Positions 1-64,000 of a stretch of DNA of 64,000 nt are shown in pieces. Each line of letters opens with the position of its first letter. Positions within the stretch are counted from its first letter, which is position 1. Origin of the DNA: an uncultured Opitutia bacterium. GTDB taxonomy: Bacteria; Verrucomicrobiota; Verrucomicrobiia; Opitutales; Coraliomargaritaceae. The notes below the pieces were generated by a model, which was not told where the DNA came from, did not search any database, and was given only the letters and a program-made list of their open reading frames with translations. The position numbers and the translations under genes were made by a program. The stretch is from the NCBI GenBank assembly GCA_937136395.1, contig CAKZOI010000070.1:62001-126000 (forward strand), read 5' to 3'.

Positions 1-133
1 TCCAGCTTGCGTGGGCTTTTTCATTTAGTTCATTTAAGGAACAGTAGATTTAGCAGAACGCAATCATGGACATGCGGATATATGTATAAAAAACATTTGG
101 CAGGCGAGAGTGTTGCCAGTCTGCTATGCTACT

Positions 134-598
134 ATGCGAGCAGTGATTCAAAGAGTGAGCCGTGCCAGTGTGTCGGTAGATGGCGTAACTGTGGGAGCGT
201 TGAATTCTCCTAAGGGTGGGCTCTTGATTTTTCTTGGAGTGGGCCCAACGGACAGCATTGAAGACGTGGATTGGTTAGTGCGACGTATTGTAAAACTGCG
301 AGTTTTTGAAGATGCAGAAGGTCGAATGAACCACTCATTGATGGATGTTGAGGGAGCGGCGATGGTGATCAGTCAGTTTACTTTATTTGGAAGCTTGAAA
401 AAGGGCAATCGGCCGTCTTTCAATCGCGCAGCGCTTCCGGAGCAAGCCGTGCCTTTATACGAGGCCTTCTGCAAAGGACTGTCGACTGCGCTTGGGCGGC
501 CAGTCGCTGCTGGGCGTTTTGGGGAGCATATGCAAATTGATGCCGCCAATGATGGACCGATTACCTTAATAGTAGACACTAAGGATCGAGATTTTTGA
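134..598 (+). CDS. dtd: D-aminoacyl-tRNA deacylase
   Basis: Cytosolic enzyme that hydrolyses D-amino acids (and glycine on tRNA-Ala) from mischarged tRNAs, a translation quality-control step. The 154-residue protein starts with [13 protein letters not shown], the usual N-terminus of the family. It contains the SQFTLFG motif near residue 85 and the [11 protein letters not shown] motif at the C-terminus, which supplies the Gly-Pro substrate pocket. An upstream in-frame ATG at 110 would add eight residues with no family counterpart, so the ATG at 134 is preferred. Length is normal for the family and nothing appears broken. It stands alone, with about 110 bp before the next gene on the same strand. 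Confidence 0.95.
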
Positions 599-710
599 TC
601 GTTTGGAGTTTTATATATACAGCCTGTTGAAGATAAATTCCGTCTGCTGGAATATATTCAAATCTAGTGTATCTTAATTTCATATCCTTAACTTCAATTA
701 TAAGAAAACT

Positions 711-1163
711 ATGAAAATCACAAAAATATGCGCGCTTATCTCCCTTTGTTCAATTGCACTCGTCGGTTCAGTCACGGCTGGTGAAGGTTGGATAACCAAT
801 TTCGAAGCAGCTAAAGCAAAAGCGGCGGCAGAAAAAAAGCCGCTTCTTTTGGATTTTACCGGCTCTGATTGGTGTGGCTGGTGTATCAAATTAGACAAGG
901 AAGTCTTTAGCCAAGATGCCTTTAAGGCCTATGCGAAGGACTCTTTAGTTTTGGTCGAGTTAGACTTTCCGCGCGACTCGTCGACTTTACCTGAGGGCGT
1001 TGCTGAGCAAAATGAAGCACTTGCTAAGAAATATGGAGTGCGCGGGTTTCCGACTATCTTGATTTTATCGCCTGAAGGTAAGCTCATTGAGAAAACAGGT
1101 TACCAGCGCGGTGGTGCGGATGCTTATGTCGAGCACATCAAAGAGATCGTCAGTAAGATTTAG
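711..1163 (+). CDS. Secreted thioredoxin-family protein
   Basis: Probable periplasmic thiol-disulfide protein of the thioredoxin_7/DUF255-like type. Residues 1-23 form a signal peptide (charged start, hydrophobic core, VTAGEG cleavage region). The redox motif is [15 protein letters not shown] near residues 52-66, with a CxxC of sequence CGWC. The cis-proline region is RGFPTILIL near residue 115. At 150 residues it is a single thioredoxin fold without extra domains. Its partner and substrate cannot be read from the context. The stop codon overlaps the convergent glycerol kinase stop by 4 bp. Confidence 0.85.
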
Positions 1164-2653
1164 TCGGTCGCCCAGCTCTTTGCTTTTTCCAAGGCTTGCC
1201 GCCATCGAGCTATTTGTTCGTCGGCGGCATCTTTGTGTATTGAGGGCTCGAACACCTGGTCGACCACCCAGTTGTTGGCGAGTGTTTCTTGGTCGCTCCA
1301 AAAACCGGTCGCAAGTCCTGCGAGGTAGGCAGCGCCGAGGGCAGTAGTCTCAGTCACCTTCGGGCGGACAACTGGCACTTGCATGAGGTTCGCTTGAAAC
1401 TGCATTAAAAAATTATTATTCGCAGCACCTCCATCAACCCGTAATTCGCTGATCGTATTTTTGAAATCGGCATTGATCGCTTCGAGTAAGTCCATCGACT
1501 GGAAGGCGATGCTCTCGAGGGCGGCACGTGTGATGTGAGCAGCTGATGTCCCACGTGTGATGCCGCACAAGGTGCCGCGGGCATAGGGGTCCCAGTGCGG
1601 AGCTCCTAGCCCTGTAAATGCCGGCACTAGGTATGCACCGCCCGTGTTCTCCACGGAGGTGGCGAGTGCTTCGCTTTCAGCTGCATTTTTGATGAATCCA
1701 AGTTCATCGCGGAGCCATTGTATGACGGCGCCGCCTGTGAAAACGCTGCCTTCGATGGCGTATTGTAGCGTTTCGTTTGTCGTGCATGCGAGGGTGGTCA
1801 GTAGATTGTGCTGAGAGATGATTGGATGGTCGCCAGCTGGACGCAGGAGGAAGCATCCTGTGCCATAGGTATTTTTTGCCTTGGATGGATCGAAGCAGGT
1901 TTGCCCGAAGAGCGCGGCTTGTTGATCTCCTGCAATGCCCGCTATCGGCACTTTTTCTAAGCCTTGAAGTGTGCATTCGGCGAAATGATGGCTCGATGGG
2001 TGAACCTCAGGTAATAGCGATTTGGGAATGTTTAGGATTTCTAATAAGGCGTCATCCCACTCCCCGTTGTGTATGTTGAAGAGTAGGGTGCGGCTGGCAT
2101 TTGTCACGTCAGTCGCGTGTGTGCGACCATTCGTGAGCTTCCAGAGCAGCCAAGTGTCCATTGTCCCGAAGGCGAGTTCTCCTTTCTCGGCTCGGCTACG
2201 TGCATTAGGAAGATTATTCAGCAACCATTGGATTTTAGTTCCTGAAAAATAAGGGTCGAGCCGAAGCCCCGTGTTTTGTTGAAAGCTTGTTTCGTGACCA
2301 TCTTTCTTTAGTTGATCACATACGTTGGCAGTGCGTCGATCTTGCCAGACGATTGCATTGTGGATTGGTTCGCCAGTTGCTCGATCCCAGAGCACGGTGG
2401 TCTCGCGTTGATTAGTGATGCCGATGGCTACGATTTGGTCGGCTCCTAGACTATGCTTTTGTAAGAGTGTCAGGGTGACTTCCTCTTGTGTGCGCCAGAT
2501 TTCATTGGCGTCGTGCTCAACCCATCCATTTTCGGGGAAGTGTTGTTTGAATTCCTTTTGTGCAACATCCACGACATGGCCTTCATAGTTGAATAAAATC
2601 GCCCGAGAGCTCGTGGTTCCTTGGTCCAAGGCGAGTATATAATCGTGAGGCAT
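1160..2653 (-). CDS. glpK: Glycerol kinase
   Basis: Cytosolic FGGY-family kinase that converts glycerol and ATP to sn-glycerol-3-phosphate. The N-terminal nucleotide-binding loop is seen as [15 protein letters not shown], followed by WVEHD near residue 45 and the substrate region IVWQDRRT. The C-terminal FGGY signature region includes [13 protein letters not shown]. At 497 residues the length is typical. The start [13 protein letters not shown] (2653) was chosen because the longer in-frame extension to 2695 overlaps the upstream kinase gene. It lies about 10 bp downstream of the hybrid histidine kinase on the same strand and may be co-transcribed with it. No glpF or glpD is next to it. Confidence 0.97.
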
Positions 2654-2663
2654 GGTGAGGCGC

Positions 2664-4964
2664 TTAGGCGTTCGATTTTTTACTAAGCACTTCATTCAGT
2701 GCATCGCTCATCTCTTTTATGCGGTAGGGCTTTGGCACGACCGCGGTAAACGGTGAGTCGCTAAAGTCGGACATGACATTCGTATTGCTATATCCGCTTG
2801 ACGCAATTGCGAGCAGTCCTGGGTCGTATTCGATGAGTATTTCAGCAGCTTCCTCTCCGCCCATACCTCCTGGAACAGTTAAGTCGAATACCACAGCGTC
2901 GAACGCTTTGCCCGTTTCCTTGGCGGTTTTATACGCATGGATCGCTTCTTCTCCATTGGTGGCAAATTCGACTTCGTAGCCAAGCATACTGATAATCTCC
3001 CCGGCCACCATCATCATGGCTTCCATGTCGTCCATGATCAGAATGCGTCCGTGCCCAGCTTTTATGGCTTTTTCATCGTTGGAGCTTTCTTTAACGATGT
3101 TCTCGAAAGGAGCTTTCGAAGTGTTGTTTCCTTTGGGGAGATAGATGGAGAAGCGTGAGCCCTTGTCGACTTCTGAATCTACGGTCATCATTCCGTTATG
3201 GCTTTTGATGATCGAGTATGATGAGGCTAGGCCGAGGCCGTTGCCATTTTCTTTGGTAGTGAAGTAGGGGTCGAATATTCGTGTGAGATTTTCTGGTGCG
3301 ATACCGACACCTTGATCGGAAATTTGAATTTCCAGATACTTGCCAGATTTCAGTGTAGGGACTTCGTCTTTTTCGAGTTTGCAGTTGGATAATTTTATTC
3401 TAATCAACCCGCCGTTTGGCATAGACTGGTCAGCGTTGATCAAGAGATTGTTCACGACTTGGGCGATTTGCCCTTGGTCTGCGTCGACAGCCCAAGTGTC
3501 CGGTGTGTGTTCAATTTCACAGCGGACGTTCGAGCCTCGTAATATAAAATCGGCGCAGTCTTCGAGTATTTGGTTGATTGTAGCGGATTCTAATACGGGC
3601 GCACCTCCTTTTGAAAAGGTGAGCAATTGTTGCGTGAGAGAAGTTGCTTGTAGTGCGGCTTTTTCGGCGGCGAGAAGTCTGTTCGCGTGCTCATTCTCAT
3701 CCGATATATTCGCACGAACGACAGAGATGTTTCCCAGGATCGCACTTAGGATGTTGTTGAAGTCGTGCGCAATGCCTCCTGCTAAAAGACTGATGGATTG
3801 TAATTTTTCTGATTTTAAGAACTCCTCCGCAGCAAGCTTATGTTGTGTGATATCACGTAATACGACTACACAGCCATAGTGTCCGTCCTCGTCATCTAGT
3901 ATGCAGCGCATATCAGCGTTAACGAAAATATGATCTTTGCTGTCTCGAGTTGGACTGATGCCAAATTCGAGTAATGTTTGTTGTTTTGTTTGGTTGAGCA
4001 AACGCTCGCCTGGATCAGAAATGAGCTTTCCAGTTTTTGGGTCTTGTAGATGCAATATTTCACTCAAGGGCTTGCCGATAGCTTCATCGTTTTGGATGCC
4101 TATTATTCGAGAGGCTTCTTGATTGATCCGATCGACGGCACCTTTGTCGTCGATTGTGATGACGGCGTCAGAAATTGAATCTAAGGTTACCGAGAGTCGC
4201 TCTTTCTCTCGTTTAAGATTGCGTTCTGCATGGCGGCTGCGTAGTGTGATATCGCGCAGGGTGGCCAGTCGCGCGCTCTCGCCTTCCCAGATGAGGTCGG
4301 CAGCAGATAGCTCGACAAGGCGTGTGCTGTTGTTGGGTCCAGGGATTTCGAGCTCAGTCGTTTGTTTACTGTCTAGTTCAAAGGGGAATGTTTCGCCAAT
4401 AAGAGATTGGATGTCCGCATCAAGAAGCCTTCCTGCGGCAGGGTTCAAGAATTTGATTTCATACTGCGGAGTGAGTATCAGCATTGCGTCGGTATTTGCA
4501 TCAAAAATACGGCGTAGTAACATTTCCCTGTGCCTCATTTCGACTGCTTGTGCTTCGACTTTTTTGAGCATATTCGCACGCTCTATCGAGTAGCGAATGG
4601 AGCGCCGAAGCACTTCACCATTAAGCGTGTCTTTAAATAGATAATCTTGAGCGCCTGCTTGGAGTGCTTTCAATGAAAGTTGCTCGTCTTGCTCGCCAGT
4701 GAGCACGATGAGCACTTCATCGTCGGTAAATTCGCGGAGGGCTTCGAGCGTTTCGATGCCTTGCGTGTCGGCCAAGGATAGGTCGAGCAGTATGAGATCG
4801 TAGTGTTGGTTTTTGAGCAGCTTTAATCCTTCGGTCAAGCGCTTCACGATTGTAAGTCGATGGGGTAGCTCCGAGATGTCTAGATATTCTGCCAGTAGGT
4901 TTGCATCGGCTTCATTATCTTCGAAAACGAGAATGCTTAAGTCGGTATTTGGGTCGTTCGACAT
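2664..4964 (-). CDS. Hybrid sensor histidine kinase/response regulator (REC-PAS-PAS-HK-REC)
   Basis: Cytoplasmic 766-residue two-component protein with no membrane segment. Order of domains: receiver (residues ~8-125, phospho-acceptor in [10 protein letters not shown]), PAS (~145-250), second PAS (~262-375), HisKA with the phospho-accepting His in [15 protein letters not shown] (~400), HATPase with [11 protein letters not shown] and [11 protein letters not shown], and a C-terminal receiver (~635-760, Asp in [14 protein letters not shown], Lys in VVPKPYR). The N-terminal receiver suggests that it takes phosphate from, or is tuned by, another kinase. The frameshifted kinase directly upstream, on the same strand, is the obvious candidate. 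The sensed signal is unknown. Confidence 0.93.
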
Positions 4965-5015
4965 GGGGTATTAGATCAAGCGATGTTCGTTGTAAGAAAT
5001 CAACTTCTTATCTGT

Positions 5016-6571
5016 TTAGAAAGAGTTCTCTGTTTTGTTAAGGCTGACGTAGAAAGTGCTGCCTTTTTTAGGTATAGAGTCCACCCATATGTCGCCGCCA
5101 TTTTGCTCGGCAATCTTTTTACATACGGAAAGCCCAATGCCGGATCCTTCATATTCGTCGCGCGTGTTGAGGCGTTGAAATAAGTTAAATAATAGATCTT
5201 TTTGGTCTGGATCGATACCGATACCGTTGTCTTGAATCATCACGATATGTTTCCCGTGCCTTTGTATATGAGCGCCGTCGGCAAAGCTGACTGTGACGAT
5301 TAGAATGACATCGGGCTGTTGGAACTTAATCGCGTTGCTGAGTAAATTCTGGAAAAGCCGTGTGAGCCGGATCGGATCACCCAGGCGATGGGGGCGTCAT
5401 TAATGTCGACGGTGATCTCGGCCTTAGATTGACGAATGGCAACGGACAGATTGTCGATGGCATTGGCGATGACGTCTTCGAGGGCGACAGCTTCGTGTGG
5501 ATTCGACGTTTTACCGATTCGGGAGTAGGCGAGAAGGTCGTCAATCAGTGTGCGCATGCGATTGGCGCCTTCACATGCGTAGTCGATATAGCGGCGCCCA
5601 CGATTGTCTAGTGCTTCTAGGTAGCGTTCTTGCAGTAATTCTAGGTAACTGCTGATCATGCGAAGTGGCTCGCGAAGGTCGTGCGATGCGGTCGAAGCAA
5701 AACTTTCAAGTTCGGTATTGGATTGCTGTGCTAGCTCCAGTTCCTTCGTCAGCTCAGCTTCCTCTTGATAGGTCTCAGTGATGTCACGCGTGATCGTAAA
5801 GATGCGTTTAGTCTTTAGGTCCGCAGTCCAGGTCCATGAGATTTCTCGATTTCCTTTGCCGTGTATATAGACTTGAGCGCTTAACTCACCCTGTGCTGTT
5901 GGGCGTATGTCAGCGATGTTTTGACGCTTTGTTAATTGCTTTAGCCATACTTTGGTGTTTGGAAGATTGTTGGGGTGTAGATAGTTTAGAAGGGATCTGC
6001 CAATGAGATGGCTACTGTCTGTGCCGAGAAAGCTGCCCCATGCCGTGTTGGCTCGTAGGAAGACGCCCTCTAAGTCGAGCTCTGCCATCATTACTTTACT
6101 GTGATCGAAAAAGTCTTCGAGTGTGGATGTTCTGTTTTCTACGGCTGAGCCAGCAGCACTGTCTTCGAAACAGATGCCAGCGATGGATTGTTCTTTATGT
6201 TCTGTAGAGGTGTCGACCTGCCCTATCATGCGCAGCTTACGCAGTTTCCGCTTCCCTTGAATAATCGTGACTGTTTGAATAAAGGGAATTTGTTTGAGCG
6301 AGCTAGCCTCGAAGGCATCTAGGAGCTGCTCATGGCCGCCGTCGATATGCACCAATAGATCGGTAATGGATGTATTTTGATTTACGTCGGGTGCTCCAGT
6401 CAGCGCTTTCGTGACACTGTCCCAATGCATGCGTCCGTCGGGGGCCCATGTCCAATAGCCAATTTTCGCGGCGCCCAGCGCTTGTGTTAAGCTCTGCAGT
6501 TTGTTTTCTGCTGATTCGCCGGGATGCGCGTGGCCTGGGGTATTCATATTTCGTAAGAATGTATTCGCCAA
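5016..6571 (-). pseudogene. PAS-domain sensor histidine kinase, frameshifted
   Basis: Two reading frames together make one soluble kinase of about 518 residues: PAS domains (~20-130 and ~145-265), HisKA with STASHDLREPLRMISSYLE, then a HATPase. The first frame runs well to DAPIAW (about 5385). The protein then resumes in another frame as GDPIRLTRLFQNLLSNAIKF and ends with the G1/G2 boxes QDNGIGIDPDQK and GSGIGLSVCKKI. The break is explained by one missing base in a C run (CCC at 5380-5382 where CCCC restores the frame). The start is a TTG at 6571 or the ATG at 6547. It could be a real mutation or an assembly error. As written, the ATP-binding domain is lost. Confidence 0.85.
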
Positions 6572-6626
6572 TGAACATAGATGTCCTTAGTCTATATGAC
6601 AACTTCTTAACAGTTTAGATTCTTTC

Positions 6627-7817
6627 ATGCCGGTTGCCTCCACACAGTGTGTATCACAGCATTTTCACCTGCCTTTCAGTGAGGTAGAACTTGAAGCTTG
6701 GGCGAGGGATCAGGCAAAGTCCCATTCCATTTCGCCAACTTTTGGTTTACTTTTTTGTGCGGCGGACACGTTGCCGAATGCTAAAGAAATTCTGGAGATC
6801 ATTCGTATTTATGCACAGGTGCCAGTGATGCTCGGTTGCTCTGGTGCAGGCTTGATTGTCAATGCTCATGAATTCGAGGGCGAGGGGGGCTATAGTGTCT
6901 CCTTGTATTATTTGCCGGATACAGCGGCTGAAGTCGTGCATTTGCCTAGCGATTTATTTGAAGCCGACGATTTAGCAGACGCGCTTAGGGAGACCATCGC
7001 AGGCCAAGCCGAGTCAGCAAATGCGTGGATGCTGTTTGCGTCTTCAGATAGTTTTGGCGACGAGTCATGGCTTGCTGACTGGGATCAAGCAACAGGAGGC
7101 AGGACGACTATCGGCGGCTTTGCGTGTGGTGCATCAAGTTCAGGTGTTGCGGCATTGTATGCCGCTGGTGATGTTTTTTACGATGGCGCCGTCGCGATGT
7201 CACTCTCGGGTGCGGTGACGATTGAGTCTGTCTTGGCGCAGGGCTGTCGCCCGGTCGGATCTCCATGGACAGTCACTCAGGCAGATCACAATGTGATCCA
7301 TCAGATAGGCAATCGCCCGATTTTGGAAGTGTTGCGAGATACTTTGGAAGGTATGTCGCATAAGGAGCAAAAGCTCGCACGTGGAAATATCTTCATCGGG
7401 CTCGTCCTTGACGAATATAAGCAAAATTTCGAGATGGGGGATTTCTTGGTGAGAAATCTAGCGGGGATTGATCCACAGACTGGATCGGTCGCAATTGCCA
7501 CTCCTTTACGGATCGGGCAAAATCTACAATTTCAAATACGCGATGCGCAGACCGCATCGACGGATTTGGAGAGCTTGTTGAAAGTGCGCATGCTACAGCT
7601 GAGAGGGCGCTCCGTGTATGGCGCGTGTCTGTGCGATTGTATCGGCAGAGGTGCATCCCTGTTTGGGGTCCCAGACCATGATGTGAGTGTGATTCGAGAT
7701 ATTGTGCCAGGGCTCAATGTCGGAGGCGTCTTTTGCAACGGAGAGTTTGCGACGGTTGATGGGCGCACTTTGTTGCATGGATATGCGGCCAGCTTGGCAT
7801 TATTTGTTGAAGCATAG
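6627..7817 (+). CDS. FIST-domain signal transduction protein
   Basis: A 396-residue cytosolic protein matching the FIST_N plus FIST_C architecture, a sensory module proposed to bind small ligands such as amino acids. FIST_N features include LLFCAADTLPNAKEIL and VPVMLGCSGAGLIVNAHEFE. The middle has GGFACGASSSG and DGAVAMSLSG, and the C-terminal half holds the FIST_C repeat ending GVFCNGEFATVDGRTLLHGY. There is no membrane anchor or output domain, so it probably acts through a partner. It is divergent from the two kinase genes, with only about 55 bp between the starts, which suggests a shared promoter region and a functional link to them. The ligand is unknown. Confidence 0.88.
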   Translation: MPVASTQCVSQHFHLPFSEVELEAWARDQAKSHSISPTFGLLFCAADTLPNAKEILEIIRIYAQVPVMLGCSGAGLIVNAHEFEGEGGYSVSLYYLPDTAAEVVHLPSDLFEADDLADALRETIAGQAESANAWMLFASSDSFGDESWLADWDQATGGRTTIGGFACGASSSGVAALYAAGDVFYDGAVAMSLSGAVTIESVLAQGCRPVGSPWTVTQADHNVIHQIGNRPILEVLRDTLEGMSHKEQKLARGNIFIGLVLDEYKQNFEMGDFLVRNLAGIDPQTGSVAIATPLRIGQNLQFQIRDAQTASTDLESLLKVRMLQLRGRSVYGACLCDCIGRGASLFGVPDHDVSVIRDIVPGLNVGGVFCNGEFATVDGRTLLHGYAASLALFVEA

Positions 7818-8168
7818 CAGACAGCGTAGAAGGCCTAAGGGAGGCGGAGGCCTGTATCCGTCCGATACGTGCAAAGCACTGCGTAGGCTTGCGAGTGCAT
7901 TCGACCGGCTAACTAAGCCGATTAGCAATATTGATTAGATTCGCTAACTTTAAAATATGTCTTGATCAGTTCAACTTATTGAAGGATTCTGCATGAACTC
8001 TTTGGTAGTATAGAGGGTAGTAGATAGACTCGGACGTTTGGTAGGCGTTCGAGTCTTATACTTTACAGAAGGTTTCATTCAGCCTTGCTTGCCTTTCTTT
8101 GCTTACATTTAGTGTGATTAAAATGTAAACACAAACTACACGAATTCACCGTGTAGAGCCTATCATAG
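7818..8168. other. Intergenic region with an 11-bp hairpin
   Basis: No gene was found in this 351-bp gap. The main structure is a hairpin at 8026-8056: arms 8026-8036 and 8046-8056 pair over 11 bp with one G-T pair around a 9-nt loop. The T-run after it is weak (TTATACTTTAC), so it could be a poor terminator or a 5' regulatory structure for the dehydrogenase gene starting at 8169. The stretch 7818-7935 is GC-richer and repeat-like. No riboswitch was recognised. Confidence 0.45.
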
Positions 8169-11100
8169 ATGTCGAAAATAGATTCTAAAGTGTCTTCGTT
8201 AACCGATGATAAAGAACGCCTTGCGCTTCTAAAAGCGCTCTGGCGAAGTCGTCTGGGCGACCTTCGCGAGCAGAGCTTGATCCGTCAAGGCAAGGGTTGG
8301 TTTCACATCTCAGGAATGGGGCATGAGGCGTTGGCGGCGATCGCATCAGAGCTGGAGCCCGATGACTACGCATTTCCCTACTATCGCGATCGCGCATTTT
8401 GTGTGCAGAGGGGCTTAAGTGACTATGATTTAGCCTTAGCCTTTTATGCCAAACGTGATTCTTCCAGTGGTGGACGTCAGCTGACTGGGCATTTTAGCGA
8501 TCGTGCATTAAATATTTGGAGTCATCCGTCGCCAGTTGGCGTGCATTTGCTGCCAGCCTGTGGTGCGGCTTGGGGCATGCAGCTCGATGGTAAGCAAAAT
8601 GTGGTGTATGCTTCTTTAGGCGAGGCGTCTGCGCGGCAGGGAGATTTTTTCGAAGCCGTTTGTTTTGCCAAGGAGCGAAAGCTCCCCGTCGTCTTCGTGG
8701 TCGAAGATAATCGTATTGCGATCAGCACGTCGACCACGACGACCAATCCGATTGCTTTAGGTGTGCTCGATAAAAGCGAATGGAATCGCGTGGACGGCAG
8801 CGATGTCGAGGCTGTGGCGCAAGCAGGCAGAGAGGCGGTGGCAAAGGCTCGATCAGGACAAGGGCCCGCCTTTATTTGGTGCGATGTAGAGCGCTTTTCG
8901 AATCACTCAAGCGCAGATGATCAACGCATGTATCGCGCGGCGGATGAATTGGAGACCATGCATGAGCGTGATCCAATCGCTGTGTTTCAACGTAAATTAA
9001 TTGCGGATGGTCTGCTGACCGAGGCTTCGGCAGCGGCACTAGAGGAGTCGATTCGTGAACAAGTTCGCGAGGCGTATCGCCAAGCAAGCGGGCAAGAAGA
9101 CCCGCGGGCAGACGAGTCAGTGCTACACTTGACTGGAGGCCTTGAGGATGCGCCACCCGTTCCAGCACTCGAGTTCGGTGATTCGTGTCGTATTCTAGAT
9201 GCGGTAAACAAGACCTTTCATGCCGCTTTAGACAGTATGTCTGATGTCGTCTTTTTCGGCGAAGACATCGCCGACCCGAAAGGTGGCGTGTTTAATTTAA
9301 CCAAAGGGCTTTCGACTAAAGACCCCGCGCGTGCAGTGAATTCGCCACTGGCGGAATCTACCATCATGGGGGTATCGGTTGGTCTGGCTTCTTACGGCAA
9401 GCGCCCTTGCTTTGAAATTCAGTTTGTCGACTTCATTTATCCAGGCTGGAATCAGTTAGTGTCGAATATGGCGACTTTGCGTTGGCGTAGCTTCGGCCAT
9501 TGGAAATGCCCATTGGTGATTTATGCACCTTGCGGTGGGTATTTGCCTGGCGGCGCACTCTGGCATAGCCAAGCAGGCGAGGCGTCGTTTGCACGTGTGC
9601 CGGGTATCCGAGTGGTGATTCCCTCCACTCCAAGCGATGCTGCAGGACTCTTCTGGACGGCGCTTCATGGGGAAGACCCGACAATTATTTTGCTGCCAAA
9701 GCACTTGATGTGGGCAGAACTGCCCGTTCCTGAATCCGTCGCTCCTGTCCCTCTTGGTAAAGCTCGCATAGTGCGCGAAGGCGGATTGCTGACGCTGGTG
9801 ACTTGGGGCAATTGTGTTGAATTGGTCGAGGACACGCTAGAGGCCTTAGATGTTGCCCTGGATGTTGAGCTGATTGACTTGCGCTCTGTCGCGCCATGGG
9901 ATCGTGAGGCAATCGCCGATTCGGTTCGCAAAACGGGGCGTCTGATGATCGTTCAAGAGGACAATATCTCAGCAAGTGTCGGACAAATGATCGTCGCAGA
10001 GATGTGCCAGCAGCGCTGTGTTTTGCAGCGCTTGAAGGCGCCGCCAGTCATCGTTTCCAAAGAAGATGTGCATGTCGGCTTTAACCCCATTTATGAATAC
10101 GCGGCATTGCCCGATGCCGCGCGTATCCGTGCAGCACTTGATTATTTATTATCCAATACGCTTGAAGCGTCGCTTAAACTCGACGCGGCAGCGGAGACCA
10201 GTAGCTCTGCTGCATTACAACCCGCGACTGAAGATGTTATGATAGCCCCAGATAGCGCCCCGCTTGAATCGTCAATAAAAACGATCACCGTGCCCATTCT
10301 AGGTGAAGGCATACGTGTCGCGAGAGTGGTTTCTATACTGAAAAAACCTGGCGATACAGTGAAGGCCGACGATCCACTTTGTGAAGTGGAAACTGACAAA
10401 GCCGTGTTCCCGATCGAATCCGACGAAGACGGTATACTCGAAGAGTGGAAGATCGTAGAAGATGACGAAGTCAGCGTGGGACAAGATCTCGTCGTGCTGC
10501 GATTGACTGGCGCCGCGGCGAAAGCCCCTGCACCTACGGTTGAGCCCGTTGCGTATGATACGCTCAAGCGCACCGGCGGTCTATCATCTGAGGCAGTGAA
10601 ACAACTCCAAGGCATCGTCCCTGCGACGATTGATATGACTTGCCGCTGGCAAGCGGTCCGCGATGCGCGCTTGCGTAGTAAGAAGACGCCAGGCGGCACA
10701 CTTTCCACGGCAACCATGACCGCCTGGGCAATTGCCCAAGCCATGAAGAAGCATGAGCGCTTTTCCTCGGTTGTGCGTGGTGAAAATCTTGATTTCGATC
10801 CTTCTCGTATCGACCTCGGGGTTGCAGTCGCTTTACAAGGAGACCAGTTGGAAACGGCAGTGGTTAAAAATGTGCACACCCTAGAATGGGAGCCTTTCCA
10901 AGAGGCCTTTAATGAGTCATTGCGTCGCACGCGTCATGGCGAAATTGCCACCAAGAACCGAGTTTCACTTTCGATTTCCAGTATGGCGGCGTATAATGTC
11001 CGTTCGGCCATACCAATTGTGGTGCCGCCATCCATCGCGACCCTCTTTATCGGTGCACCTCATTTGATGCCCGATCCAAAGTCGAAAGACGGTGGCACAA

Positions 11101-11213
11101 TGGAAGTGATCTCGCTGGTTCTTACATTTGATCACCGCTGGATCAATGGCGTAGGCGCCGCAGCATTCCTCTCAGATGTCCGTAAAGGCATCGAACGCTT
11201 CGACCTCGCATAA
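8169..11213 (+). CDS. Four-domain 2-oxoacid dehydrogenase fusion (E1alpha-E1beta-lipoyl-E2)
   Basis: A 1014-residue cytosolic protein combining parts of a branched-chain/2-oxoacid dehydrogenase complex. Residues ~20-310 are E1alpha, with thiamine-diphosphate-site sequence [16 protein letters not shown] and [10 protein letters not shown]. Residues ~335-660 are E1beta ([35 protein letters not shown]). Residues ~703-779 are a lipoyl domain with the lipoylated lysine in VETDKA. Residues ~800-1014 are the E2 acyltransferase fold ending [17 protein letters not shown]. The usual DHRxxDG motif reads DHRWING (Asp to Asn). No peripheral-subunit-binding domain is evident between the lipoyl and E2 domains. 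No E3 gene is nearby. The substrate is inferred only at family level. The gene stands alone. Confidence 0.9.
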
Positions 11214-11219
11214 GTTTGG

Positions 11220-11244
11220 TAGCGGCGGACGTCCCCGGCCGCTA
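11220..11244. repeat. Short GC-rich hairpin downstream of the dehydrogenase fusion
   Basis: A perfect 7-bp inverted repeat (TAGCGGC and GCCGCTA) around a GC-rich loop, beginning 6 bp after the stop codon. The arm sequence resembles those of the nested-palindrome elements at 19151 and 52331 (GTAGCGGCG-type). It may be a fragment of that family or a weak transcription-end structure. There is no T-tract. Confidence 0.5.
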
Positions 11245-11280
11245 TCAGCCCAAGCGTGTATGCCGTCTCAATTTTTGAAC

Positions 11281-11441
11281 CTAAAAAGCAGTCAGGATTC
11301 AGAAGTCGGAATACAGGATTCACAATCAACCGATTGTAGAATTATATGGTTCGCCAATTTGGCGAAGCTCTCTGTGTCTGTAAGTTCCTCAGTATAAACT
11401 ACTGACTCCTGACTTCAGTATCCTGACTCCCGTATCTAGGC
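11281..11441 (-). repeat. Intergenic inverted-repeat element, copy 1 (reverse orientation)
   Basis: One of four related ~160-bp elements in the window (others at 19289, 49191 and 53987). In this copy the TTTTT-containing end is on the left. Both ends carry an imperfect inverted repeat around CAGTCAGxATxCxGAAGTC, and the centre holds a near-palindrome CTTCGCCAAATTGGCGAAG (read on the minus strand). It contains no coding potential of its own. Short open frames inside it are an artefact of the repeat. The form is like a MITE or a large REP-type element. No target-site duplication could be established by eye. Confidence 0.85.
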
Positions 11442-11531
11442 TGAAAGCATCGGTCTCCGTGTCGATACCGCTATTCGTTCGCGAAACAGAAGTTGAATTT
11501 TTGCCAATGTTCACCACTGTACTGTCTCATC

Positions 11532-11906
11532 ATGGATATCGAAACTTTCCCAAACCCAAACGCAGAGCGCAATTACACCATCCAGCACATCCAGGAAGAG
11601 TTCACTTCTACCTGCCCGATGACAGGACATCCCGATTACGCAACCGTTGTGTTTAGCTATACACCCGATGAGATCTGCATCGAATTAAAAGCGATGAAGC
11701 TCTACCTCCACAGCTTTCGCAATAAAGGGATCTTCTTCGAAGCTGCGACCAATAAGATTTTTGAAGACCTATACGAGGTGACAAAGCCACGCTGGGCTCG
11801 CCTCGAAACCATTTGGCGCGGGCGTGGGGGAATTCGCTCAAACGTTGTCGTTGAGGCGCAGCAAGAGGGCTACGACGGCCCAAAGACGCCGCCCTTTGCG
11901 CGCTAA
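11532..11906 (+). CDS. queF: NADPH-dependent 7-cyano-7-deazaguanine reductase
   Basis: Reduces preQ0 to preQ1 in the queuosine tRNA-modification pathway, in the cytosol. The 124-residue product is the short, unimodular QueF type. The catalytic Cys lies in the FTSTCPMTGHPDYATV stretch and the substrate-binding motif is seen as CIELKAMKLYLHSFRNKG. The start MDIETFPNPN at 11532 matches the family; an in-frame extension to 11493 does not. No other queuosine genes are adjacent. The gene follows repeat copy 1 and converges with the DUF456 gene. Confidence 0.95.
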   Translation: MDIETFPNPNAERNYTIQHIQEEFTSTCPMTGHPDYATVVFSYTPDEICIELKAMKLYLHSFRNKGIFFEAATNKIFEDLYEVTKPRWARLETIWRGRGGIRSNVVVEAQQEGYDGPKTPPFAR

Positions 11907-11925
11907 GTCGGTTGCAGAGTTCGGG

Positions 11926-12423
11926 TCAAAAGATATAATCGAGGAAGAATAGCGCGATCACGCAGACGCTCAGTCCAAACTTGAGTGCAAAGGCTAGGAT
12001 GCCGCCAAAAACGGTGCCGATACCCGCCTTGCCCCCATCTCGAAGGCTCCGACCCGCCGCCAATTCACCGATAATCGCGCCGATAACCGGACCCACGATT
12101 AGCCAAAAAAGAGGTGGAGGTAAAATAAACCCCATCAGTGCGCCAGCAAAGGCACCTACCGCGCCCTTCCAGCTCGCGCCAAATTTACGTGCGCCCCAAA
12201 CGCCCATCACAAAATCCGCGATTTGCCCAATCAGCATGATGATGCCCGTCAGAATCACCATTTTCCAAGTCACCGAGTCTTCAGGCCCCATCCACAAGCG
12301 ATGCACGACCACCCCCAGCCATACGATCAAACTGCCCGGCACGACTGGCAGGAGCGAGCCGAAGAGCCCCACCAGAAAAATCAGCAAAGTGACGCCAAGA
12401 GCGATGTATTCTATCCAAGTCAT
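11926..12423 (-). CDS. DUF456 family membrane protein
   Basis: A 165-residue inner-membrane protein with glycine-rich hydrophobic segments typical of DUF456, e.g. LLPVVPGSLIVWLGVVVHRL near the N-terminus, MGVWGARKFGASWKGAVGA in the middle and a last hydrophobic helix ending FFLDYIF. About four to five membrane spans are likely. Biochemical function is unknown for the family. The start MTWIEYIALG at 12423 is preferred because the 15 preceding in-frame residues are hydrophilic and unlike the family. It is divergent from lysS with under 100 bp between them. Confidence 0.85.
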   Translation of the reverse strand: MTWIEYIALGVTLLIFLVGLFGSLLPVVPGSLIVWLGVVVHRLWMGPEDSVTWKMVILTGIIMLIGQIADFVMGVWGARKFGASWKGAVGAFAGALMGFILPPPLFWLIVGPVIGAIIGELAAGRSLRDGGKAGIGTVFGGILAFALKFGLSVCVIALFFLDYIF

Positions 12424-12509
12424 TGCTTCGCTAGATCTAGGCCATCCTGCTCGAAGGTCAATTTGCATTTGCCATTTGCGCCTGCTGGCACATTTTCGCC
12501 GCTTCGTTT

Positions 12510-14000
12510 ATGACAGATACAACAGCCAATCAGGACAATTCGCATGACCTCTATGCAGTCCGACTCCAAAAGCTAGAGAACCTTTGCAAAGAAGGCCGCA
12601 ACCCCTTCTATGCAAACTGTAAGCAGACGCATACCTCTGCAAAAGCTGTTAAATTGTATAAAGAAGGCGTCGCCGACGAGGAGCAACCTTATGTCGCGAT
12701 CGCTGGTCGTATCACCGTTTTCCGAGTGATGGGCAAGGCGAGCTTTATCAAGGTCCAAGACCGTGAAGGCCCGATTCAATGCTACGTCACCCGCGACGAG
12801 CTTCCCGAGGGCGAATACAATACCTACTTCAAGAAGCTCGACCTCGGCGACATTATCGGCGTCGAAGGCCGACTCTTCAAAACCAAGACTGGCGAGATCA
12901 CCGTCCGCGCTGCCAAATACACTTTGGTTTCCAAAGCACTGCGTCCACTTCCCGAGAAATGGGCAGGTCTCACTGACGACGATAAGATCTATCGCCAACG
13001 CTACCTCGATCTTATCGTTAATCATGACTCGCGCAACCGCTTCAAGCAGCGTGCAAATATTATCAAAGAGATGCGCAAGTATCTATGGGAGCGCGATTTT
13101 CAAGAAGTCGAAACCCCTATGCTACAAAGCGTTGCCGGTGGTGCCGCAGCACGCCCTTTTATTACACACTCCAACGCCCTCGACTGCCAGTTCTACATGC
13201 GCATCGCCCTTGAGCTCTACCTCAAGCGGATGCTCGTCGCCGGAGAAGATCGAGTGTTTGAGATCGGTCGCGTCTTTCGTAACGAAGGGCTCTCACGTCG
13301 TCACAACCCAGAATTCACCATGCTCGAACTCTACCAAGCCTATACCGATTTTCGTGGCATGATGGAGCTCACCCAAGGGCTTATTCAACACGTCGCTAAG
13401 TCGGTGATTGGTAGCCTCGAAATCGCTCGCCCTGACGGCGAAGTGATTCAACTCGATGGAGAGTGGCGTGAGGCAAAGTATAAAGATTTGATTCTCGAAG
13501 CGACCAACGACGCCGACTGGTTTAGCCATAGTCGCGACGATAAATTAGCCAAAGCCCGCGCGCTCGGCATCGAAGTTGATGGTGAACTCGAAGACTACGA
13601 AATCACCAATAACGTTTTCGAGAAGCTAATCGAACCGACATTGATTCAGCCCACATTTGTCACACACATCCCCCGCGAACTCTGCCCGCTCGCCAAAATC
13701 ACACAAGGCGACGAAACCACAATCGATGTCTTCGAGCTTTGCATTAACGGCCAAGAAATTGCACCCGCATATTCCGAGCAGAACGACCCCATCATTCAAC
13801 GTAAGATGTTTGAAGATCAAGTCGGCGAAGAGCAGCAAGATATGGATACAGATTTCCTCAATGCCCTTGAGCACGGCATGCCGCCAGCAGGTGGTATGGG
13901 GCTCGGTATCGACCGTTTGATCATCCTTCTCACCGGAGCCGAAAGCATCCGCGATACGATCCTATTCCCCAGCCTCAAACCATTAAAGGCCTCCGAGTAG
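12510..14000 (+). CDS. lysS: Lysyl-tRNA synthetase, class II
   Basis: Charges tRNA-Lys in the cytosol. The 496-residue protein has the N-terminal OB-fold anticodon-binding domain (AGRITVFRVMGKASFIKVQD) and the class II catalytic core: motif 2 in GRVFRNEGLSRRHNPEFT and motif 3 in GGMGLGIDRLIILLTG. Length and order are standard. The ATG at 12510 gives a typical, poorly conserved N-terminus. It appears to be a single-gene unit, followed by a transposase remnant on the opposite strand. Confidence 0.97.
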   Translation: MTDTTANQDNSHDLYAVRLQKLENLCKEGRNPFYANCKQTHTSAKAVKLYKEGVADEEQPYVAIAGRITVFRVMGKASFIKVQDREGPIQCYVTRDELPEGEYNTYFKKLDLGDIIGVEGRLFKTKTGEITVRAAKYTLVSKALRPLPEKWAGLTDDDKIYRQRYLDLIVNHDSRNRFKQRANIIKEMRKYLWERDFQEVETPMLQSVAGGAAARPFITHSNALDCQFYMRIALELYLKRMLVAGEDRVFEIGRVFRNEGLSRRHNPEFTMLELYQAYTDFRGMMELTQGLIQHVAKSVIGSLEIARPDGEVIQLDGEWREAKYKDLILEATNDADWFSHSRDDKLAKARALGIEVDGELEDYEITNNVFEKLIEPTLIQPTFVTHIPRELCPLAKITQGDETTIDVFELCINGQEIAPAYSEQNDPIIQRKMFEDQVGEEQQDMDTDFLNALEHGMPPAGGMGLGIDRLIILLTGAESIRDTILFPSLKPLKASE

Positions 14001-14051
14001 TTTAACTGCCTCAGATGCCCTGAAGGGCGGCTTCCATGCACGCCGTTTGCG

Positions 14052-14432
14052 TCATTTTGGTAGCCATTTCAGGTAGTCCAGATAGTCCTTCCGCCCTTTG
14101 GGAGTGTCGGCCAAACCGCCGATAGCCTCCAGTGCAGCGGTGCAGTCCATAAACGCCGGTCGCTTGGGCTTGTTGTGCAAATACCAATAGCTCGACCATC
14201 GGTAATCCTTGAGCGGTTCAACTGACGTCATCGACGCTCGAACCGGATTCAAATGCACGTAGTGCAGCAAAGCTCCCAGATAATTGTCCTCTTCAACGAT
14301 CAGACTTTTATAGCGACCTTGAAACAACTTCCCGTCGACCTTACGAAAACGATGATAGCGATTTGCAAAAGTGGACTGCAACCAGCGCATCCCAGAGATT
14401 AAATTACCCTTCAGGACACTAGTGGATCCTTG
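14052..14432 (-). pseudogene. REP-associated tyrosine transposase (RAYT), 5'-truncated
   Basis: The surviving reading frame encodes the C-terminal ~60% of a Y1/IS200-like RAYT: LKGNLISGMRWLQSTFANRY, LFQGRYKSLIVEEDNYLGAL, YVHLNPVRASMTS and YRWSSYWYL. The N-terminal part with the HUH metal-binding motif is missing; reading upstream meets a TGA at 14433-14435. It is therefore not expected to be active. It sits at the far end of the integron cassette region and marks a mobile-element scar between lysS and the cassettes. Confidence 0.85.
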
Positions 14433-14562
14433 TCAAAAATAAAATCAAGAAAACGTGGACTGACTACTTTTTGGATCGCTAAGCAACTTCTGGGTAATAG
14501 TAAGGTGGTGTGGGGGACGGGAGAGTTAAGGCTCCCGTCTACCCGATTCTCAGCGAGATTGT
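14433..14562. other. Remnant region with an 8-bp perfect hairpin
   Basis: No gene. A perfect stem (14516-14523 with 14532-14539, loop of 8) is flanked by GGTGGTGTGGGG on the left and CTACCCGATTC on the right. This layout resembles the last helix of bacterial group II introns, but no domain V (AGC...GTT-type helix) was found upstream. No attC-like site could be found downstream of the DUF2442 gene here, unlike after the other cassettes. Confidence 0.35.
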
Positions 14563-14808
14563 CTAGACCTTCGAAAACTGACCAAAGTCTCCCTTGGCGA
14601 GGCCTTCAAATGATAAGTCTTCATCCAATTCAGGCCAATGGAGCCCGAAGGGAGAAATCTCAATATGATTCAGCTGTGACGGTGTGCCGCCACTCAGTCG
14701 GGGGTTCTTATCTACCGGAAACTTAATTTCAACACCAGTCTCCATAGAAACCAGAATGTATCCATTAGAGAAAGTAGCTGTGACTTGATTATTGGCTAAG
14801 GTGTTCAT
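14563..14808 (-). CDS. DUF2442 domain protein
   Basis: An 81-residue small protein with the DUF2442 signature: an N-terminal strand region (FSNGYILVSMETGVEIKFP), then PRLSGGTPSQL and the hallmark GLHWPELDEDLSFEGL. In many genomes DUF2442 is paired with DUF4160, and the two are thought to act as a toxin-antitoxin-like or regulatory pair. Here it overlaps the upstream DUF4160 reading frame by 20 bp, which supports translational coupling. Its position in the integron array suggests a gene cassette. It looks intact. Confidence 0.85.
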   Translation of the reverse strand: MNTLANNQVTATFSNGYILVSMETGVEIKFPVDKNPRLSGGTPSQLNHIEISPFGLHWPELDEDLSFEGLAKGDFGQFSKV

Positions 14809-15025
14809 TCCACTTTTCTACGATGAGTTGTTTATTGGCCTCGGCTAGCGATTGAGTTTTTGAGAGCTCTTTAACTTTCAGACCGTGAGATTCTCTTAAT
14901 TCGATTTCATTATTCACGTTAAAAACGGCTTCGCCGCCAGAGTAGCGAACATGCACATGGATGGGTTCATGATCATTGCTATAGAAAAAGAACTTAAAGC
15001 CGTCTTACTCGAAAATGATGGGCAT
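14789..15025 (-). pseudogene. DUF4160 family protein with early in-frame stop
   Basis: The minus-strand frame starting at ATG 15025 reads MPIIFE, then TAA (15005-15007), then DGFKFFFYSNDHEPIHVHV and on to IVEKWNEHLSQ. This is a full-length DUF4160 sequence (78 codons) except for the stop at codon 7, where the family usually has an ordinary residue. The body is well conserved, including the HEPIHVHV metal-like motif, so the mutation is recent or is an assembly error. A downstream non-ATG start could rescue a shorter product. The partner DUF2442 gene overlaps its end. Confidence 0.8.
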
Positions 15026-15069
15026 GGTTTAAGAATGGCCACCATCGAAGGATTTTCAATTCTATTTCC

Positions 15070-15126
15070 TGAGAACGATGAGCATGAGCGATGGCGCGTT
15101 TGCGACATTGCTCACTGCGGTTCACG
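15070..15126 (-). other. attC-like recombination site 3
   Basis: Read on the minus strand, a CGTGAAC box (15120-15126) and a GTTCTCA box (15070-15076) flank 43 bp that fold into a stem: TGAGCA-A-TG pairs with CATGCTCA, leaving one unpaired A like an attC extrahelical base. The inner part contains AACGCGCC. The end boxes are GAAC/GTTC, as at sites 1 and 2. The site overlaps the end of the small membrane protein gene and would be the attC of that cassette. Confidence 0.6.
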
Positions 15127-15444
15127 TCCAGTTTCCTTAAGAGTCTCGATTTCGTCATATAGCTCAACGATTAGGTCATTAGTCGTCCAACTGAATCTTT
15201 TGAATAAGTAGAGGCCTACCGATGCTCCTAGGACGCTCGATATGAAATAAACCGCCACTGCGTTCAAAACAATCATGGACTCGCTGAAAGGCGCCTCTGG
15301 GTATTCTATTCTTTTTTCTGTTTGAAGCTGAATGAACCAAATGGCTGCTCCGCAGATCATCCAGAAAATGACGAACATTATGAGAGTGCCGGGGTTCTTC
15401 CATGAAGCGTTGCGCTTCCTGAGAGTCTCAAAGTGTTTCTTCAT
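15112..15444 (-). CDS. Small two-span membrane protein, integron cassette gene
   Basis: A 110-residue protein of unknown function. It has a basic N-terminus (MKKHFETLRKRNASWKNP), a hydrophobic helix (LIMFVIFWMICGAAIWFI), a second one (VLNAVAVYFISSVLGASVGL) and an acidic, charged C-terminal tail. A TTG at 15462 would add six residues, but it lies upstream of the presumed cassette boundary (GTT of attC-like site 2), so the ATG at 15444 is preferred. No family was recognised. Orphan membrane proteins are common cargo in integron cassettes. Confidence 0.7.
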   Translation of the reverse strand: MKKHFETLRKRNASWKNPGTLIMFVIFWMICGAAIWFIQLQTEKRIEYPEAPFSESMIVLNAVAVYFISSVLGASVGLYLFKRFSWTTNDLIVELYDEIETLKETGREPQ

Positions 15445-15450
15445 TCTTTC

Positions 15451-15507
15451 TGTGAACGTCAAAAGAAAGGCACGCCGTTAGGTGTTACCTGCTCTGCCTT
15501 GTTCGGC
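15451..15507 (-). other. attC-like recombination site 2
   Basis: Minus strand: GCCGAAC (15501-15507) and GTTCACA (15451-15457) with 43 bp between AAC and GTT. An inner stem AAGGCA/TGCCTT and a small AGGT/ACCT hairpin lie inside, with AACGGCG in the centre. It lies between the nitric oxide synthase stop and the start of the small membrane protein, exactly where the attC of the NOS cassette should be. Confidence 0.55.
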
Positions 15508-15533
15508 ATTCTTGTTTTTATTCTCAGGGGTGC

Positions 15534-16670
15534 TCAAGGGTGGAGTTTGATCTGCCCTTCGTGATCTTTCCATGCCTCCACTTGTGGCAGCAAGTTTGGC
15601 AATCGCGGTTGCAACGGATAAAGGCGATGGAAAACACCCGTGGACGAGCCGGAGATGGGCGGCACGATCCATGACCACTCGGCTTGTACTTCGTGGCCCT
15701 GGGATTGCTCGCGCTCACAGTGGGCGAGGAATTCGCGCGAAGCTTGGTGGTGGTCCACCATGCGCACACCTTCACGGGCGAAGGAATGCAATACGGCTTC
15801 GTTGAGCACGAGCAGGGCACGGTCCTTCCACAGGCCGCTGTCACGCTGCAATCCGAGCCGCTCTGCCACTTCCGGCAGGAGGTTGTAGCGGTTGGCATCG
15901 CCGAGGTTGCGGGCACCGATCTCGGTTCCCATGTACCAACCGTTGAAGGGGGCGCAGGGAAAGACATCGTCTAGGGAGACCAGCAACATGTCTGAGATCG
16001 CCGGCACGGCGTGCCAACGCAAGCCGAGTTGTGAAAACCAAGGATACTCAGGGTGCTCAAGTTCGACCTCCAGTACTACCTCGCGCGGCAATTCGCGGAC
16101 GACAACCCGTCCGTCCACCTCAATGACCAAAGGCAGCAAATCGAAGCGTCCGGGGTCGGCCGATGGCGACCAGCCGAGCGAGCGGACCCGCTCGGTGAAG
16201 GCCACGTTCATGGGGTCGCCTAACACCGAGCCGTCTGGGTGGCGGTATCCGGCGTAGCGGATCAGCTGGTGATTCCAGATCCGAATGCTCGGATGCCCTT
16301 CCCGCCACCGGGCGAAAACCGTCTGCGTTGGAATGATGCGACCACCGTTGGTGGCTACGCGCAGGTGCTCGACACAGGCCTCGAAAACCTCGTCGGCATC
16401 ATCCAGCGAGCGGGCGTCGACGACCTGCAGAGAGCGCCAATGCAGACGTCCGATGCAACGCACTGATTCGCGCCACGCCAGGCGAGCGGCATCGCCCAGC
16501 GTCATCCCGCCGGAGCCGTTCGACATGGCTTGAACTAGCTTCCAAGCCTCGTCAGCCCGCCAGCGACGCGAATGGTCAAAAACACCCGTGGCATAAGGGC
16601 AGGCACCGCCAGACGTCGCTACGTCGGCCGGGTCTTTAGAAAATTGAGGGGGTCGAGAATTCGTTTCCAT
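15534..16670 (-). CDS. nos: Bacterial nitric oxide synthase, oxygenase domain
   Basis: Haem-thiolate enzyme that oxidises L-arginine to citrulline and nitric oxide using electrons from a separate reductase. The 378-residue protein is a complete NOS oxygenase domain: haem-ligand Cys72 in RCIGRLHWRSLQVVDAR, VATNGGRIIPT, IWNHQLIRYAGY, GLRWHAVPAIS, the arginine-binding Glu250 in FNGWYMGTEIGARNLGD, LWKDRALLVLNEAVLHSF, VDHHQASREF and WIVPPISG. Like other bacterial NOS it has no fused reductase. The length is a little above the Bacillus enzyme. The gene reads GC-richer than its neighbours and lies between two attC-like sites, so it is probably a horizontally acquired integron cassette. No nearby pterin or reductase gene is visible. 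Confidence 0.95.
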   Translation of the reverse strand: METNSRPPQFSKDPADVATSGGACPYATGVFDHSRRWRADEAWKLVQAMSNGSGGMTLGDAARLAWRESVRCIGRLHWRSLQVVDARSLDDADEVFEACVEHLRVATNGGRIIPTQTVFARWREGHPSIRIWNHQLIRYAGYRHPDGSVLGDPMNVAFTERVRSLGWSPSADPGRFDLLPLVIEVDGRVVVRELPREVVLEVELEHPEYPWFSQLGLRWHAVPAISDMLLVSLDDVFPCAPFNGWYMGTEIGARNLGDANRYNLLPEVAERLGLQRDSGLWKDRALLVLNEAVLHSFAREGVRMVDHHQASREFLAHCEREQSQGHEVQAEWSWIVPPISGSSTGVFHRLYPLQPRLPNLLPQVEAWKDHEGQIKLHP

Positions 16671-16684
16671 CGGGCTTTTTCTTA

Positions 16685-16999
<315 letters not shown>

Positions 17000-17007
<8 letters not shown>

Positions 17008-17287
17008 CGCTGATGCCTTTCTCTTTTAAGTAGTCCTTGGTGGCTTTTCTGTGAGGAAAAGCGGCCTTTAGAAAAATCGTGTCGCCGTCGATGACGTAAG
17101 GCACGAAGTAGATGTAATTATTGATCGGGACTAGGAAGACTTCCTGGTGTGGATAATCATTTTGGTTTGGGTGTTTCGTCCGCTTCCAAAGGATACCGTT
17201 ACTTAGGAGTAAGGCGATTTCTTCGAAAGAGATCTTTCGCTCCGCTTTAAGCCATTCGTTCTTTTCTGGGTCCCAATCAAATTTCAC
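17000..17287 (-). CDS. BrnT-like toxin
   Basis: A 95-residue protein resembling the BrnT/RelE-like ribonuclease toxins: an N-terminal FDWDPEKNEWLKAERKISF (the family's W-D-x-x-K region with ISFEE), central beta strands (VFLVPINNYIYFVPYVIDG) and a C-terminal basic segment AAFPHRKATKDYL. It is inferred to inhibit translation by RNA cleavage when free of the antitoxin. It is the first gene of the cassette side, facing away from the integrase, and is co-transcribed with the antitoxin. Confidence 0.8.
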
Positions 17288-17820
17288 AAGTTAAAAACGT
17301 GTGCCTAAAAGGCATCCTGTCAATTCTTTTGGTGAACAGTATTATCATACCTCTTGGCTCATCTTTGGCTGAGGTTTCATTTCGTTGATTGAATGAGTGT
17401 TAAAGACTTGCTGCAAGATGATTTATCGTAGTTTGAGGCTATTTTCGCGTGATCGCTTATCGTCAGGAAGTTGAGGGTGAGGATTGTTTTGGATAGGCGG
17501 GTTTGGGCTGGGTTTGAATGCATTTTTACTAACGTAAATATTGGATGGGGCGTTTGCTTGTATTATGATGGGTATTTAACCCTATTCTTGGGGTGTTCTA
17601 TGCCGCTTGTGTATGGATCGCTCTGAAACCCGCCAGTTCAATACCCCCATGGCGCTGAAACCCGCCAGTTCAATAGATTTGAGAGATGCCCGAAAGGGGC
17701 GTTTAAGGAGTTGGGATGAATAGGCGCTAGTATGGTAGAATTTATGATAGTATACGGACGTTCACCTTTTTGCTTGCTTTTTGCAGGTGCTCAATTGTAT
17801 ACCTTTTTAGTGTGACTACT
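17288..17820. other. Integron attI/promoter region
   Basis: This non-coding stretch lies between the first cassette and the integrase, where an integron keeps attI and the integrase and cassette promoters. Visible structures: a hairpin TGCCT-AAA-AGGCA at 17302-17314, within outer TTCAC/GTGAA arms (17283-17287 and 17332-17336), a GTTCACC box on the minus strand at about 17331-17337, and the 21-bp direct repeats at 17623-17675. The exact attI crossover point could not be assigned. No LexA box was recognised. Confidence 0.5.
17623..17675 (+). repeat. Two exact 21-bp direct repeats upstream of the integrase
   Basis: The sequence CTGAAACCCGCCAGTTCAAT plus A occurs at 17623-17643 and 17655-17675, a 32-bp period, identical in both copies. 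Each contains GTTCAAT, which shares the GTTC core of the attC-like sites. Direct repeats bound by the integrase (DR1/DR2) are known in class 1 attI sites, so these may be accessory integrase-binding sites. That role is inferred. Confidence 0.6.
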
Positions 17821-18168
17821 GTGAATTTCCCTGACTGGAGTGTTGTTTTGAAGTCGGATACGTCGTTGAGTGTTCAAGATCGGGACTCTTTTAAGATAAC
17901 GATTCGCTGGTTTCTGGGTTTTTGTAAGCGTCGTGGGGTGGCTGCGGACTTTGAGCAGGCCTGTGCGTTTATTGATTGGGCGCAGCGGGAGAAAGGGGCG
18001 AGTGAGTATGTGGTAGAGCGTTGGCGTGAGCCGATCCGCTGGTTCTTCAGGGCTGCTCGCAAGAGGGAACGAGCTGGAGTGAGCGTGAATAGGCTTCAAC
18101 CAGAGGTGTCGATTGAGGCTTCGCGAGCCATTAGCGAAGAGCCAAGAACTCGGGGTCCTGAGGCGTAA
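17821..18168 (+). CDS. N-terminal domain of the integron integrase (separate open frame)
   Basis: A helical SAM-like core-binding segment, e.g. FKITIRWFLGFCKRRGVAAD and VVERWREPIRWFFRAARKRE, followed by a low-complexity linker. It is in the same frame as the integrase that follows, with a TAA at 18166-18168 and only four sense codons before the TTG at 18181. Verrucomicrobial integron integrases often carry such an N-terminal extension, so this is probably the first part of one gene. The GTG at 17821 gives the plausible start VNFPDW; an in-frame ATG at 17770 also exists. Confidence 0.65.
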   Translation: MNFPDWSVVLKSDTSLSVQDRDSFKITIRWFLGFCKRRGVAADFEQACAFIDWAQREKGASEYVVERWREPIRWFFRAARKRERAGVSVNRLQPEVSIEASRAISEEPRTRGPEA

Positions 18169-18180
18169 CCTGCGCGGCTG

Positions 18181-19152
18181 TTGGACTCGGAGCTGGAGTG
18201 GCGGCTTCAATGTATACGTGGCATACGCATTCGCAATTTTAGTTACGCGACGGAAAAGTCTTATTTGCAGCGGCTGTGTCGCTTTGCGGCGTATTGGAAA
18301 ACGGATGCTCTGGAGTCGCTTGGAGAAAATGAAATAAAGTTGTATTTAGACCATTTGGCAGTGGTCGAAAAAGTGAACGGGGGCACGCAGCGTTTAGCCT
18401 TAAATGCTTTGGTGTTTTATTACCGTGATGTTCTCAAGCGTGAGTTGGGTGATTTTAGCGATTATAAAAAGGCGACTGGTAGAAAGCGTATTCCGGTGGT
18501 GCTCTCGTTGGATGAGATTCGCAGGACGCTTGCTTGTATGGCATCGGGGGAAGCGCTGATGGCGCGGCTACAGTTTGGCGCGGGGCTACGCGTTTCTGAA
18601 TTGGTTCGGTTGCGAATCCAGGATGTGGACTTTGAGAATAGGCAGTTAGTCGTGCGTGGTGGGAAAGGTGACAAGGATCGGGTGACCTTGCTTCCGGAGT
18701 CTTTAGTGGAGCCGTTGAAAGCGCAACGAGAGCAGGCGCGCAGTCGCTATGAGGCGGACCGCCAGGACCGTGTGTCTGGGGTCTGGCTACCAGAGGCGTT
18801 GGCGCGTAAGTTTCGTGGAGCAGGTGAGCGCTGGGAATGGTATTGGTTTTGGCCTGCGGCAGGACTTGCGGAGGATCCGCGTGAGGCTGGCGTTGTGCGC
18901 CGTCACCATGTTGCAGCCAAGGTCTATGGGCGTGCCGTGACCTTGGCCGCCCGCGAGGCGGGCATCGACAAGCGTGTGACCTCTCACGTGCTGCGACACA
19001 GCTTTGCCACGCTTTTGATGCGTAACGGCACGGATGTGTGTCAGGTTCAAGAATTGCTGGGCCATGCGAACCTTGAAACGACTCGGATTTATTTGCATGT
19101 CGAGGGTTCGAAACGACCGAGCAGTCCGGTGGATCAGTTGTTGGTTGAGTAA
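18181..19152 (+). CDS. intI: Integron integrase (tyrosine recombinase)
   Basis: Catalyses attI x attC and attC x attC recombination. The 323-residue frame has the N-terminal DNA-binding region (FSYATEKSYLQRLCRFAAYW), the first catalytic Arg in GAGLRVSELVRLRIQDVDF, the HxxR box in HVLRHSFATLLMRNG, LLGHANLETT and the nucleophilic Tyr in TTRIYLHV. The extra domain specific to integron integrases is present as EDPREAGVVRRHH, which separates it from XerC/D. It starts at a TTG after an in-frame stop, so the full gene may be a 444-codon reading frame interrupted once. It is divergent from the cassettes, as in classical integrons. Confidence 0.9.
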   Translation: MDSELEWRLQCIRGIRIRNFSYATEKSYLQRLCRFAAYWKTDALESLGENEIKLYLDHLAVVEKVNGGTQRLALNALVFYYRDVLKRELGDFSDYKKATGRKRIPVVLSLDEIRRTLACMASGEALMARLQFGAGLRVSELVRLRIQDVDFENRQLVVRGGKGDKDRVTLLPESLVEPLKAQREQARSRYEADRQDRVSGVWLPEALARKFRGAGERWEWYWFWPAAGLAEDPREAGVVRRHHVAAKVYGRAVTLAAREAGIDKRVTSHVLRHSFATLLMRNGTDVCQVQELLGHANLETTRIYLHVEGSKRPSSPVDQLLVE

Positions 19153-19207
19153 GGTCGGTGGCGCTCGGGACGTGCGCCGCTACCTTGGGCTGTTCATACG
19201 AAAGCCC
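19151..19207. repeat. Nested hairpins overlapping the integrase stop
   Basis: First hairpin 19151-19186: AAGGT/ACCTT outer arms with a GGTGGCG/CGCCGCT stem allowing G-U pairs. Second hairpin 19187-19207: GGGCT/AGCCC. The arm sequence is of the GTAGCGGCG type also seen at 11220 and 52331. It could stabilise or end the integrase transcript and belongs to the short palindromic repeat family of this genome. Confidence 0.5.
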
Positions 19208-19288
19208 GAGCGAGCTCGGACGTCACGGAAGATTACAGTGTGATCCGTAAGTGTTTCCTGCTTTCCTTACTTATAGTTACGTATGCAG

Positions 19289-19394
19289 GGGATCAGAATA
19301 CTGAAATCAGGAGTCAGTAGTTTATACTGAGGAACTTGCAGAATGATTGTGAATCCTGTATTCCGACTTCTGAATCCTGACTGCTTTTTTTAGG
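19289..19394 (+). repeat. Intergenic inverted-repeat element, copy 2 (internally deleted)
   Basis: The same family as 11281, 49191 and 53987, in the orientation with the T-run on the right. Only ~106 bp long: both ends are present, but the central part with the CTTCGCCAAATTGGCGAAG palindrome is missing. The sequence jumps from the GAGGAACTTGCAG region directly to ATTGTGAATCCTGTATTCC. It ends in a T-run that could help end transcription of the convergent neighbours. Confidence 0.8.
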
Positions 19395-19395
19395 G

Positions 19396-19736
19396 TTATT
19401 CTTTTTTCATGAAGAAGGCCGACTGTGTTCGGATCAGATAACAGAGGGAGAAAATACCGAGTGCGGTGCCTACGGGTGGGTTGAGTAGGAGTAGGCAGGT
19501 ATAGATGAGTAGAAACCAGAACGCCCAGGCTCTTTATATTCATACTTTGAAATGCCGGCAAAAAACATGACAAAGCCAACGGTGCCAAGGCCGCCGAGTA
19601 TGATGTAGGCTTGCTCGTTGTAGCGCAGTGTGCTGATGGAGGGGATGAGCAGTGCTAGATTCGAAAAGGCGATCAAGGTCATGCCAAATTTCGCGGATTG
19701 CTCGCCGCGCTGTAAGCTGTATTCGTCTGGCTCCAT
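19396..19736 (-). pseudogene. Small membrane protein, frameshifted
   Basis: The first frame (from ATG 19736) gives a soluble start MEPDEYSLQRGEQSAKFG and hydrophobic spans (MTLIAFSNLALLIPS, IILGGLGTVGFVMFF) and runs to KYEYKEPG. The next frame continues with AFWFLLIYTCLLLL, PPVGTALGIFSLCYLIR and ends AFFMKKE at 19396. Joining them needs one extra base in the CCC run at 19524-19526. The repaired product would be ~113 residues with three to four membrane spans. No family was recognised. The break may be real or a homopolymer assembly error. Confidence 0.65.
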
Positions 19737-19751
19737 TGTGTTGTAATGATC

Positions 19752-22460
19752 TTAAAAGGTGGGGATCAACTTCCTTGGATCGTAAAGTGATCGCCATTTC
19801 TGGTTTTTCACGGTGCCTGTTAAGTCAAAAACCAATAGGTTCGGTATTGGGCTGGTGATGAGGTTTCCAACTCTTTTGATTGGCGAGTCGGGTGAGCCTA
19901 CATTGGCAAATAAATTAACGGTTACGCGCATATTGAGGGCTTGCTCGTCCAGTGTCATCGTTCCTGGGGCGCTGATGCGTGTGCGGGGCCCATTGATGTC
20001 TAGTGTGTCGAATGTGATCATGCCATTATCTAGGTCGAAAGCGCCGATCATTTTATCGAGATTGAAAGATGTGAAACTGAAGCGTGTATTTTGAAGTAGC
20101 CGAGATAGGGGGCCGAGGAGTTGTATGGCCCCGAGTTGCTTACTGCGTATGGTGAAGGATCCGTATCCATTATGTAAATACGGATTGTCGGCGGGGCCTT
20201 GTGCATGTAGTCTGGCGTCTATACGGCCTTCTTCGCGGCCGTTCTTGTCAGCTTGAGCTTTATTGCCATTGGCGAGGTCGCCTTCGATAGTGTCGAGTTG
20301 TGGGAGGTTGCGTATGGCTTGATCTTGATCGGCATCTTTTAGGCTGATATGATAGCGTAATGTGGCCTCTCCTTGCGGTGGGGTTAAGATGTCGATGGCT
20401 CCGGAGCCTAGGCCATCTGCATAGCCAAATGTTAGATCTCGGATGTGTGTGATGTGGTCTCTTCCGAAAAGCGAAAAGTCTAGGTGGTCGAGCGGCACGC
20501 CTTTGTATTTGATTGCGCCGTTACTGGTGGCTTTCAAGTCGAAATAGCTGAGCCCTGAATAGTGCGGGTATGCTTTGTTGAATATCGCGCCTGTGAGAGT
20601 GACCGTTGGCTGTGCGCTGGGCTCAAAATCGTTTAGGATGTTGGCAATGTTCTCTCCGAAGAGTTTCTTTGAATCATCAAGGGCTAGTTGAGCATCGAAA
20701 TGCATGCGTATGGATACGGGTGCATTGATCTCATCTGGAAGTGATGCAAAGGCAATGGTTCCTTTGGCCCAACCGCCATTACTCACGGCGTCAATATCAG
20801 TCACCTCGGAGTAGCGTCCGCGCCCGCGAACGGTGGTTGTGGCGCTGTCGACCATGACGTCCATAAAACGCACTTTCTCTGCAAAGGCGTGTCCGTAGTA
20901 AAGGTCGCAGACGGATTGTTTCGCATTTCCATAGATGATGAAGTCGCCGTGGTTTTCTTGCACTTCACTGAAGTCGAAATCCTTAAAGATGGCGGCCCAC
21001 CAGCGTGGTAGTATCGAGTTGTAATCGTAAGGCACCGCGGAGCCGATTAAGCTGACTTTGTAGTCCCAAGTGCGTGTATCTAGATGAAAGCCAAGGTCTA
21101 CCCACTGCCAGTCTCGGCGTGCATAGACTTGATCGAGGGAGTATATGTTATCTTTAAACGAGGCACGTGCGTCAATGTGGTCGAAGGTGATGCCATCGAC
21201 AGAAACGCCGTAGGCGTCTGCATTTAAATAAGCTGCTTTCAGGGCGAAGTCGTCTGCAAATTGGAGTTTTAAATCGTAGTAGGGCGGCTTCTCGAAGTTG
21301 AGTGCAGGCAATGCTTCCGCTAGTTCACCTGGGATTAATGAGACGAGGTCGACACTACCTTTGGCGTGCACGTTTCCGCTTAAATGGGTGGCGTTGATCG
21401 TGCCGCTAAATGTGACTGCACCTTTGAGGCCACTGGTGGCACCTTCGAAGGAGATGTTGGGATAGTCGCTCGGGCGGACTTTAATGATTGGTGCTGTTAA
21501 ATCGATTTCATGAACAGTGAGCTTTCTGGCAAATAGTTGGAGGTCGGGCAGTTGGCCATTCAGGAGTGTTTGCCAGTCGTTTTTGTCGATAATGGCATCG
21601 AGGCCGGAACATGAGATCGAATGGCTCGGCATGTTTAGTTGCTTTGCGTTTATACGCAGGTCGCTTTCGGCGAGGATCTGTCTGTCCTTAATGCGTATTT
21701 TAGTATGCGCGCGAAAGTTTTGCCCAGTGGCAAGAGGGTGCTTGAGCGCTCTACTGGAAACGGCGGTCGTGAGTTTTACGGATCGATCCGTTTGATCAGT
21801 TGTCAAGTGGAAGGCGACTGTCGGGGTGGTGAAGATGTTGAAGCGATCTCTCTCAGCCATTGCAACGGAGATGGATTGGTAGAAATTGCCGATGCGCTCT
21901 GCGAGCGGTGGAGTCGTGCTGGATGGTGGCACGATGGGCCACTCGATTGATCCACGCAGGCGTATGCTTTCATGCAGTGCGGCAAAGCTATCGATACGAA
22001 TCATTCCGACTTCGGGAATTAACCTGAAGGCAGTTTTTTCTAGAATAGGTCGCCGTAACCCGTCGGGTGAGTATACTGCTGGGAGGTAGAGTGTGCCGTT
22101 CGAGATGACTAGGTTTTTAACTTGTGGTAGGTAGCCATTCGCTTTGTCGAAGTGTAGGTGTATGACGGCGTTGTTTGATTCAAGGATGGGGTGGTTGATT
22201 GAATCTGACCACGCGTATATATTGCTAAGCTCAATTTCGCCATTTAATTTGAGGCGTATCGTTTCTGCTTCGAGTCGAAAGCCCTCTGGCAGGTAGGTGG
22301 CGACTCGTTTACTGGCCCAATCTTTAGGGACTGGGATGTGGCCGTAGGTTAACAGGCAGCCAAGAATAAATGCTTGTAGCGCAAAGATGAAAAGTAGTGT
22401 GGCATCTAGAAAAAGTTCGAGCAGTATGCCTGCTTTCGATCGTTTACGGTGTGGGCTCAC
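19752..22460 (-). CDS. AsmA-like/TamB-type envelope protein
   Basis: A 902-residue protein with a single N-terminal membrane anchor (LLFIFALQAFILGCLLTYG, ~20-40) and a very long, beta-rich periplasmic region. The C-terminal ~250 residues (GYGSFTIRSKQLGAIQLLG, ISAPGTMTLDEQALNMRV) match the AsmA-like C-terminal domain. Members of this superfamily are proposed to form lipid-transfer bridges between inner and outer membranes. It overlaps the upstream DUF4340 gene by 4 bp and is the last gene of the exporter operon. A role in envelope lipid traffic is inferred. Confidence 0.75.
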   Translation of the reverse strand: MSPHRKRSKAGILLELFLDATLLFIFALQAFILGCLLTYGHIPVPKDWASKRVATYLPEGFRLEAETIRLKLNGEIELSNIYAWSDSINHPILESNNAVIHLHFDKANGYLPQVKNLVISNGTLYLPAVYSPDGLRRPILEKTAFRLIPEVGMIRIDSFAALHESIRLRGSIEWPIVPPSSTTPPLAERIGNFYQSISVAMAERDRFNIFTTPTVAFHLTTDQTDRSVKLTTAVSSRALKHPLATGQNFRAHTKIRIKDRQILAESDLRINAKQLNMPSHSISCSGLDAIIDKNDWQTLLNGQLPDLQLFARKLTVHEIDLTAPIIKVRPSDYPNISFEGATSGLKGAVTFSGTINATHLSGNVHAKGSVDLVSLIPGELAEALPALNFEKPPYYDLKLQFADDFALKAAYLNADAYGVSVDGITFDHIDARASFKDNIYSLDQVYARRDWQWVDLGFHLDTRTWDYKVSLIGSAVPYDYNSILPRWWAAIFKDFDFSEVQENHGDFIIYGNAKQSVCDLYYGHAFAEKVRFMDVMVDSATTTVRGRGRYSEVTDIDAVSNGGWAKGTIAFASLPDEINAPVSIRMHFDAQLALDDSKKLFGENIANILNDFEPSAQPTVTLTGAIFNKAYPHYSGLSYFDLKATSNGAIKYKGVPLDHLDFSLFGRDHITHIRDLTFGYADGLGSGAIDILTPPQGEATLRYHISLKDADQDQAIRNLPQLDTIEGDLANGNKAQADKNGREEGRIDARLHAQGPADNPYLHNGYGSFTIRSKQLGAIQLLGPLSRLLQNTRFSFTSFNLDKMIGAFDLDNGMITFDTLDINGPRTRISAPGTMTLDEQALNMRVTVNLFANVGSPDSPIKRVGNLITSPIPNLLVFDLTGTVKNQKWRSLYDPRKLIPTF

Positions 22461-24418
22461 TCGAGATCTTGGCTAGGTGCTGGTTCGGCAACCGGATCGA
22501 TGGTTTCCGGGGTGTTGACTGGTGCGCTGATCATTTCTGGCGGGATCACCATGTTTTCGGTTAATTCGTAGAGTGCATCGAGTGTGTCCTGTGGGATCTC
22601 GAAGATGCTATCATGCTGCTCTGAGCCGCCAAATTGCAGTGTCCCAGAACTACGCTTGGTGAATACGTAGTTGCGTGTGTCGGTGCGTTTGGTTTCGCCT
22701 CCGGGGAGTGAGATCGTTGCACTTAAACGGTAGCGCCACGGTCTCATTGTTTCTGCATCCAGTTCGTAACCTTCTTCCGTGTAGCCGTCTTTGAGGTAGC
22801 TTTTGACTCTGAAGTTTCGAATCGAGTTGATCAGGTTTAGGATTGGTGTGCTTTGTTTGGGGTCTAGCTCAGCAAGTGCGTTGTCCCACCGCACAGACTC
22901 GTCGCCCAAGCTGTGTAGGAAAATGACCTTTTGCGTTTCTAGGTCTTCAAGTTTGATCGAAGTAATGACCGCTGCTTCAGGTAGGCTGTCTAAGGTGCGA
23001 TTACGATAGTGCAGTGCATTGAGTGGTAGAAGTGCTAGGGTGGCGCGGCGCTCGACTTCGTAGATGAACGCATTGCGATTGCTGCGCGCGAATAGTTTTT
23101 CGTTTTCGTCTTCAGGGTGTGCGAAGAGCAAGGTGTGGGTTTCGGCGTCACCTGTTGATAGAGTGACAGTAAGACGCGGCTGGTTAAAGCCGAGGCGTTC
23201 TAATTCGGCAGTGCCTGGGGCATCACTGGCAAATCCAGTGGCACGCAAAGCGCGCAGCTCTTTGATTAGCAATGCCATCACGGCTGGATCGGCGCGGCGT
23301 GGTTGTATGTCATCGTCTTGACTACTCTCGATGACTTGCCAATTCCCTGTTTCCGTTTCGAGTTTTTGTAGGCGTATTTGGCGCGTGCCTTCGGTGATGT
23401 TGATGGCGGTTAACGCTTCCGGGTCGAAGGTCATGAAATTGCGCTCACGTAAGGCTTCTTGAGCTTCGCGCAATTCGTCAAAGGGTTTCGACTCGACGGT
23501 GAAAACGGTGGGGTTGTCTTCAAGTTTTGCGAAGTAGGCGGCTCCGTTTGGGGTCGATGTGTCTCGGTTACCGATAAGTAGCGTCTGGCGGCGTTTGTTG
23601 CCTTGTATGGTGACGCGCATGATTGGATTTTCAAAACCTTGGAGGACTGGATCAATGGCTTCTTGCTCGATGAAGTATCCGACTTTGGCGGCCGTGAGGG
23701 TGTTGATGGTGTTGGTGACGAGCTCTGGGTTGGCCTCTGCGGAAACGGGAGCCTCAAAGTTCCAGCCAGTCGTCGTGCGCGCGAGGCGGACCTTTAGATC
23801 GCCATTGGCTACGGAGGCCGGTGACTTGATTTGTAGGTTGAGTGCTTCGACTTCAAAGACTGGGATGTCGAAGATTTCTCGCGTGCGCAGATCGCCGAGG
23901 TCGATGAGTAGGCCGTCAATCACTTGGCGACTGACGACAAAGATATCTTCTTGGTTTGGACCGAGTAGGTAGACGTTATTACCGATTTCGGTGAGCAGCC
24001 CGATCGATAGCGTGAGTCTGTCGTCGCCATCAGCTATGGTCAGTTCGATTAAGGGATCTTCCAATCCATAGTCTGCGAGCGATTTACCTGTCTTGGTGAT
24101 TTCATCGACCGAGAACGACGCTTCTTCTTCAAGGAATTGCAGTTGGTTAAGGATGCGGTTGACGGCAAAATAGTTGGCCGACCATTGCATGGGTTCGCTA
24201 ATCCTCCAGGTGGAACCCTCGCGAATGAGTATGCGCGGAGTTTCCAGCCCTTTGCCTCGGAGTTCGATTCGGTCGGCTTCGATGACTTCGCGGCCAATTT
24301 GACCAGCGAGACCGCTTAGGTTTTGGTCACTTTTTTCAGCTCGATTGCTGAGGAAGTTGATCAAGCCAAAAGCGATGACATTGAGTGCGAGTAGGAAAAC
24401 TGTGAATTTTAAGCGCAT
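22457..24418 (-). CDS. DUF4340 domain protein
   Basis: A 653-residue protein with an N-terminal membrane anchor (KFTVFLLALNVIAFGLINF) followed by an all-beta extracytoplasmic region containing repeated DUF4340 units (e.g. LADYGLEDPLIELTIADGD and LERLGFNQPRLTVTLSTGD, the L..LGL..P motif twice). The C-terminus is acidic and proline-rich. DUF4340 proteins commonly sit beside GldG-type ABC exporter components, as here, and are probably an accessory part of that system. The molecular function is unknown. It is 5 bp downstream of the GldG-like gene. Confidence 0.85.
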   Translation of the reverse strand: MRLKFTVFLLALNVIAFGLINFLSNRAEKSDQNLSGLAGQIGREVIEADRIELRGKGLETPRILIREGSTWRISEPMQWSANYFAVNRILNQLQFLEEEASFSVDEITKTGKSLADYGLEDPLIELTIADGDDRLTLSIGLLTEIGNNVYLLGPNQEDIFVVSRQVIDGLLIDLGDLRTREIFDIPVFEVEALNLQIKSPASVANGDLKVRLARTTTGWNFEAPVSAEANPELVTNTINTLTAAKVGYFIEQEAIDPVLQGFENPIMRVTIQGNKRRQTLLIGNRDTSTPNGAAYFAKLEDNPTVFTVESKPFDELREAQEALRERNFMTFDPEALTAINITEGTRQIRLQKLETETGNWQVIESSQDDDIQPRRADPAVMALLIKELRALRATGFASDAPGTAELERLGFNQPRLTVTLSTGDAETHTLLFAHPEDENEKLFARSNRNAFIYEVERRATLALLPLNALHYRNRTLDSLPEAAVITSIKLEDLETQKVIFLHSLGDESVRWDNALAELDPKQSTPILNLINSIRNFRVKSYLKDGYTEEGYELDAETMRPWRYRLSATISLPGGETKRTDTRNYVFTKRSSGTLQFGGSEQHDSIFEIPQDTLDALYELTENMVIPPEMISAPVNTPETIDPVAEPAPSQDLE

Positions 24419-24423
24419 CGGTA

Positions 24424-25905
24424 TTAACGGCGACGAAGTAGAAAGACAAAGAGGCCTAGCAGTGCTGTGGCAGCAGGTAGGATGGCAAAGTATAGTAGCA
24501 TGCGCTGGAGATCGTTCTGACTCATCACGATCTGATAGCTTTCGAGTGGACGAGTCGCGATGTTTAGCAGGCTATTTTTTGCGAGTGCCCAGTTGATTGA
24601 GTTGAAGAATAGGGTGCGATTGCCGAAGGCTCGCAGGCGGTTGTTGGTGATGAAGTCGGAGTTACCAAAGACGACAAAGCGGCCTCCTGGGATATTGATG
24701 CCGAGTTCAGAGCCGGCACTTCGGGTCGACACAGTGGCGATACTGATGGGGCCTTGAATGTCCCTTTTGGCATCATATTTCAGCTCTGTTTGTGTGCGAT
24801 AATCGCGTTCGGCCCAGCTTTGATCAGAGGTGCCAACGATCTGTTCGACTTTGAGGCGCTCGTCGTTGAGTGATCCTGGGTCGGTGCGAACTGGGCGGGG
24901 GAGTCCGAAGAGTGCGGTGATCTGGTATTCAACTAGCAAGTTGGTGATTGGGTGCTCCGCGAAGCGGCGGATGATAAGGTCGCCACCTTGCGCTTTGTAG
25001 TCGGGGCCCGCATCGATGACTGCCATGTCATCAGCGAGCACGCCCCAGTCGTAGAACAGTTCGCCCATGCCATGTCGGCGGCCCGGATCGATCAACACGA
25101 CCATGCGGCCGTTGCGATCGCTCATATAGCGGCGTAGCTTTTCGACCTCTTCTGGCTGCAAGCTTGCTTGCGGGGAAGGCACGACGATCAAGTCGGCATC
25201 TTCTGGCACGCCGTCATCGACCGAGAGGTCTAAGGTGGCGAGTTGATAGTTGCGCTCGCGCAGGAAGTTTTCCAGTTGAGATAAGCCGCGCAGTGGGTCG
25301 ACATCGTCGAGCCGCATTTCACCGTGACCGACTAGGAAGTAGAGTTTTTCGGTCTTCTTCGAGGAGACATCAATGATTGCCGAGGTAATCGCTTGTTCAC
25401 CGCGAAAGCCTCTGATCTCGTTGTTACTCACTTCGAATAGGTCTGCTTGGCGCACTTCTCTGGTGCGATCGCCCATCGCGACGAGTATGATATTCTCTTG
25501 TGTCAGTTTGTAGGTGTTGGCGAGCTCTTGAGCGCGCTTTCGTTGACGGTAGATATCGACGAGCTCAATATTTACATAAGCGGTGCCATCGCGCATGCCC
25601 GCGGCTTCATACTCACGGAAGAGCTTGTCTAAATGTTGATGGATCTGGACCAGTTCGGGGACTTCTGGATCGTTGGGAATCGTGACGATGATCTGAATCG
25701 GTTCAGTGAGTTCCCGGATGTAGGCTTTTGATTCAGGAGCCAGAGTGTAGGTGCCCGATTCCGTTAAATCAATTCGTTGGAAATACTTAGCAGCAAGAAA
25801 GTTGAGTGCTAGTATCAGACTGATCCCTAGGACAATCTGCACGATGCGATTCGCCGTGCGAAAACGGCGAGCGATACGAAATTCGTTAAAGCGGCTGATT
25901 TGCAT
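24424..25905 (-). CDS. GldG-like ABC exporter auxiliary protein
   Basis: A 493-residue membrane protein with the ABC_transp_aux/GldG layout: an N-terminal membrane helix (IVQIVLGISLILALNFLAA), a large extracytoplasmic domain (ESGTYTLAPESKAYIREL, VGHGEMRLDDVDPLRGLSQL, MVVLIDPGRRHGMGELFYDW) and a C-terminal helix (LLYFAILPAATALLGLFVF) ending in RRR. It is thought to work with the permease and ATPase encoded just upstream. In Bacteroidetes the homologues are linked to gliding motility. In Verrucomicrobiota the exported substrate is unknown. It is 2 bp after the permease gene. Confidence 0.87.
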   Translation of the reverse strand: MQISRFNEFRIARRFRTANRIVQIVLGISLILALNFLAAKYFQRIDLTESGTYTLAPESKAYIRELTEPIQIIVTIPNDPEVPELVQIHQHLDKLFREYEAAGMRDGTAYVNIELVDIYRQRKRAQELANTYKLTQENIILVAMGDRTREVRQADLFEVSNNEIRGFRGEQAITSAIIDVSSKKTEKLYFLVGHGEMRLDDVDPLRGLSQLENFLRERNYQLATLDLSVDDGVPEDADLIVVPSPQASLQPEEVEKLRRYMSDRNGRMVVLIDPGRRHGMGELFYDWGVLADDMAVIDAGPDYKAQGGDLIIRRFAEHPITNLLVEYQITALFGLPRPVRTDPGSLNDERLKVEQIVGTSDQSWAERDYRTQTELKYDAKRDIQGPISIATVSTRSAGSELGINIPGGRFVVFGNSDFITNNRLRAFGNRTLFFNSINWALAKNSLLNIATRPLESYQIVMSQNDLQRMLLYFAILPAATALLGLFVFLLRRR

Positions 25906-25907
25906 GA

Positions 25908-26672
25908 TTATGCTTTCGCTTCGATGACGAGGGTGGACAAGCCGAGTAAAAGAGCTGCGGTGCTTGTGTAGTAAAAGAAAGGGCGCGTATCGATGATGCC
26001 TCGGGAGAAATCATCTAGGTGCTCAAAGATTTGTAAGTAGTTCACCGTGGAATCGAGCCAAGCGACGAGCTCGACGCTATTATTGGCGATATTACCGAGT
26101 TGCTGACCGCCGACGATGACCACGAAGAGGGTCGTGAAGGAGAGCATACCGGCTACAAGTTGGCTGCGGGTGACGCTACTGGCAAAAATTCCGATGGCGA
26201 TAAAGAGCAAGCCACTCAGCGCTAGAAATGTGTAGCTGCCGATCAGTGATGCAGGGTCAAGGAGAGAGCCACTGGTCGCTGCATGTGGGTAGAGTTTACT
26301 GGCAATAAGTGGAAAGCCTAAGGTCGCAAGCCAGAGTAGCATATAGAAAATGTAGGCCCCTGAAAACTTGCTTAGAACCACTGCGACACGAGAGGTCGGT
26401 GTCGTCATCAAGGTGTCGAGTGTGCCTAGGCTACGTTCTCCAGCGATGCTGCGCATCGTCAGTAGTGGCACTACAAAGAATACAGGAATCCAGAAGACGC
26501 TGAAAAATTGCACGGACGGCAACAAGTCCGCTGGCGCGTTCACCATACCACGTATGATTGCCCAATAGAGAAAGCCCATGAGCATGAGGAACAGGACCGA
26601 AGCGATATAAGTCGGCGGGCTGATTAAGAGCATACGTAGCTCGTGCTTGAGCAAGATAAGATAATGTCTCAT
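25908..26672 (-). CDS. ABC-2 type permease, GldF-like
   Basis: A 254-residue inner-membrane protein with six hydrophobic segments (LISPPTYIASVLFLMLMGF, FFSVFWIPVFFVVPLLTMR, YTFLALSGLLFIAIGIFA, and so on) and the cytoplasmic motif RSIAGERSLGTLDTLMTTP typical of ABC-2 permeases. It forms the membrane channel of the exporter with the ATPase whose gene overlaps its start by 4 bp. Substrate unknown. Confidence 0.9.
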   Translation of the reverse strand: MRHYLILLKHELRMLLISPPTYIASVLFLMLMGFLYWAIIRGMVNAPADLLPSVQFFSVFWIPVFFVVPLLTMRSIAGERSLGTLDTLMTTPTSRVAVVLSKFSGAYIFYMLLWLATLGFPLIASKLYPHAATSGSLLDPASLIGSYTFLALSGLLFIAIGIFASSVTRSQLVAGMLSFTTLFVVIVGGQQLGNIANNSVELVAWLDSTVNYLQIFEHLDDFSRGIIDTRPFFYYTSTAALLLGLSTLVIEAKA

Positions 26673-27700
26673 GACGAAGTAGTGTCCTGATTCGTTGAAA
26701 CGGTTTCCTTGGCCATTTTTGGCTTGGTTTCAATGGTCTCTTCCCACGAACGCTTGGTTGCCGCTAGAAAGATCTCTTCAAGGTTGGGAACGCGAGGTGC
26801 AAGACTGTGTAATTTAAATTTGGGTGCTTGGCTCAGCAATTGAATTAAATGTGGGCCGTGTGCCGCCTCACTGTCTGTTTTGATTGAAAGCTTGTACGTG
26901 GAGTCGTCCACTTGTTGGGAATCGACAATGTCTGCTTCGATTTTGTGGGTAGCGAGTTCGGCGATGACATCTGCCTCTTCCCCGTCGATTTCGAGATCGA
27001 AGCGGTTACCCGGTAGGAATTCTTCACGCAGTTCGCTGCTGGTGCCGCTGGCGACGACGCGCCCGCGGTTGATGATGATGACACGATCGCAAGAGCGTTC
27101 AATTTCGGGCAATATATGGCTCGAAAGCACAACGGTGAGCTTTCCGCGTAAATTGTTGATCAGTGTGCGGATACCTTGGATTTGGTGTGGGTCGAGGCCA
27201 ATGGTGGGCTCGTCCATGATAATCACTTCGGGATCGCCTAGAAGGGCGTCGGCGATACCGACACGTTGGCGGAAGCCTTTCGAGAGGGTGCCGATAATTT
27301 TACGACGCGCTGTGCGGGCTAAATCGCAGATCTCCATCACCTCTTGCACGCTTGCTCGCAATTTACGGCTGGGCACTTCTTTGAGCCGTGCTCGAAAGCG
27401 TAAATACTCTACCACACGCATGTCGTCGGGTAGTGGATTATTTTCAGGCATATAGCCGATCTTGCGTTTTACTTCGTGTGGGCTTTGTGCAACGCAAACT
27501 CCACCGACCCAGGCGGATCCAGATGTAGCGCTCATGATGCCCGATAGTATGCGCATCGTGGTGCTCTTACCCGCGCCGTTTGGGCCCAAAAAACCGACAA
27601 TTTCACCAGGGTTCACGGTGAAACTCACATTCTGAATCGCAGTGATTGCCCCGTATTGGCGGGTGAGGTTTTTAACGCGTATGCTAGGGGTGGAGTCCAT
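26669..27700 (-). CDS. ABC transporter ATP-binding protein, GldA-like
   Basis: A 343-residue nucleotide-binding subunit: Walker A GFLGPNGAGKSTTMRILSG, Q-loop in KIGYMPENNPLPDDMRV, signature LSKGFRQRVGIADALLG, Walker B EVIIMDEPTIGLDP and the switch His in LSSHILPEIE. The C-terminal ~90 residues are the accessory region common in GldA/Nod-type exporters. It is first in the five-gene operon ATPase-permease-GldG-DUF4340-AsmA, all joined by overlaps or gaps of a few bp, apart from a possible frameshifted sixth gene at the end. Confidence 0.93.
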   Translation of the reverse strand: MDSTPSIRVKNLTRQYGAITAIQNVSFTVNPGEIVGFLGPNGAGKSTTMRILSGIMSATSGSAWVGGVCVAQSPHEVKRKIGYMPENNPLPDDMRVVEYLRFRARLKEVPSRKLRASVQEVMEICDLARTARRKIIGTLSKGFRQRVGIADALLGDPEVIIMDEPTIGLDPHQIQGIRTLINNLRGKLTVVLSSHILPEIERSCDRVIIINRGRVVASGTSSELREEFLPGNRFDLEIDGEEADVIAELATHKIEADIVDSQQVDDSTYKLSIKTDSEAAHGPHLIQLLSQAPKFKLHSLAPRVPNLEEIFLAATKRSWEETIETKPKMAKETVSTNQDTTSS

Positions 27701-28013
27701 GTGTCTTTGATATGAACCATCTTGTTGTCGAATGCACAGTAAAAAGTGCTGGATTCGAATAGGTCTTGATTCGATTTGTAGCGATACTTGCTTATTTTGA
27801 GCTATTTAGGTCCGTTTGAGGGTTTTATGATGGGAGGGTCGCCCGGGGCAACTCAGAATTCGGTGCCAGTGGATACCTGTCTGACTCGTTTGCTGAGCGA
27901 GTGTTTCAAATAGATTGCGGGACTAAGTCTGATCGTTTGGCATATTTTTGTTTAAAAACCCTGCATCTGTGTATTCTTTGAACGGTTCGCTTTACTAATA
28001 CACGCCTCTGTAT
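27701..28013. other. Divergent intergenic region
   Basis: A 313-bp gap between the exporter operon (minus) and the O-antigen-ligase-like gene (plus); it should hold both promoters. An imperfect GCGAGT/ACTCGT inverted repeat lies near 27889-27912. Nothing else is recognisable by eye, and there is no open frame of note. Confidence 0.5.
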
Positions 28014-29966
28014 ATGCCCTCACTCGTAGATAAGTCCGGAAAGATTGATTATTTTGGTCAGTTAACCTCGGGTAACTTTGTGGACTGGCTGATCACTTTT
28101 TGCCTAGGTTCGATCATTGTTTTGTTTACGATTTCGTTGGGCGGTGCACGAGCGGATACGCATGTGGTGTTGTTACCACTGTTTGTCTTGTTGCTAGTGT
28201 TGCACGGGATCTGGCTTGCGGTGGATGATCAGGACGGCCGACGAGTCAGCCAGGTGCCTCTTTTATTTATTCCGTTTTTGGCTTGGGGATTTGTCAGCGT
28301 GCATTGGTTCAGCCCGACCCCATGGCTGGGGCGTATTGAACTGATCTATGCGATTGAGGCATTTATTATCTTTTGGGTGCTGGTTAACAACTTGCGGACC
28401 CGTGCTCATTTATGGGTAATGATTGTTATGGTTCTGAGCCCAGGGGCTTATGCGATTCTTATTGGGTTTTATCATTTTTTTCAGAACCCAAACAAAATAG
28501 CCGATTCCCTTGCGGACCATGGCATTATGCTGAGTTCGAACTATTGGGGGCAGGCGACGGGCTCTTTTGCGGACCCTAATTCATTTGCGACCTTTTTGTT
28601 GGTGTTGCTGCCATCTTTGTTGATTGCGACAGCTGTTCCTCGCTTGCCGATGGTGTTTCGTGTGTTCTGCGCTTATGTGTCATTGATGCTTATATTTACG
28701 CTGGCGCTCACGCAGTTATTTTGGCCGATCTTTGTGCTGATTCCGGTCATCTTATTGGTCTCGTTTGTCTGCTTTCAAAAGCTGCGCCATCGGATTTTAT
28801 TACCTCTTGCGGGGATCGGTTCCTTGCTTGTGGTGGTGGCGCTTATGACATGGTTGCACCCGAAGTTTAGTAGCAGTTTTGAGCGTGCGCTCTCTCCGAG
28901 TGGAGAAGGCGTTCGTTTTGAATTGTGGGAAGGCGCCTTGGGCTTATTTTCAAGCTCACCTGTTGTGGGTGTTGGCGCAGGTGCCTTTTCGCTGACGTTT
29001 GCGCAGAGCCCAGATATCCATTTCGGCTTTGAGGCGCAGACTCCACACAGCGATTTTTTGCTATTGTTGACGCAATATGGGGTGATTGGTTTCCTTTTGT
29101 GTATGTTACCGGTCCTTTGGGTGGTCTGGATGTCGCTGAAGCGCTGGAGGGCCGAGCCTTCAAGAGTGAAGCTGAAGGATCGTAAAGGAGCGATTATGCC
29201 GCCGCAGCGCTTTTTCCTTTCCCTCGGACTGTCATCATTTGTCGTCTTTTTAATCTGTGCCAGCTGCAGTTTTGTTTTCGCTGTGCCTGCTTTGATGTTT
29301 TACGGCATTTTCTTCTTCTCCATATTGGTGAAATCGAGCTTGAGCCGAACCTTGAAAATTCCGCGCTTCAACGCAATTCGGTGGGTGTATGCATTTGGCG
29401 GTGGGATCTTAGGGTTTGTCTTTTTTGCAAATGCGTGGCCTCGTTTGGAGGCGCATGCCATAGAGTTGCAAATGCGACAACGCATGGATCACTTGATAGA
29501 TCAGCAGGTGCATATTTCTGGGAACGAGTCTTTACTCAAGAGAGTTATTTATGGCTTTGAAGATGCGCGCCTGATGGATCCCACTAATGTGGATGTGCTG
29601 CTCGGTTTGAGCGCGGCTCAATGCCAGCGTTACTTTCAAAACCCCGCGGAGCATGATCGCATTGGCAATGTCGCAGTGGGTATGGCAAAGAGGGCAACTG
29701 AACTGAGTGATGGTTATGCATTGGCATGGGCACAATTAGGCGTTGCCTATGCGCTGAGTGGCGATCTGGAACTTGCGGAAACCGCTTTACGCCGGGCATT
29801 GGAGTTGGCTCCAAATAGTAGCAATATTCATTATTATTGGGCGTCTTATTTAAGTCATCACCCGGAGAGGCGACTGGATGCACTTAGAAGCGTGAATCAC
29901 GCGTTGAACTTAAACCCTAAGAATGCGGCGGCCCGCCAATTGCAGCAGAAACTGTTAATTCTATAA
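28014..29966 (+). CDS. O-antigen ligase/polymerase-like protein with C-terminal TPRs
   Basis: A 650-residue polytopic inner-membrane protein of the Wzy_C/O-antigen ligase superfamily, with about 11 hydrophobic segments in residues 25-480. The large periplasmic loop contains SGEGVRFELWEGALGLF, PVVGVGAGAFSLTFAQ and AQTPHSDFLLLLTQYGVIGF, where the conserved Arg and His expected for the family are visible. Residues ~540-650 are TPR-like helices (LAWAQLGVAYALSGDLELA, ALRRALELAPN). It probably joins or polymerises glycans on the periplasmic face. The next gene starts in its stop codon (TAATG), so they are translationally coupled. Confidence 0.85.
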   Translation: MPSLVDKSGKIDYFGQLTSGNFVDWLITFCLGSIIVLFTISLGGARADTHVVLLPLFVLLLVLHGIWLAVDDQDGRRVSQVPLLFIPFLAWGFVSVHWFSPTPWLGRIELIYAIEAFIIFWVLVNNLRTRAHLWVMIVMVLSPGAYAILIGFYHFFQNPNKIADSLADHGIMLSSNYWGQATGSFADPNSFATFLLVLLPSLLIATAVPRLPMVFRVFCAYVSLMLIFTLALTQLFWPIFVLIPVILLVSFVCFQKLRHRILLPLAGIGSLLVVVALMTWLHPKFSSSFERALSPSGEGVRFELWEGALGLFSSSPVVGVGAGAFSLTFAQSPDIHFGFEAQTPHSDFLLLLTQYGVIGFLLCMLPVLWVVWMSLKRWRAEPSRVKLKDRKGAIMPPQRFFLSLGLSSFVVFLICASCSFVFAVPALMFYGIFFFSILVKSSLSRTLKIPRFNAIRWVYAFGGGILGFVFFANAWPRLEAHAIELQMRQRMDHLIDQQVHISGNESLLKRVIYGFEDARLMDPTNVDVLLGLSAAQCQRYFQNPAEHDRIGNVAVGMAKRATELSDGYALAWAQLGVAYALSGDLELAETALRRALELAPNSSNIHYYWASYLSHHPERRLDALRSVNHALNLNPKNAAARQLQQKLLIL

Positions 29967-30892
29967 TGAATCACAAAACCTATACATTCGCGGCGTCGGT
30001 CGTTTGTCTGCTAGCCAGTATTCAGCTGGTAGGTGCGGAGGTGTGGAAGCAGGGCTCTATTGCCGTGTTTGCGATTGAAGAAGGCCTTGAGATCACGGCG
30101 ATGGGGCAGAGTGATCAGCCATTGAATGTGGACCTTATGCCGAGCTATTTTCCAGGTTTGATTATTGCAGAGACGCTGCAGCCAAGTCGGGCGAGTATGC
30201 TTACTTCGAATGGTGTGCTGATCGATTTCAAGGGGCCTGGCTACTTAGGAATCGAGCGCTTCGAGCAGGAGATTTCTGGTGAAGGGTGGTTGCATGCGAA
30301 GCACGAGCCTGGGCAGAGCCGTATGATCATGAACTTGAGAGCGGGCAGATTGGTCTTAGATCAAAGTAAGTTGTTGAATGCCTCGCAAGCCGTTCTTGAA
30401 ACTCCAGTTGGCCGTTTCTCGGGTATCAACAATGCGCATTGGATGATTGATCTTAGTAAGGATGCTAGAAAGCGCACCTTTTCATTTAATGTCTATTGTG
30501 TGCAAGGAACCTTGCGTTTCTTCGACTTAATGGGGCGCACATTCACGATCCGGTCGGGGCAGCAAATTAGTGGAGCGGGTGCTGCGCTGACTCCGTCTAT
30601 TGAAGTCGCTGAAATTACCTCGGATGCACAGGAGTATTTAGATAATTATGAGCTGCGCGTCTCGATGTTGCATGAGATCGGACTCACAGAGGAGGGATTT
30701 CTTGCTGCGACCAAATCTTTGGCGAAAAGCTCTGAGGCCGAACGCTCAATTACTGTGTCACAGCAAGCCTCTAAAGTGAGCTCCAGTCAAAAACGTCCAC
30801 TTGTGATCGAGTATGCACCTCGCTCCGCGCCAGTGACTCCATATCAAGGCGTGGCACGCCCTCCATCTGCGTATGAAGCGGACCTATTCTGA
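29966..30892 (+). CDS. Secreted FecR-like protein
   Basis: A 308-residue protein with a signal peptide (residues 1-24, ending VGAEV) and a beta-rich region resembling FecR-type domains: LRAGRLVLDQSKLLNASQAV, LETPVGRFSGINNAHWMID and FTIRSGQQISG. The C-terminal third is low-complexity and Ser/Pro-rich. Such secreted FecR-like proteins are often encoded beside CHASE2 adenylate cyclases, as here. It may present or modulate a periplasmic signal. It is coupled to the upstream ligase gene and lies 40 bp before the cyclase remnant. Confidence 0.7.
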   Translation: MNHKTYTFAASVVCLLASIQLVGAEVWKQGSIAVFAIEEGLEITAMGQSDQPLNVDLMPSYFPGLIIAETLQPSRASMLTSNGVLIDFKGPGYLGIERFEQEISGEGWLHAKHEPGQSRMIMNLRAGRLVLDQSKLLNASQAVLETPVGRFSGINNAHWMIDLSKDARKRTFSFNVYCVQGTLRFFDLMGRTFTIRSGQQISGAGAALTPSIEVAEITSDAQEYLDNYELRVSMLHEIGLTEEGFLAATKSLAKSSEAERSITVSQQASKVSSSQKRPLVIEYAPRSAPVTPYQGVARPPSAYEADLF

Positions 30893-30932
30893 GGCTTGGC
30901 TTTTTCATGAATGCGCACAGTCTTAGCTGAGC

Positions 30933-32878
30933 GTGAACCGTATTCAGCATAGTATTTCTTGTGTCGCCTTGGTAGTTGGCTCGATTGTGCTATGGCTGGT
31001 TATGTCAGTTTCAGGGCTTCTTGATGGCTTGGAACAGGAGACTATGCGTTGGCGTTATCTTGCGCGTGGAGAGATAGCTTCTTCGGCGCCGATTGTTTAT
31101 GTTGATTTAGATGCTGAGTCAGTTGCCTCGATCGGCGCACGTCCTTGGGACCGTGCCAATTTCGCTGTATTGCTCAATGCATTGTTGGGGCCAGGTGAGG
31201 CTCAAGCGGTAGGTGTGGATATCATTTTCTCTCAGCTCGGCCGGGGTTCCTTACTTGATTTAGAGCGAGCGAAAGCGGGCGACCTCGCCTTAGGGCAAGC
31301 GGTCCAGCGCTATCAAGATCAAGTCGTATTGGCGGCTGCTTACACGTGCACGACAGGGCCGAGCGCGGTGCCTTTGATTCGTTCCGGCTTTGAAAATCCT
31401 ACAGAGAATGTTTTTCCGGAGTCACCGAGCTATCCAATTATTGATTGGGAAGTGGGGCGCCTTGGGCTGGCAAATGTAGATGAAGAACTCGGGCAGGGAG
31501 TGGTGCCGCACGACTTGGCGAGGCCGAGGCTGTTGCCGAAAACGTGGCTTGGTTCAAACGCTTTAAGGGTAAAGTGGTTTTTGTTGGGCCCGTAGATCCA
31601 CAGTTAAAAGATATCGCGCCGACTCCGTTCAATCGAGAGCCAGTGCCAAAAGTCGGCCTGCACGCCAATCTATACCGCACTGTGCACGATGAGGCATATG
31701 TCGTGCATGCCACGAATGTGCAGTCAGTATGGATCTTAGTGCTACTCGCCAGCGCGGTTGCGTTGCTTAGTTTATGGAATGGCGTAGGGGAGAAATTCAC
31801 ACGCTTTGCTTCTGTAGCTTTGGTCGTGCTTTACGGGCTGATTGTTTGGCTCGCGTTTACCCAATGGAACTATGTGTTGCCTGTAGTGGCGCCTGTTGGG
31901 GCGTCCTTGACTGCTTTCTTGGGGCTGCTCTTGATCAAGTTGGGCATCGAAGAGTATGAGCGCCGCCGCATCAAAAATCTATTTGGAGCTTATGTTTCGC
32001 CCGAGTTGGTCGATGAGATGGTCGATGCGCAACGCGAACCAGAACTCGGTGGCACGGAAGCTGAAATCTCTGCGCTGTTTTCGGATGTAGAAGGCTTCTC
32101 TACGCTCTCGGAGCAATTACCTGCCAATGAGTTGGGCGCGCTTATGAATGAATATTTAGGTGCGATGACCGAAGCGATACAGTCACAGGGCGGCACTTTG
32201 GATAAGTATATAGGCGATGCTATCGTGACTATGTTTGGCATGCCGCTGCCGCTGCCCGATCATGCAAGTCGTGCGTGTTTATCTGCACAACGAATGCAGG
32301 AGTGTCATGCTGAACTGCGTAAAAAATGGGCCGCTGCAGGCCGCCAGCCGGACTCAATTTTAAACATGCGCACGCGGATTGGTATTAATACCGGCATGGC
32401 GGTCATAGGAAATATGGGCAGTCATGTGCGCTTTAATTACACAATGATGGGTGATTCGGTGAACCTTGCGGCCCGTTGCGAAAGTGGGGCGAAAGTTTAC
32501 GGAGTCTATACGATGATCACTCAAGTCGTTCTCTTGGCGGCAAAGCAAGTAACGCCTGATTTACCGACCAGAAAGTTAGACCGAATTATTGTGCAGGGCC
32601 GCACGCAGGCGGTAGAAATCTATGAGCTTTGGGACCGCAGCGTCGACTTGGGTGAAGCCATGCAATGCGCGAGCCACTATGAAGCGGGTCTGGCAGAATA
32701 CTTTAAGGGGAACTGGTCGGCAGCACTTGAATCTTTTTCCGCATCGTTAGCGCTCGAACCGGGGCGATATTTTGCGCCAATAACGCCGTCAAAGCTGATG
32801 ACGGAGCGCTGCCAAAAATTCCAGCGAGAGGGAACGCCGGAGAATTGGGATGGTGTTTATCGAATGAAGACCAAATAG
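30933..32878 (+). pseudogene. CHASE2-domain adenylate cyclase with internal deletion
   Basis: The first frame (GTG 30933) encodes a membrane anchor and the start of a CHASE2 sensor (APIVYVDLDAESVASIGARP, to LGLANVDEELGQGVV). The second frame enters at about 31505 with RLGEAEAVAENVAWFKRF and continues KGKVVFVGPVDPQLKDIAPT (the end of CHASE2), three membrane spans and an intact class III cyclase domain (FSDVEGFSTLSEQLP, LDKYIGDAIVTMFG, GINTGMAVIGNM). The central part of CHASE2, probably around 100 residues, is missing and the frame is shifted, so this is a true deletion rather than a one-base error. A GTG at 31544 could yield a cyclase without a sensor. Confidence 0.8.
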
Positions 32879-32897
32879 TTCGGCACTTTGCTGTGGC

Positions 32898-33218
32898 TTA
32901 GTAGCGCGCCATGTCGGTATCGACTTCAAGTGACCAAGCGTGAATCCCGCCGCTCATATTGATGGCATTGGTAAAGCCTCTTGCTTCCAGATACTGGAGG
33001 ACATTCATACTGCGCATGCCATGATGGCAAAAAATGACTAGTTTGCCCTCTTTCGGAAGTGCCTCCACGCGCTCTGGAATTTGCCCCATCGGAATATGTA
33101 GCGCCCCTTCTATTCGGCAGATCGAGACCTCGGAGTCCTCTCTGACATCGAGAAACGTTACATTCGCTTCGTTTTTACGCAAATTTGCGGCTTCAGTGAC
33201 ATTGATTTCCTTGTTCAT
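32898..33218 (-). CDS. Rhodanese-like single-domain protein
   Basis: A 106-residue cytosolic protein with one rhodanese domain: VTFLDVREDSEVSICRIEGA, ALHIPMGQIPERVEAL and the active-site loop VIFCHHGMRSMNVLQYLEAR with the catalytic Cys in CHHGMR. It may carry persulfide sulfur, but no partner is encoded next to it. It is divergent from kdsB with about 30 bp between the starts. Confidence 0.92.
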   Translation of the reverse strand: MNKEINVTEAANLRKNEANVTFLDVREDSEVSICRIEGALHIPMGQIPERVEALPKEGKLVIFCHHGMRSMNVLQYLEARGFTNAINMSGGIHAWSLEVDTDMARY

Positions 33219-33248
33219 TAGCGAACTTTCATGATGATAGTTTCACAA

Positions 33249-34004
33249 ATGTCAAAGACCCCATCCATAATCGTGCCCGCGCGGCTCGCCTCTACTCGTT
33301 TCCCGCAGAAATTACTGCATGAAGTTCGTGGCAAGCCCATCATCGTGTGGACGGCTGAGCGAATCCGTGAGGTGGCACCCGAGTTTCCACTTTATTTTGC
33401 GGTCGACGACAGTGCGCTCCAAAGCTGCTTAGAGTCGGCAGGCTTTCAGGTGGTTCGCACACGGCCCGATCATCCCAGTGGCACCGATCGTCTCGCTGAG
33501 GCCAACGCTGAAGTCGGGGCACCAGCAGTGATCAATGTGCAAGGCGATGAACCACTCGTCACTGGCGAGCAAATCCGCGCACTTGCGAAAGGGCTCGAAG
33601 GGCAGGCGGCGATGTCGACGCTCGCGATACCTTTTGATCGCCCAGAAGACTTTGCCAACCCGAATCAGGTGAACGTCGTGCGTGATCGGGAAGGTTACGC
33701 ATTGTATTTCTCGCGTTCATCAATTCCTTATGCGCGGGATTTGGGCGGTAAGGTCGATGCCGCTTGGCTTAAGCAAAACCAATGCTATCGCCACCTTGGG
33801 CTGTATGCCTACAAGGCGGAGTTTCTCAGCGCCTTTTCGTCGCTCGAACCCGGCTTTCTCGAAAATATCGAAAAGCTCGAACAGCTCCGCGCAATGGAGC
33901 ACGGCTACCGGATACATGTCGGCATCACCGATCAGCCCACCATCGGGATCGACGCGCCGGATGATGTCGCCGAGTTCGAGGCGCGTCTGACTGCCCTTGG
34001 CTAG
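33249..34004 (+). CDS. kdsB: 3-deoxy-manno-octulosonate cytidylyltransferase
   Basis: Activates Kdo as CMP-Kdo for lipopolysaccharide core synthesis, in the cytosol, which marks a diderm envelope. Seen motifs: [48 protein letters not shown], the [12 protein letters not shown] region and [12 protein letters not shown]. Taking [13 protein letters not shown] at 33249 as start gives 251 residues, normal for the family. An ATG at 33231 would leave only 12 bp to the divergent gene. Confidence 0.95.
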
Positions 34005-34052
34005 TCAAATAGCCAGCTTGACAAAGCCCACGACTCGCAACCGTATTCACTT

Positions 34053-35291
34053 ATGCAAAACGCTATACTAGACCTTGAACTCGATCCGCTTAGCTTGCCT
34101 GATACGCGAGGTCACTTCGGCACCTTCGGTGGCATGTATGTGCCTGAGACTTTAATGACCCCGCTCTTCGAATTGACCGAGGCGTATACTGAGGCACGCA
34201 ATGACCCAGAGTTTCAAAAAGAACTCGATTTTCAACTCCGTGAGTTCGCAGGTCGTCCAACCAATCTTTATTTTGCAGATCGTCTCACGGAGCACTGCGG
34301 CGGTGCGAAAATCTACCTGAAGCGCGAGGATCTGCTCCATACCGGAGCGCACAAGATCAACAACGCCCTCGGCCAAGCCCTACTCGCAAAGCGTATGGGT
34401 AAGAAACGCATCATCGCCGAAACCGGCGCTGGGCAGCACGGCATCGCCACCGCTGCGATGTGTGCGAAAATGGGCTTTGAGTGCGTCATCTATATGGGCG
34501 AAGAGGACATGCGCCGCCAAGCGCTCAATGTTTACCGTATGCGCCTCTGTGGTGCTGAAGTGCGCGGCGTTTCCGCCGGCCAAAAGACTTTGAAAGAAGC
34601 GGTCAACGAGGCGATGCGCGATTGGGTCACCAATGTGCGCACCACGCACTACATTATCGGTTCTGCATTGGGTTCGCATCCGTTTCCAATGATGGTGCGT
34701 GATTTTCATCGCGTCATCGGCGAAGAGTGCCGCCGCCAGATCATGGAGAAAGAAGGTCGTCTTCCCGACGAGGTCGCTGCCTGTGTCGGCGGGGGCTCCA
34801 ATGCGATCGGTATTTTCTTTGCCTTTTTAAAAGACCTTGAAGTGAAACTCACTGGAGTTGAAGCTGGTGGCCGCGAAATCAAACGCGGACATCACGCCGC
34901 ACGCTTTGAAGGCGGCAAGCTCGGAGTGCTGCAAGGTGCGAAGACATGGATTCTGCAAGATGAAGACGGACAGATCGACCTCACTCACTCAGTATCCGCG
35001 GGTCTCGATTACGCAGCCGTGGGTCCTGAGCATGCCTATTACAAAGAAAAAGGCCGTATTGATTTTGGCTACGCGACCGACGCCGAAGCACTCGATGCCT
35101 TTCAGACCCTTTGTTCGGTAGAAGGCATTGTCCCTGCGCTCGAATCTTCACACGGCATTGCCTATACCATGAAGCGCGCACGCGAAATGAGCTCCGATCA
35201 AATCATCATCGGTAACCTCAGTGGCCGTGGAGATAAAGACGTCCAAGAAGCTGCACGGGTGTTGGGAAATGCTGAAAATCTGAAAGACTGA
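34053..35291 (+). CDS. trpB: Tryptophan synthase beta chain
   Basis: Condenses indole with L-serine to tryptophan in a complex with TrpA. The 412-residue protein is of the standard (TrpB1) type: [13 protein letters not shown] at the start, the PLP lysine in [23 protein letters not shown], the phosphate-binding loop [10 protein letters not shown] and SGRGDKDV at the end. No trpA is adjacent. The next gene encodes a TrpG/PabA amidotransferase, a loose functional link. The last codons and the stop lie in a short tandem repeat. Confidence 0.97.
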
Positions 35292-35326
35292 AACGCTGAA
35301 AGACTGAAAGACTGAAAACTGAAATA
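35271..35326 (+). repeat. Short tandem repeat across the trpB stop
   Basis: About five imperfect copies of a CTGAAAGA-type 8-9-mer run through the last six codons and the stop of trpB into the intergenic region. Because the unit contains TGA, changes in repeat number or phase could move the stop codon. No promoter or operator pattern is evident in it. Confidence 0.7.
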
Positions 35327-35392
35327 TATTCACCATTCAAAGTTGGACGTTCGATTTAGCTATCCGTCATTACACATTATTAATTGAATCTT

Positions 35393-35956
35393 ATGCTCCT
35401 CGTTATCGATAATTTCGACTCCTTTACCTACAACCTCGTCCAATACTTTGGCGAGTTAGGCATCGAGCAAAAGGTCTATCGCAACAACGCGATCACCGTG
35501 GAGGAAGCGCTTGAGCTGAACCCTGATCGTGTGATGATTTCGCCAGGACCCTGTTCGCCAAATGAAGCGGGGGTCAGTCTTGACATGATTGCTGCCTTTG
35601 TTGGCAAGAAGCCGTTACTAGGTGTGTGTCTCGGACATCAAAGTATCGGGCAGCACTTCGGCGGAAAGGTGGTTCGCGCCGAACGCTTGATGCATGGTAA
35701 AACCTCGCCCGTCACGCACCGAGATACCGATATTTTCAAGGGCATGCCCAATCCGATGCAGGCCACGCGCTACCATTCCTTGATCGTCGAGCGCGCCACA
35801 TTGCCCGATTGCCTTGAAGTGACCGCCGAAACAGCGGAAGGGGAAATTATGGGCCTCGCTCACAAAGACCTCCCGGTGTGGGGCGTGCAATTTCACCCCG
35901 AATCGCTCGCCACTCAAGATGGCATGAAGATGCTCGAGAATTTCCTAAAACTCTAG
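35393..35956 (+). CDS. trpG: Aminodeoxychorismate/anthranilate synthase glutamine amidotransferase
   Basis: Class I glutamine amidotransferase that supplies ammonia for anthranilate (tryptophan) or aminodeoxychorismate (folate) synthesis. The 187-residue product starts [20 protein letters not shown] and has the oxyanion strand [12 protein letters not shown], nucleophile Cys in [15 protein letters not shown] and the His-Glu pair in [14 protein letters not shown] three codons upstream also exists, but the ATG at 35393 fits the family. The synthase partner (TrpE/PabB) is not in the window, so TrpG and PabA cannot be told apart. Confidence 0.93.
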
Positions 35957-36004
35957 TGGTTAGCTTCTGTATTCTAACTCCTGACTTCTATCTTCTTTTA
36001 AAAC

Positions 36005-36475
36005 ATGCGCTGCCCAAAGTGTGCCTCACTCGAGACCAAAGTGCTCGATACTCGAACTGGTAAAAACGAAACCTCGATTCGTCGTCGACGTGAATGCCTC
36101 GATTGCGAATACCGTTTCACTACAATCGAAGAAGTGCTTCGCGCCGACCTACAAGTCGTCAAGCGCGACGGGCGCCGTGAAGATTTTGACCGCAACAAGG
36201 TATTAGGTGGTTTAAAGAAGGCCGTGCAAAAACGACCGATTGAAGTCATCCAGATCGAGATGCTCATTGCCGACACCCTCGCGACTCTGGAGAAAGAACA
36301 CGATCAAGAGATTCCATCACAAGCGATCGGCGAGCAAATCATGCAGCGCCTGAAGCACCTCGATCAAATCGCCTACGTTCGTTATGCCTCTGTGTATAAA
36401 GATTTCCGCGACCTCAGCGAACTTGCTCAAGAAATTCTAGATCTGAGAGAGTCCACCGAAAATGGCAAAAAGTGA
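36005..36475 (+). CDS. nrdR: Transcriptional repressor NrdR
   Basis: Zinc-ribbon and ATP-cone repressor of ribonucleotide reductase genes. The 156-residue protein has the zinc ribbon MRCPKC...CLDC (four Cys within residues 3-34), [18 protein letters not shown], and an ATP-cone domain at ~48-138 ([36 protein letters not shown]). Length is standard. Its last 14 bp overlap the next gene, so the two are translationally coupled. Confidence 0.96.
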
Positions 36476-36938
36476 TCCCGTCGACCAGCTGCGCACGCTC
36501 AATGAGATCTTGGCGCGCACCGTTGCCTCGGATGTCGAAAAAGCTGAAAATGCCCGTCGAGCACTTGAGTTTTTCAGCCGCGAAGATGCTGATCAAAATG
36601 TGAAGCTGTGCCTGCGCGATTGCGCCGATAAGCTGGCACACCTGCACATTGGCGACGAGTCCACCAGTGAATTAGCCTTTGCGCATTGGCATGTCCCCGC
36701 GCTCGAAGATTTCAGTCCGCTCTGGATTCGCCAGGCAATCGTTACAGAAATGAAAAAGCTAGCTGGCCGTCGTCAGTCGCTATTGTTAGTTACCGGTCTG
36801 CGTGAGACCATATGCCCCGAAGGTAAGAAGTGGACCAAGAAACGCCAATTTCAATACGAACGCGTCCGTGACTGGATTGACGCTTTAGCTTGCGCTTGGG
36901 CTACTAGGGGGTCTCAGCTGCAAGTGGTGGTTCTGTGA
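36462..36938 (+). CDS. Conserved-looking protein of unknown function
   Basis: A 158-residue soluble, mostly helical protein. The N-terminus has an acidic helix ([18 protein letters not shown]). The centre contains the Cys-bearing segment [18 protein letters not shown] and [18 protein letters not shown], and the C-terminus has [19 protein letters not shown] and a basic stretch [17 protein letters not shown]. No family was recognised. It overlaps nrdR by 14 bp, so it is real and probably co-expressed with it. Confidence 0.75.
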
Positions 36939-36987
36939 TTATAAAAATCGAGTCGCCCTCATGCACTGATTTATTTCTAATAGACGT

Positions 36988-37326
36988 ATGAAGACACTTT
37001 TTGAAAAAATTATCGCCCGCGAAATCCCGGCCAACATTGAGCATGAAGATGAGCACTGCATCGTGATTCATGATATTGATCCGAAGGCCCCCGTTCATTG
37101 TCTGGTGATTCCCAAGAAGGTGATTCCTCGCGTCGCAGAGACGACTGCCGAGGATCAGGCAGTCCTCGGGCATTTGCTACTCACGGCTGCAGCAGTAGCG
37201 AAGAAGTTGAATTTGGAAAAAGGCTTTCGCGTGGTCATTAACAACGGCGAAGATGGCGGTGAAACCGTTCCGCATATGCACGTGCATGTGCTGGGTGGGC
37301 GGTCATTAGCGTGGCCTCCAGGTTGA
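36988..37326 (+). CDS. HIT family nucleotide-binding protein
   Basis: A 112-residue histidine triad protein of the HINT type (purine nucleoside phosphoramidase-like). It begins TLFEKIIAREIPANI, has HCIVIHDIDPKAPVHCLVIP and ends with the triad PHMHVHVLGGRSLAWPPG. The length and C-terminal WPPG match bacterial HinT. The gene is 49 bp after the unknown gene and may belong to the nrdR transcript. Confidence 0.95.
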   Translation: MKTLFEKIIAREIPANIEHEDEHCIVIHDIDPKAPVHCLVIPKKVIPRVAETTAEDQAVLGHLLLTAAAVAKKLNLEKGFRVVINNGEDGGETVPHMHVHVLGGRSLAWPPG

Positions 37327-37378
37327 GGCTAGACTCGCCGCACCATAAGGCTCGAATTCCTTTTTGCCGAGACCTTAC

Positions 37379-37804
37379 TTAGCTGCGCGACTTTCGACCT
37401 TCGTCGTATTCAAAGTATTCAAACATCGTAGTGATCTCGTCACAATCACTGAGGCCGCTCTCAGCCTTGCGCGTCGCGAGTAGATCACTCACATGGTCTT
37501 TCCAGCCGAGTTTCGATGCGAAATGGTTCCAAATGAGAATGTCACTCTCATCGAGCGTGCGCCCTTCAGAGAAGCACCATTCGAGGATCTCTTCGTTGCT
37601 GCTGCCTTCGAGGGTTCGTATACGAATTTTGTCATAAGGCACATTGAGGTAGTCAGCGCATCGACCATCCAAAGCGACTCCGATATTTCCTAGAAAGTCC
37701 TCTCTGAGTTCGCCGCGTGCATGCTTACGAATTTTATCGAGCATACGTGCGAAATAGAGCATGCCCTTGGTTGGTTCGAAGGCGGAAATAGGTGCTTGTG
37801 ACAT
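37379..37804 (-). CDS. DUF5069 domain protein
   Basis: A 141-residue soluble protein resembling DUF5069, a family common in Verrucomicrobiota. It has the N-terminal KGMLYFARMLDKIRKHARGE, a central LDGRCADYLNVPYDKIRIR and SSNEEILEWCFSEGRTLDE, and an acidic C-terminus. Function unknown. It converges with the HIT gene. Confidence 0.8.
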   Translation of the reverse strand: MSQAPISAFEPTKGMLYFARMLDKIRKHARGELREDFLGNIGVALDGRCADYLNVPYDKIRIRTLEGSSNEEILEWCFSEGRTLDESDILIWNHFASKLGWKDHVSDLLATRKAESGLSDCDEITTMFEYFEYDEGRKSRS

Positions 37805-38107
37805 GGTGTGACAAATACCTGTTGTCCGATCCTCGTCAAATTATTTGCTGTTTAAGCGAAAATCGGCAGTTTGTCTGAGTGTATTCTTGTAAACCGTTAA
37901 TGGACGTCAATTAACGTTAATCAGAGGCTGCGCCAATTTGGCTTTGGATTGTAGAATGAAAATTGGAAGCAGTTTGGGTGTAAATCGTTCATATAAAAAA
38001 CTTATGCACTCATAATTAATGTTCATTGCTTCGCCATCTACGGCAGACCTCCGTCACGTTAATTAACGGTTCAGCTCATTTTTTTAGGTTTAAGCGAAAG
38101 GTGCTGA
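37805..38107. other. Intergenic region with two AT-rich perfect palindromes
   Basis: A 303-bp gap upstream of the DUF5069 gene and downstream of the oxidoreductase gene. It holds two 12-bp perfect palindromes: ATTAACGTTAAT at 37910-37921 and CGTTAATTAACG at 38057-38068, plus a related CCGTTAATGG. They share the GTTAA core and could be operator sites for an unknown regulator. Otherwise nothing was recognised. Confidence 0.45.
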
Positions 38108-39538
38108 TCAGTCCCCCTGCAGCACGTGTAGGTTGGCCATGGAGATGCCACTGAGCATGGCTCCGACGATACCGAGGAAGCCTTGGTCGGTGCCGGCGAG
38201 GTAGAGATTATCCAAATGTGTGCGGCCGTCTTTGATCTTGTTCGGTGCGCCGTAGATGGCTCCGTTTAAGTGGCCGGTGTATTTGCGCACGGTGCGCGGG
38301 GTGAACATGTCCTTGGCGATGCGGTGACTGTTCAAATCTAGTTTAGATTTAGGCAAGAGCCCGAGGGTGACCTTTTGTAACTCGTCATACCAATATGCTT
38401 TTTGTGCGAGGTAGTCGTCTTCGTTGAGGGCGCACCATTTGTCATGGTTGGCCATCGCGGTGACGCGTAGGAAGCCTTCGTCGAGTTGGCGTCCGTCGCC
38501 GTATTGATAGTTGTTGGGAAAGCAAATAACGCCGCTGGTGGGGTCGATGAGTTTGTCGTCGACGCGGGCGTAGCGAAAGCGTTCGGCGGTGTTGAAGAAA
38601 ATGATGGTGTCGTCCCAACCAAAGTCGGTGGGTTGTTGATCGAACACAGTGATGGTCTCGGTGAAGCTGAGCTGACCGATATTGTCACTCGCGGCATCGG
38701 CGGGCTGGTCGTCACAGAGACGTGCGGTTTCGACGGCACCAGCGGTGGAAATGATCTTGTCAGCAGTAATTATTGCGCCGCTATCGAGTTCGATTGCGGA
38801 GGCTTTGCTGCCGGATGTATGGATTTTTTGAATACCGCATTTCATCTTGCGGATGCCGCCGAGTGAGCGGTATTTATCCTGCAGAAGTTTGATGATCACG
38901 CGCACGCCATCGAGTGGGCGGGCGAAACCTTCGAAAAAAAGCGAGCGAAACATGATCGCGAACTGACCGTAGTCCATGTCGTGTTCTTCGGCGCTGCCGT
39001 AATACATGACTGGGCAGAAGATCATGTCTTCGAGCAGTGGGTCTGAAATGTGGCGCTGCACGGCTTCACGTGCGGAAATCGGCATGGACCCGAGGTTGAA
39101 GGCGTCGAGTGTGCGCACTTCCTCGGCGAGTGCTCGAAAGCCGTCGATTTGCTTTGGGAAGGCGCGGGCGATTTCGGATTCGAAAAAGCTGAAGTCGTTG
39201 TTGAACCCGAGATCACAGCCAGGGAACGAAACTTTGGAGCCGTTTTGCGGACAGAGGTCGAGGGCATCGTAAGGGATGCGGAGCTGCCGTAGCAGCTTTG
39301 TGAGTGGGGTGCCTTTAGTGCCTTTGGGCACGTAATTGGTCATCGCGTGTAGGCCCACGTCGAATTTACGTCCTGCTTGACTATAAAAAGAGTTGAGGCC
39401 CCCTGAAGCATTGTGGCGTTCTAAGATAATAGCGTTCTTACCAGCAAGTGCTAGGCGTATGCCTGCTGCCAAGCCGGCCATGCCAGCACCAATGATGGCG
39501 ACTTCGAAATGTTGGTTGTCGAGGGCTTGAGTGGGCAT
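38108..39538 (-). CDS. FAD-dependent oxidoreductase, phytoene desaturase-like
   Basis: A 476-residue flavoprotein of the CrtI/retinol-saturase superfamily. Dinucleotide-binding motif at the start: VAIIGAGMAGLAAGIRLALAG followed by IILERHNASGGLNS. The C-terminal FAD-binding segment is LDNLYLAGTDQGFLGIVGA. The middle has KFDVGLHAMTNYVP and RTVRKYTGHLNGAIYGAPN, both usual in the family. It lies downstream of a ketosynthase and an acyl carrier protein on the same strand, so it may act on an acyl- or polyene-type product of those genes. The substrate is not evident from the sequence. Confidence 0.85.
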   Translation of the reverse strand: MPTQALDNQHFEVAIIGAGMAGLAAGIRLALAGKNAIILERHNASGGLNSFYSQAGRKFDVGLHAMTNYVPKGTKGTPLTKLLRQLRIPYDALDLCPQNGSKVSFPGCDLGFNNDFSFFESEIARAFPKQIDGFRALAEEVRTLDAFNLGSMPISAREAVQRHISDPLLEDMIFCPVMYYGSAEEHDMDYGQFAIMFRSLFFEGFARPLDGVRVIIKLLQDKYRSLGGIRKMKCGIQKIHTSGSKASAIELDSGAIITADKIISTAGAVETARLCDDQPADAASDNIGQLSFTETITVFDQQPTDFGWDDTIIFFNTAERFRYARVDDKLIDPTSGVICFPNNYQYGDGRQLDEGFLRVTAMANHDKWCALNEDDYLAQKAYWYDELQKVTLGLLPKSKLDLNSHRIAKDMFTPRTVRKYTGHLNGAIYGAPNKIKDGRTHLDNLYLAGTDQGFLGIVGAMLSGISMANLHVLQGD

Positions 39539-39594
39539 GGTAGTCAGTGGAGGGAAACGCTCTGTCGTTTCCGGGTCAAGTAAGCGGTGATACT

Positions 39595-39712
39595 AGGTAG
39601 GGTGCGCTCGCCGAGCGCACCGTTTGGCAAATTGGTTGGAAATGTCCGTAGCCTGTGGGTGGATTTACTTTATTCACTTGCGAACGGTCGTCTCGGCGAG
39701 ACGACCCTACCT
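39595..39712. repeat. Nested-palindrome intergenic element
   Basis: Outer 9-bp perfect inverted repeats (AGGTAGGGT at 39595-39603, ACCCTACCT at 39704-39712) enclose two near-perfect palindromes: 39601-39621 (GGTGCGCTCG/CGAGCGCACC) and 39686-39706 (GGTCGTCTCG/CGAGACGACC). Two further hairpins follow at 39747-39765 (CACAGGC/GCCTGTG) and 39778-39794 (CGAGG/CCTCG). No coding content. The same layout appears at 55215-55307 and, in simpler form, at 52331-52417. Confidence 0.8.
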
Positions 39713-39800
39713 CAAAGATTAAATCGCACAACCAGATACAACGAAACACAGGCGGATTGCCTGTGCTACGTGTGTGGCGAGGCTCCAGACCTCGAAAGAG

Positions 39801-40049
<249 letters not shown>

Positions 40050-40108
40050 GATGATTAAATTGCTAATGAGTAATAGATTATAGCGAATTGAAATAGGTAG
40101 TGGGCCGC

Positions 40109-41347
40109 TTAGTCTTCGAACTTTTTCACGATAAGTGCTGAGTTGATTCCTAGCATGCCGAATGAGTTGTTGAGGATAACTTTGACAGCGTCAACCTTGA
40201 GAGGCTCGTTAATCACTAGGTTTGGCATGGCGCATTCCTCATCGAGTTCTTCTACGTTGATTGTGGGGTGAATGATGTTGTCTTCGAAGGAAGGGAGGTT
40301 CCCCGCTAGTTCTAGGGCGCCGGCGGCTCCCATGGCGTGCCCGATAAAGCTTTTGGTGTTGTTGACGTAAGTCGTGGGGCTATGGCCAAAAATTTCTTTA
40401 ATCGCTTTGCACTCTTGGATGTCGCCCATCGGAGTCGAAGTGGCGTGTGTGTTAACGATATCCACATCTTCGGGCTTCATTTTGGCGACTTTGAGGGCCT
40501 TTTTCATGCACTCAGCCTGACGTTCAGGATTGGGCAGGACGTAATCGCTGGCATCTGAATTGATGCAATAACCGACGATTTCAGCGATGATGTTGGCGCC
40601 GCGTGCCTGAGCGTCTTCGAGGCGTTCCAGCACGTAAATAGCGCCTCCTTCGGAAACAACGATTCCATTACGTGTTTTATCGAAAGGGCGGCTGGTTTTG
40701 TTGACGTCTGATTCGTGGGTGCCAAGCGCGCCTTGGCTCTTGAAACCTGCAAAAATACCAAATGATTGAATGCTTTCACTAACCCCGCCTGCGAGGGCGA
40801 GATCAACTTCGCCGAGGCGAAGCATCTGTAATGCTTGCACGAGTCCAGCATTTCCAGCGGCACAGGCCGCGCCTATGGTGTAATGCGGCCCTGTGATCCC
40901 CATGTTAATGGTGATTTCACCGGCGGGGTTGTTGGCGACCGTGCGTGGGTTGTGGTGGTGCGTCCAAAAACGGGTGTCGTAATCGAACTTCGAGATATTG
41001 TAGACCTCATTTTCAGTCTCCACATTGCCGTGCTCCGTGGTGCCTACATAGACTCCGATACGACTCTTATCGTAGTTTTCAAAGTCCAAGCCACTGTTTT
41101 CGATCGCTTCACGTGCGGCGTAAATCGCGATGCTGCCAGCCCGAGTGCCCACGCGGAGTTCTTTACGAGTCTGGTGTTTCTTTGGGTCGAAGCTGCAAAC
41201 GCCAGCGGGCACTTTGCCCATGTAGCGCATGTCGATCATTTGGATACCAGCGACCCCATCGAGGAGATTCTTACGGTATTCCTCAAGTGAGTTGCCATTT
41301 GGCGAGGTGAGGCCGAGGCCTGTGATGACTATGCGCGACTGATGCAT
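40109..41347 (-). CDS. Beta-ketoacyl-ACP synthase II-like (FabF family)
   Basis: A 412-residue condensing enzyme with the Cys-His-His triad: nucleophilic Cys in TIGAACAAGNAGLVQA, His in VNTHATSTPMGD and His in NNTKSFIGHAMGAAGALE. It starts MHQSRIVITGLGLTSPNG at 41347; an ATG at 41371 adds eight residues. With the ACP gene 59 bp downstream and the oxidoreductase after that, it forms a small acyl-modification cluster rather than the house-keeping fab operon. No fabD, fabG or fabH is adjacent. Confidence 0.9.
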   Translation of the reverse strand: MHQSRIVITGLGLTSPNGNSLEEYRKNLLDGVAGIQMIDMRYMGKVPAGVCSFDPKKHQTRKELRVGTRAGSIAIYAAREAIENSGLDFENYDKSRIGVYVGTTEHGNVETENEVYNISKFDYDTRFWTHHHNPRTVANNPAGEITINMGITGPHYTIGAACAAGNAGLVQALQMLRLGEVDLALAGGVSESIQSFGIFAGFKSQGALGTHESDVNKTSRPFDKTRNGIVVSEGGAIYVLERLEDAQARGANIIAEIVGYCINSDASDYVLPNPERQAECMKKALKVAKMKPEDVDIVNTHATSTPMGDIQECKAIKEIFGHSPTTYVNNTKSFIGHAMGAAGALELAGNLPSFEDNIIHPTINVEELDEECAMPNLVINEPLKVDAVKVILNNSFGMLGINSALIVKKFED

Positions 41348-41696
41348 AAAATAAGCGGGTAGTGTTACCATCTATAGGGGCAGGGCTGTCAATAGTGTAA
41401 AAGCATGTGCTGAGCGCAAACTAACATTCCATAATTCCACACAGTTTTTATGGTTGGGCGTATCGCCAGTATTTTGGGTGCATTAGAGGGCTTGAAATGC
41501 CCGTGGCGGGTGTGATTAAAACCGTGGGAGTGTAGCCGTAGCCGAAGCGTTGACGCTTTGGGCAGTGTGGGTCGGTAAGTGAGATCGACCAAAACTTTAC
41601 AGTTTCGGCTACATTTTACCGCACTCTTAGCCGCATGGAATCTAAGATCACTAATGTTGCAATTTAGCAAAGACTTGCTTTTGTTGTCTGCACATT
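41348..41696. other. Divergent intergenic region
   Basis: Non-coding, about 350 bp, between the ketosynthase (minus) and the ECF sigma factor gene (plus). An AAGCGT-TG-ACGCTT hairpin lies near 41544-41558. It should contain the promoters of both units. No clear ECF-type -35/-10 pair was identified by eye. Confidence 0.45.
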
Positions 41697-42329
41697 ATGG
41701 CCACTAGTGGATCAGTTACTGAGTCGATCTTTCCTGCGCAAGAAGCACAGGTCTCGGATCGTGATTTGGACTGGGCAGTGGTGCAGAAGGTGCAATCGGG
41801 CAATGTCGGTGCCTATGATCAACTCGTTCAGAAGTATCGAGAGAAGATTTTTTCTGTGGTTTATAACATGACCAGTAATCGTGAAGATGCTGCTGATTTG
41901 ACCCAAGAGACTTTCATTAAAGCCTTTCAGGCAATTGCTCGTTTTAAGGGCAAATCTTCGTTTTTTACGTGGATTTATCGCATCGCGATTAATACCACGA
42001 TGACTTTTCTCAAGAAAAGGAGCCGTCGCCGCTTCATTAGCTACGAAAACATCGACGAAGAGGTTTCAAATTCTGAAATTTTCGAGCGTTTAACGGCCAA
42101 AAATCAGACCGAAAAGGGCGCTTTAGTAAACGAATTACAGGAAAAATTGAACGACGCGCTACAAAAGTTGTCTCTTAAACATCGCACTGTCGTTATTTTA
42201 CATGAAATCGAAGGCCTCGAACACGCAGAAATCGCAGAAATCACCAAGACTTCTGTTGGCACCGTGCGTTCGCGCCTTCACTACGCAAAACAACAGCTTC
42301 AAGGCTATTTAAAGGACTACCTCGGCTAA
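41697..42329 (+). CDS. ECF-family RNA polymerase sigma factor
   Basis: A 210-residue sigma-70 family protein with region 2 (YDQLVQKYREKIFSVVYNM, DAADLTQETFIKAFQAIARF, FFTWIYRIAINTTMTFLKKR) and region 4 (LKHRTVVILHEIEGLEHAEI, KTSVGTVRSRLHYAKQQL), without region 1 or a long region 3. The acidic N-terminal ~25 residues are extra. The next two genes on the same strand, a membrane protein and an HtrA-like protein, suggest an RpoE-RseA-DegP-like envelope stress unit. Confidence 0.93.
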   Translation: MATSGSVTESIFPAQEAQVSDRDLDWAVVQKVQSGNVGAYDQLVQKYREKIFSVVYNMTSNREDAADLTQETFIKAFQAIARFKGKSSFFTWIYRIAINTTMTFLKKRSRRRFISYENIDEEVSNSEIFERLTAKNQTEKGALVNELQEKLNDALQKLSLKHRTVVILHEIEGLEHAEIAEITKTSVGTVRSRLHYAKQQLQGYLKDYLG

Positions 42330-42358
42330 TAACGCCTGCGACACTCACATACCTGCCT

Positions 42359-42910
42359 ATGTCACAACATACGAAAGACAGTCAAAAAGAAGTAAAAGTA
42401 GAAGATCTCTTGCGCCTCAAACGCGCAGAGCGTCCAGACGATGCTTTTTGGGGAGAATTTGATAAAGAGCTTCATCAACGGATGTTGCAGACTTTAGTGA
42501 AGAAGGATCCGCTACATCTGCAAATTTGGCGCACACTATCGGGACGCCTCACGCAAAGCGTTGGCGTCGCCTGTGCGGCAGCCTTTCTCGCACTCATGGT
42601 TGTGCGTCCTGTATTTATTGGCACGACCAGCGCAGACCTCCCGGTCGCTCAAATAGACAATTCTGCGCTTACGTCGACTTCTGTCGTGGAAGTGGCGATG
42701 TCCGATTTGGACGTATCTTCAATTGAAGCTGATCACGATTACTCGATTGAGGGTATTTCGCCAAATGTGGAGTCCTCCGATGAGCGCTTTACTCGTGATT
42801 TTGGCATGGAAGGATTTGAATTGGCTATGGATGCTGATTATTCCTCCGACGAAGCGTCGATGCGTCCATCATTTGGAAGTGCTGGGGTCGCTACGACGCT
42901 CGTTTACTAA
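42359..42910 (+). CDS. Probable membrane-bound anti-sigma factor-like protein
   Basis: A 183-residue protein with a cytosolic N-terminal segment (residues 1-75, including KRAERPDDAFWGEFDKELHQ), one membrane helix (SVGVACAAAFLALMVVRP, ~78-96) and an acidic extracytoplasmic tail. This one-span topology and the position 29 bp after an ECF sigma gene fit an anti-sigma factor, but no conserved anti-sigma domain or zinc motif was recognised. The role is inferred from context. Confidence 0.6.
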   Translation: MSQHTKDSQKEVKVEDLLRLKRAERPDDAFWGEFDKELHQRMLQTLVKKDPLHLQIWRTLSGRLTQSVGVACAAAFLALMVVRPVFIGTTSADLPVAQIDNSALTSTSVVEVAMSDLDVSSIEADHDYSIEGISPNVESSDERFTRDFGMEGFELAMDADYSSDEASMRPSFGSAGVATTLVY

Positions 42911-42919
42911 GACTTTTCT

Positions 42920-43972
42920 ATGCGCATCTGTTTCTGCTGGGTTCTTCTCTTAGCTGTTTTTAGCTCACTGTCAGTTTCTGCAAATCCTGCAGATGCTTTA
43001 GCGCTTCAGCAGCGCTTGATTGAAGTATTTGAGCAAAACAAAAAAGCGATTGTCCGTGTGAAGGCCGCTTACCCTGGCCCGGAGAAAGACGGCAAGAAGC
43101 AAGTGATGTTACGTGTTGGCACTGGCTTTTTCATTAGTAAAGAGGGCCATGTGCTCGTGAGTGCTAGCCGTGCTGCTGGCGCTGAGCGTGTTTGGGTCGA
43201 GTATCAGGGTAAGTCGTATGCGACTGAGCCAGTCGGGCATGATCGCCTTACCAACATCTCTGCGCTGAAAGTCCTAGAGCCGCCGAGTGATTTTTCAATT
43301 ATTGCGATCGACACCAGCATAGAGCGCCCGCCACTAGGTTCGATTGCTGTCGCGATCGCCTGCCCCTTGGATTTCGATCCATCTCCATCCATGGGTATTT
43401 TTACGGGTGCCGAAAAGAAGCTGGGCAATAAGATCTTTCCGACTGAATATTATCGCACCTCAATTTCGGTCGAAGCAGGCCAAGGCGGATGCCCGATATT
43501 GGACATCAATGGCCGTTTTATTGGTATGACGGTTGCCTCAGTTCCCGATCTCGATGCGTCGTATTGCTTACCAGCTCCTGCATTGGCTCGGGTGCGTGAT
43601 GATTTACTTTTCTCCGGCCATGTGATTCACAGCTGGATGGGCTTTGAAGTGAAGAGCCGCTTGAACTTGGATGACAGTCATGCGGTGACGCTGTCTAGTG
43701 TGGTTGAAGGGGCACCTGCTGCTGAAGCGGGCCTCTTGGCCGGTGACCAGTTACTTTCGATTGGTGGTCGCGAGATTCGCACGGTAGAAGATGTTCCGGG
43801 TGCGATATTCTTCACTCGGGCCAATCAGTTTGCATCGATCAAAGTGCGCCGTGGCGAGGAAGACCTTGAGCTGTCCTTGAAAACGCTGCCTCGTCCAGAG
43901 AAAGACATTGTCATCACATCTGTGGATGCTTCTGCGGCATCGAATGATGCCCTGGTTGAAGCTGAAAACTAA
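42920..43972 (+). CDS. Secreted HtrA-like protein with PDZ domain and degenerate catalytic triad
   Basis: A 350-residue exported protein: signal peptide (1-21), trypsin-like fold (~30-235) and a PDZ domain (~245-325; VVEGAPAAEAGLLAGDQLLS, GGREIRTVEDVPGAI). The segments that normally carry the catalytic residues read GHVLVSASRAAG instead of the NNHVV-type His loop, DRLTNISALKV instead of DLAVLKV, and AGQGGCPIL instead of GNSGGPL, so His, Asp and Ser all seem replaced. It is therefore likely to be a non-catalytic binding or regulatory protein. It is 9 bp after the membrane protein gene, in the sigma factor unit. Confidence 0.8.
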   Translation: MRICFCWVLLLAVFSSLSVSANPADALALQQRLIEVFEQNKKAIVRVKAAYPGPEKDGKKQVMLRVGTGFFISKEGHVLVSASRAAGAERVWVEYQGKSYATEPVGHDRLTNISALKVLEPPSDFSIIAIDTSIERPPLGSIAVAIACPLDFDPSPSMGIFTGAEKKLGNKIFPTEYYRTSISVEAGQGGCPILDINGRFIGMTVASVPDLDASYCLPAPALARVRDDLLFSGHVIHSWMGFEVKSRLNLDDSHAVTLSSVVEGAPAAEAGLLAGDQLLSIGGREIRTVEDVPGAIFFTRANQFASIKVRRGEEDLELSLKTLPRPEKDIVITSVDASAASNDALVEAEN

Positions 43973-44054
43973 GCGCTTAGATCACGAGGTCTTCAGTGGT
44001 GCCTGCGACCAATAAGGGGCAGGTGGGCGGTGATACAGCAATTCTGCAGGAGAA

Positions 44055-45137
<1,083 letters not shown>

Positions 45138-45297
45138 CGGAAAAGTGGTGTAAACTTTGCTTTAAAGATTATTTTCTCTGATTTCATGCAAAGATACTTG
45201 CGATGCAATAAGACGTGCTTTGTCTGGCAATCAACTAATGCGTCGATTTAAAAATTACATTTAGTCGCACTCCTTACATCCGAAACGATTCCTTCAC

Positions 45298-48249
45298 ATG
45301 TCCAGCCCTTCGACCGATCTGCGTGAACAAGCACGCCACTATATCCCTGCGACTGATGCAGATATCGAGCAAATGTTCGCTGCTATCGGTAAGACATCGT
45401 TCAAGGACTTGTTCAACCATATCCCATCGGACGTCTTGTTTGATGAGGCTCCGGCGCTGCCTGACGAGCTCGATTACGAAGCCCTTAAGTGTCGCCTCCG
45501 CGAGATATCCGAGAAGAATCGAGTCTGTAGTAGTTTTCTGGGCGATGGGGTGCTCGACTTGGAGCCGTCACCTGTAGTCGGCCCTGTTTGCAACATTCGC
45601 AATATGACAACGGCTTACACGCCGTATCAGCCCGAACTCAGCCAAGGCACCTTGATTGCGCACTGGATTTATCAATGTTCGATGGCTCGTTTGACTGGGT
45701 TTGAAGCGGTCAACGCATCGCTCTACGACCGTTCGACTTCAATATTTGAGGGCATTTGTGCGGCGATTCGTATGAGCCGTCGTAAATCCGCTGCTATCAT
45801 TCCAGAGACGCTATACCCTGGGGATTTGGAAGTGTTGGAAACGCTTTCCGTAGAAACTGAAGTCGAGCTGATTCGTGTCCCTGCCGACGTCGTGACGGGT
45901 TGTATTGATATGGCCGCACTCAAGGCCGCCGCCGTGGAGGCCGTCGATCGCCTTGCTGTGATCGTATTTCCGCAGGTGAACACCTTCGGTTTACTAGAGG
46001 CGGTAGACGAACTGACGGATTTGGCTGCAGATTTAAAGATCAAGTCAGTCGCTGTCATCGATCCATTGCTCCTATCAAAGGGCGGTTTAAAGGCACCTTC
46101 GGATTTTGGTGTAAACGGCGTCGATATTATTGTGGGCGAAGCTCAGCACTTAGCTCTGGCGCCTAATTTTGGTGGCCCAGGTCTCGGGTTGTTCGGCGTG
46201 CGTTTCTCTGCGAAAGATCGTAACGGCGTGCGCGCCGCACCGGGTCGATTTATCGGCAAAGCCAAAGACTGCTCGGGTCGTGATTGTCGTGTGGGTGTGC
46301 TTTCGACACGTGAGCAGCACATCCGTAAGGACAAAGCTACATCCAATATTTGCTCAAACCAAGCCTTTGTGGCGACACTCGTCGGCGCGGCTTTACTCGA
46401 GCGTGGCGATGATGGTCTCGGCGCGATTCTCGAGACGATACGCACGCGACTTGACGAGGCCGTGCCTAGTCTGACCGCTTTTGAGGGTGTAGAGCTCGCT
46501 TTTCCGGACAGTGTGAGTTATCACGAGGTGACGCTTGCACTGCCAGAGTCGACCACTGAAGTGCTCGCCGCGGCACGCGCAAAGGGCATTTTAGCGGGAG
46601 CCGACGTCTCGACTCGCATTGCAGGCGATCGTCAATTGTTGAAATTGTCGTTCTCTAACCGCGAGCAAGATCTGTCCGCATTAGTTGGGGTCTTTGCAGA
46701 ACGCTTCAAGCCCGCAGATGCAGCAATGCTGCAAGCGACGCCAGTTGAGGCTTTGCGCTCTGAAGCACCAGGCTTACCGAGTTATTCTGCCAGTGAAGTG
46801 ATTGATTACTACACCAAGCTCGGAGAGCTCAACGTCAGCCCTGATGATGGCTGCTATCCGCTTGGCTCGTGCACGATGAAATACAATCCGCTGGTCAACG
46901 ACTGGGCTGCAGGTTTACCGGGCTTTACCGATGTGCACCCGCAGGCGCCAATCGAAGATGCGCAAGGCTGCCTCTTCGTGCTGCACGAAACTCAAGAGTG
47001 GTTTAAGAAGATCACTGGCCTCGCTGGTGTCACCACGCAACCGCTTGCTGGGGCGCAAGGTGAGTTGGTGGGCCTTAAGCTATTTCAAGCCTATCACCGA
47101 GATCGTGGCGAAACCCGCGATGTCGTTCTGATCCCGCGTTCAGCGCACGGTACTAATTTTGCCACCGCCACGATGGCTGGTTTTGGAGGCAAGCTTGGCA
47201 AAATTGTATATTTGGAAGCCGATGTCGCAGGTCGCGTGCTCAATGAAGACCTCGACCGTCGCATCGAAGAATACGGTAACCGTATTGCGGGTATTATGAT
47301 CACCAACCCGAATACCAGTGGTATTTTTGAAACATCGTTTAAAGAGATCGCCGAAAAAGTCCATGCGGCTGGCGGCCTTGTCTATATGGACGGTGCGAAT
47401 ATGAATGCGATTGCTGGTTGGGTCGATCTTGGCACACTCGGTGTCGATGCGGTTCATAACAATTTGCACAAGACGTGGACGATTCCGCACGGCGGTGGCG
47501 GTCCTGGAGATGCGATGGTTGCGGTCAGTGAGCTGTTGTTGCCCTATTTGCCTGGCTATCAAATCGAATTCGACGGCGAGCTGTATCAGCCGGTTAAGGC
47601 GGAGAAGTCGATTGGTTCCTTCCACCGCCACTGGGGCAACTTTGCGCACAAGGTGCGTTGCTACACGTATTTGCTTCGCTTGGGTAAAGAAGGGGTGCGT
47701 CGTATGTCGGCGATGGCCGTTCTCAGTGCGCGCTACCTCCACAAACAAATGGAGGACGATTATGCGACATTACCAGCCGGATCTGATAGCGAGCCGCGTA
47801 TGCATGAGTTCATTCTCACGCTGAAGCAGGAAGATTTCGGCGCCTTGGAGTCTGTCGGACTGCGCATGACTGATGCCGCCCCGCGCATCGGTAAGCTCTT
47901 CTTAGATTTTGGTTTTCACGCGCCGACGGTTGCTTGGCCCGAACCGCTCGGTCTTATGATCGAGCCGACTGAAAGTTATACCAAAGCAGAGCTCGATCGT
48001 TTTGCCGATGCAGTGAAAGCGATCATCAAGTTGGTGAAAGAGCACCCGCAAGTGTTGAACTCAGCGCCGCACTTCACACCGATCGACCGTGTCGAAGAGG
48101 TCGAAGCCAATCGCGACGTTTGCCTCTCTGAGTCCTTAGAAAGCCTACCAGTATTAAACACCGCGCGTATCACCACCCGCGAGCTTGCTCAAATGCCCGT
48201 TGATGAGATTTATGCTAAGATCGTCGAAGCGGCGCAGGCTGAAGCGTAG
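45298..48249 (+). CDS. gcvP: Glycine dehydrogenase (P-protein), fused two-subunit type
   Basis: PLP enzyme that decarboxylates glycine and passes the aminomethyl group to GcvH. The 983 residues divide into an N-terminal half like GcvPA (ADIEQMFAAIGKTSFKDLF, YTPYQPELSQGTL, NFGGPGLGLFGVR) and a C-terminal half like GcvPB (YPLGSCTMKYNPLVND, PRSAHGTNFATATMAGFG, the PLP lysine in NNLHKTWTIPHGGGGPG). The linkage near residue ~490 gives a single chain of the long length, but each half looks closer to the two-gene type than to E. coli GcvP. No break is seen. Confidence 0.93.
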   Translation: MSSPSTDLREQARHYIPATDADIEQMFAAIGKTSFKDLFNHIPSDVLFDEAPALPDELDYEALKCRLREISEKNRVCSSFLGDGVLDLEPSPVVGPVCNIRNMTTAYTPYQPELSQGTLIAHWIYQCSMARLTGFEAVNASLYDRSTSIFEGICAAIRMSRRKSAAIIPETLYPGDLEVLETLSVETEVELIRVPADVVTGCIDMAALKAAAVEAVDRLAVIVFPQVNTFGLLEAVDELTDLAADLKIKSVAVIDPLLLSKGGLKAPSDFGVNGVDIIVGEAQHLALAPNFGGPGLGLFGVRFSAKDRNGVRAAPGRFIGKAKDCSGRDCRVGVLSTREQHIRKDKATSNICSNQAFVATLVGAALLERGDDGLGAILETIRTRLDEAVPSLTAFEGVELAFPDSVSYHEVTLALPESTTEVLAAARAKGILAGADVSTRIAGDRQLLKLSFSNREQDLSALVGVFAERFKPADAAMLQATPVEALRSEAPGLPSYSASEVIDYYTKLGELNVSPDDGCYPLGSCTMKYNPLVNDWAAGLPGFTDVHPQAPIEDAQGCLFVLHETQEWFKKITGLAGVTTQPLAGAQGELVGLKLFQAYHRDRGETRDVVLIPRSAHGTNFATATMAGFGGKLGKIVYLEADVAGRVLNEDLDRRIEEYGNRIAGIMITNPNTSGIFETSFKEIAEKVHAAGGLVYMDGANMNAIAGWVDLGTLGVDAVHNNLHKTWTIPHGGGGPGDAMVAVSELLLPYLPGYQIEFDGELYQPVKAEKSIGSFHRHWGNFAHKVRCYTYLLRLGKEGVRRMSAMAVLSARYLHKQMEDDYATLPAGSDSEPRMHEFILTLKQEDFGALESVGLRMTDAAPRIGKLFLDFGFHAPTVAWPEPLGLMIEPTESYTKAELDRFADAVKAIIKLVKEHPQVLNSAPHFTPIDRVEEVEANRDVCLSESLESLPVLNTARITTRELAQMPVDEIYAKIVEAAQAEA

Positions 48250-48371
48250 GGGATTCACTTGTAAATACCGCTGGGCTAAGCTCGTTGTTGAAGCGGCACG
48301 CTACGTCATATTTCAGGATGGAACTGTAAGCTTCCAACTGCGGTCCTAAGGCTCTAATCTATTTATCTATT

Positions 48372-49004
48372 ATGAATGAAGTAATGGCAATTTTTGCAGG
48401 GGTCGGCCTCGCCGCAGCCTGTGGTTTTCGAGTGTTTGTCCCCTTATTTATCGCGAGTCTCGCAATTAATACAGGTTATGAGGCCGAACTGTTAATGAAT
48501 TTCAATATGCAGGAGCTCGTGGGGGAGCATCATTGGCTGGGCAGTGACTTAGCGACGATTACCCTGGGAATTGCGACTGTGCTGGAAATCGGTAGTTACT
48601 ACGTGCCGTGGATTGATAATGCCTTGGACTCGATCGCCACACCGGCTGCAGTGGTGGCTGGCACCTTTATTTCTGGTGAATTAATGCCCGATTTTATTGG
48701 TGATGGATCCTTCAAATGGGTCGCAGCGACCATTATGGGAGGTGGCACCGCAGGCCTCGTTCAGGGCGCGTCGGTGATCACACGCGGCACCTCAACGGCG
48801 ACTACGGGTGGCATTGGCAACCCCGTTATCTCGACCGCCGAACTCGGTGGCTCAATTTTGACTGCTGGTTTGGCGATTTTGATCCCCATTCTCGCCGCAC
48901 TCTTAGTGTTGATCCTGCTCTACTTCGTGATCCGCACGTTCTTTCGGTTCTTCAAGCGTCGCTCCGACGCGAAGCAAGCGGGGCCGCCTGCAGAGGCGAC
49001 TTAA
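48372..49004 (+). CDS. DUF4126 family membrane protein
   Basis: A 210-residue membrane protein with four to five hydrophobic, glycine-rich helices: MAIFAGVGLAAACGFRVFVP at the start, IATPAAVVAGTFISGELMP, and a last pair ending ALLVLILLYFVIRTFFRFF with a basic tail. It matches DUF4126, of unknown function. It is followed by two strong terminators. Confidence 0.85.
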   Translation: MNEVMAIFAGVGLAAACGFRVFVPLFIASLAINTGYEAELLMNFNMQELVGEHHWLGSDLATITLGIATVLEIGSYYVPWIDNALDSIATPAAVVAGTFISGELMPDFIGDGSFKWVAATIMGGGTAGLVQGASVITRGTSTATTGGIGNPVISTAELGGSILTAGLAILIPILAALLVLILLYFVIRTFFRFFKRRSDAKQAGPPAEAT

Positions 49005-49020
49005 ATATCCTATTTCCCTT

Positions 49021-49049
49021 AAAGCGGCTCAGAAATGAGCCGCTTTTTT
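49021..49049 (+). terminator. Rho-independent terminator 1
   Basis: AAAGCGGCTC and GAGCCGCTTT arms around a short AGAAAT loop, followed by a T-run; 17 bp after the DUF4126 stop. The first of two tandem copies. Because the arms are A-rich and T-rich at the ends, it could also work for transcription from the right. Confidence 0.92.
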
Positions 49050-49104
49050 GTGGAGGGCTGTGCTCTGTCACAGCCGCACGTCCGATTAAACATCCTTTCC
49101 CTTT

Positions 49105-49134
49105 AAAGCGGCTCAGAAAAGAGCCGCTTTTTTT
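49105..49134 (+). terminator. Rho-independent terminator 2
   Basis: The second copy of the AAAGCGGCTC/GAGCCGCTTT stem with an AGAAAA loop and a longer T-run. The duplicate of the stem at 49021 within the tandem repeat. Confidence 0.92.
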
Positions 49135-49190
49135 GTGGAGGGCTGTGCTCTGACACAGCCGCACCTCCGATTGGTTGCTCTAGCGTATCA

Positions 49191-49353
49191 ACCTAGATTC
49201 AGAAGTCAGAATATTGAATTCAGGAGTCAGTCGTTTCTACTGAGGAACATACAAACATAGATAGCTACGCCAAATTGGCGAAGCGTATAATTCTGCAATC
49301 GGTTGATTGTGAATCCTCTATTCCGACTTCTGAATCCTGACTGCTTTTTTAGG
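49191..49353 (+). repeat. Intergenic inverted-repeat element, copy 3
   Basis: A full-length ~163-bp copy of the family at 11281, 19289 and 53987. It starts ACCTAGATTCAGAAGTCAG, has the central palindrome CGCCAAATTGGCG (around 49267-49283) and ends TTCTGAATCCTGACTGC plus TTTTTTAGG. It directly follows the tandem terminators and ends 12 bp before the stop of the nucleotidyltransferase gene on the other strand. Confidence 0.88.
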
Positions 49354-49364
49354 ATCAACCGCCA

Positions 49365-50267
49365 TTATAGCTCCTTGGGATATTCGCCGCTCGCGATCAG
49401 GGTCTGGATACTTTCCTGCACAAAGGGCTTATCATCTGGGTAAGTCACACCAAACCAGGAGCCACTGGTCTCGATTACCGCGCAATCGGTCTGCTCGCTC
49501 TTGATTAAATCGTCGATTACGGTGGGGATGTAGCACTCGGATTTCGCTTCGCTACCGTGAGCCTGGAGGAAGTCGATGAAGTGGGCTTCGAGTGTCGCAA
49601 ATAGGGCCGGGCTGAAACCCCAAAAGTTCATCGATACGATGTCATCTGCGTTTAGATTCACACGCTGGTTGGTTAAGTTACTGCCACGGATCACGCCGTC
49701 TTCGCCTTTTGCAATGACCGTGTGCTCTTCGACTCCCTGTAGCGAGCCGTCGTTCACGATGCAGAGGCCGCGATTCACACTGCCATGTTCGGAGAGAGTG
49801 TTTTCCAGGCGGTAACCGACCATGCAAGTGCGGAGCTCTGGCTCGTTGTTGCTGTTGCTAAAGTAGTCGGTCAACTGCTTGTAGGCCTCCTGCCCGTAAA
49901 AATCGTCTGCGTTGATCACCGCAAAGGGCGTATCGATATCATGGCGTGCGGCACGCACTGCGTGTGCCGTGCCCCAAGGCTTCTCGCGACCCTCTGGCAG
50001 AGAAAAGCCTTCGGGTAAATCGCTGAGCTCTTGGTAGGCATACGCCACGTCGATCCTGCCCTCGAATTTATTGCCGACCGCCTCTTTGAAGGCATCTGCG
50101 AAATCACGTCGGATCACAAATACTACTTTACCAAAACCAGCACGGATCGCGTCGTATACTGAGTAGTCGAGCACCGTTTCACCGCTTGGCCCCATCGGTT
50201 CCAATTGTTTGAGGCCGCCGTAGCGACTGCCCATGCCTGCTGCGAGAATAAGTAGAGTCGGTTGCAT
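49365..50267 (-). CDS. Sugar-phosphate nucleotidyltransferase family protein
   Basis: A 300-residue cytosolic NTP-transferase fold protein: nucleotide loop LLILAAGMGSRYGGLKQLEP, GETVLDYSVYDAIRAGFGKV, GTAHAVRAAR and the metal-binding Asp pair in FAVINADDFYG. The start MQPTLLILAAGMG at 50267 is preferred over an in-frame ATG 12 codons upstream. It probably makes an NDP-sugar for surface glycans, in keeping with the sugar transferase gene next to it, but the sugar is not known. Confidence 0.85.
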   Translation of the reverse strand: MQPTLLILAAGMGSRYGGLKQLEPMGPSGETVLDYSVYDAIRAGFGKVVFVIRRDFADAFKEAVGNKFEGRIDVAYAYQELSDLPEGFSLPEGREKPWGTAHAVRAARHDIDTPFAVINADDFYGQEAYKQLTDYFSNSNNEPELRTCMVGYRLENTLSEHGSVNRGLCIVNDGSLQGVEEHTVIAKGEDGVIRGSNLTNQRVNLNADDIVSMNFWGFSPALFATLEAHFIDFLQAHGSEAKSECYIPTVIDDLIKSEQTDCAVIETSGSWFGVTYPDDKPFVQESIQTLIASGEYPKEL

Positions 50268-50411
50268 GTTTGAGGTGTTTAAGTCGCAGAATAAAAAGCG
50301 CAAACGAGTTTTGTGGCTAATTTCTAGCGCTTCATCGTGCCTATTTTTGATTAAGGACTGAAGGCGAGAAAGAGCGGGGTAAACTTAGGGAATTTCATAG
50401 TGCTTGTTTGG

Positions 50412-51014
50412 TCAATGGTTGTGGTTATCAGGTTCCGTAGGATTATCCGTGCCCATAAATTCGCCACGAGTGACATGCCCCTCTGCAGAGATGTTTTCGC
50501 GGCGCACTACAGTCCAGGCGGTGAGCCAAAGGATTTTTAGGTCAAGTAGCAGAGACTGATTGTCGACATACCATTGATCGAGCTCAAATTGCTTTTCCCA
50601 GGTTAAGCCATTGCGACCGTTCACTTGTGCCCACCCAGTGATACCAGGGCGCAAGTCATGGCGGCGCGCTTGTTCGGGGCTGTAGCGATCGAGGTAAATT
50701 GTCGGGAGCGGGCGAGGCCCGACGAGGCTCATGTCGCCGATGAGCACGTTCCACAATTCCGGTAATTCGTCGAGGCTGGTGGATCGTAAGAACTGGCCCC
50801 AAGAAGTCATGCGCTCTGCGTCGCTTCCTTCACCTGTGCGCATGGTGCGAAACTTAAGAATAGAGAAGGCCGCTCCTTCGCGACCCGCCCGCACTTGCCT
50901 GAAGAACAGCGGGCGTCCTAACTTAAGCATCTGCAAAACACACAGCACTAGCAAAGGCACGCAGAGCACGCTTAAGCCGATTAGGCTGAGTAAAATGTCA
51001 AAGGCGCGCTTCAT
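50412..51014 (-). CDS. Undecaprenyl-phosphate sugar phosphotransferase
   Basis: A 200-residue monotopic membrane enzyme of the bacterial sugar transferase (PglC/WcaJ catalytic domain) family that starts lipid-linked glycan synthesis. An N-terminal membrane helix (ILLSLIGLSVLCVPLLVL), FRQVRAGREGAAFSILKFRT with its RTMR region, the catalytic-type LDELPELWNVLIGDMSLVGP motif and RPGITGWAQVNGRNGLTW are all visible. It is the short form, without the extra membrane domain of WcaJ. Confidence 0.93.
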   Translation of the reverse strand: MKRAFDILLSLIGLSVLCVPLLVLCVLQMLKLGRPLFFRQVRAGREGAAFSILKFRTMRTGEGSDAERMTSWGQFLRSTSLDELPELWNVLIGDMSLVGPRPLPTIYLDRYSPEQARRHDLRPGITGWAQVNGRNGLTWEKQFELDQWYVDNQSLLLDLKILWLTAWTVVRRENISAEGHVTRGEFMGTDNPTEPDNHNH

Positions 51015-51157
51015 ATGTAGTGAGTTTTCTGTAAGTTTGGGGAATAGTCTACGATCTCATTCACTCAAGCAAAGCAGTCAAACATAGCTTTGACAGGATT
51101 ACACGAATATATAGTCTATAGATACTCGAAAATTAGAACTCAGAACGCCAACGAAAC

Positions 51158-52330
51158 ATGATACTCGACGCTAACGAACGCAGCTTTCCTCCATTTAGTT
51201 TAACTCGCTTACTGACCACATGCTTTGGTCATGGTAATGGTGAAAAAGTCTGTATTTTAATTGATCTGCCGAATCCAGCAGACATCGAAGACTTTAAATT
51301 TTTGGAAGACGAGACGCTGTCGATTCAAAACTATGGGCATGAGACGTTTTATAAAGGCTTCAAAGACGGTGGTCTCGAGGCCATGAATTGGACCGGCGGT
51401 GAGATTTTTGCCTACAAGGAAACGGGCGGCAGTAATCTCGATATGGAGGATGAATGCTACGATCCGGATGGAAATTTGCTCAGTTTGGATAAAGATATCT
51501 ATACGAACTACGACATCATCCTGACGGTATCGACCTTCTCCGCAACTGCGCCGCTCACAGCGAAGTGTAAGGAGTTTGGTTTTCGCGGGGCGACGCTTCA
51601 TGGTCTCAACCAAATCATATTGGCAACTGGACTGTCGGTTGATTATGAGCTGGTGAGTGAAGAGGCCGAAAAGTTACGCCTTGGTTTGACGCATGCGGAT
51701 CGTTTCGAGATTGATTTCGAAGTGGAGAGCAAAGTCTATACATTGAAGTTGCACACGAATGGGCAAGCCGCGCAAAAGAGTCATGGCCTGTGCCCCCCAG
51801 GGAAGCCTGATGTGGCCAACCTTCCAGCTGGCGAAGTCTATTTCGTGCCTGAAAGTGCAGAGGGTGTGTTCCCTTTCAAATACGATGAAAGCACAATCGG
51901 TCTATTGCATGTCGAGGACGGTAAGATTGTGAAATCTCAATTTGTTTATGGCGACTACGCAGAGATCGAAGATCACAACCGCCGGCTTCAAGAAGACCCG
52001 ATGATTGGTGCACTGGGAGAGCTTGGTTTTGGCACGCAGGTGCTGCCGTTTTCAGGCCGTGATATTCAAGACGAGAAAATCCTCGGCACCATCCACGTGG
52101 CGACAGGTCGTGACGATCACTTGGGAGGCAGCATCACTCCGGATCTCTTTAAGACGCATGAAAATGCATCACACGACGACGTGCTCTATGCGCCGCATAA
52201 GACCCCTGAGATTCGCTTGCAACAGGCACGCATGGTCAAAGGCGGTGAGACCACGGTATTGATCGAGCATTATAAGCCCGCAAAATTTATGGTCGACCTA
52301 CTCGAAGCGCCCTTGCCGGTAGAGGTGTAG
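51158..52330 (+). CDS. M29 aminopeptidase-like protein
   Basis: A 390-residue soluble protein resembling thermophilic-type (M29) aminopeptidases. The middle has VANLPAGEVYFVPESAEG (compare NLPAGEV of M29), then IGALGELGFGTQVLP and DEKILGTIHVATGRDDHLGG, the strand with metal-binding residues in the family. The final region has the acidic/His-rich THENASHDDVLYAPH. The N-terminal ~170 residues are less typical. Identification is at superfamily level, and the metal ligands were not all matched, so activity is uncertain. It stands alone between the sugar genes and the methyltransferase. Confidence 0.55.
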   Translation: MILDANERSFPPFSLTRLLTTCFGHGNGEKVCILIDLPNPADIEDFKFLEDETLSIQNYGHETFYKGFKDGGLEAMNWTGGEIFAYKETGGSNLDMEDECYDPDGNLLSLDKDIYTNYDIILTVSTFSATAPLTAKCKEFGFRGATLHGLNQIILATGLSVDYELVSEEAEKLRLGLTHADRFEIDFEVESKVYTLKLHTNGQAAQKSHGLCPPGKPDVANLPAGEVYFVPESAEGVFPFKYDESTIGLLHVEDGKIVKSQFVYGDYAEIEDHNRRLQEDPMIGALGELGFGTQVLPFSGRDIQDEKILGTIHVATGRDDHLGGSITPDLFKTHENASHDDVLYAPHKTPEIRLQQARMVKGGETTVLIEHYKPAKFMVDLLEAPLPVEV

Positions 52331-52417
52331 AGGTAGCGGCGGTCGTCCCTGACCGGCACACGTTACCGAGTGTTATTTGCCTCAGATGATGGCGTGCAGG
52401 GACGCGCGCCGCGACCT
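52331..52417. repeat. Nested-palindrome intergenic element
   Basis: Arms at 52331-52351 and 52397-52417 pair in blocks: AGGT/ACCT, CGGCG/CGCCG and CGTCCCTG/CAGGGACG. It starts at the stop codon of the preceding gene and ends 7 bp before the methyltransferase start codon, so it lies in that gene's leader and could affect its translation. The arm sequence is related to the hairpins at 11220 and 19151. Confidence 0.65.
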
Positions 52418-52424
52418 TTTCGAT

Positions 52425-53171
52425 ATGCCGATTAATCCATACGAATCCGACGAGCTCTTGCAGCAGTATTTAGTTTTCCACTACGCCAGCGCGGAAGAGC
52501 AATTTCCGTATCCATTTGGTGGTGCAGATGCAGTCGATTTCCCAAAGCGCTGCGCTGTAGAGGGGCCTGATTTATCGAAAGTTAAACTGGGTGCGCGAGC
52601 GCTCGATTTAGGCTGTTCGGTCGGACGCTCAAGTTTTGAATTGGCACGTTACTGCGAAGAAGTGGTTGGAATTGATTACTCGGATGCGTTTGTGAATGCT
52701 GCGAAGCGCTTGCAAGAATGTGGCGTGCATCCGGCGACTCGACTCGATGAGGGGTCTGCGAGCACGGAACTGGAGGTCTGTGTGGATTCAGCGATTGATC
52801 GAAGTCGTGTTTCGTTTGAGCAGGGCGATGCGCAAAATATACGCGGAGATATCGGCCAGTTCGATGTGGTGATTGCCTGTAATTTAATTTGCCGAGTGCC
52901 TGAGCCGATGAAGGTATTGAATCGTTTAGTCGAACTCGTGAAGCCAGGTGGCCAGTTGTTTATCACGACCCCGTTTACCTGGCTGGAGGAATATACACCT
53001 TCGTCAAATTGGTTGGGCGACGGCGCTCAAGATTCGTTTGCAGGTTTACGTCGTGCATTGGAGCCGAGCTTTGAGTTGGCGAAACGCTGGGATATGCAGT
53101 TCTTGATTCGTGAGCATGCGCGAAAATTTCAATACAGTGTGGCGCAAGCGAGTCGTTGGACGCGAATTTAA
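52425..53171 (+). CDS. 4-mercaptohistidine N1-methyltransferase-like (OvoA C-terminal type)
   Basis: A 248-residue SAM-dependent methyltransferase closely resembling the C-terminal methyltransferase domain of OvoA, which makes ovothiol A from 4-mercaptohistidine. Family hallmarks: NPYESDELLQQYLVFHYA at the start, the SAM motif ALDLGCSVGRSSFELARY, VVGIDYSDAFVNAAKRL, FEQGDAQNIRGDIGQFDVVI, FITTPFTWLEEYTPSSNWLG and FLIREHARKFQYSVAQAS at the end. The sulfoxide synthase part of OvoA is absent, so it is a stand-alone protein and needs a partner elsewhere. MPINPYES at 52425 is the start; upstream in-frame codons lie in a repeat. Confidence 0.88.
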   Translation: MPINPYESDELLQQYLVFHYASAEEQFPYPFGGADAVDFPKRCAVEGPDLSKVKLGARALDLGCSVGRSSFELARYCEEVVGIDYSDAFVNAAKRLQECGVHPATRLDEGSASTELEVCVDSAIDRSRVSFEQGDAQNIRGDIGQFDVVIACNLICRVPEPMKVLNRLVELVKPGGQLFITTPFTWLEEYTPSSNWLGDGAQDSFAGLRRALEPSFELAKRWDMQFLIREHARKFQYSVAQASRWTRI

Positions 53172-53199
53172 CTTATAGCGCCCAAAGCCTTTCGAGGGT

Positions 53200-53868
53200 T
53201 TACTCGCTACTAGCCTCTGTGGGATTGTCGATTTGTATGCTCTTGCCTGTCTCAGGATCGGGCACCACGGCGCCGCCAGAGATAATCACTTTCATGCCAT
53301 CAGCGATGCTCATCTTGAGTTTGGTGACATCGCTCTCTGGCAGCATGAGCAAGAATCCACTGGTTGGATTTGGGGTGGTTGGAATGAAAATATTGAGTAT
53401 GTTCTCTTTGATGGCTTGCTGGGTCTCCCCTTTGGCGTCGCCTGTTAAGAATCCGAGGACATAGCAACGTGGGCGCGGATATTCGATGAGCACAACTTCT
53501 TGGAAGACCGCTTTCTTTTGCTGGCTAAAGGTATCGACGATCTGTTTGACCGTGCGGTAGATCGTGTTGATCAGCGGCACACGATCGAGTAGTTGTTCGA
53601 GGCTACTAAGTATCATACGGCCTAAGAAAAACTTGGAGAAAAAACCAAGTAGTGTGATCAGCATGAAGACGACCACGATGGAGATCAGCTTGAGTAATAA
53701 TTCCACGGCAGGTAGATCGCGCCAGTCTGGGTCGAGATACCAGAAAAAGAAATTGCTCGCGGGCGTGCCGAGTTTTTCGAGCAGGAAGCTGATCACAATC
53801 ATCGTCACTCCGAGCGGGAGGATGACAAGAACGCCTGTTATAAATGCATTACGAAGTGAGCGAAACAT
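53200..53868 (-). CDS. DUF502 family membrane protein
   Basis: A 222-residue protein with two membrane spans (FITGVLVILPLGVTMIVISF; LLKLISIVVVFMLITLLGFF) and the DUF502 core LEQLLDRVPLINTIYRTVKQ, followed by VLIEYPRPRCYVLGFLTG and PNPTSGFLLMLPESDVTKL. Function unknown; the family may act in membrane trafficking. Convergent with the methyltransferase gene. Confidence 0.9.
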   Translation of the reverse strand: MFRSLRNAFITGVLVILPLGVTMIVISFLLEKLGTPASNFFFWYLDPDWRDLPAVELLLKLISIVVVFMLITLLGFFSKFFLGRMILSSLEQLLDRVPLINTIYRTVKQIVDTFSQQKKAVFQEVVLIEYPRPRCYVLGFLTGDAKGETQQAIKENILNIFIPTTPNPTSGFLLMLPESDVTKLKMSIADGMKVIISGGAVVPDPETGKSIQIDNPTEASSE

Positions 53869-53986
53869 GGTTTGGATTTTTCATGGAGTGCAACGCCTTG
53901 TGTATCTTATGGCGAGCCGGAAAGCGAGCAGGGGCGGAGGATTTTCGCTGTCGTATTCGATCTTGTTTTACATGTTAAATGTATAA

Positions 53987-54149
53987 ACCTAGATACAGCA
54001 GTCAGAATACTGAAGTCAGGAGTCAGTAGTTTATACTGAGAAACTTACAAACACAGAGAGCTTCGCCAAATGGGCGAAGCGTATAATTCTGCAATCGGTT
54101 GATTGTGAATCCTGTATTCCGACTTCTGAATCCTAACTGCTTTTTTTAG
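53987..54149 (+). repeat. Intergenic inverted-repeat element, copy 4
   Basis: A full-length copy, nearly the same as copy 3. The centre reads CTTCGCCAAATGGGCGAAG (54061-54079), so the palindrome has one changed pair. Inverted end boxes surround CAGTCAGAATACTGAAGTC and its partner. The T-run end lies 51 bp before the vWA gene. Open frames seen here come from the repeat itself. Confidence 0.88.
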
Positions 54150-54199
54150 TATAAATCGGGTTTTGCCTTTGGGCGTATTGCAGGCAAGTGTTTCGCAGA

Positions 54200-55204
54200 A
54201 TGTCAGAAGTTCCTCAGAGCTCATCAAAGCCGCTACGTCGATCCAAGGTTGGACCGTTGGCCTTGGCCTTGTTGATTCAAGCGGCGATTCTCTTTCTTGC
54301 GGTATTTGTCGTGGTGCTTGTGCCTAGTTTTGATGAAGACCCAGAGTTCGTGGCTCGCAAGAAGATCTATCTACCGCAAAAGGAGCTCGAGCATAAGGTG
54401 GCACTTGCAGAATTTCAGAATGCCGCGAGTTCGCCGATGCAGATGGAGCGTATCAGCACATCGGCTTTGTTGCCCGATTCGATGCCCTCGTTGCCGGACA
54501 TGCCAAAGAGTGAATTTAATCCTATTGAGCGTAGTCCTGCTGCTTTGCAGTCGGATACCTTGCTCGGGCAGTCTGGAGTTTTAGGCGCTTTGCAGGGCTT
54601 GAAGACCGAGTCGTCGTCGGCGTCTTTATTTGGTGTCGAGGATAGTGGGCAGCGTATTTTGATTCTTTTTGATAACAGCTCCACGGTATGGAATAAGGCG
54701 AGCTCTGCTGGCGTTTCCACGGATGCTTTTGTGCGGGAGTTAGCGATGCTGATTGATGGGCTCAATGCCAATACACTCTTCGGGCTGGTTCCTTTCGCCC
54801 AGCAAGTCGGCACCTTCCGTGACTATATGATCGCGGCAGGCGCGCGCAATAAGCAGGCGGCGAAACAGTGGGTGATGGAGAACGTGCGCTCATCGCGAAA
54901 GTCAACACAGCTCCCTTTTGAGGTGAATGGGGTTCAAGGAGCACTCGCCGTTGCGTTTCAAATGGAGCCCGAAGTGATCTTTATCATTTCGGATGGTGAT
55001 TTTCAGCGCACGAAAACCGAAAAGGTTCGTGGCGGCGATGTGCCTTGGGATGATGTGGCGAAGACCCTGCGTGATTTGGTTCGTGAGTATGGTATTCAGC
55101 CACGGATTCATTTTATCGGCTTTAAAGTCGAAGCCGAAGCCGCTGATGAAATCGAGAAAATTACACGTCGCTATAAAGGCAAGTTCAGTGACTTCACTCG
55201 GTGA
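54200..55204 (+). CDS. Membrane-anchored vWA-like protein
   Basis: A 334-residue protein with a basic N-terminus, one membrane helix (LALALLIQAAILFLAVFVVVL, residues ~20-41), a low-complexity linker with PMQMERISTSALLPD and a C-terminal von Willebrand factor A-like domain: ILILFDNSSTVWNKASS replaces the usual DxSxS MIDAS loop as DNSST, and PEVIFIISDGDF fits the later strand. It probably binds a partner protein outside the cytosol. GTG 54188 is an alternative start. No close family was recognised. Confidence 0.65.
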   Translation: MSEVPQSSSKPLRRSKVGPLALALLIQAAILFLAVFVVVLVPSFDEDPEFVARKKIYLPQKELEHKVALAEFQNAASSPMQMERISTSALLPDSMPSLPDMPKSEFNPIERSPAALQSDTLLGQSGVLGALQGLKTESSSASLFGVEDSGQRILILFDNSSTVWNKASSAGVSTDAFVRELAMLIDGLNANTLFGLVPFAQQVGTFRDYMIAAGARNKQAAKQWVMENVRSSRKSTQLPFEVNGVQGALAVAFQMEPEVIFIISDGDFQRTKTEKVRGGDVPWDDVAKTLRDLVREYGIQPRIHFIGFKVEAEAADEIEKITRRYKGKFSDFTR

Positions 55205-55214
55205 TGATTTCTTT

Positions 55215-55307
55215 TGTGGCGTCTGAGCTTGCTCAGGCCTGCGTCAGCAACGGTTGCGGGTTGGTGGCACGGATGCTCTGGGGGCGCGAGCAAGCTCGCA
55301 CGCCACA
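55215..55307. repeat. Nested-palindrome intergenic element
   Basis: Outer perfect 8-bp inverted repeats TGTGGCGT (55215-55222) and ACGCCACA (55300-55307) flank two inner palindromes: TGAGCTTGCTCA on the left and GCGAGCAAGCTCGC on the right. This is the same architecture as 39595-39712 with different sequence. It sits between two convergent genes and starts 11 bp after the vWA stop. Confidence 0.75.
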
Positions 55308-55311
55308 TTTG

Positions 55312-56439
55312 TTATTCTGCAATCGCTTCTTCTAGGTCTTTAACGAAACCGGCAACGATGCCTTCCCAGCTGAGGGTTTCGGCTGTTTGCCGGGCGGCTT
55401 TTCGGATGCTGGGCCATTGTTTATGATGAGTGAGCGCTTCGTCTAGCGATTGCATAAATGCAGCATTGTCGTTGTAGCTTGCTAGGTAGCCGCTGGTGCC
55501 GTGCTCGATGTAGCGACCAGGGGCGGCGTAGTCGTAAGCGAGTGTGACGAGACCCGATGCCATGGCTTCGGTCACGACATTGCCAAAGGTTTCGGTGGCG
55601 CTGGGAAATACAAAGAGATCGGCGGAGGCATAGTGCCGTGCGAGATCGTCGCCTGTCTGCATGCCGGCGAATATGTAGTCGGGGTGAGCTTTTTCGAGCT
55701 TGGCGCGCTCCGGGCCATCACCGACGAAAACACAGGCAGCATCGGGGTGCTTTTGTTTGATCTGCCCGAATGCTTTGGCGGCGAGTGGTATGTTCTTCTC
55801 GGCAGCAAGGCGGCTGACGAATAGGGCCACGATACTATTGTCGTCAGTTATGCCCCAGCGCTGGCGCAGTTGGAGGTCGCGTTTCACTGGGTTGAAGCAC
55901 TCGGTGTCGACGCCTCGGCCGAGAAGGCGTGTGCCTTTGATGTTCATTGCTTCTATTTTGGTGATGACGTCTTTCGACGGTGCAAAGGTGCGTCGTGTTC
56001 GATTGTGGGTTTTACGTAGGAAGCCTTTCACCATCTTTTCTAGAATGGGTAGGTTATAGTGCCTCATATATTCGTGAAAATTGGTATGGAAGCCAGATAC
56101 GATGGGGATGTTTAAATCTTCGGCAGCGCGGATGGCGGATTGGCCGAGTGGGCCTTCAGTGCCTGCGTAGATAATGTCGGGCGTATCGTAGGACCAAAGT
56201 TTTTTGAGCTTTCGGCGACAGGGTAGCCCAAAGCGTAAGCCGTCGTAGCCAGGGAGAGGCAGGCCGTTGACGATCGTTTCATCCGCATAGATGGCGTTTG
56301 GTGCTTCGGAGCTTTGGCGTGGACGCACGATACACACGCGGTGTCCCTGCTTGCCGAGTTCGCTGCTGATGCGATGGAGTGTCATGGCAACTCCATTGAC
56401 TTCTGGTGGATAGGTTTCGGTGACGATGCAGAGTTTCAT
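55312..56439 (-). CDS. Glycosyltransferase family 4 (GT-B)
   Basis: A 375-residue retaining glycosyltransferase: N-terminal MKLCIVTETYPPEVNGVAMT and LGKQGHRVCIVRPRQ, the C-terminal Rossmann domain with VALFVSRLAAEKNIPLAAKA, FVGDGPERAKLEKAHPDYIF and the donor-binding ADLFVFPSATETFGNVVTEA. It resembles the GtfA/MgtA group (DUF1972-free) that acts on lipid or nucleotide-sugar acceptors. The true start is MKLCIV at 56439. An in-frame upstream ATG at 56550 would overlap the divergent miaA region. Confidence 0.9.
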   Translation of the reverse strand: MKLCIVTETYPPEVNGVAMTLHRISSELGKQGHRVCIVRPRQSSEAPNAIYADETIVNGLPLPGYDGLRFGLPCRRKLKKLWSYDTPDIIYAGTEGPLGQSAIRAAEDLNIPIVSGFHTNFHEYMRHYNLPILEKMVKGFLRKTHNRTRRTFAPSKDVITKIEAMNIKGTRLLGRGVDTECFNPVKRDLQLRQRWGITDDNSIVALFVSRLAAEKNIPLAAKAFGQIKQKHPDAACVFVGDGPERAKLEKAHPDYIFAGMQTGDDLARHYASADLFVFPSATETFGNVVTEAMASGLVTLAYDYAAPGRYIEHGTSGYLASYNDNAAFMQSLDEALTHHKQWPSIRKAARQTAETLSWEGIVAGFVKDLEEAIAE

Positions 56440-56541
56440 AATAATTATGGGTGACAGGTTGTGGGATGCCTGCGCTACATGGTTGCCAAGTGTTCGGCAG
56501 AGCCTCTGGATAGACAAGTCGAGATCGTCTACGTCACACAA

Positions 56542-57426
56542 ATGGAACAAACATTACACATTATCACGGGGCCCACCGCTGTGGGCAAAACTGAGTTTGC
56601 ACTCAGTTACGCCGAGGAATATGGCGCGGAAATTGTCTCTTGCGACGCCTCGCTTATCTACCGTGGGATGGATATTGGCACGGCCAAGCCCTCGAGGGAA
56701 GAGATGGCACGTGTGCCGCATCATTTGATCGATGTGAATCCTGTCGATGAGCCCTACGACATTGTCGCTTATGTGCGTGATGCCCAGGCCGCAGTGGCAG
56801 ATATTTTTGCGCGAGGTCGATCCGTCGTGGTGACGGGTGGAAGTGGGTTTTATTTGAAGAGTTTTTTTGCGCCAGTAATCGACGTGGTCAAAGTCAGTGA
56901 TACGGTGCGTGCACAAGTGGCGGCCCTTCATGAATCGGAGGGCTTGCAGGGTTTACTTGCTGAACTGAGCCGTCGTAGTCCACATGGTTATGGGAATTTA
57001 GATATTAAAAATCCACGCCGCGTCTTGCGTGCGCTCGAACGGTGTATTGCGTCAGGCAAAGACTTGCCGAGCCTACAAGCTGATTTTGCTGCTCGCCCAG
57101 AGCCTTATGCTGATTTCACTAAGCACTATGTGTTGTTGGAGCGTGACAAGGAGAACTTGAAGCAGCGTATAGCGCGTCGAGCTGAACAGATGCTAGATCA
57201 GGGCTTGGTTGAGGAGGTGGAACAGTTGAGGGAGTGTGGAATCGAAGCCAACCCCAGTGCTGCTTCGGCGATCGGCTACCGGGAGACATTGTGCTTTTTA
57301 CGGGGCGAGCTTGCGCGCGAGGCGCTGTTGCCTGCCATCATTCAGAATACCAATCATCTCGTTAAAAAGCAGCGCACATGGTTTCGTTCCCAGATACGTA
57401 GACCCGATGATTTAGTGGCGTTTTAA
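56542..57426 (+). CDS. miaA: tRNA dimethylallyltransferase
   Basis: Adds an isopentenyl group to A37 of tRNAs reading UNN codons. The 294-residue enzyme has the P-loop IITGPTAVGKTEFALSYAEE, the tRNA/substrate region CDASLIYRGMDIGTAKPSRE (usually DSxQxY, here DASLIY), VPHHLIDVNPVDEPY and VTGGSGFYLKSFF. The later part IKNPRRVLRALERCIASGKD is typical. The start MEQTLHIITGPT at 56542 fits the family. Confidence 0.95.
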   Translation: MEQTLHIITGPTAVGKTEFALSYAEEYGAEIVSCDASLIYRGMDIGTAKPSREEMARVPHHLIDVNPVDEPYDIVAYVRDAQAAVADIFARGRSVVVTGGSGFYLKSFFAPVIDVVKVSDTVRAQVAALHESEGLQGLLAELSRRSPHGYGNLDIKNPRRVLRALERCIASGKDLPSLQADFAARPEPYADFTKHYVLLERDKENLKQRIARRAEQMLDQGLVEEVEQLRECGIEANPSAASAIGYRETLCFLRGELAREALLPAIIQNTNHLVKKQRTWFRSQIRRPDDLVAF

Positions 57427-57596
57427 TGCCCGAGACGTCCTATTTTAGCGATTTAAGGCGTTGCTTCATTGCATTCTAAGAAATTACTCGACTGAACTAG
57501 GCTCTGACCTTTCATTCTCACCCTGTTTGTCATCTAAAATCAATCTTTGATTAGAGATCGCTGAGCCGAAGAAAATTTATAAATTATACTCTTATT

Positions 57597-58715
57597 ATGA
57601 AAAAAGCGCTTATTACTGGAGTGACTGGTCAAGATGGATCTTACCTCGCCGAATTCTTATTGGAAAAAGGATACGAAGTTCACGGCATTAAGCGACGGGC
57701 ATCCTCATTAAATACGCAACGGGTGGATCACATCTATGAAGATCCGCATATTGAGAATGCTCGTTTCCACCTCCATTATGGAGATTTGACCGATTCATCT
57801 AATCTGACTCGAATAATTAGCGAAGTGCAGCCCGATGAGGTGTATAATCTTGGAGCGCAGTCGCACGTGGCTGTTTCATTTGAATCGCCTGAGTATACCG
57901 CTGATGTGGATGCCCTTGGCACACTGCGTTTACTAGAAGCAATTCGTTTTCTTGGTTTGGAGAAGAAGACTAAATTTTATCAAGCCTCTACATCCGAACT
58001 ATTTGGTGAGGTTCAGGAAATTCCTCAAAAGGAAACGACTCCGTTTTACCCGCGCTCTCCGTATGCAGCCGCTAAAATGTATGCGTATTGGATCACGGTG
58101 AATTATCGGGAGTCCTACGGAATGTATGCGTGTAATGGCATTCTCTTTAATCATGAGTCACCTCGTCGTGGTGAGACTTTTGTGACTCGCAAAATTACGC
58201 GGGCTTTGGCGAATATTGCCCAAGGTTTGGAAAAATGTCTCTATCTGGGTAACATGGACGCGTTACGCGATTGGGGGCATGCTAAGGATTATGTGCGTAT
58301 GCAGTGGATGATGCTTCAGCAAGAAGAAGCCGAAGATTTTGTCATCGCCACGGGCAAGCAGATATCGGTGCGTGAGTTTGTGACGATGTCGGCTCGTGAG
58401 GCTGGCATTGAATTAGAATTTTCAGGCGAAGGCGTTGAAGAGATCGCGACGATTACGGCCGTAGATCAAACGAAAGCTCCATCGGTTTCCGTGGGTGATG
58501 TGATTGTTCAGGTGGACCCACGTTATTTCCGCCCTGCGGAAGTCGAAACACTGCTCGGAGATCCGAGCAAGGCGAAGGCCAAACTAGGCTGGGTTCCTGA
58601 AATTACCGTTGAGGAAATGTGCGCAGAGATGGTCGCTAATGATCTGGACATCGCAAAGCGTCATGCGCTCTTGGAGTTGCATGGTTATAATGTTGCGGTC
58701 TCCTTTGAGTCTTAA
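57597..58715 (+). CDS. gmd: GDP-mannose 4,6-dehydratase
   Basis: NADP-dependent SDR enzyme that converts GDP-mannose to GDP-4-keto-6-deoxymannose, the first step of GDP-L-fucose synthesis. The 372-residue protein shows [40 protein letters not shown], the SDR pair in [19 protein letters not shown] (YxxxK) and [20 protein letters not shown]. The last residues NVAVSFES echo an internal [12 protein letters not shown] but with different codons. It forms an operon with fcl, 20 bp apart. Confidence 0.97.
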
Positions 58716-58735
58716 ATAACGAACCTTAGCGCACT

Positions 58736-59674
58736 ATGAAAAAGTTACTCATTCTCGGAGCTAGTGGGATGGTCGGTTCTGCACTTGTGCGAGCTGCTAA
58801 GCAACGAGGCTACAGTTATATTCTAGAGCCCACGAGCCGAGATCTTGACCTGATTAACCAGGCGCAAACACATGCGTATATGGAAGAGCATCGTCCAGAT
58901 GCAGTGGTGATTGCCGCGGCCATGGTGGGTGGGATTCATGCAAACAGCACCTATCCAGCTGATTTTATTTATAAGAACTTAATGATCGCCGCCAATGCGA
59001 TTGAAGGGGCTTATCAGGCGGGTGTGAAACGTCTGATGTTTTTGGGGAGCACCTGCATCTATCCGAAATTTGCGGAGCAACCGATGCAGGAGGCGTCTTT
59101 ACTCACGTCTGCACTTGAGCCAACTAACGAGGCGTATGCCATCGCTAAGATCGCGGGTTTGAAACTTTGCCAACACTACCGTCAGCAGTATGGCGTGCTA
59201 TATCACTCCGCGATGCCGACTAATCTTTACGGGCAAGGGGACAATTATCATCCGCAAAACTCACATGTATTGCCTGCGTTGATACGCCGCTTCCATGAGG
59301 CGAAGGAAAACAACACACCAGAAGTCGCGATTTGGGGCACTGGCACGCCGCTTCGTGAGTTTCTGCACGCAGACGATGCGGCGGCGGGCATCTTGCATTT
59401 ACTCGAACTGGAAAATCCGCCCGAGTGGGTGAATCTTGGTTGCGGCACCGATATTTCCATTGGTGATCTGGCCCGTTTGGTCAAAGACGCCGTCGGCTAT
59501 CAGGGTGAATTGACCTTCGATACCAGCAAGCCAGATGGCACGCCGCGTAAGCTGACGGATATTTCTAAGATCAAGGAAACCGGTTGGGAGCCAAAGATTC
59601 CCATCGAACAAGGTGTCACCATGGCCTACCAGTCGTTTTTGGATGAGAAAGCGGCAGGCACCTTGCGCGAATAG
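58736..59674 (+). CDS. fcl: GDP-L-fucose synthase
   Basis: Epimerase/reductase that completes GDP-L-fucose synthesis from the product of Gmd, using NADPH. The 312-residue SDR protein has [59 protein letters not shown], the catalytic [16 protein letters not shown] (YxxxK) and [19 protein letters not shown]. Length normal. Together with gmd it supplies fucose for surface glycans, in line with the nearby glycosyltransferases. Confidence 0.96.
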
Positions 59675-59737
59675 TCGCGAGGGCCCAAGCTGCAAGCTGC
59701 GGTTGCAATTGCGCCGCTAGATGGTTTGCTGGTATGT

Positions 59738-60298
59738 ATGTGTCAACGTTGCGAATGGTGTGGAGACTCGGAACTTTACCAGAAATATCATGATGAGGAG
59801 TGGGGCGTTCCAGTCTGGGACGACCGACTACTCTTTGAATTTTTAATACTCGAAGGTGCGCAAGCGGGGTTGAGTTGGATTACGATTTTGAAGAAGCGTG
59901 AAAACTATCGTCGCTTGTATGATGGGTTTGATCCAGCGAAGATTGCGGGTTATGATGCTGCGAAAGTCGCCGCACTCTTGTCAGATACTGGAATTGTGAG
60001 AAATCGCTTGAAAGTCGCGGCATCGATTGGCAACGCGAAGGCCTATCTGCGAATCGTTGAGCGCGAGGGTGCCTTTGCGCCTTGGCTCTGGCAATTTGTT
60101 GGCGGGCAGCCCATACAAAACGCTTGGGCCGAATTTAAAGAAGTCCCCGTGAGCACGCCAGAGTCAGATGTTATGGCTAAAGCACTCAAACAGGAAGGCT
60201 TCAAATTTATCGGCACCACCATTTGCTACGCCTTTATGCAAGCGGTCGGTATGGTGAATGATCATACCGCGGACTGTTTCCGGTATGCAGAACTCTAA
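59738..60298 (+). CDS. tag: DNA-3-methyladenine glycosylase I
   Basis: Removes 3-methyladenine from alkylated DNA. The 186-residue enzyme begins MCQRCEWCGDSELYQKYHD, with EWGVPVWDDRLLFEFLILEG, AQAGLSWITILKKRENYRR and IVRNRLKVAASIGNAKAYL. The zinc-binding Cys and His residues at both ends (CEWC; ICYAFMQAVGMVNDHTADC) are present. The start at 59738 is chosen over the TTG-like extension at 59726. Confidence 0.95.
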   Translation: MCQRCEWCGDSELYQKYHDEEWGVPVWDDRLLFEFLILEGAQAGLSWITILKKRENYRRLYDGFDPAKIAGYDAAKVAALLSDTGIVRNRLKVAASIGNAKAYLRIVEREGAFAPWLWQFVGGQPIQNAWAEFKEVPVSTPESDVMAKALKQEGFKFIGTTICYAFMQAVGMVNDHTADCFRYAEL

Positions 60299-60308
60299 TC
60301 GTTCCAAA

Positions 60309-60902
60309 TCACCCCTTAATAATATCCTGCAGTGGTTTAAGGCGACCGTCTGCTAGGCTGTAAATCCAGCTGTGAATTTCGATGGACTGGCCGCGTTTCC
60401 ATGCTTCGCGCAGGATTGCAGTGCGCTTTAAGTTATTCGCCTGGCCGACTACATTCAGCTCACAGAGGCGGTCAATTTGCGCTTCTTTGTCTAGCGGCTC
60501 TAGCTCGTGGGCGTGTAGCGTTTGAATGTCTTGGATGTGGCGGAGCCAATTGTCGATGATGCCTATATGGTCGTCTTGTGCAGCTGCGCGAACGCCGCCG
60601 CATCCATAGTGACCACATACAATGATGTGCTCAACCTTGAGGATATCCACCGCATACTCTAAAACCGAAAGTAAGTTTAAATCAGTATGCACGACAACAT
60701 TGGCGATATTGCGGTGCACGAAAATTTCGCCCGGCATGAGGCCCGTGATCTGATTCGCAGGAACACGACTGTCGGAGCAACCAATCCAGAGATACTTTGG
60801 GTGCTGTTGCTCCGAGAGTATCTTGAAGAAGTCAGGGTCGTCTTGTGCGACTTGCGCCGCCCATTCGCGATTGCGTTCAAGAAGTTTAAAGAGGGTAGGC
60901 AT
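60309..60902 (-). CDS. can: Beta-carbonic anhydrase
   Basis: Zinc enzyme interconverting CO2 and bicarbonate. The 197-residue protein has the zinc-ligand segment YLWIGCSDSRVPANQITGLM (Cys and the Asp-Arg dyad) and IIVCGHYGCGGVRAA (His and second Cys), plus GEIFVHRNIANVVVHTDLN. It matches the bacterial CynT/Can type. Convergent with tag, 10 bp apart. Confidence 0.96.
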   Translation of the reverse strand: MPTLFKLLERNREWAAQVAQDDPDFFKILSEQQHPKYLWIGCSDSRVPANQITGLMPGEIFVHRNIANVVVHTDLNLLSVLEYAVDILKVEHIIVCGHYGCGGVRAAAQDDHIGIIDNWLRHIQDIQTLHAHELEPLDKEAQIDRLCELNVVGQANNLKRTAILREAWKRGQSIEIHSWIYSLADGRLKPLQDIIKG

Positions 60903-61005
60903 TGTGTTCTATTATTAACGTTTTTTTGATTCAGTCAGCCTTTTGGGGGCACTGCAAGGCTGAGAAATAATGTTTCTTATACATAATGGTCATAAAAAGG
61001 CTAAC

Positions 61006-61025
61006 TTATCTTGACATCAAGGTAA
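61006..61025. promoter_or_regulatory. Predicted MarR-type operator upstream of marR
   Basis: An imperfect 20-bp palindrome with the core CTTGACATCAAG, 21 bp before the marR start codon (or 1 bp before an alternative start at 61026). It matches the perfect palindrome at 61511 except for the centre and edges. This is the usual pattern for autorepression by a MarR-family regulator. Confidence 0.7.
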
Positions 61026-61046
61026 TTGGGTGCGATCGTGCTGCCC

Positions 61047-61496
61047 ATGGCAAAGATTTATCAAAATTCAGGATCACACTTGTTTTTACTCTTCTGGAAA
61101 GCGTCGCATGCAGTGATGCGTTACGATCAGGCGAGTATTAAGCAGGCTGGATTTGCCTCACTGTCTGATTTTGTGGTATTGGAGGTTTTGTTGCATAAGG
61201 GGGCGCAGCCCGTGAATGCAATCGGGGAGAAGGTTTTGTTGACCAGTGGATCGATCACTACAGCGGTCCAGCGTCTAGAAAAAAAGGGTTTGGTCCGTCG
61301 CGAGCGTAGCGCAGAAGACGCTCGTGTCGTATTGGTGCACCTGACTGAGGATGGCAGAAATTTAATTGATACTTCCTTTGAGGCGCATTCGACGAACCTA
61401 GACCAGCTCTTCGACACCTTAGACGAAACGGAGCGTGAGCAGTTTGCAGCGTTGATGCGCAAGGTCGGACAGCGCGCCGTATTGCTGAATGGCTAA
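61047..61496 (+). CDS. MarR family transcriptional regulator
   Basis: A 149-residue winged-helix repressor: FLLFWKASHAVMRYDQASIK at the start, the recognition helix region KVLLTSGSITTAVQRLEKKG and the wing LVRRERSAEDARVVLVHLTE. MarR proteins bind ~18-20-bp palindromes as dimers and are released by small molecules or oxidation. The two palindromes at 61006 and 61511 suggest that it controls itself and the following doxX-pirin genes. The ATG at 61047 was taken as start. Confidence 0.93.
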   Translation: MAKIYQNSGSHLFLLFWKASHAVMRYDQASIKQAGFASLSDFVVLEVLLHKGAQPVNAIGEKVLLTSGSITTAVQRLEKKGLVRRERSAEDARVVLVHLTEDGRNLIDTSFEAHSTNLDQLFDTLDETEREQFAALMRKVGQRAVLLNG

Positions 61497-61510
61497 TACT
61501 TTTATTTATA

Positions 61511-61528
61511 TATCTTGATATCAAGATA
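61511..61528. promoter_or_regulatory. Predicted MarR-type operator upstream of doxX
   Basis: A perfect 18-bp palindrome TATCTTGATATCAAGATA, 29 bp before the doxX start codon and just after the marR stop. The same core as at 61006. The combination points to a small regulon read from two promoters. Confidence 0.8.
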
Positions 61529-61557
61529 ATTATCAAAACTAAACAGAAAGATACACT

Positions 61558-61995
61558 ATGAAAGCTAGAGAAATCATCCTAAACACATCAAATACCTTAG
61601 CCTTCCTGCCTATTCGGCTTGGGGTTGGGGTCGTCATGGCAGCGCATGGAGCTCAAAAACTGTTTGGCTGGTTTGGCGGCTATGGGCTACAGGGAACGGG
61701 GCAATTTTTTGCGGAGAATTTAGGCTTAAAGCCTGGTGTGCTCATGGCGGCAATGGCTGGTGGCACTGAGTTCATTGGTGGCTTATTGCTGATTGCAGGC
61801 TTTTTGACTCGTTTGTCTGGAGCGGCACTTGTGGGAACGATGTTCATCGCAATTGTGACCGCACATCCTGATGCATTTTTCGCATCGAATGGTGGTATGG
61901 AATACCCGCTCATGCTGTTGCTGGAGAGTTTGACGCTCGCGATCGGCGGTGGCGGGGCGCTTTCGGTCGACCAGAAATTGGCGGCTAAAGCGTAG
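61558..61995 (+). CDS. DoxX family membrane protein
   Basis: A 145-residue inner-membrane protein with four hydrophobic helices: FLPIRLGVGVVMAAHGAQKL, VLMAAMAGGTEFIGGLLLIA, LSGAALVGTMFIAIVTAHP and LMLLLESLTLAIGGGGALSV. It matches DoxX/DoxD-like proteins, several of which are linked to thiol or quinone stress. It is under the predicted MarR operator and lies 46 bp before the pirin gene. Confidence 0.93.
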   Translation: MKAREIILNTSNTLAFLPIRLGVGVVMAAHGAQKLFGWFGGYGLQGTGQFFAENLGLKPGVLMAAMAGGTEFIGGLLLIAGFLTRLSGAALVGTMFIAIVTAHPDAFFASNGGMEYPLMLLLESLTLAIGGGGALSVDQKLAAKA

Positions 61996-62041
61996 GTCGA
62001 ACCGTTGCTTAGCGAATAAGATTAAGATTAGGAGTCAGATT

Positions 62042-62752
62042 ATGAATACGAAACAATTAACACGCTCGGAGGAGCGTATGCGGACGCAGATGGAATGGCT
62101 GGATGCCCGGCATAGTTTTTCGTTTAGCGGACATTACGATTCAGAGCGCATGGGCTTCGGGCCTTTACGCGTCGTGAACGAAGATCGCATTGCCCCGAGT
62201 GCTGGCTTTGCGCCGCACCCGCATCGAGATATGGAAATTGTCACGATTGTATTGGAAGGACGGTTGGAGCACAAAGATAGTATGGGCAATGGCCGTATCA
62301 TAGAAGCGGGCGACATTCAATACATGAGCGCAGGTTCTGGAGTGACACACAGTGAGTTGAACCCTTCGTCAGACGTGCCAGTGCACTTAATGCAGATCTG
62401 GGTTGAGCCCAGTGAGAAAGGCCTTGAGCCGCGTTATGCTGATCAGCCTTTGGTCGGTGCTGAGGACAATCAATGGAGTCTAATGCTGTCGTCCGACGGT
62501 CGCGATGGCTCTATGGCGATTCGCCAAGATGCAGAGTTGCGCACTGTGCGGCTGGGCGCGGGAGCTACCATCGAGTTTGGGGCAGTGGCTTCAGGTCGTG
62601 GCCTCTGGGTATTTGTGGTCGAGGGCGCGGTCGAGACTGGTGGTGAAACTATGCAAGCTGGCGATTCGCTGGCGTTGACTGGTGTAGATGGCTTGGCGCT
62701 GCGAGCTGTAGGGATCGCTAAGGTTTTGGTGTTTGAAGTGTCAGTGGCATAG
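62042..62752 (+). CDS. Pirin family protein
   Basis: A 236-residue bicupin. The metal-binding residues of the first cupin are visible in GFAPHPHRDMEIVTIVLEGR (two His), with LEHKDSMGNGRIIEAGDIQ and GSGVTHSELNPSSDVPVHL following. The second cupin is shorter. Some pirins are quercetin dioxygenases or redox sensors. Here the pairing with DoxX and MarR suggests a role in detoxifying quinone-like or electrophilic compounds, which is an inference. The start is MNTKQLTRSEERM at 62042. Confidence 0.93.
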   Translation: MNTKQLTRSEERMRTQMEWLDARHSFSFSGHYDSERMGFGPLRVVNEDRIAPSAGFAPHPHRDMEIVTIVLEGRLEHKDSMGNGRIIEAGDIQYMSAGSGVTHSELNPSSDVPVHLMQIWVEPSEKGLEPRYADQPLVGAEDNQWSLMLSSDGRDGSMAIRQDAELRTVRLGAGATIEFGAVASGRGLWVFVVEGAVETGGETMQAGDSLALTGVDGLALRAVGIAKVLVFEVSVA

Positions 62753-62776
62753 CGGATTTATTTTGCCTTAGCGTAA

Positions 62777-62831
62777 GTCGGACACTCTTGTCTGGCTCTG
62801 TTCGGTTGATGGTCAGGCAAGAGTGCCTAAC
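62777..62831. repeat. Imperfect hairpin between convergent genes
   Basis: Arms at 62777-62794 and 62814-62831 pair over most of their length (CACTCTTGTCTG with CAGGCAAGAGTG, allowing a G-U) around a ~19-nt loop. It lies between the pirin and tmk stops and could end transcription from both sides, though no T-run follows. Its build is like that of the short palindromic repeats elsewhere in the window. Confidence 0.6.
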
Positions 62832-62853
62832 CTACTACATAGCCAACCCTCTC

Positions 62854-63483
62854 CTACGAAAGGCGCTGGGATACGGCTACCCAGATTTGGGCCTGTAGGG
62901 TTTCGATGCTTTGGCTTCCGTCGAGCACGAGGAAGCGTTCTGGTTCGGATGCGGCTAGTTTGAGGTAGCCAGCTCGGACGGCTTCGAAAAATTCGATGGC
63001 TTCTTGCTCCATACGATCCAGTTCGCCATTGCCGCGGGCGCGGACTCGGCTCATGCCGACGTCTGGGGAGAGGTCGATTAAGATGGTGAGTGCCGGGCGG
63101 GTGTCGCCGACAGCAAATTGATTGATCCCCGCCACGGATGCGTTGTCGATTTGTCGAGCGACGCCTTGGTAGACAGTCGTCGAGTCCATGAAGCGGTCGC
63201 AGAGAACGACGTCGCCCGCGTCGAGTGCGGGTTGGATTCGTTTACGTGTGTGTTGTGCGCGGCTAGCGGTGAAGAGGAGTAGTTCCGCTTCGGGTGACAT
63301 GCCTTTGCCGGCGTCGTCGTGCTGAAGCAGGTTGCGGATCGCTTCGCCGAGCGGGGTGCCGCCAGGTTCGCGAGTTTGCACCACGGCGTGCCCTTCGGCT
63401 TGCAGGCGTTCGGAGAGCAGGCGGATTTGCGTTGATTTACCGCAACCTTCGCCGCCTTCAAATGTGATGAATAAACCAGCCAC
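62854..63483 (-). CDS. tmk: Thymidylate kinase
   Basis: Phosphorylates dTMP to dTDP. The 209-residue enzyme has the P-loop ITFEGGEGCGKSTQIRLLSE, the DRx-like VVQTREPGGTPLGEAIR, VVLCDRFMDSTTVYQG and the LID region RVRARGNGELDRME. Length standard. It is 6 bp downstream of the PfkB-like gene on the same strand, so the two are probably co-transcribed. Confidence 0.96.
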   Translation of the reverse strand: MAGLFITFEGGEGCGKSTQIRLLSERLQAEGHAVVQTREPGGTPLGEAIRNLLQHDDAGKGMSPEAELLLFTASRAQHTRKRIQPALDAGDVVLCDRFMDSTTVYQGVARQIDNASVAGINQFAVGDTRPALTILIDLSPDVGMSRVRARGNGELDRMEQEAIEFFEAVRAGYLKLAASEPERFLVLDGSQSIETLQAQIWVAVSQRLS

Positions 63484-63489
63484 GATTGT

Positions 63490-64000
63490 TTACCAGGTGC
63501 CGATGAATTCTTGCAGCTCAACGAGTGATGGGCTCACTGCGGTGCGGACGTAAAAGCCTGAGGTCGCTACAGCAACGGTCAGCGCTGCTGTGGGTGAGAG
63601 TCCGATCATTTGGGCGGTGACAAAGCCGGAGTTGAAGTGGTCGCCCGCACCAGTGGTGATCTTTGGTTTGTCGCAAAAGGGGCCTTTCACGTAGGCAGTG
63701 CCTTCAGGAGTGGCGCACGCGGCATCATGTGTTGGGTGCACGACGACGGTGTTGAGTTTTAGCTTGGTGCGTATGCGTTCGGCGATGACTTGGAGGTTTT
63801 CTGAAGTGTTCTCGAGTGGGCTAAAGCCGAGTAGCTTATCCACTTGCTCTGCCTCGCGAAGGTTGAGACCGAGGATGACTTTGCCAAATTGCTCGAATTG
63901 ACTGAAGAGGTGGAGCACCTCTAATAAGTCGGCTTCGGAGCGCTTTTCAGGGTCGGCAAGATCAAAAAAGAAGATGCGATCCGGATTGGGCTTTACGGTT
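63490..64000 (-). CDS. PfkB-family carbohydrate kinase, 5' end outside the window
   Basis: The C-terminal ~169 residues of a ribokinase-like sugar/nucleoside kinase. The frame is open to the window edge (TVKPNPDRIFFFDLADPEKR...). The conserved catalytic motif is ITTGAGDHFNSGFVTAQMIG (family DTxGAGDxF), and ILGLNLREAEQVDKLLG is the EAE-type region. The substrate cannot be read from this part. It is coupled with tmk. Confidence 0.88.
   Translation of the reverse strand, partial: TVKPNPDRIFFFDLADPEKRSEADLLEVLHLFSQFEQFGKVILGLNLREAEQVDKLLGFSPLENTSENLQVIAERIRTKLKLNTVVVHPTHDAACATPEGTAYVKGPFCDKPKITTGAGDHFNSGFVTAQMIGLSPTAALTVAVATSGFYVRTAVSPSLVELQEFIGTW

Follow-up and report, generated by a model that had tools for sequence, protein, structure and literature searches.

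Can a single polypeptide that joins E1alpha, E1beta, a lipoyl domain and E2 of a 2-oxoacid dehydrogenase complex be a working enzyme, how would such chains assemble, and to what would they hand the acyl group? These questions are raised by a gene in the window, the whole 64,000-nt stretch of DNA that was analysed. The features of this gene, together with two genes close to it, are the following.

8169..11213, plus strand: whole gene for the single chain E1alpha-E1beta-lipoyl-E2, 1014 aa plus stop (ORF, Pfam, AF2)
8259..9104, plus strand: E1alpha, PF00676 (E1_dh), residues 31-312 (Pfam 6.3e-56)
8619..8711, plus strand: G151-E152-A153 ... N181, which by its role we take to be the ThDP-Mg motif; GDG-type, Glu for Asp (E1 alignment)
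9198..10127, plus strand: E1beta, PF02779 (Transket_pyr), residues 344-513, and PF02780 (Transketolase_C), residues 530-653 (Pfam 1.1e-27 and 8.9e-20)
10161..10268, plus strand: linker 1, residues 665-700, predicted disordered (AF2 pLDDT < 50)
10281..10499, plus strand: lipoyl domain, PF00364 (Biotin_lipoyl), residues 705-777 (Pfam 4.9e-18)
10398..10400, plus strand: lipoyl-accepting Lys744 in ETDKA (invariant in a 30-row alignment)
10512..10583, plus strand: linker 2, residues 782-805, predicted disordered, the usual place of the peripheral-subunit-binding domain (AF2, Pfam)
10584..11210, plus strand: E2 acyltransferase catalytic domain, residues 806-1014 (Pfam, AF2, structure matches)
11130..11150, plus strand: DHRWING, residues 988-994, with H989 and N993 (sequence, alignments)
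2664..4964, minus strand: hybrid histidine kinase
6627..7817, plus strand: FIST-domain protein

The gene, its domains and its distribution

The frame starts with an ATG and is open throughout its 1014 codons (0 internal stops), and five Pfam domains follow one another in the order E1alpha-E1beta-lipoyl-E2, the 2-oxoacid_dh match covering residues 820-1012 (6.7e-25). This bears out the first-pass annotation, which had read the locus as one 1014-residue protein with an altered E2 motif, DHRWING, and without a peripheral-subunit-binding domain. As to the latter, E3_binding (PF02817) has no Pfam match at E<=1 in the chain, while the same library finds it at 1e-17 in the PDH E2 of the same genome. 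Moreover, the motif PPRTR, present in 12/12 unfused E2s (two-gene and Streptomyces forms, see below), occurs in none of 50 fused linkers that could be scanned (L013 is masked); a very divergent subunit-binding domain would escape both tests. The AF2 model of the whole chain has a mean pLDDT of 81.7 and a pTM of 0.65, with values below 50 in the two stretches that flank the lipoyl domain (residues 665-700 and 782-805), and the model suggests that the lipoyl arm is tethered on both sides.

That three genes were run together by assembly or annotation might be suspected from an in-frame TAG between E1alpha and E1beta in one of 21 matches and from a frame break at locus L023. However, the fused form is found in 28 of the 387 genomes surveyed across the phylum (own included), spread over several families, and an internal stop, which together with a frame break between domains the first-pass annotation had named as the thing to look for, occurs in none of the 28, so that the probability of such an artefact is negligible. 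In a set of 38 genomes, full-length homologues were found in 21 (own included), 20 of them without internal stop; the exception, that of G016 (L036 = L051), has one in-frame TAG at the E1alpha/E1beta border, near position 6973 of L036, and is otherwise fused. Among the 32 loci, L020 and L039 are partial, L023 is split by the frame break, L036 carries the TAG and L037 has no E2. The 28 fused-type matches of the phylum survey are those of at least 842 bits among a total of 63 at E<=1e-100, and the other 35 (357-450 bits) form a second group, in which KASIII comes after the lipoyl domain. Named records carrying the fused chain come from Coraliomargarita (L011), other Opitutia and a Blastopirellula MAG, and from these names the phylum surveyed is taken to be Verrucomicrobiota. 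The gene is dispensable, because a full-length match is absent from 7 of 25 genomes of the same family (G006, G013, G015, G017, G020, G022, G023). One small genome that carries it (G035; 1.3 Mb, 91% complete) has neither a SucA match nor a lipoamide dehydrogenase over the cut-off. PDH-like genes are also present in 24 phage records, which may hold host DNA; the 10 listed are unannotated.

The E1 part and the host genome

Residues N181, R242, H246, E396 and H466, whose catalytic roles we presume from BCKDH and PDH work, are identical in 51/51 aligned E1s (17 fused, 9 split, 9 KASIII-linked, 3 Streptomyces, 1 E1ab-plus-free-lipoyl-protein and 12 others), and D250 is found in 49 of them. At residue 152, where the GDG motif has its Asp, 39 of these E1s carry D and 12 carry E, the window's chain and two ordinary plasmid-borne E1s being among the latter. 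The putative catalytic residues of E1 and the lipoyl Lys are kept. For both E1 halves the best PDB sequence match is the Thermus branched-chain E1 (alpha half, 1um9_A, 146.7 bits), and a Foldseek search with the whole-chain model returned human BCKDH beta (1dtw_B) as the best match, plus Thermus E1 beta (1um9_B). In the E1 tree two PDHs are separated, with a UFboot of 100, from a group comprising the fused E1s, a Rhizobium 3-methyl-2-oxobutanoate dehydrogenase and another three plasmid-borne E1s; this tree was made with one fixed model and few references, named by annotation only, the Rhizobium protein being the sole named branched-chain one. An annotated pdhA (Haloarcula) lands on its branched-chain side.

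The host genome (3.18 Mb, 99.96% complete) encodes a PDH on contig 10 (TIGR03182, 424.5 bits, over the cut-off of 393.85), whose E2 is best matched by a mitochondrial-type model (418.6 bits, under the cut-off of 445). SucA and SucB lie on contig 21 together with an E3, and another E3 is encoded on contig 47; the two E3s are the lipoamide dehydrogenases over the cut-off, both away from the fused gene. No further alpha/beta-type E1 is present among the seven matches in this genome. Since PDH and SucA/SucB/E3 are encoded separately in this genome, and since the fused E1 clusters with E1s of branched-chain type, we infer a self-contained enzyme: the fused gene rather probably encodes a working single-chain E1-E2, most likely for the branched-chain 2-oxoacids to which Val, Ile and Leu give rise. 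That it is another pyruvate dehydrogenase, or acts on some other small 2-oxoacid (2-oxobutyrate, acetoin), might be proposed from the NCBIfam models that the chain matches, which are PDH models, the more so as annotation alone seldom tells these substrates apart. These matches are far under the cut-off (TIGR03181, 198.6 of 411.35 bits), a PDH E1alpha over the cut-off is already in the genome and the fused E1 stands apart from both PDHs in the tree, all of which makes this alternative unlikely.

Iso-C14:0 and anteiso-C15:0 fatty acids start from isobutyryl and 2-methylbutyryl groups, and the product of a branched-chain E1-E2 would be isobutyryl-, 2-methylbutyryl- or isovaleryl-CoA as fatty-acid starters. 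Values given for three Coraliomargarita species are 9.9-23.1% iso-C14:0 and 2.4-11.1% anteiso-C15:0 (PMC10288369), and a further report describes species of this genus as rich in iso-C14:0 and as having anteiso-C15:0 (PMC11165907), in both cases for strains other than the one of L011.

The neighbours of the fused gene, i.e., those for a FIST protein, histidine kinases, DUF456 and lysS, offered no operon clue to the substrate. Of 33 neighbourhoods, many of which end at contig ends, 9 include a FIST gene and 17 a hybrid kinase, and the two are not found around L026, L030, L033, L035 and L038. Elsewhere in the window, the oxygenase domain of a bacterial nitric oxide synthase (PF02898, 1.1e-124) is encoded at 15537-16670 on the minus strand, and a fragment similar to a REP-associated tyrosine transposase, with 27.1 bits against a cut-off of 80, lies at 14055-14390, also on the minus strand. 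Neither Rfam, at its gathering threshold, nor a tRNA search gave any match in the 64,000 nt.

The E2 motif and the assembly of the chains

The replacement of Asp by Asn in the E2 motif had raised the question of whether this part is an acyltransferase or only a scaffold, and a structural role could also be read from the divergence of the E2, whose Pfam match begins only at position 31 of the model and which has diverged more than E1. However, Asn stands at the Asp place in 51/51 distinct near-full-length fused chains, the window's included, a set from which frames of <990 aa or <40% identity and exact duplicates were left out. With three partial or broken chains (L020, L023, L036) the count becomes 54/54 readable ones, L037 (no E2) and L039 (ends before E2) being outside it, and 12/12 unfused relatives have Asn as well. 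Moreover, H989 is, like K744, invariant in the 30-row alignment. The Asn-type E2s form one clade in a 37-sequence tree (UFboot 97; one fixed model, weak inner nodes), which is why, within the E2 clade, the change from Asp to Asn would most simply have happened once and then persisted in Verrucomicrobiota, in Planctomycetes-like genomes and in Streptomyces.

The AF2 model of the E2 (residues 782-1014; pLDDT 92.6) matches 3mae in Foldseek (3.9e-19) and the M. tuberculosis BCKDH E2 3l60 with a Z of 25.6 (2.4 A over 215 residues), the Z values being 24.1 to OdhA and 17.5 to chloramphenicol acetyltransferase. In OdhA the catalytic centre is described as a His316/Gln320 dyad (PMC10415282), and KGD shows DHRIIQG at the motif when aligned with the window's E2. 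The PDB titles of 1dpb, 1dpc and 1dpd name Ser558, His610 and Asn614 of Azotobacter E2p, and the Asp379Ala variant of E. coli E2o is reported to retain 9.5% of complex activity (PMC5986005). Because Asn is conserved throughout the family, and because of Gln320 of OdhA, Asn614 of Azotobacter E2p and the activity left in E2o Asp379Ala, the Asn provides no argument for a dead E2, and its reading as a scaffold mark is not supported. The same type of E2 also stands at the start of a Streptomyces assembly line, and altogether a merely structural E2 is very improbable.

The first-pass annotation had further argued that a trimerising E2 would force six E1 half-sites into one assembly, built differently from the classic cores. 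In these cores, according to the OdhA report, the terminal helix of E2 makes the trimer-trimer contacts (PMC10415282). The tail after NG is 18-21 residues long in 43 of the 51 fused E2s and 23-35 in the other eight, and the Pro-x-x-hydrophobic end, present in the seven ordinary lipoyl-bearing E2s compared, is found in none of the 51; this lack of the usual tail suggests, at the level of sequence, a core other than cubic or dodecahedral. A short tail is not specific to fused chains, since the usual end is also missing in nine unfused planctomycete-like E2s and, by eye, in a bare Asp-type Phaeobacter E2. The departure from a classic core is thus supported by the tails, but the build itself has a precedent: OdhA/KGD is described as combining a dimeric E1 and a trimeric E2 in one chain, giving a hexamer of three E1 dimers and two E2 trimers (PMC10415282). 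The tails of the fused chains and the linkers predicted in the window's chain fit trimers joined by E1 dimers.

In the mechanism that we propose for the branched-chain E1-E2, the fused E1alpha-E1beta would pair with that of a second chain to form the usual double E1 active site, in which the 2-oxoacid would be decarboxylated on ThDP and the acyl group passed to lipoyl-Lys744 of the chain's own flexibly tethered domain. The E2, as a CAT-fold trimer with H989/N993, would then transfer the acyl group to CoA, and the lipoyl arm would be reoxidised in trans by a lipoamide dehydrogenase encoded elsewhere. With E1 attached, a subunit-binding domain would no longer be needed to hold it and may have been lost for this reason. 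The smallest closed assembly would be six chains (three E1 dimers, two E2 trimers), an open tethered network being the other possible form.

With the branched-chain complex (Thermus 1um9, Pseudomonas 1qs0/2bp7, human 1dtw) the fused chain shares the alpha/beta E1 fold, the catalytic residues, the lipoyl domain and a CAT-fold E2, and it differs in being one polypeptide, in which no subunit-binding domain was found, and in having Asn for Asp and a shorter E2 tail. The best PDB sequence match of its E2 domain is OdhA/KGD (8p5r, 2xt6), which as described in PMC10415282 likewise has E1 and E2 in one chain and the Asp replaced (Gln320 in OdhA). In OdhA, however, the E2 comes first, the E1 is a SucA-type one-piece protein and the lipoyl group is provided in trans (PMC10415282), whereas the fused chain begins with E1alpha-E1beta and has a lipoyl domain of its own.

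Relatives of the fused chain and delivery of the acyl group

Two kinds of relatives, a two-gene form (L147-L155) and the start of a Streptomyces PKS-NRPS (L134-L136), belong to the same E1ab and Asn-type E2 clades as the fused chain but have E1ab as a separate gene and keep a divergent subunit-binding-like stretch, the Streptomyces form adding ACP-KS. The two-gene form was found in nine of the 60 genomes around the Blastopirellula genome G413, and in 9/9 fetched cases the lipoyl-E2(Asn) gene comes after the E1ab gene within ~80 bases or overlaps it; another of these genomes, G446, holds a fragment and is outside the count. No Pfam subunit-binding domain is reported in 5/5 unfused E2 genes scanned. 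That these E2s are without such a domain was considered and dropped, as a profile comparison pointed to a divergent one (hhalign of the stretch against ordinary PSBDs: E 2e-4, with a probability of only 46). Loss of the domain appears to go with fusion to E1, because the stretch is kept in unfused relatives while its motif is missing from the fused linkers. On a Phaeobacter plasmid (L169:2366-5387) four separate genes encode E1alpha, E1beta, a lipoyl protein of 77 aa and a bare Asp-type E2 of 228 aa.

Streptomyces plasmids hold the nearest named relatives of the fused E1ab (41-46% identity). In 3/3 regions read (L134-L136) of five listed, with H41 and H45 outside this count, the E1ab gene adjoins a PKS-NRPS gene that begins with lipoyl-E2(HxxxN), and in L134 (14899-31872) Pfam finds ACP-KS after the lipoyl-E2. 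L135 and L136 also carry pabB, prephenate dehydrogenase, chorismate mutase and methyltransferase genes, which, as we presume, recall the pristinamycin supercluster. The two KS and one C-A module of L134 fit the scheme described for SnaE1, in which isobutyryl-CoA is taken first, followed by two malonyl units and by glycine (PMC6963833). That dehydrogenase genes occur near clusters of this kind was known before, since a bkdAB cluster is cited as a plausible origin of the starter for virginiamycin M (PMC9636800); what would be novel in Streptomyces is in-place loading, in which the E2 domain would transfer the acyl group from lipoate to ACP.

In the sister clade of E1s, E1ab-lipoyl stands in the same order and the chain ends in a C-terminal KASIII, not E2. 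These chains (L100-L121, L125) mostly have 1100-1200 aa and were fetched from 22 of the 35 phylum genomes, plus one from G413; Pfam places KASIII after the lipoyl domain in 5/5 chains scanned, and the KASIII Cys, His and Asn are kept in 22/22 complete ones, the 23rd fetched ending at its contig. Free KASIII genes occur in 10/10 genomes searched. Mutual exclusion of KASIII- and E2-ending chains was also considered, there being one match per genome in 63/63 cases, a count in which only the two best candidates per genome were scored, and was discarded, as G413 has both. In a Verrucomicrobiales MAG (G415, L156:5474-7709) E1ab is followed by a free lipoyl protein of 84-89 aa and the next gene resembles apolipoprotein N-acyltransferase; the assembly has no E2 (PF00198) match.

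These arrangements bear on the acyl acceptor. The lipoyl arm and Asn-type E2 could load an acyl carrier protein instead of CoA and so prime fatty-acid or polyketide synthesis directly, as might be suspected from the Streptomyces E1ab gene next to a PKS-NRPS that starts with lipoyl-E2(HxxxN) and goes on with ACP-KS in L134, from the place of this E2 in the window's own Asn-type clade (UFboot 97) and from the sister group with its intact KASIII residues. On the other hand, the window's chain has neither an ACP nor a KASIII domain, the genome contains two free KASIII genes (one over, one under the cut-off) that could accept acyl-CoA, the E2 structures matched by the model are those of CoA acyltransferases and isobutyryl-CoA is named as the streptogramin A starter (PMC6963833, PMC9636800). 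For the window's enzyme we thus regard a bypass of CoA as possible but doubtful, and CoA would be the acceptor in the single-chain branched-chain E1-E2. For the family as a whole, the ends of the module in E2, E2-ACP-KS or KASIII suggest that acyl-lipoyl groups are delivered straight to carriers or condensing enzymes. We tentatively propose, with somewhat less than even confidence, that E1ab-lipoyl is a transferable unit that would hand its acyl group from lipoate directly to whichever domain stands behind it, be it E2 (to CoA or ACP), ACP-KS or KASIII.

A single-chain E1-E2 (OdhA), fused E1ab in annotated public records and Asn or Gln in E2 are already known. For the E1alpha-E1beta-lipoyl-E2 order and its KASIII variant, no description was found among the titles and abstract openings of the open-licence papers listed, which in one case were 20 of 210. 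In all, this would be a compact one-chain enzyme with active-site coupling built in, in which the roles of the subunit-binding domain and of a giant core can be separated. If direct delivery is true, 2-oxoacids would be turned into fatty-acid or polyketide starters without free acyl-CoA. The family lends itself to testing directly if lipoate primes these syntheses in place of acyl-CoA, and also how an assembly line of streptogramin type obtains its starter.
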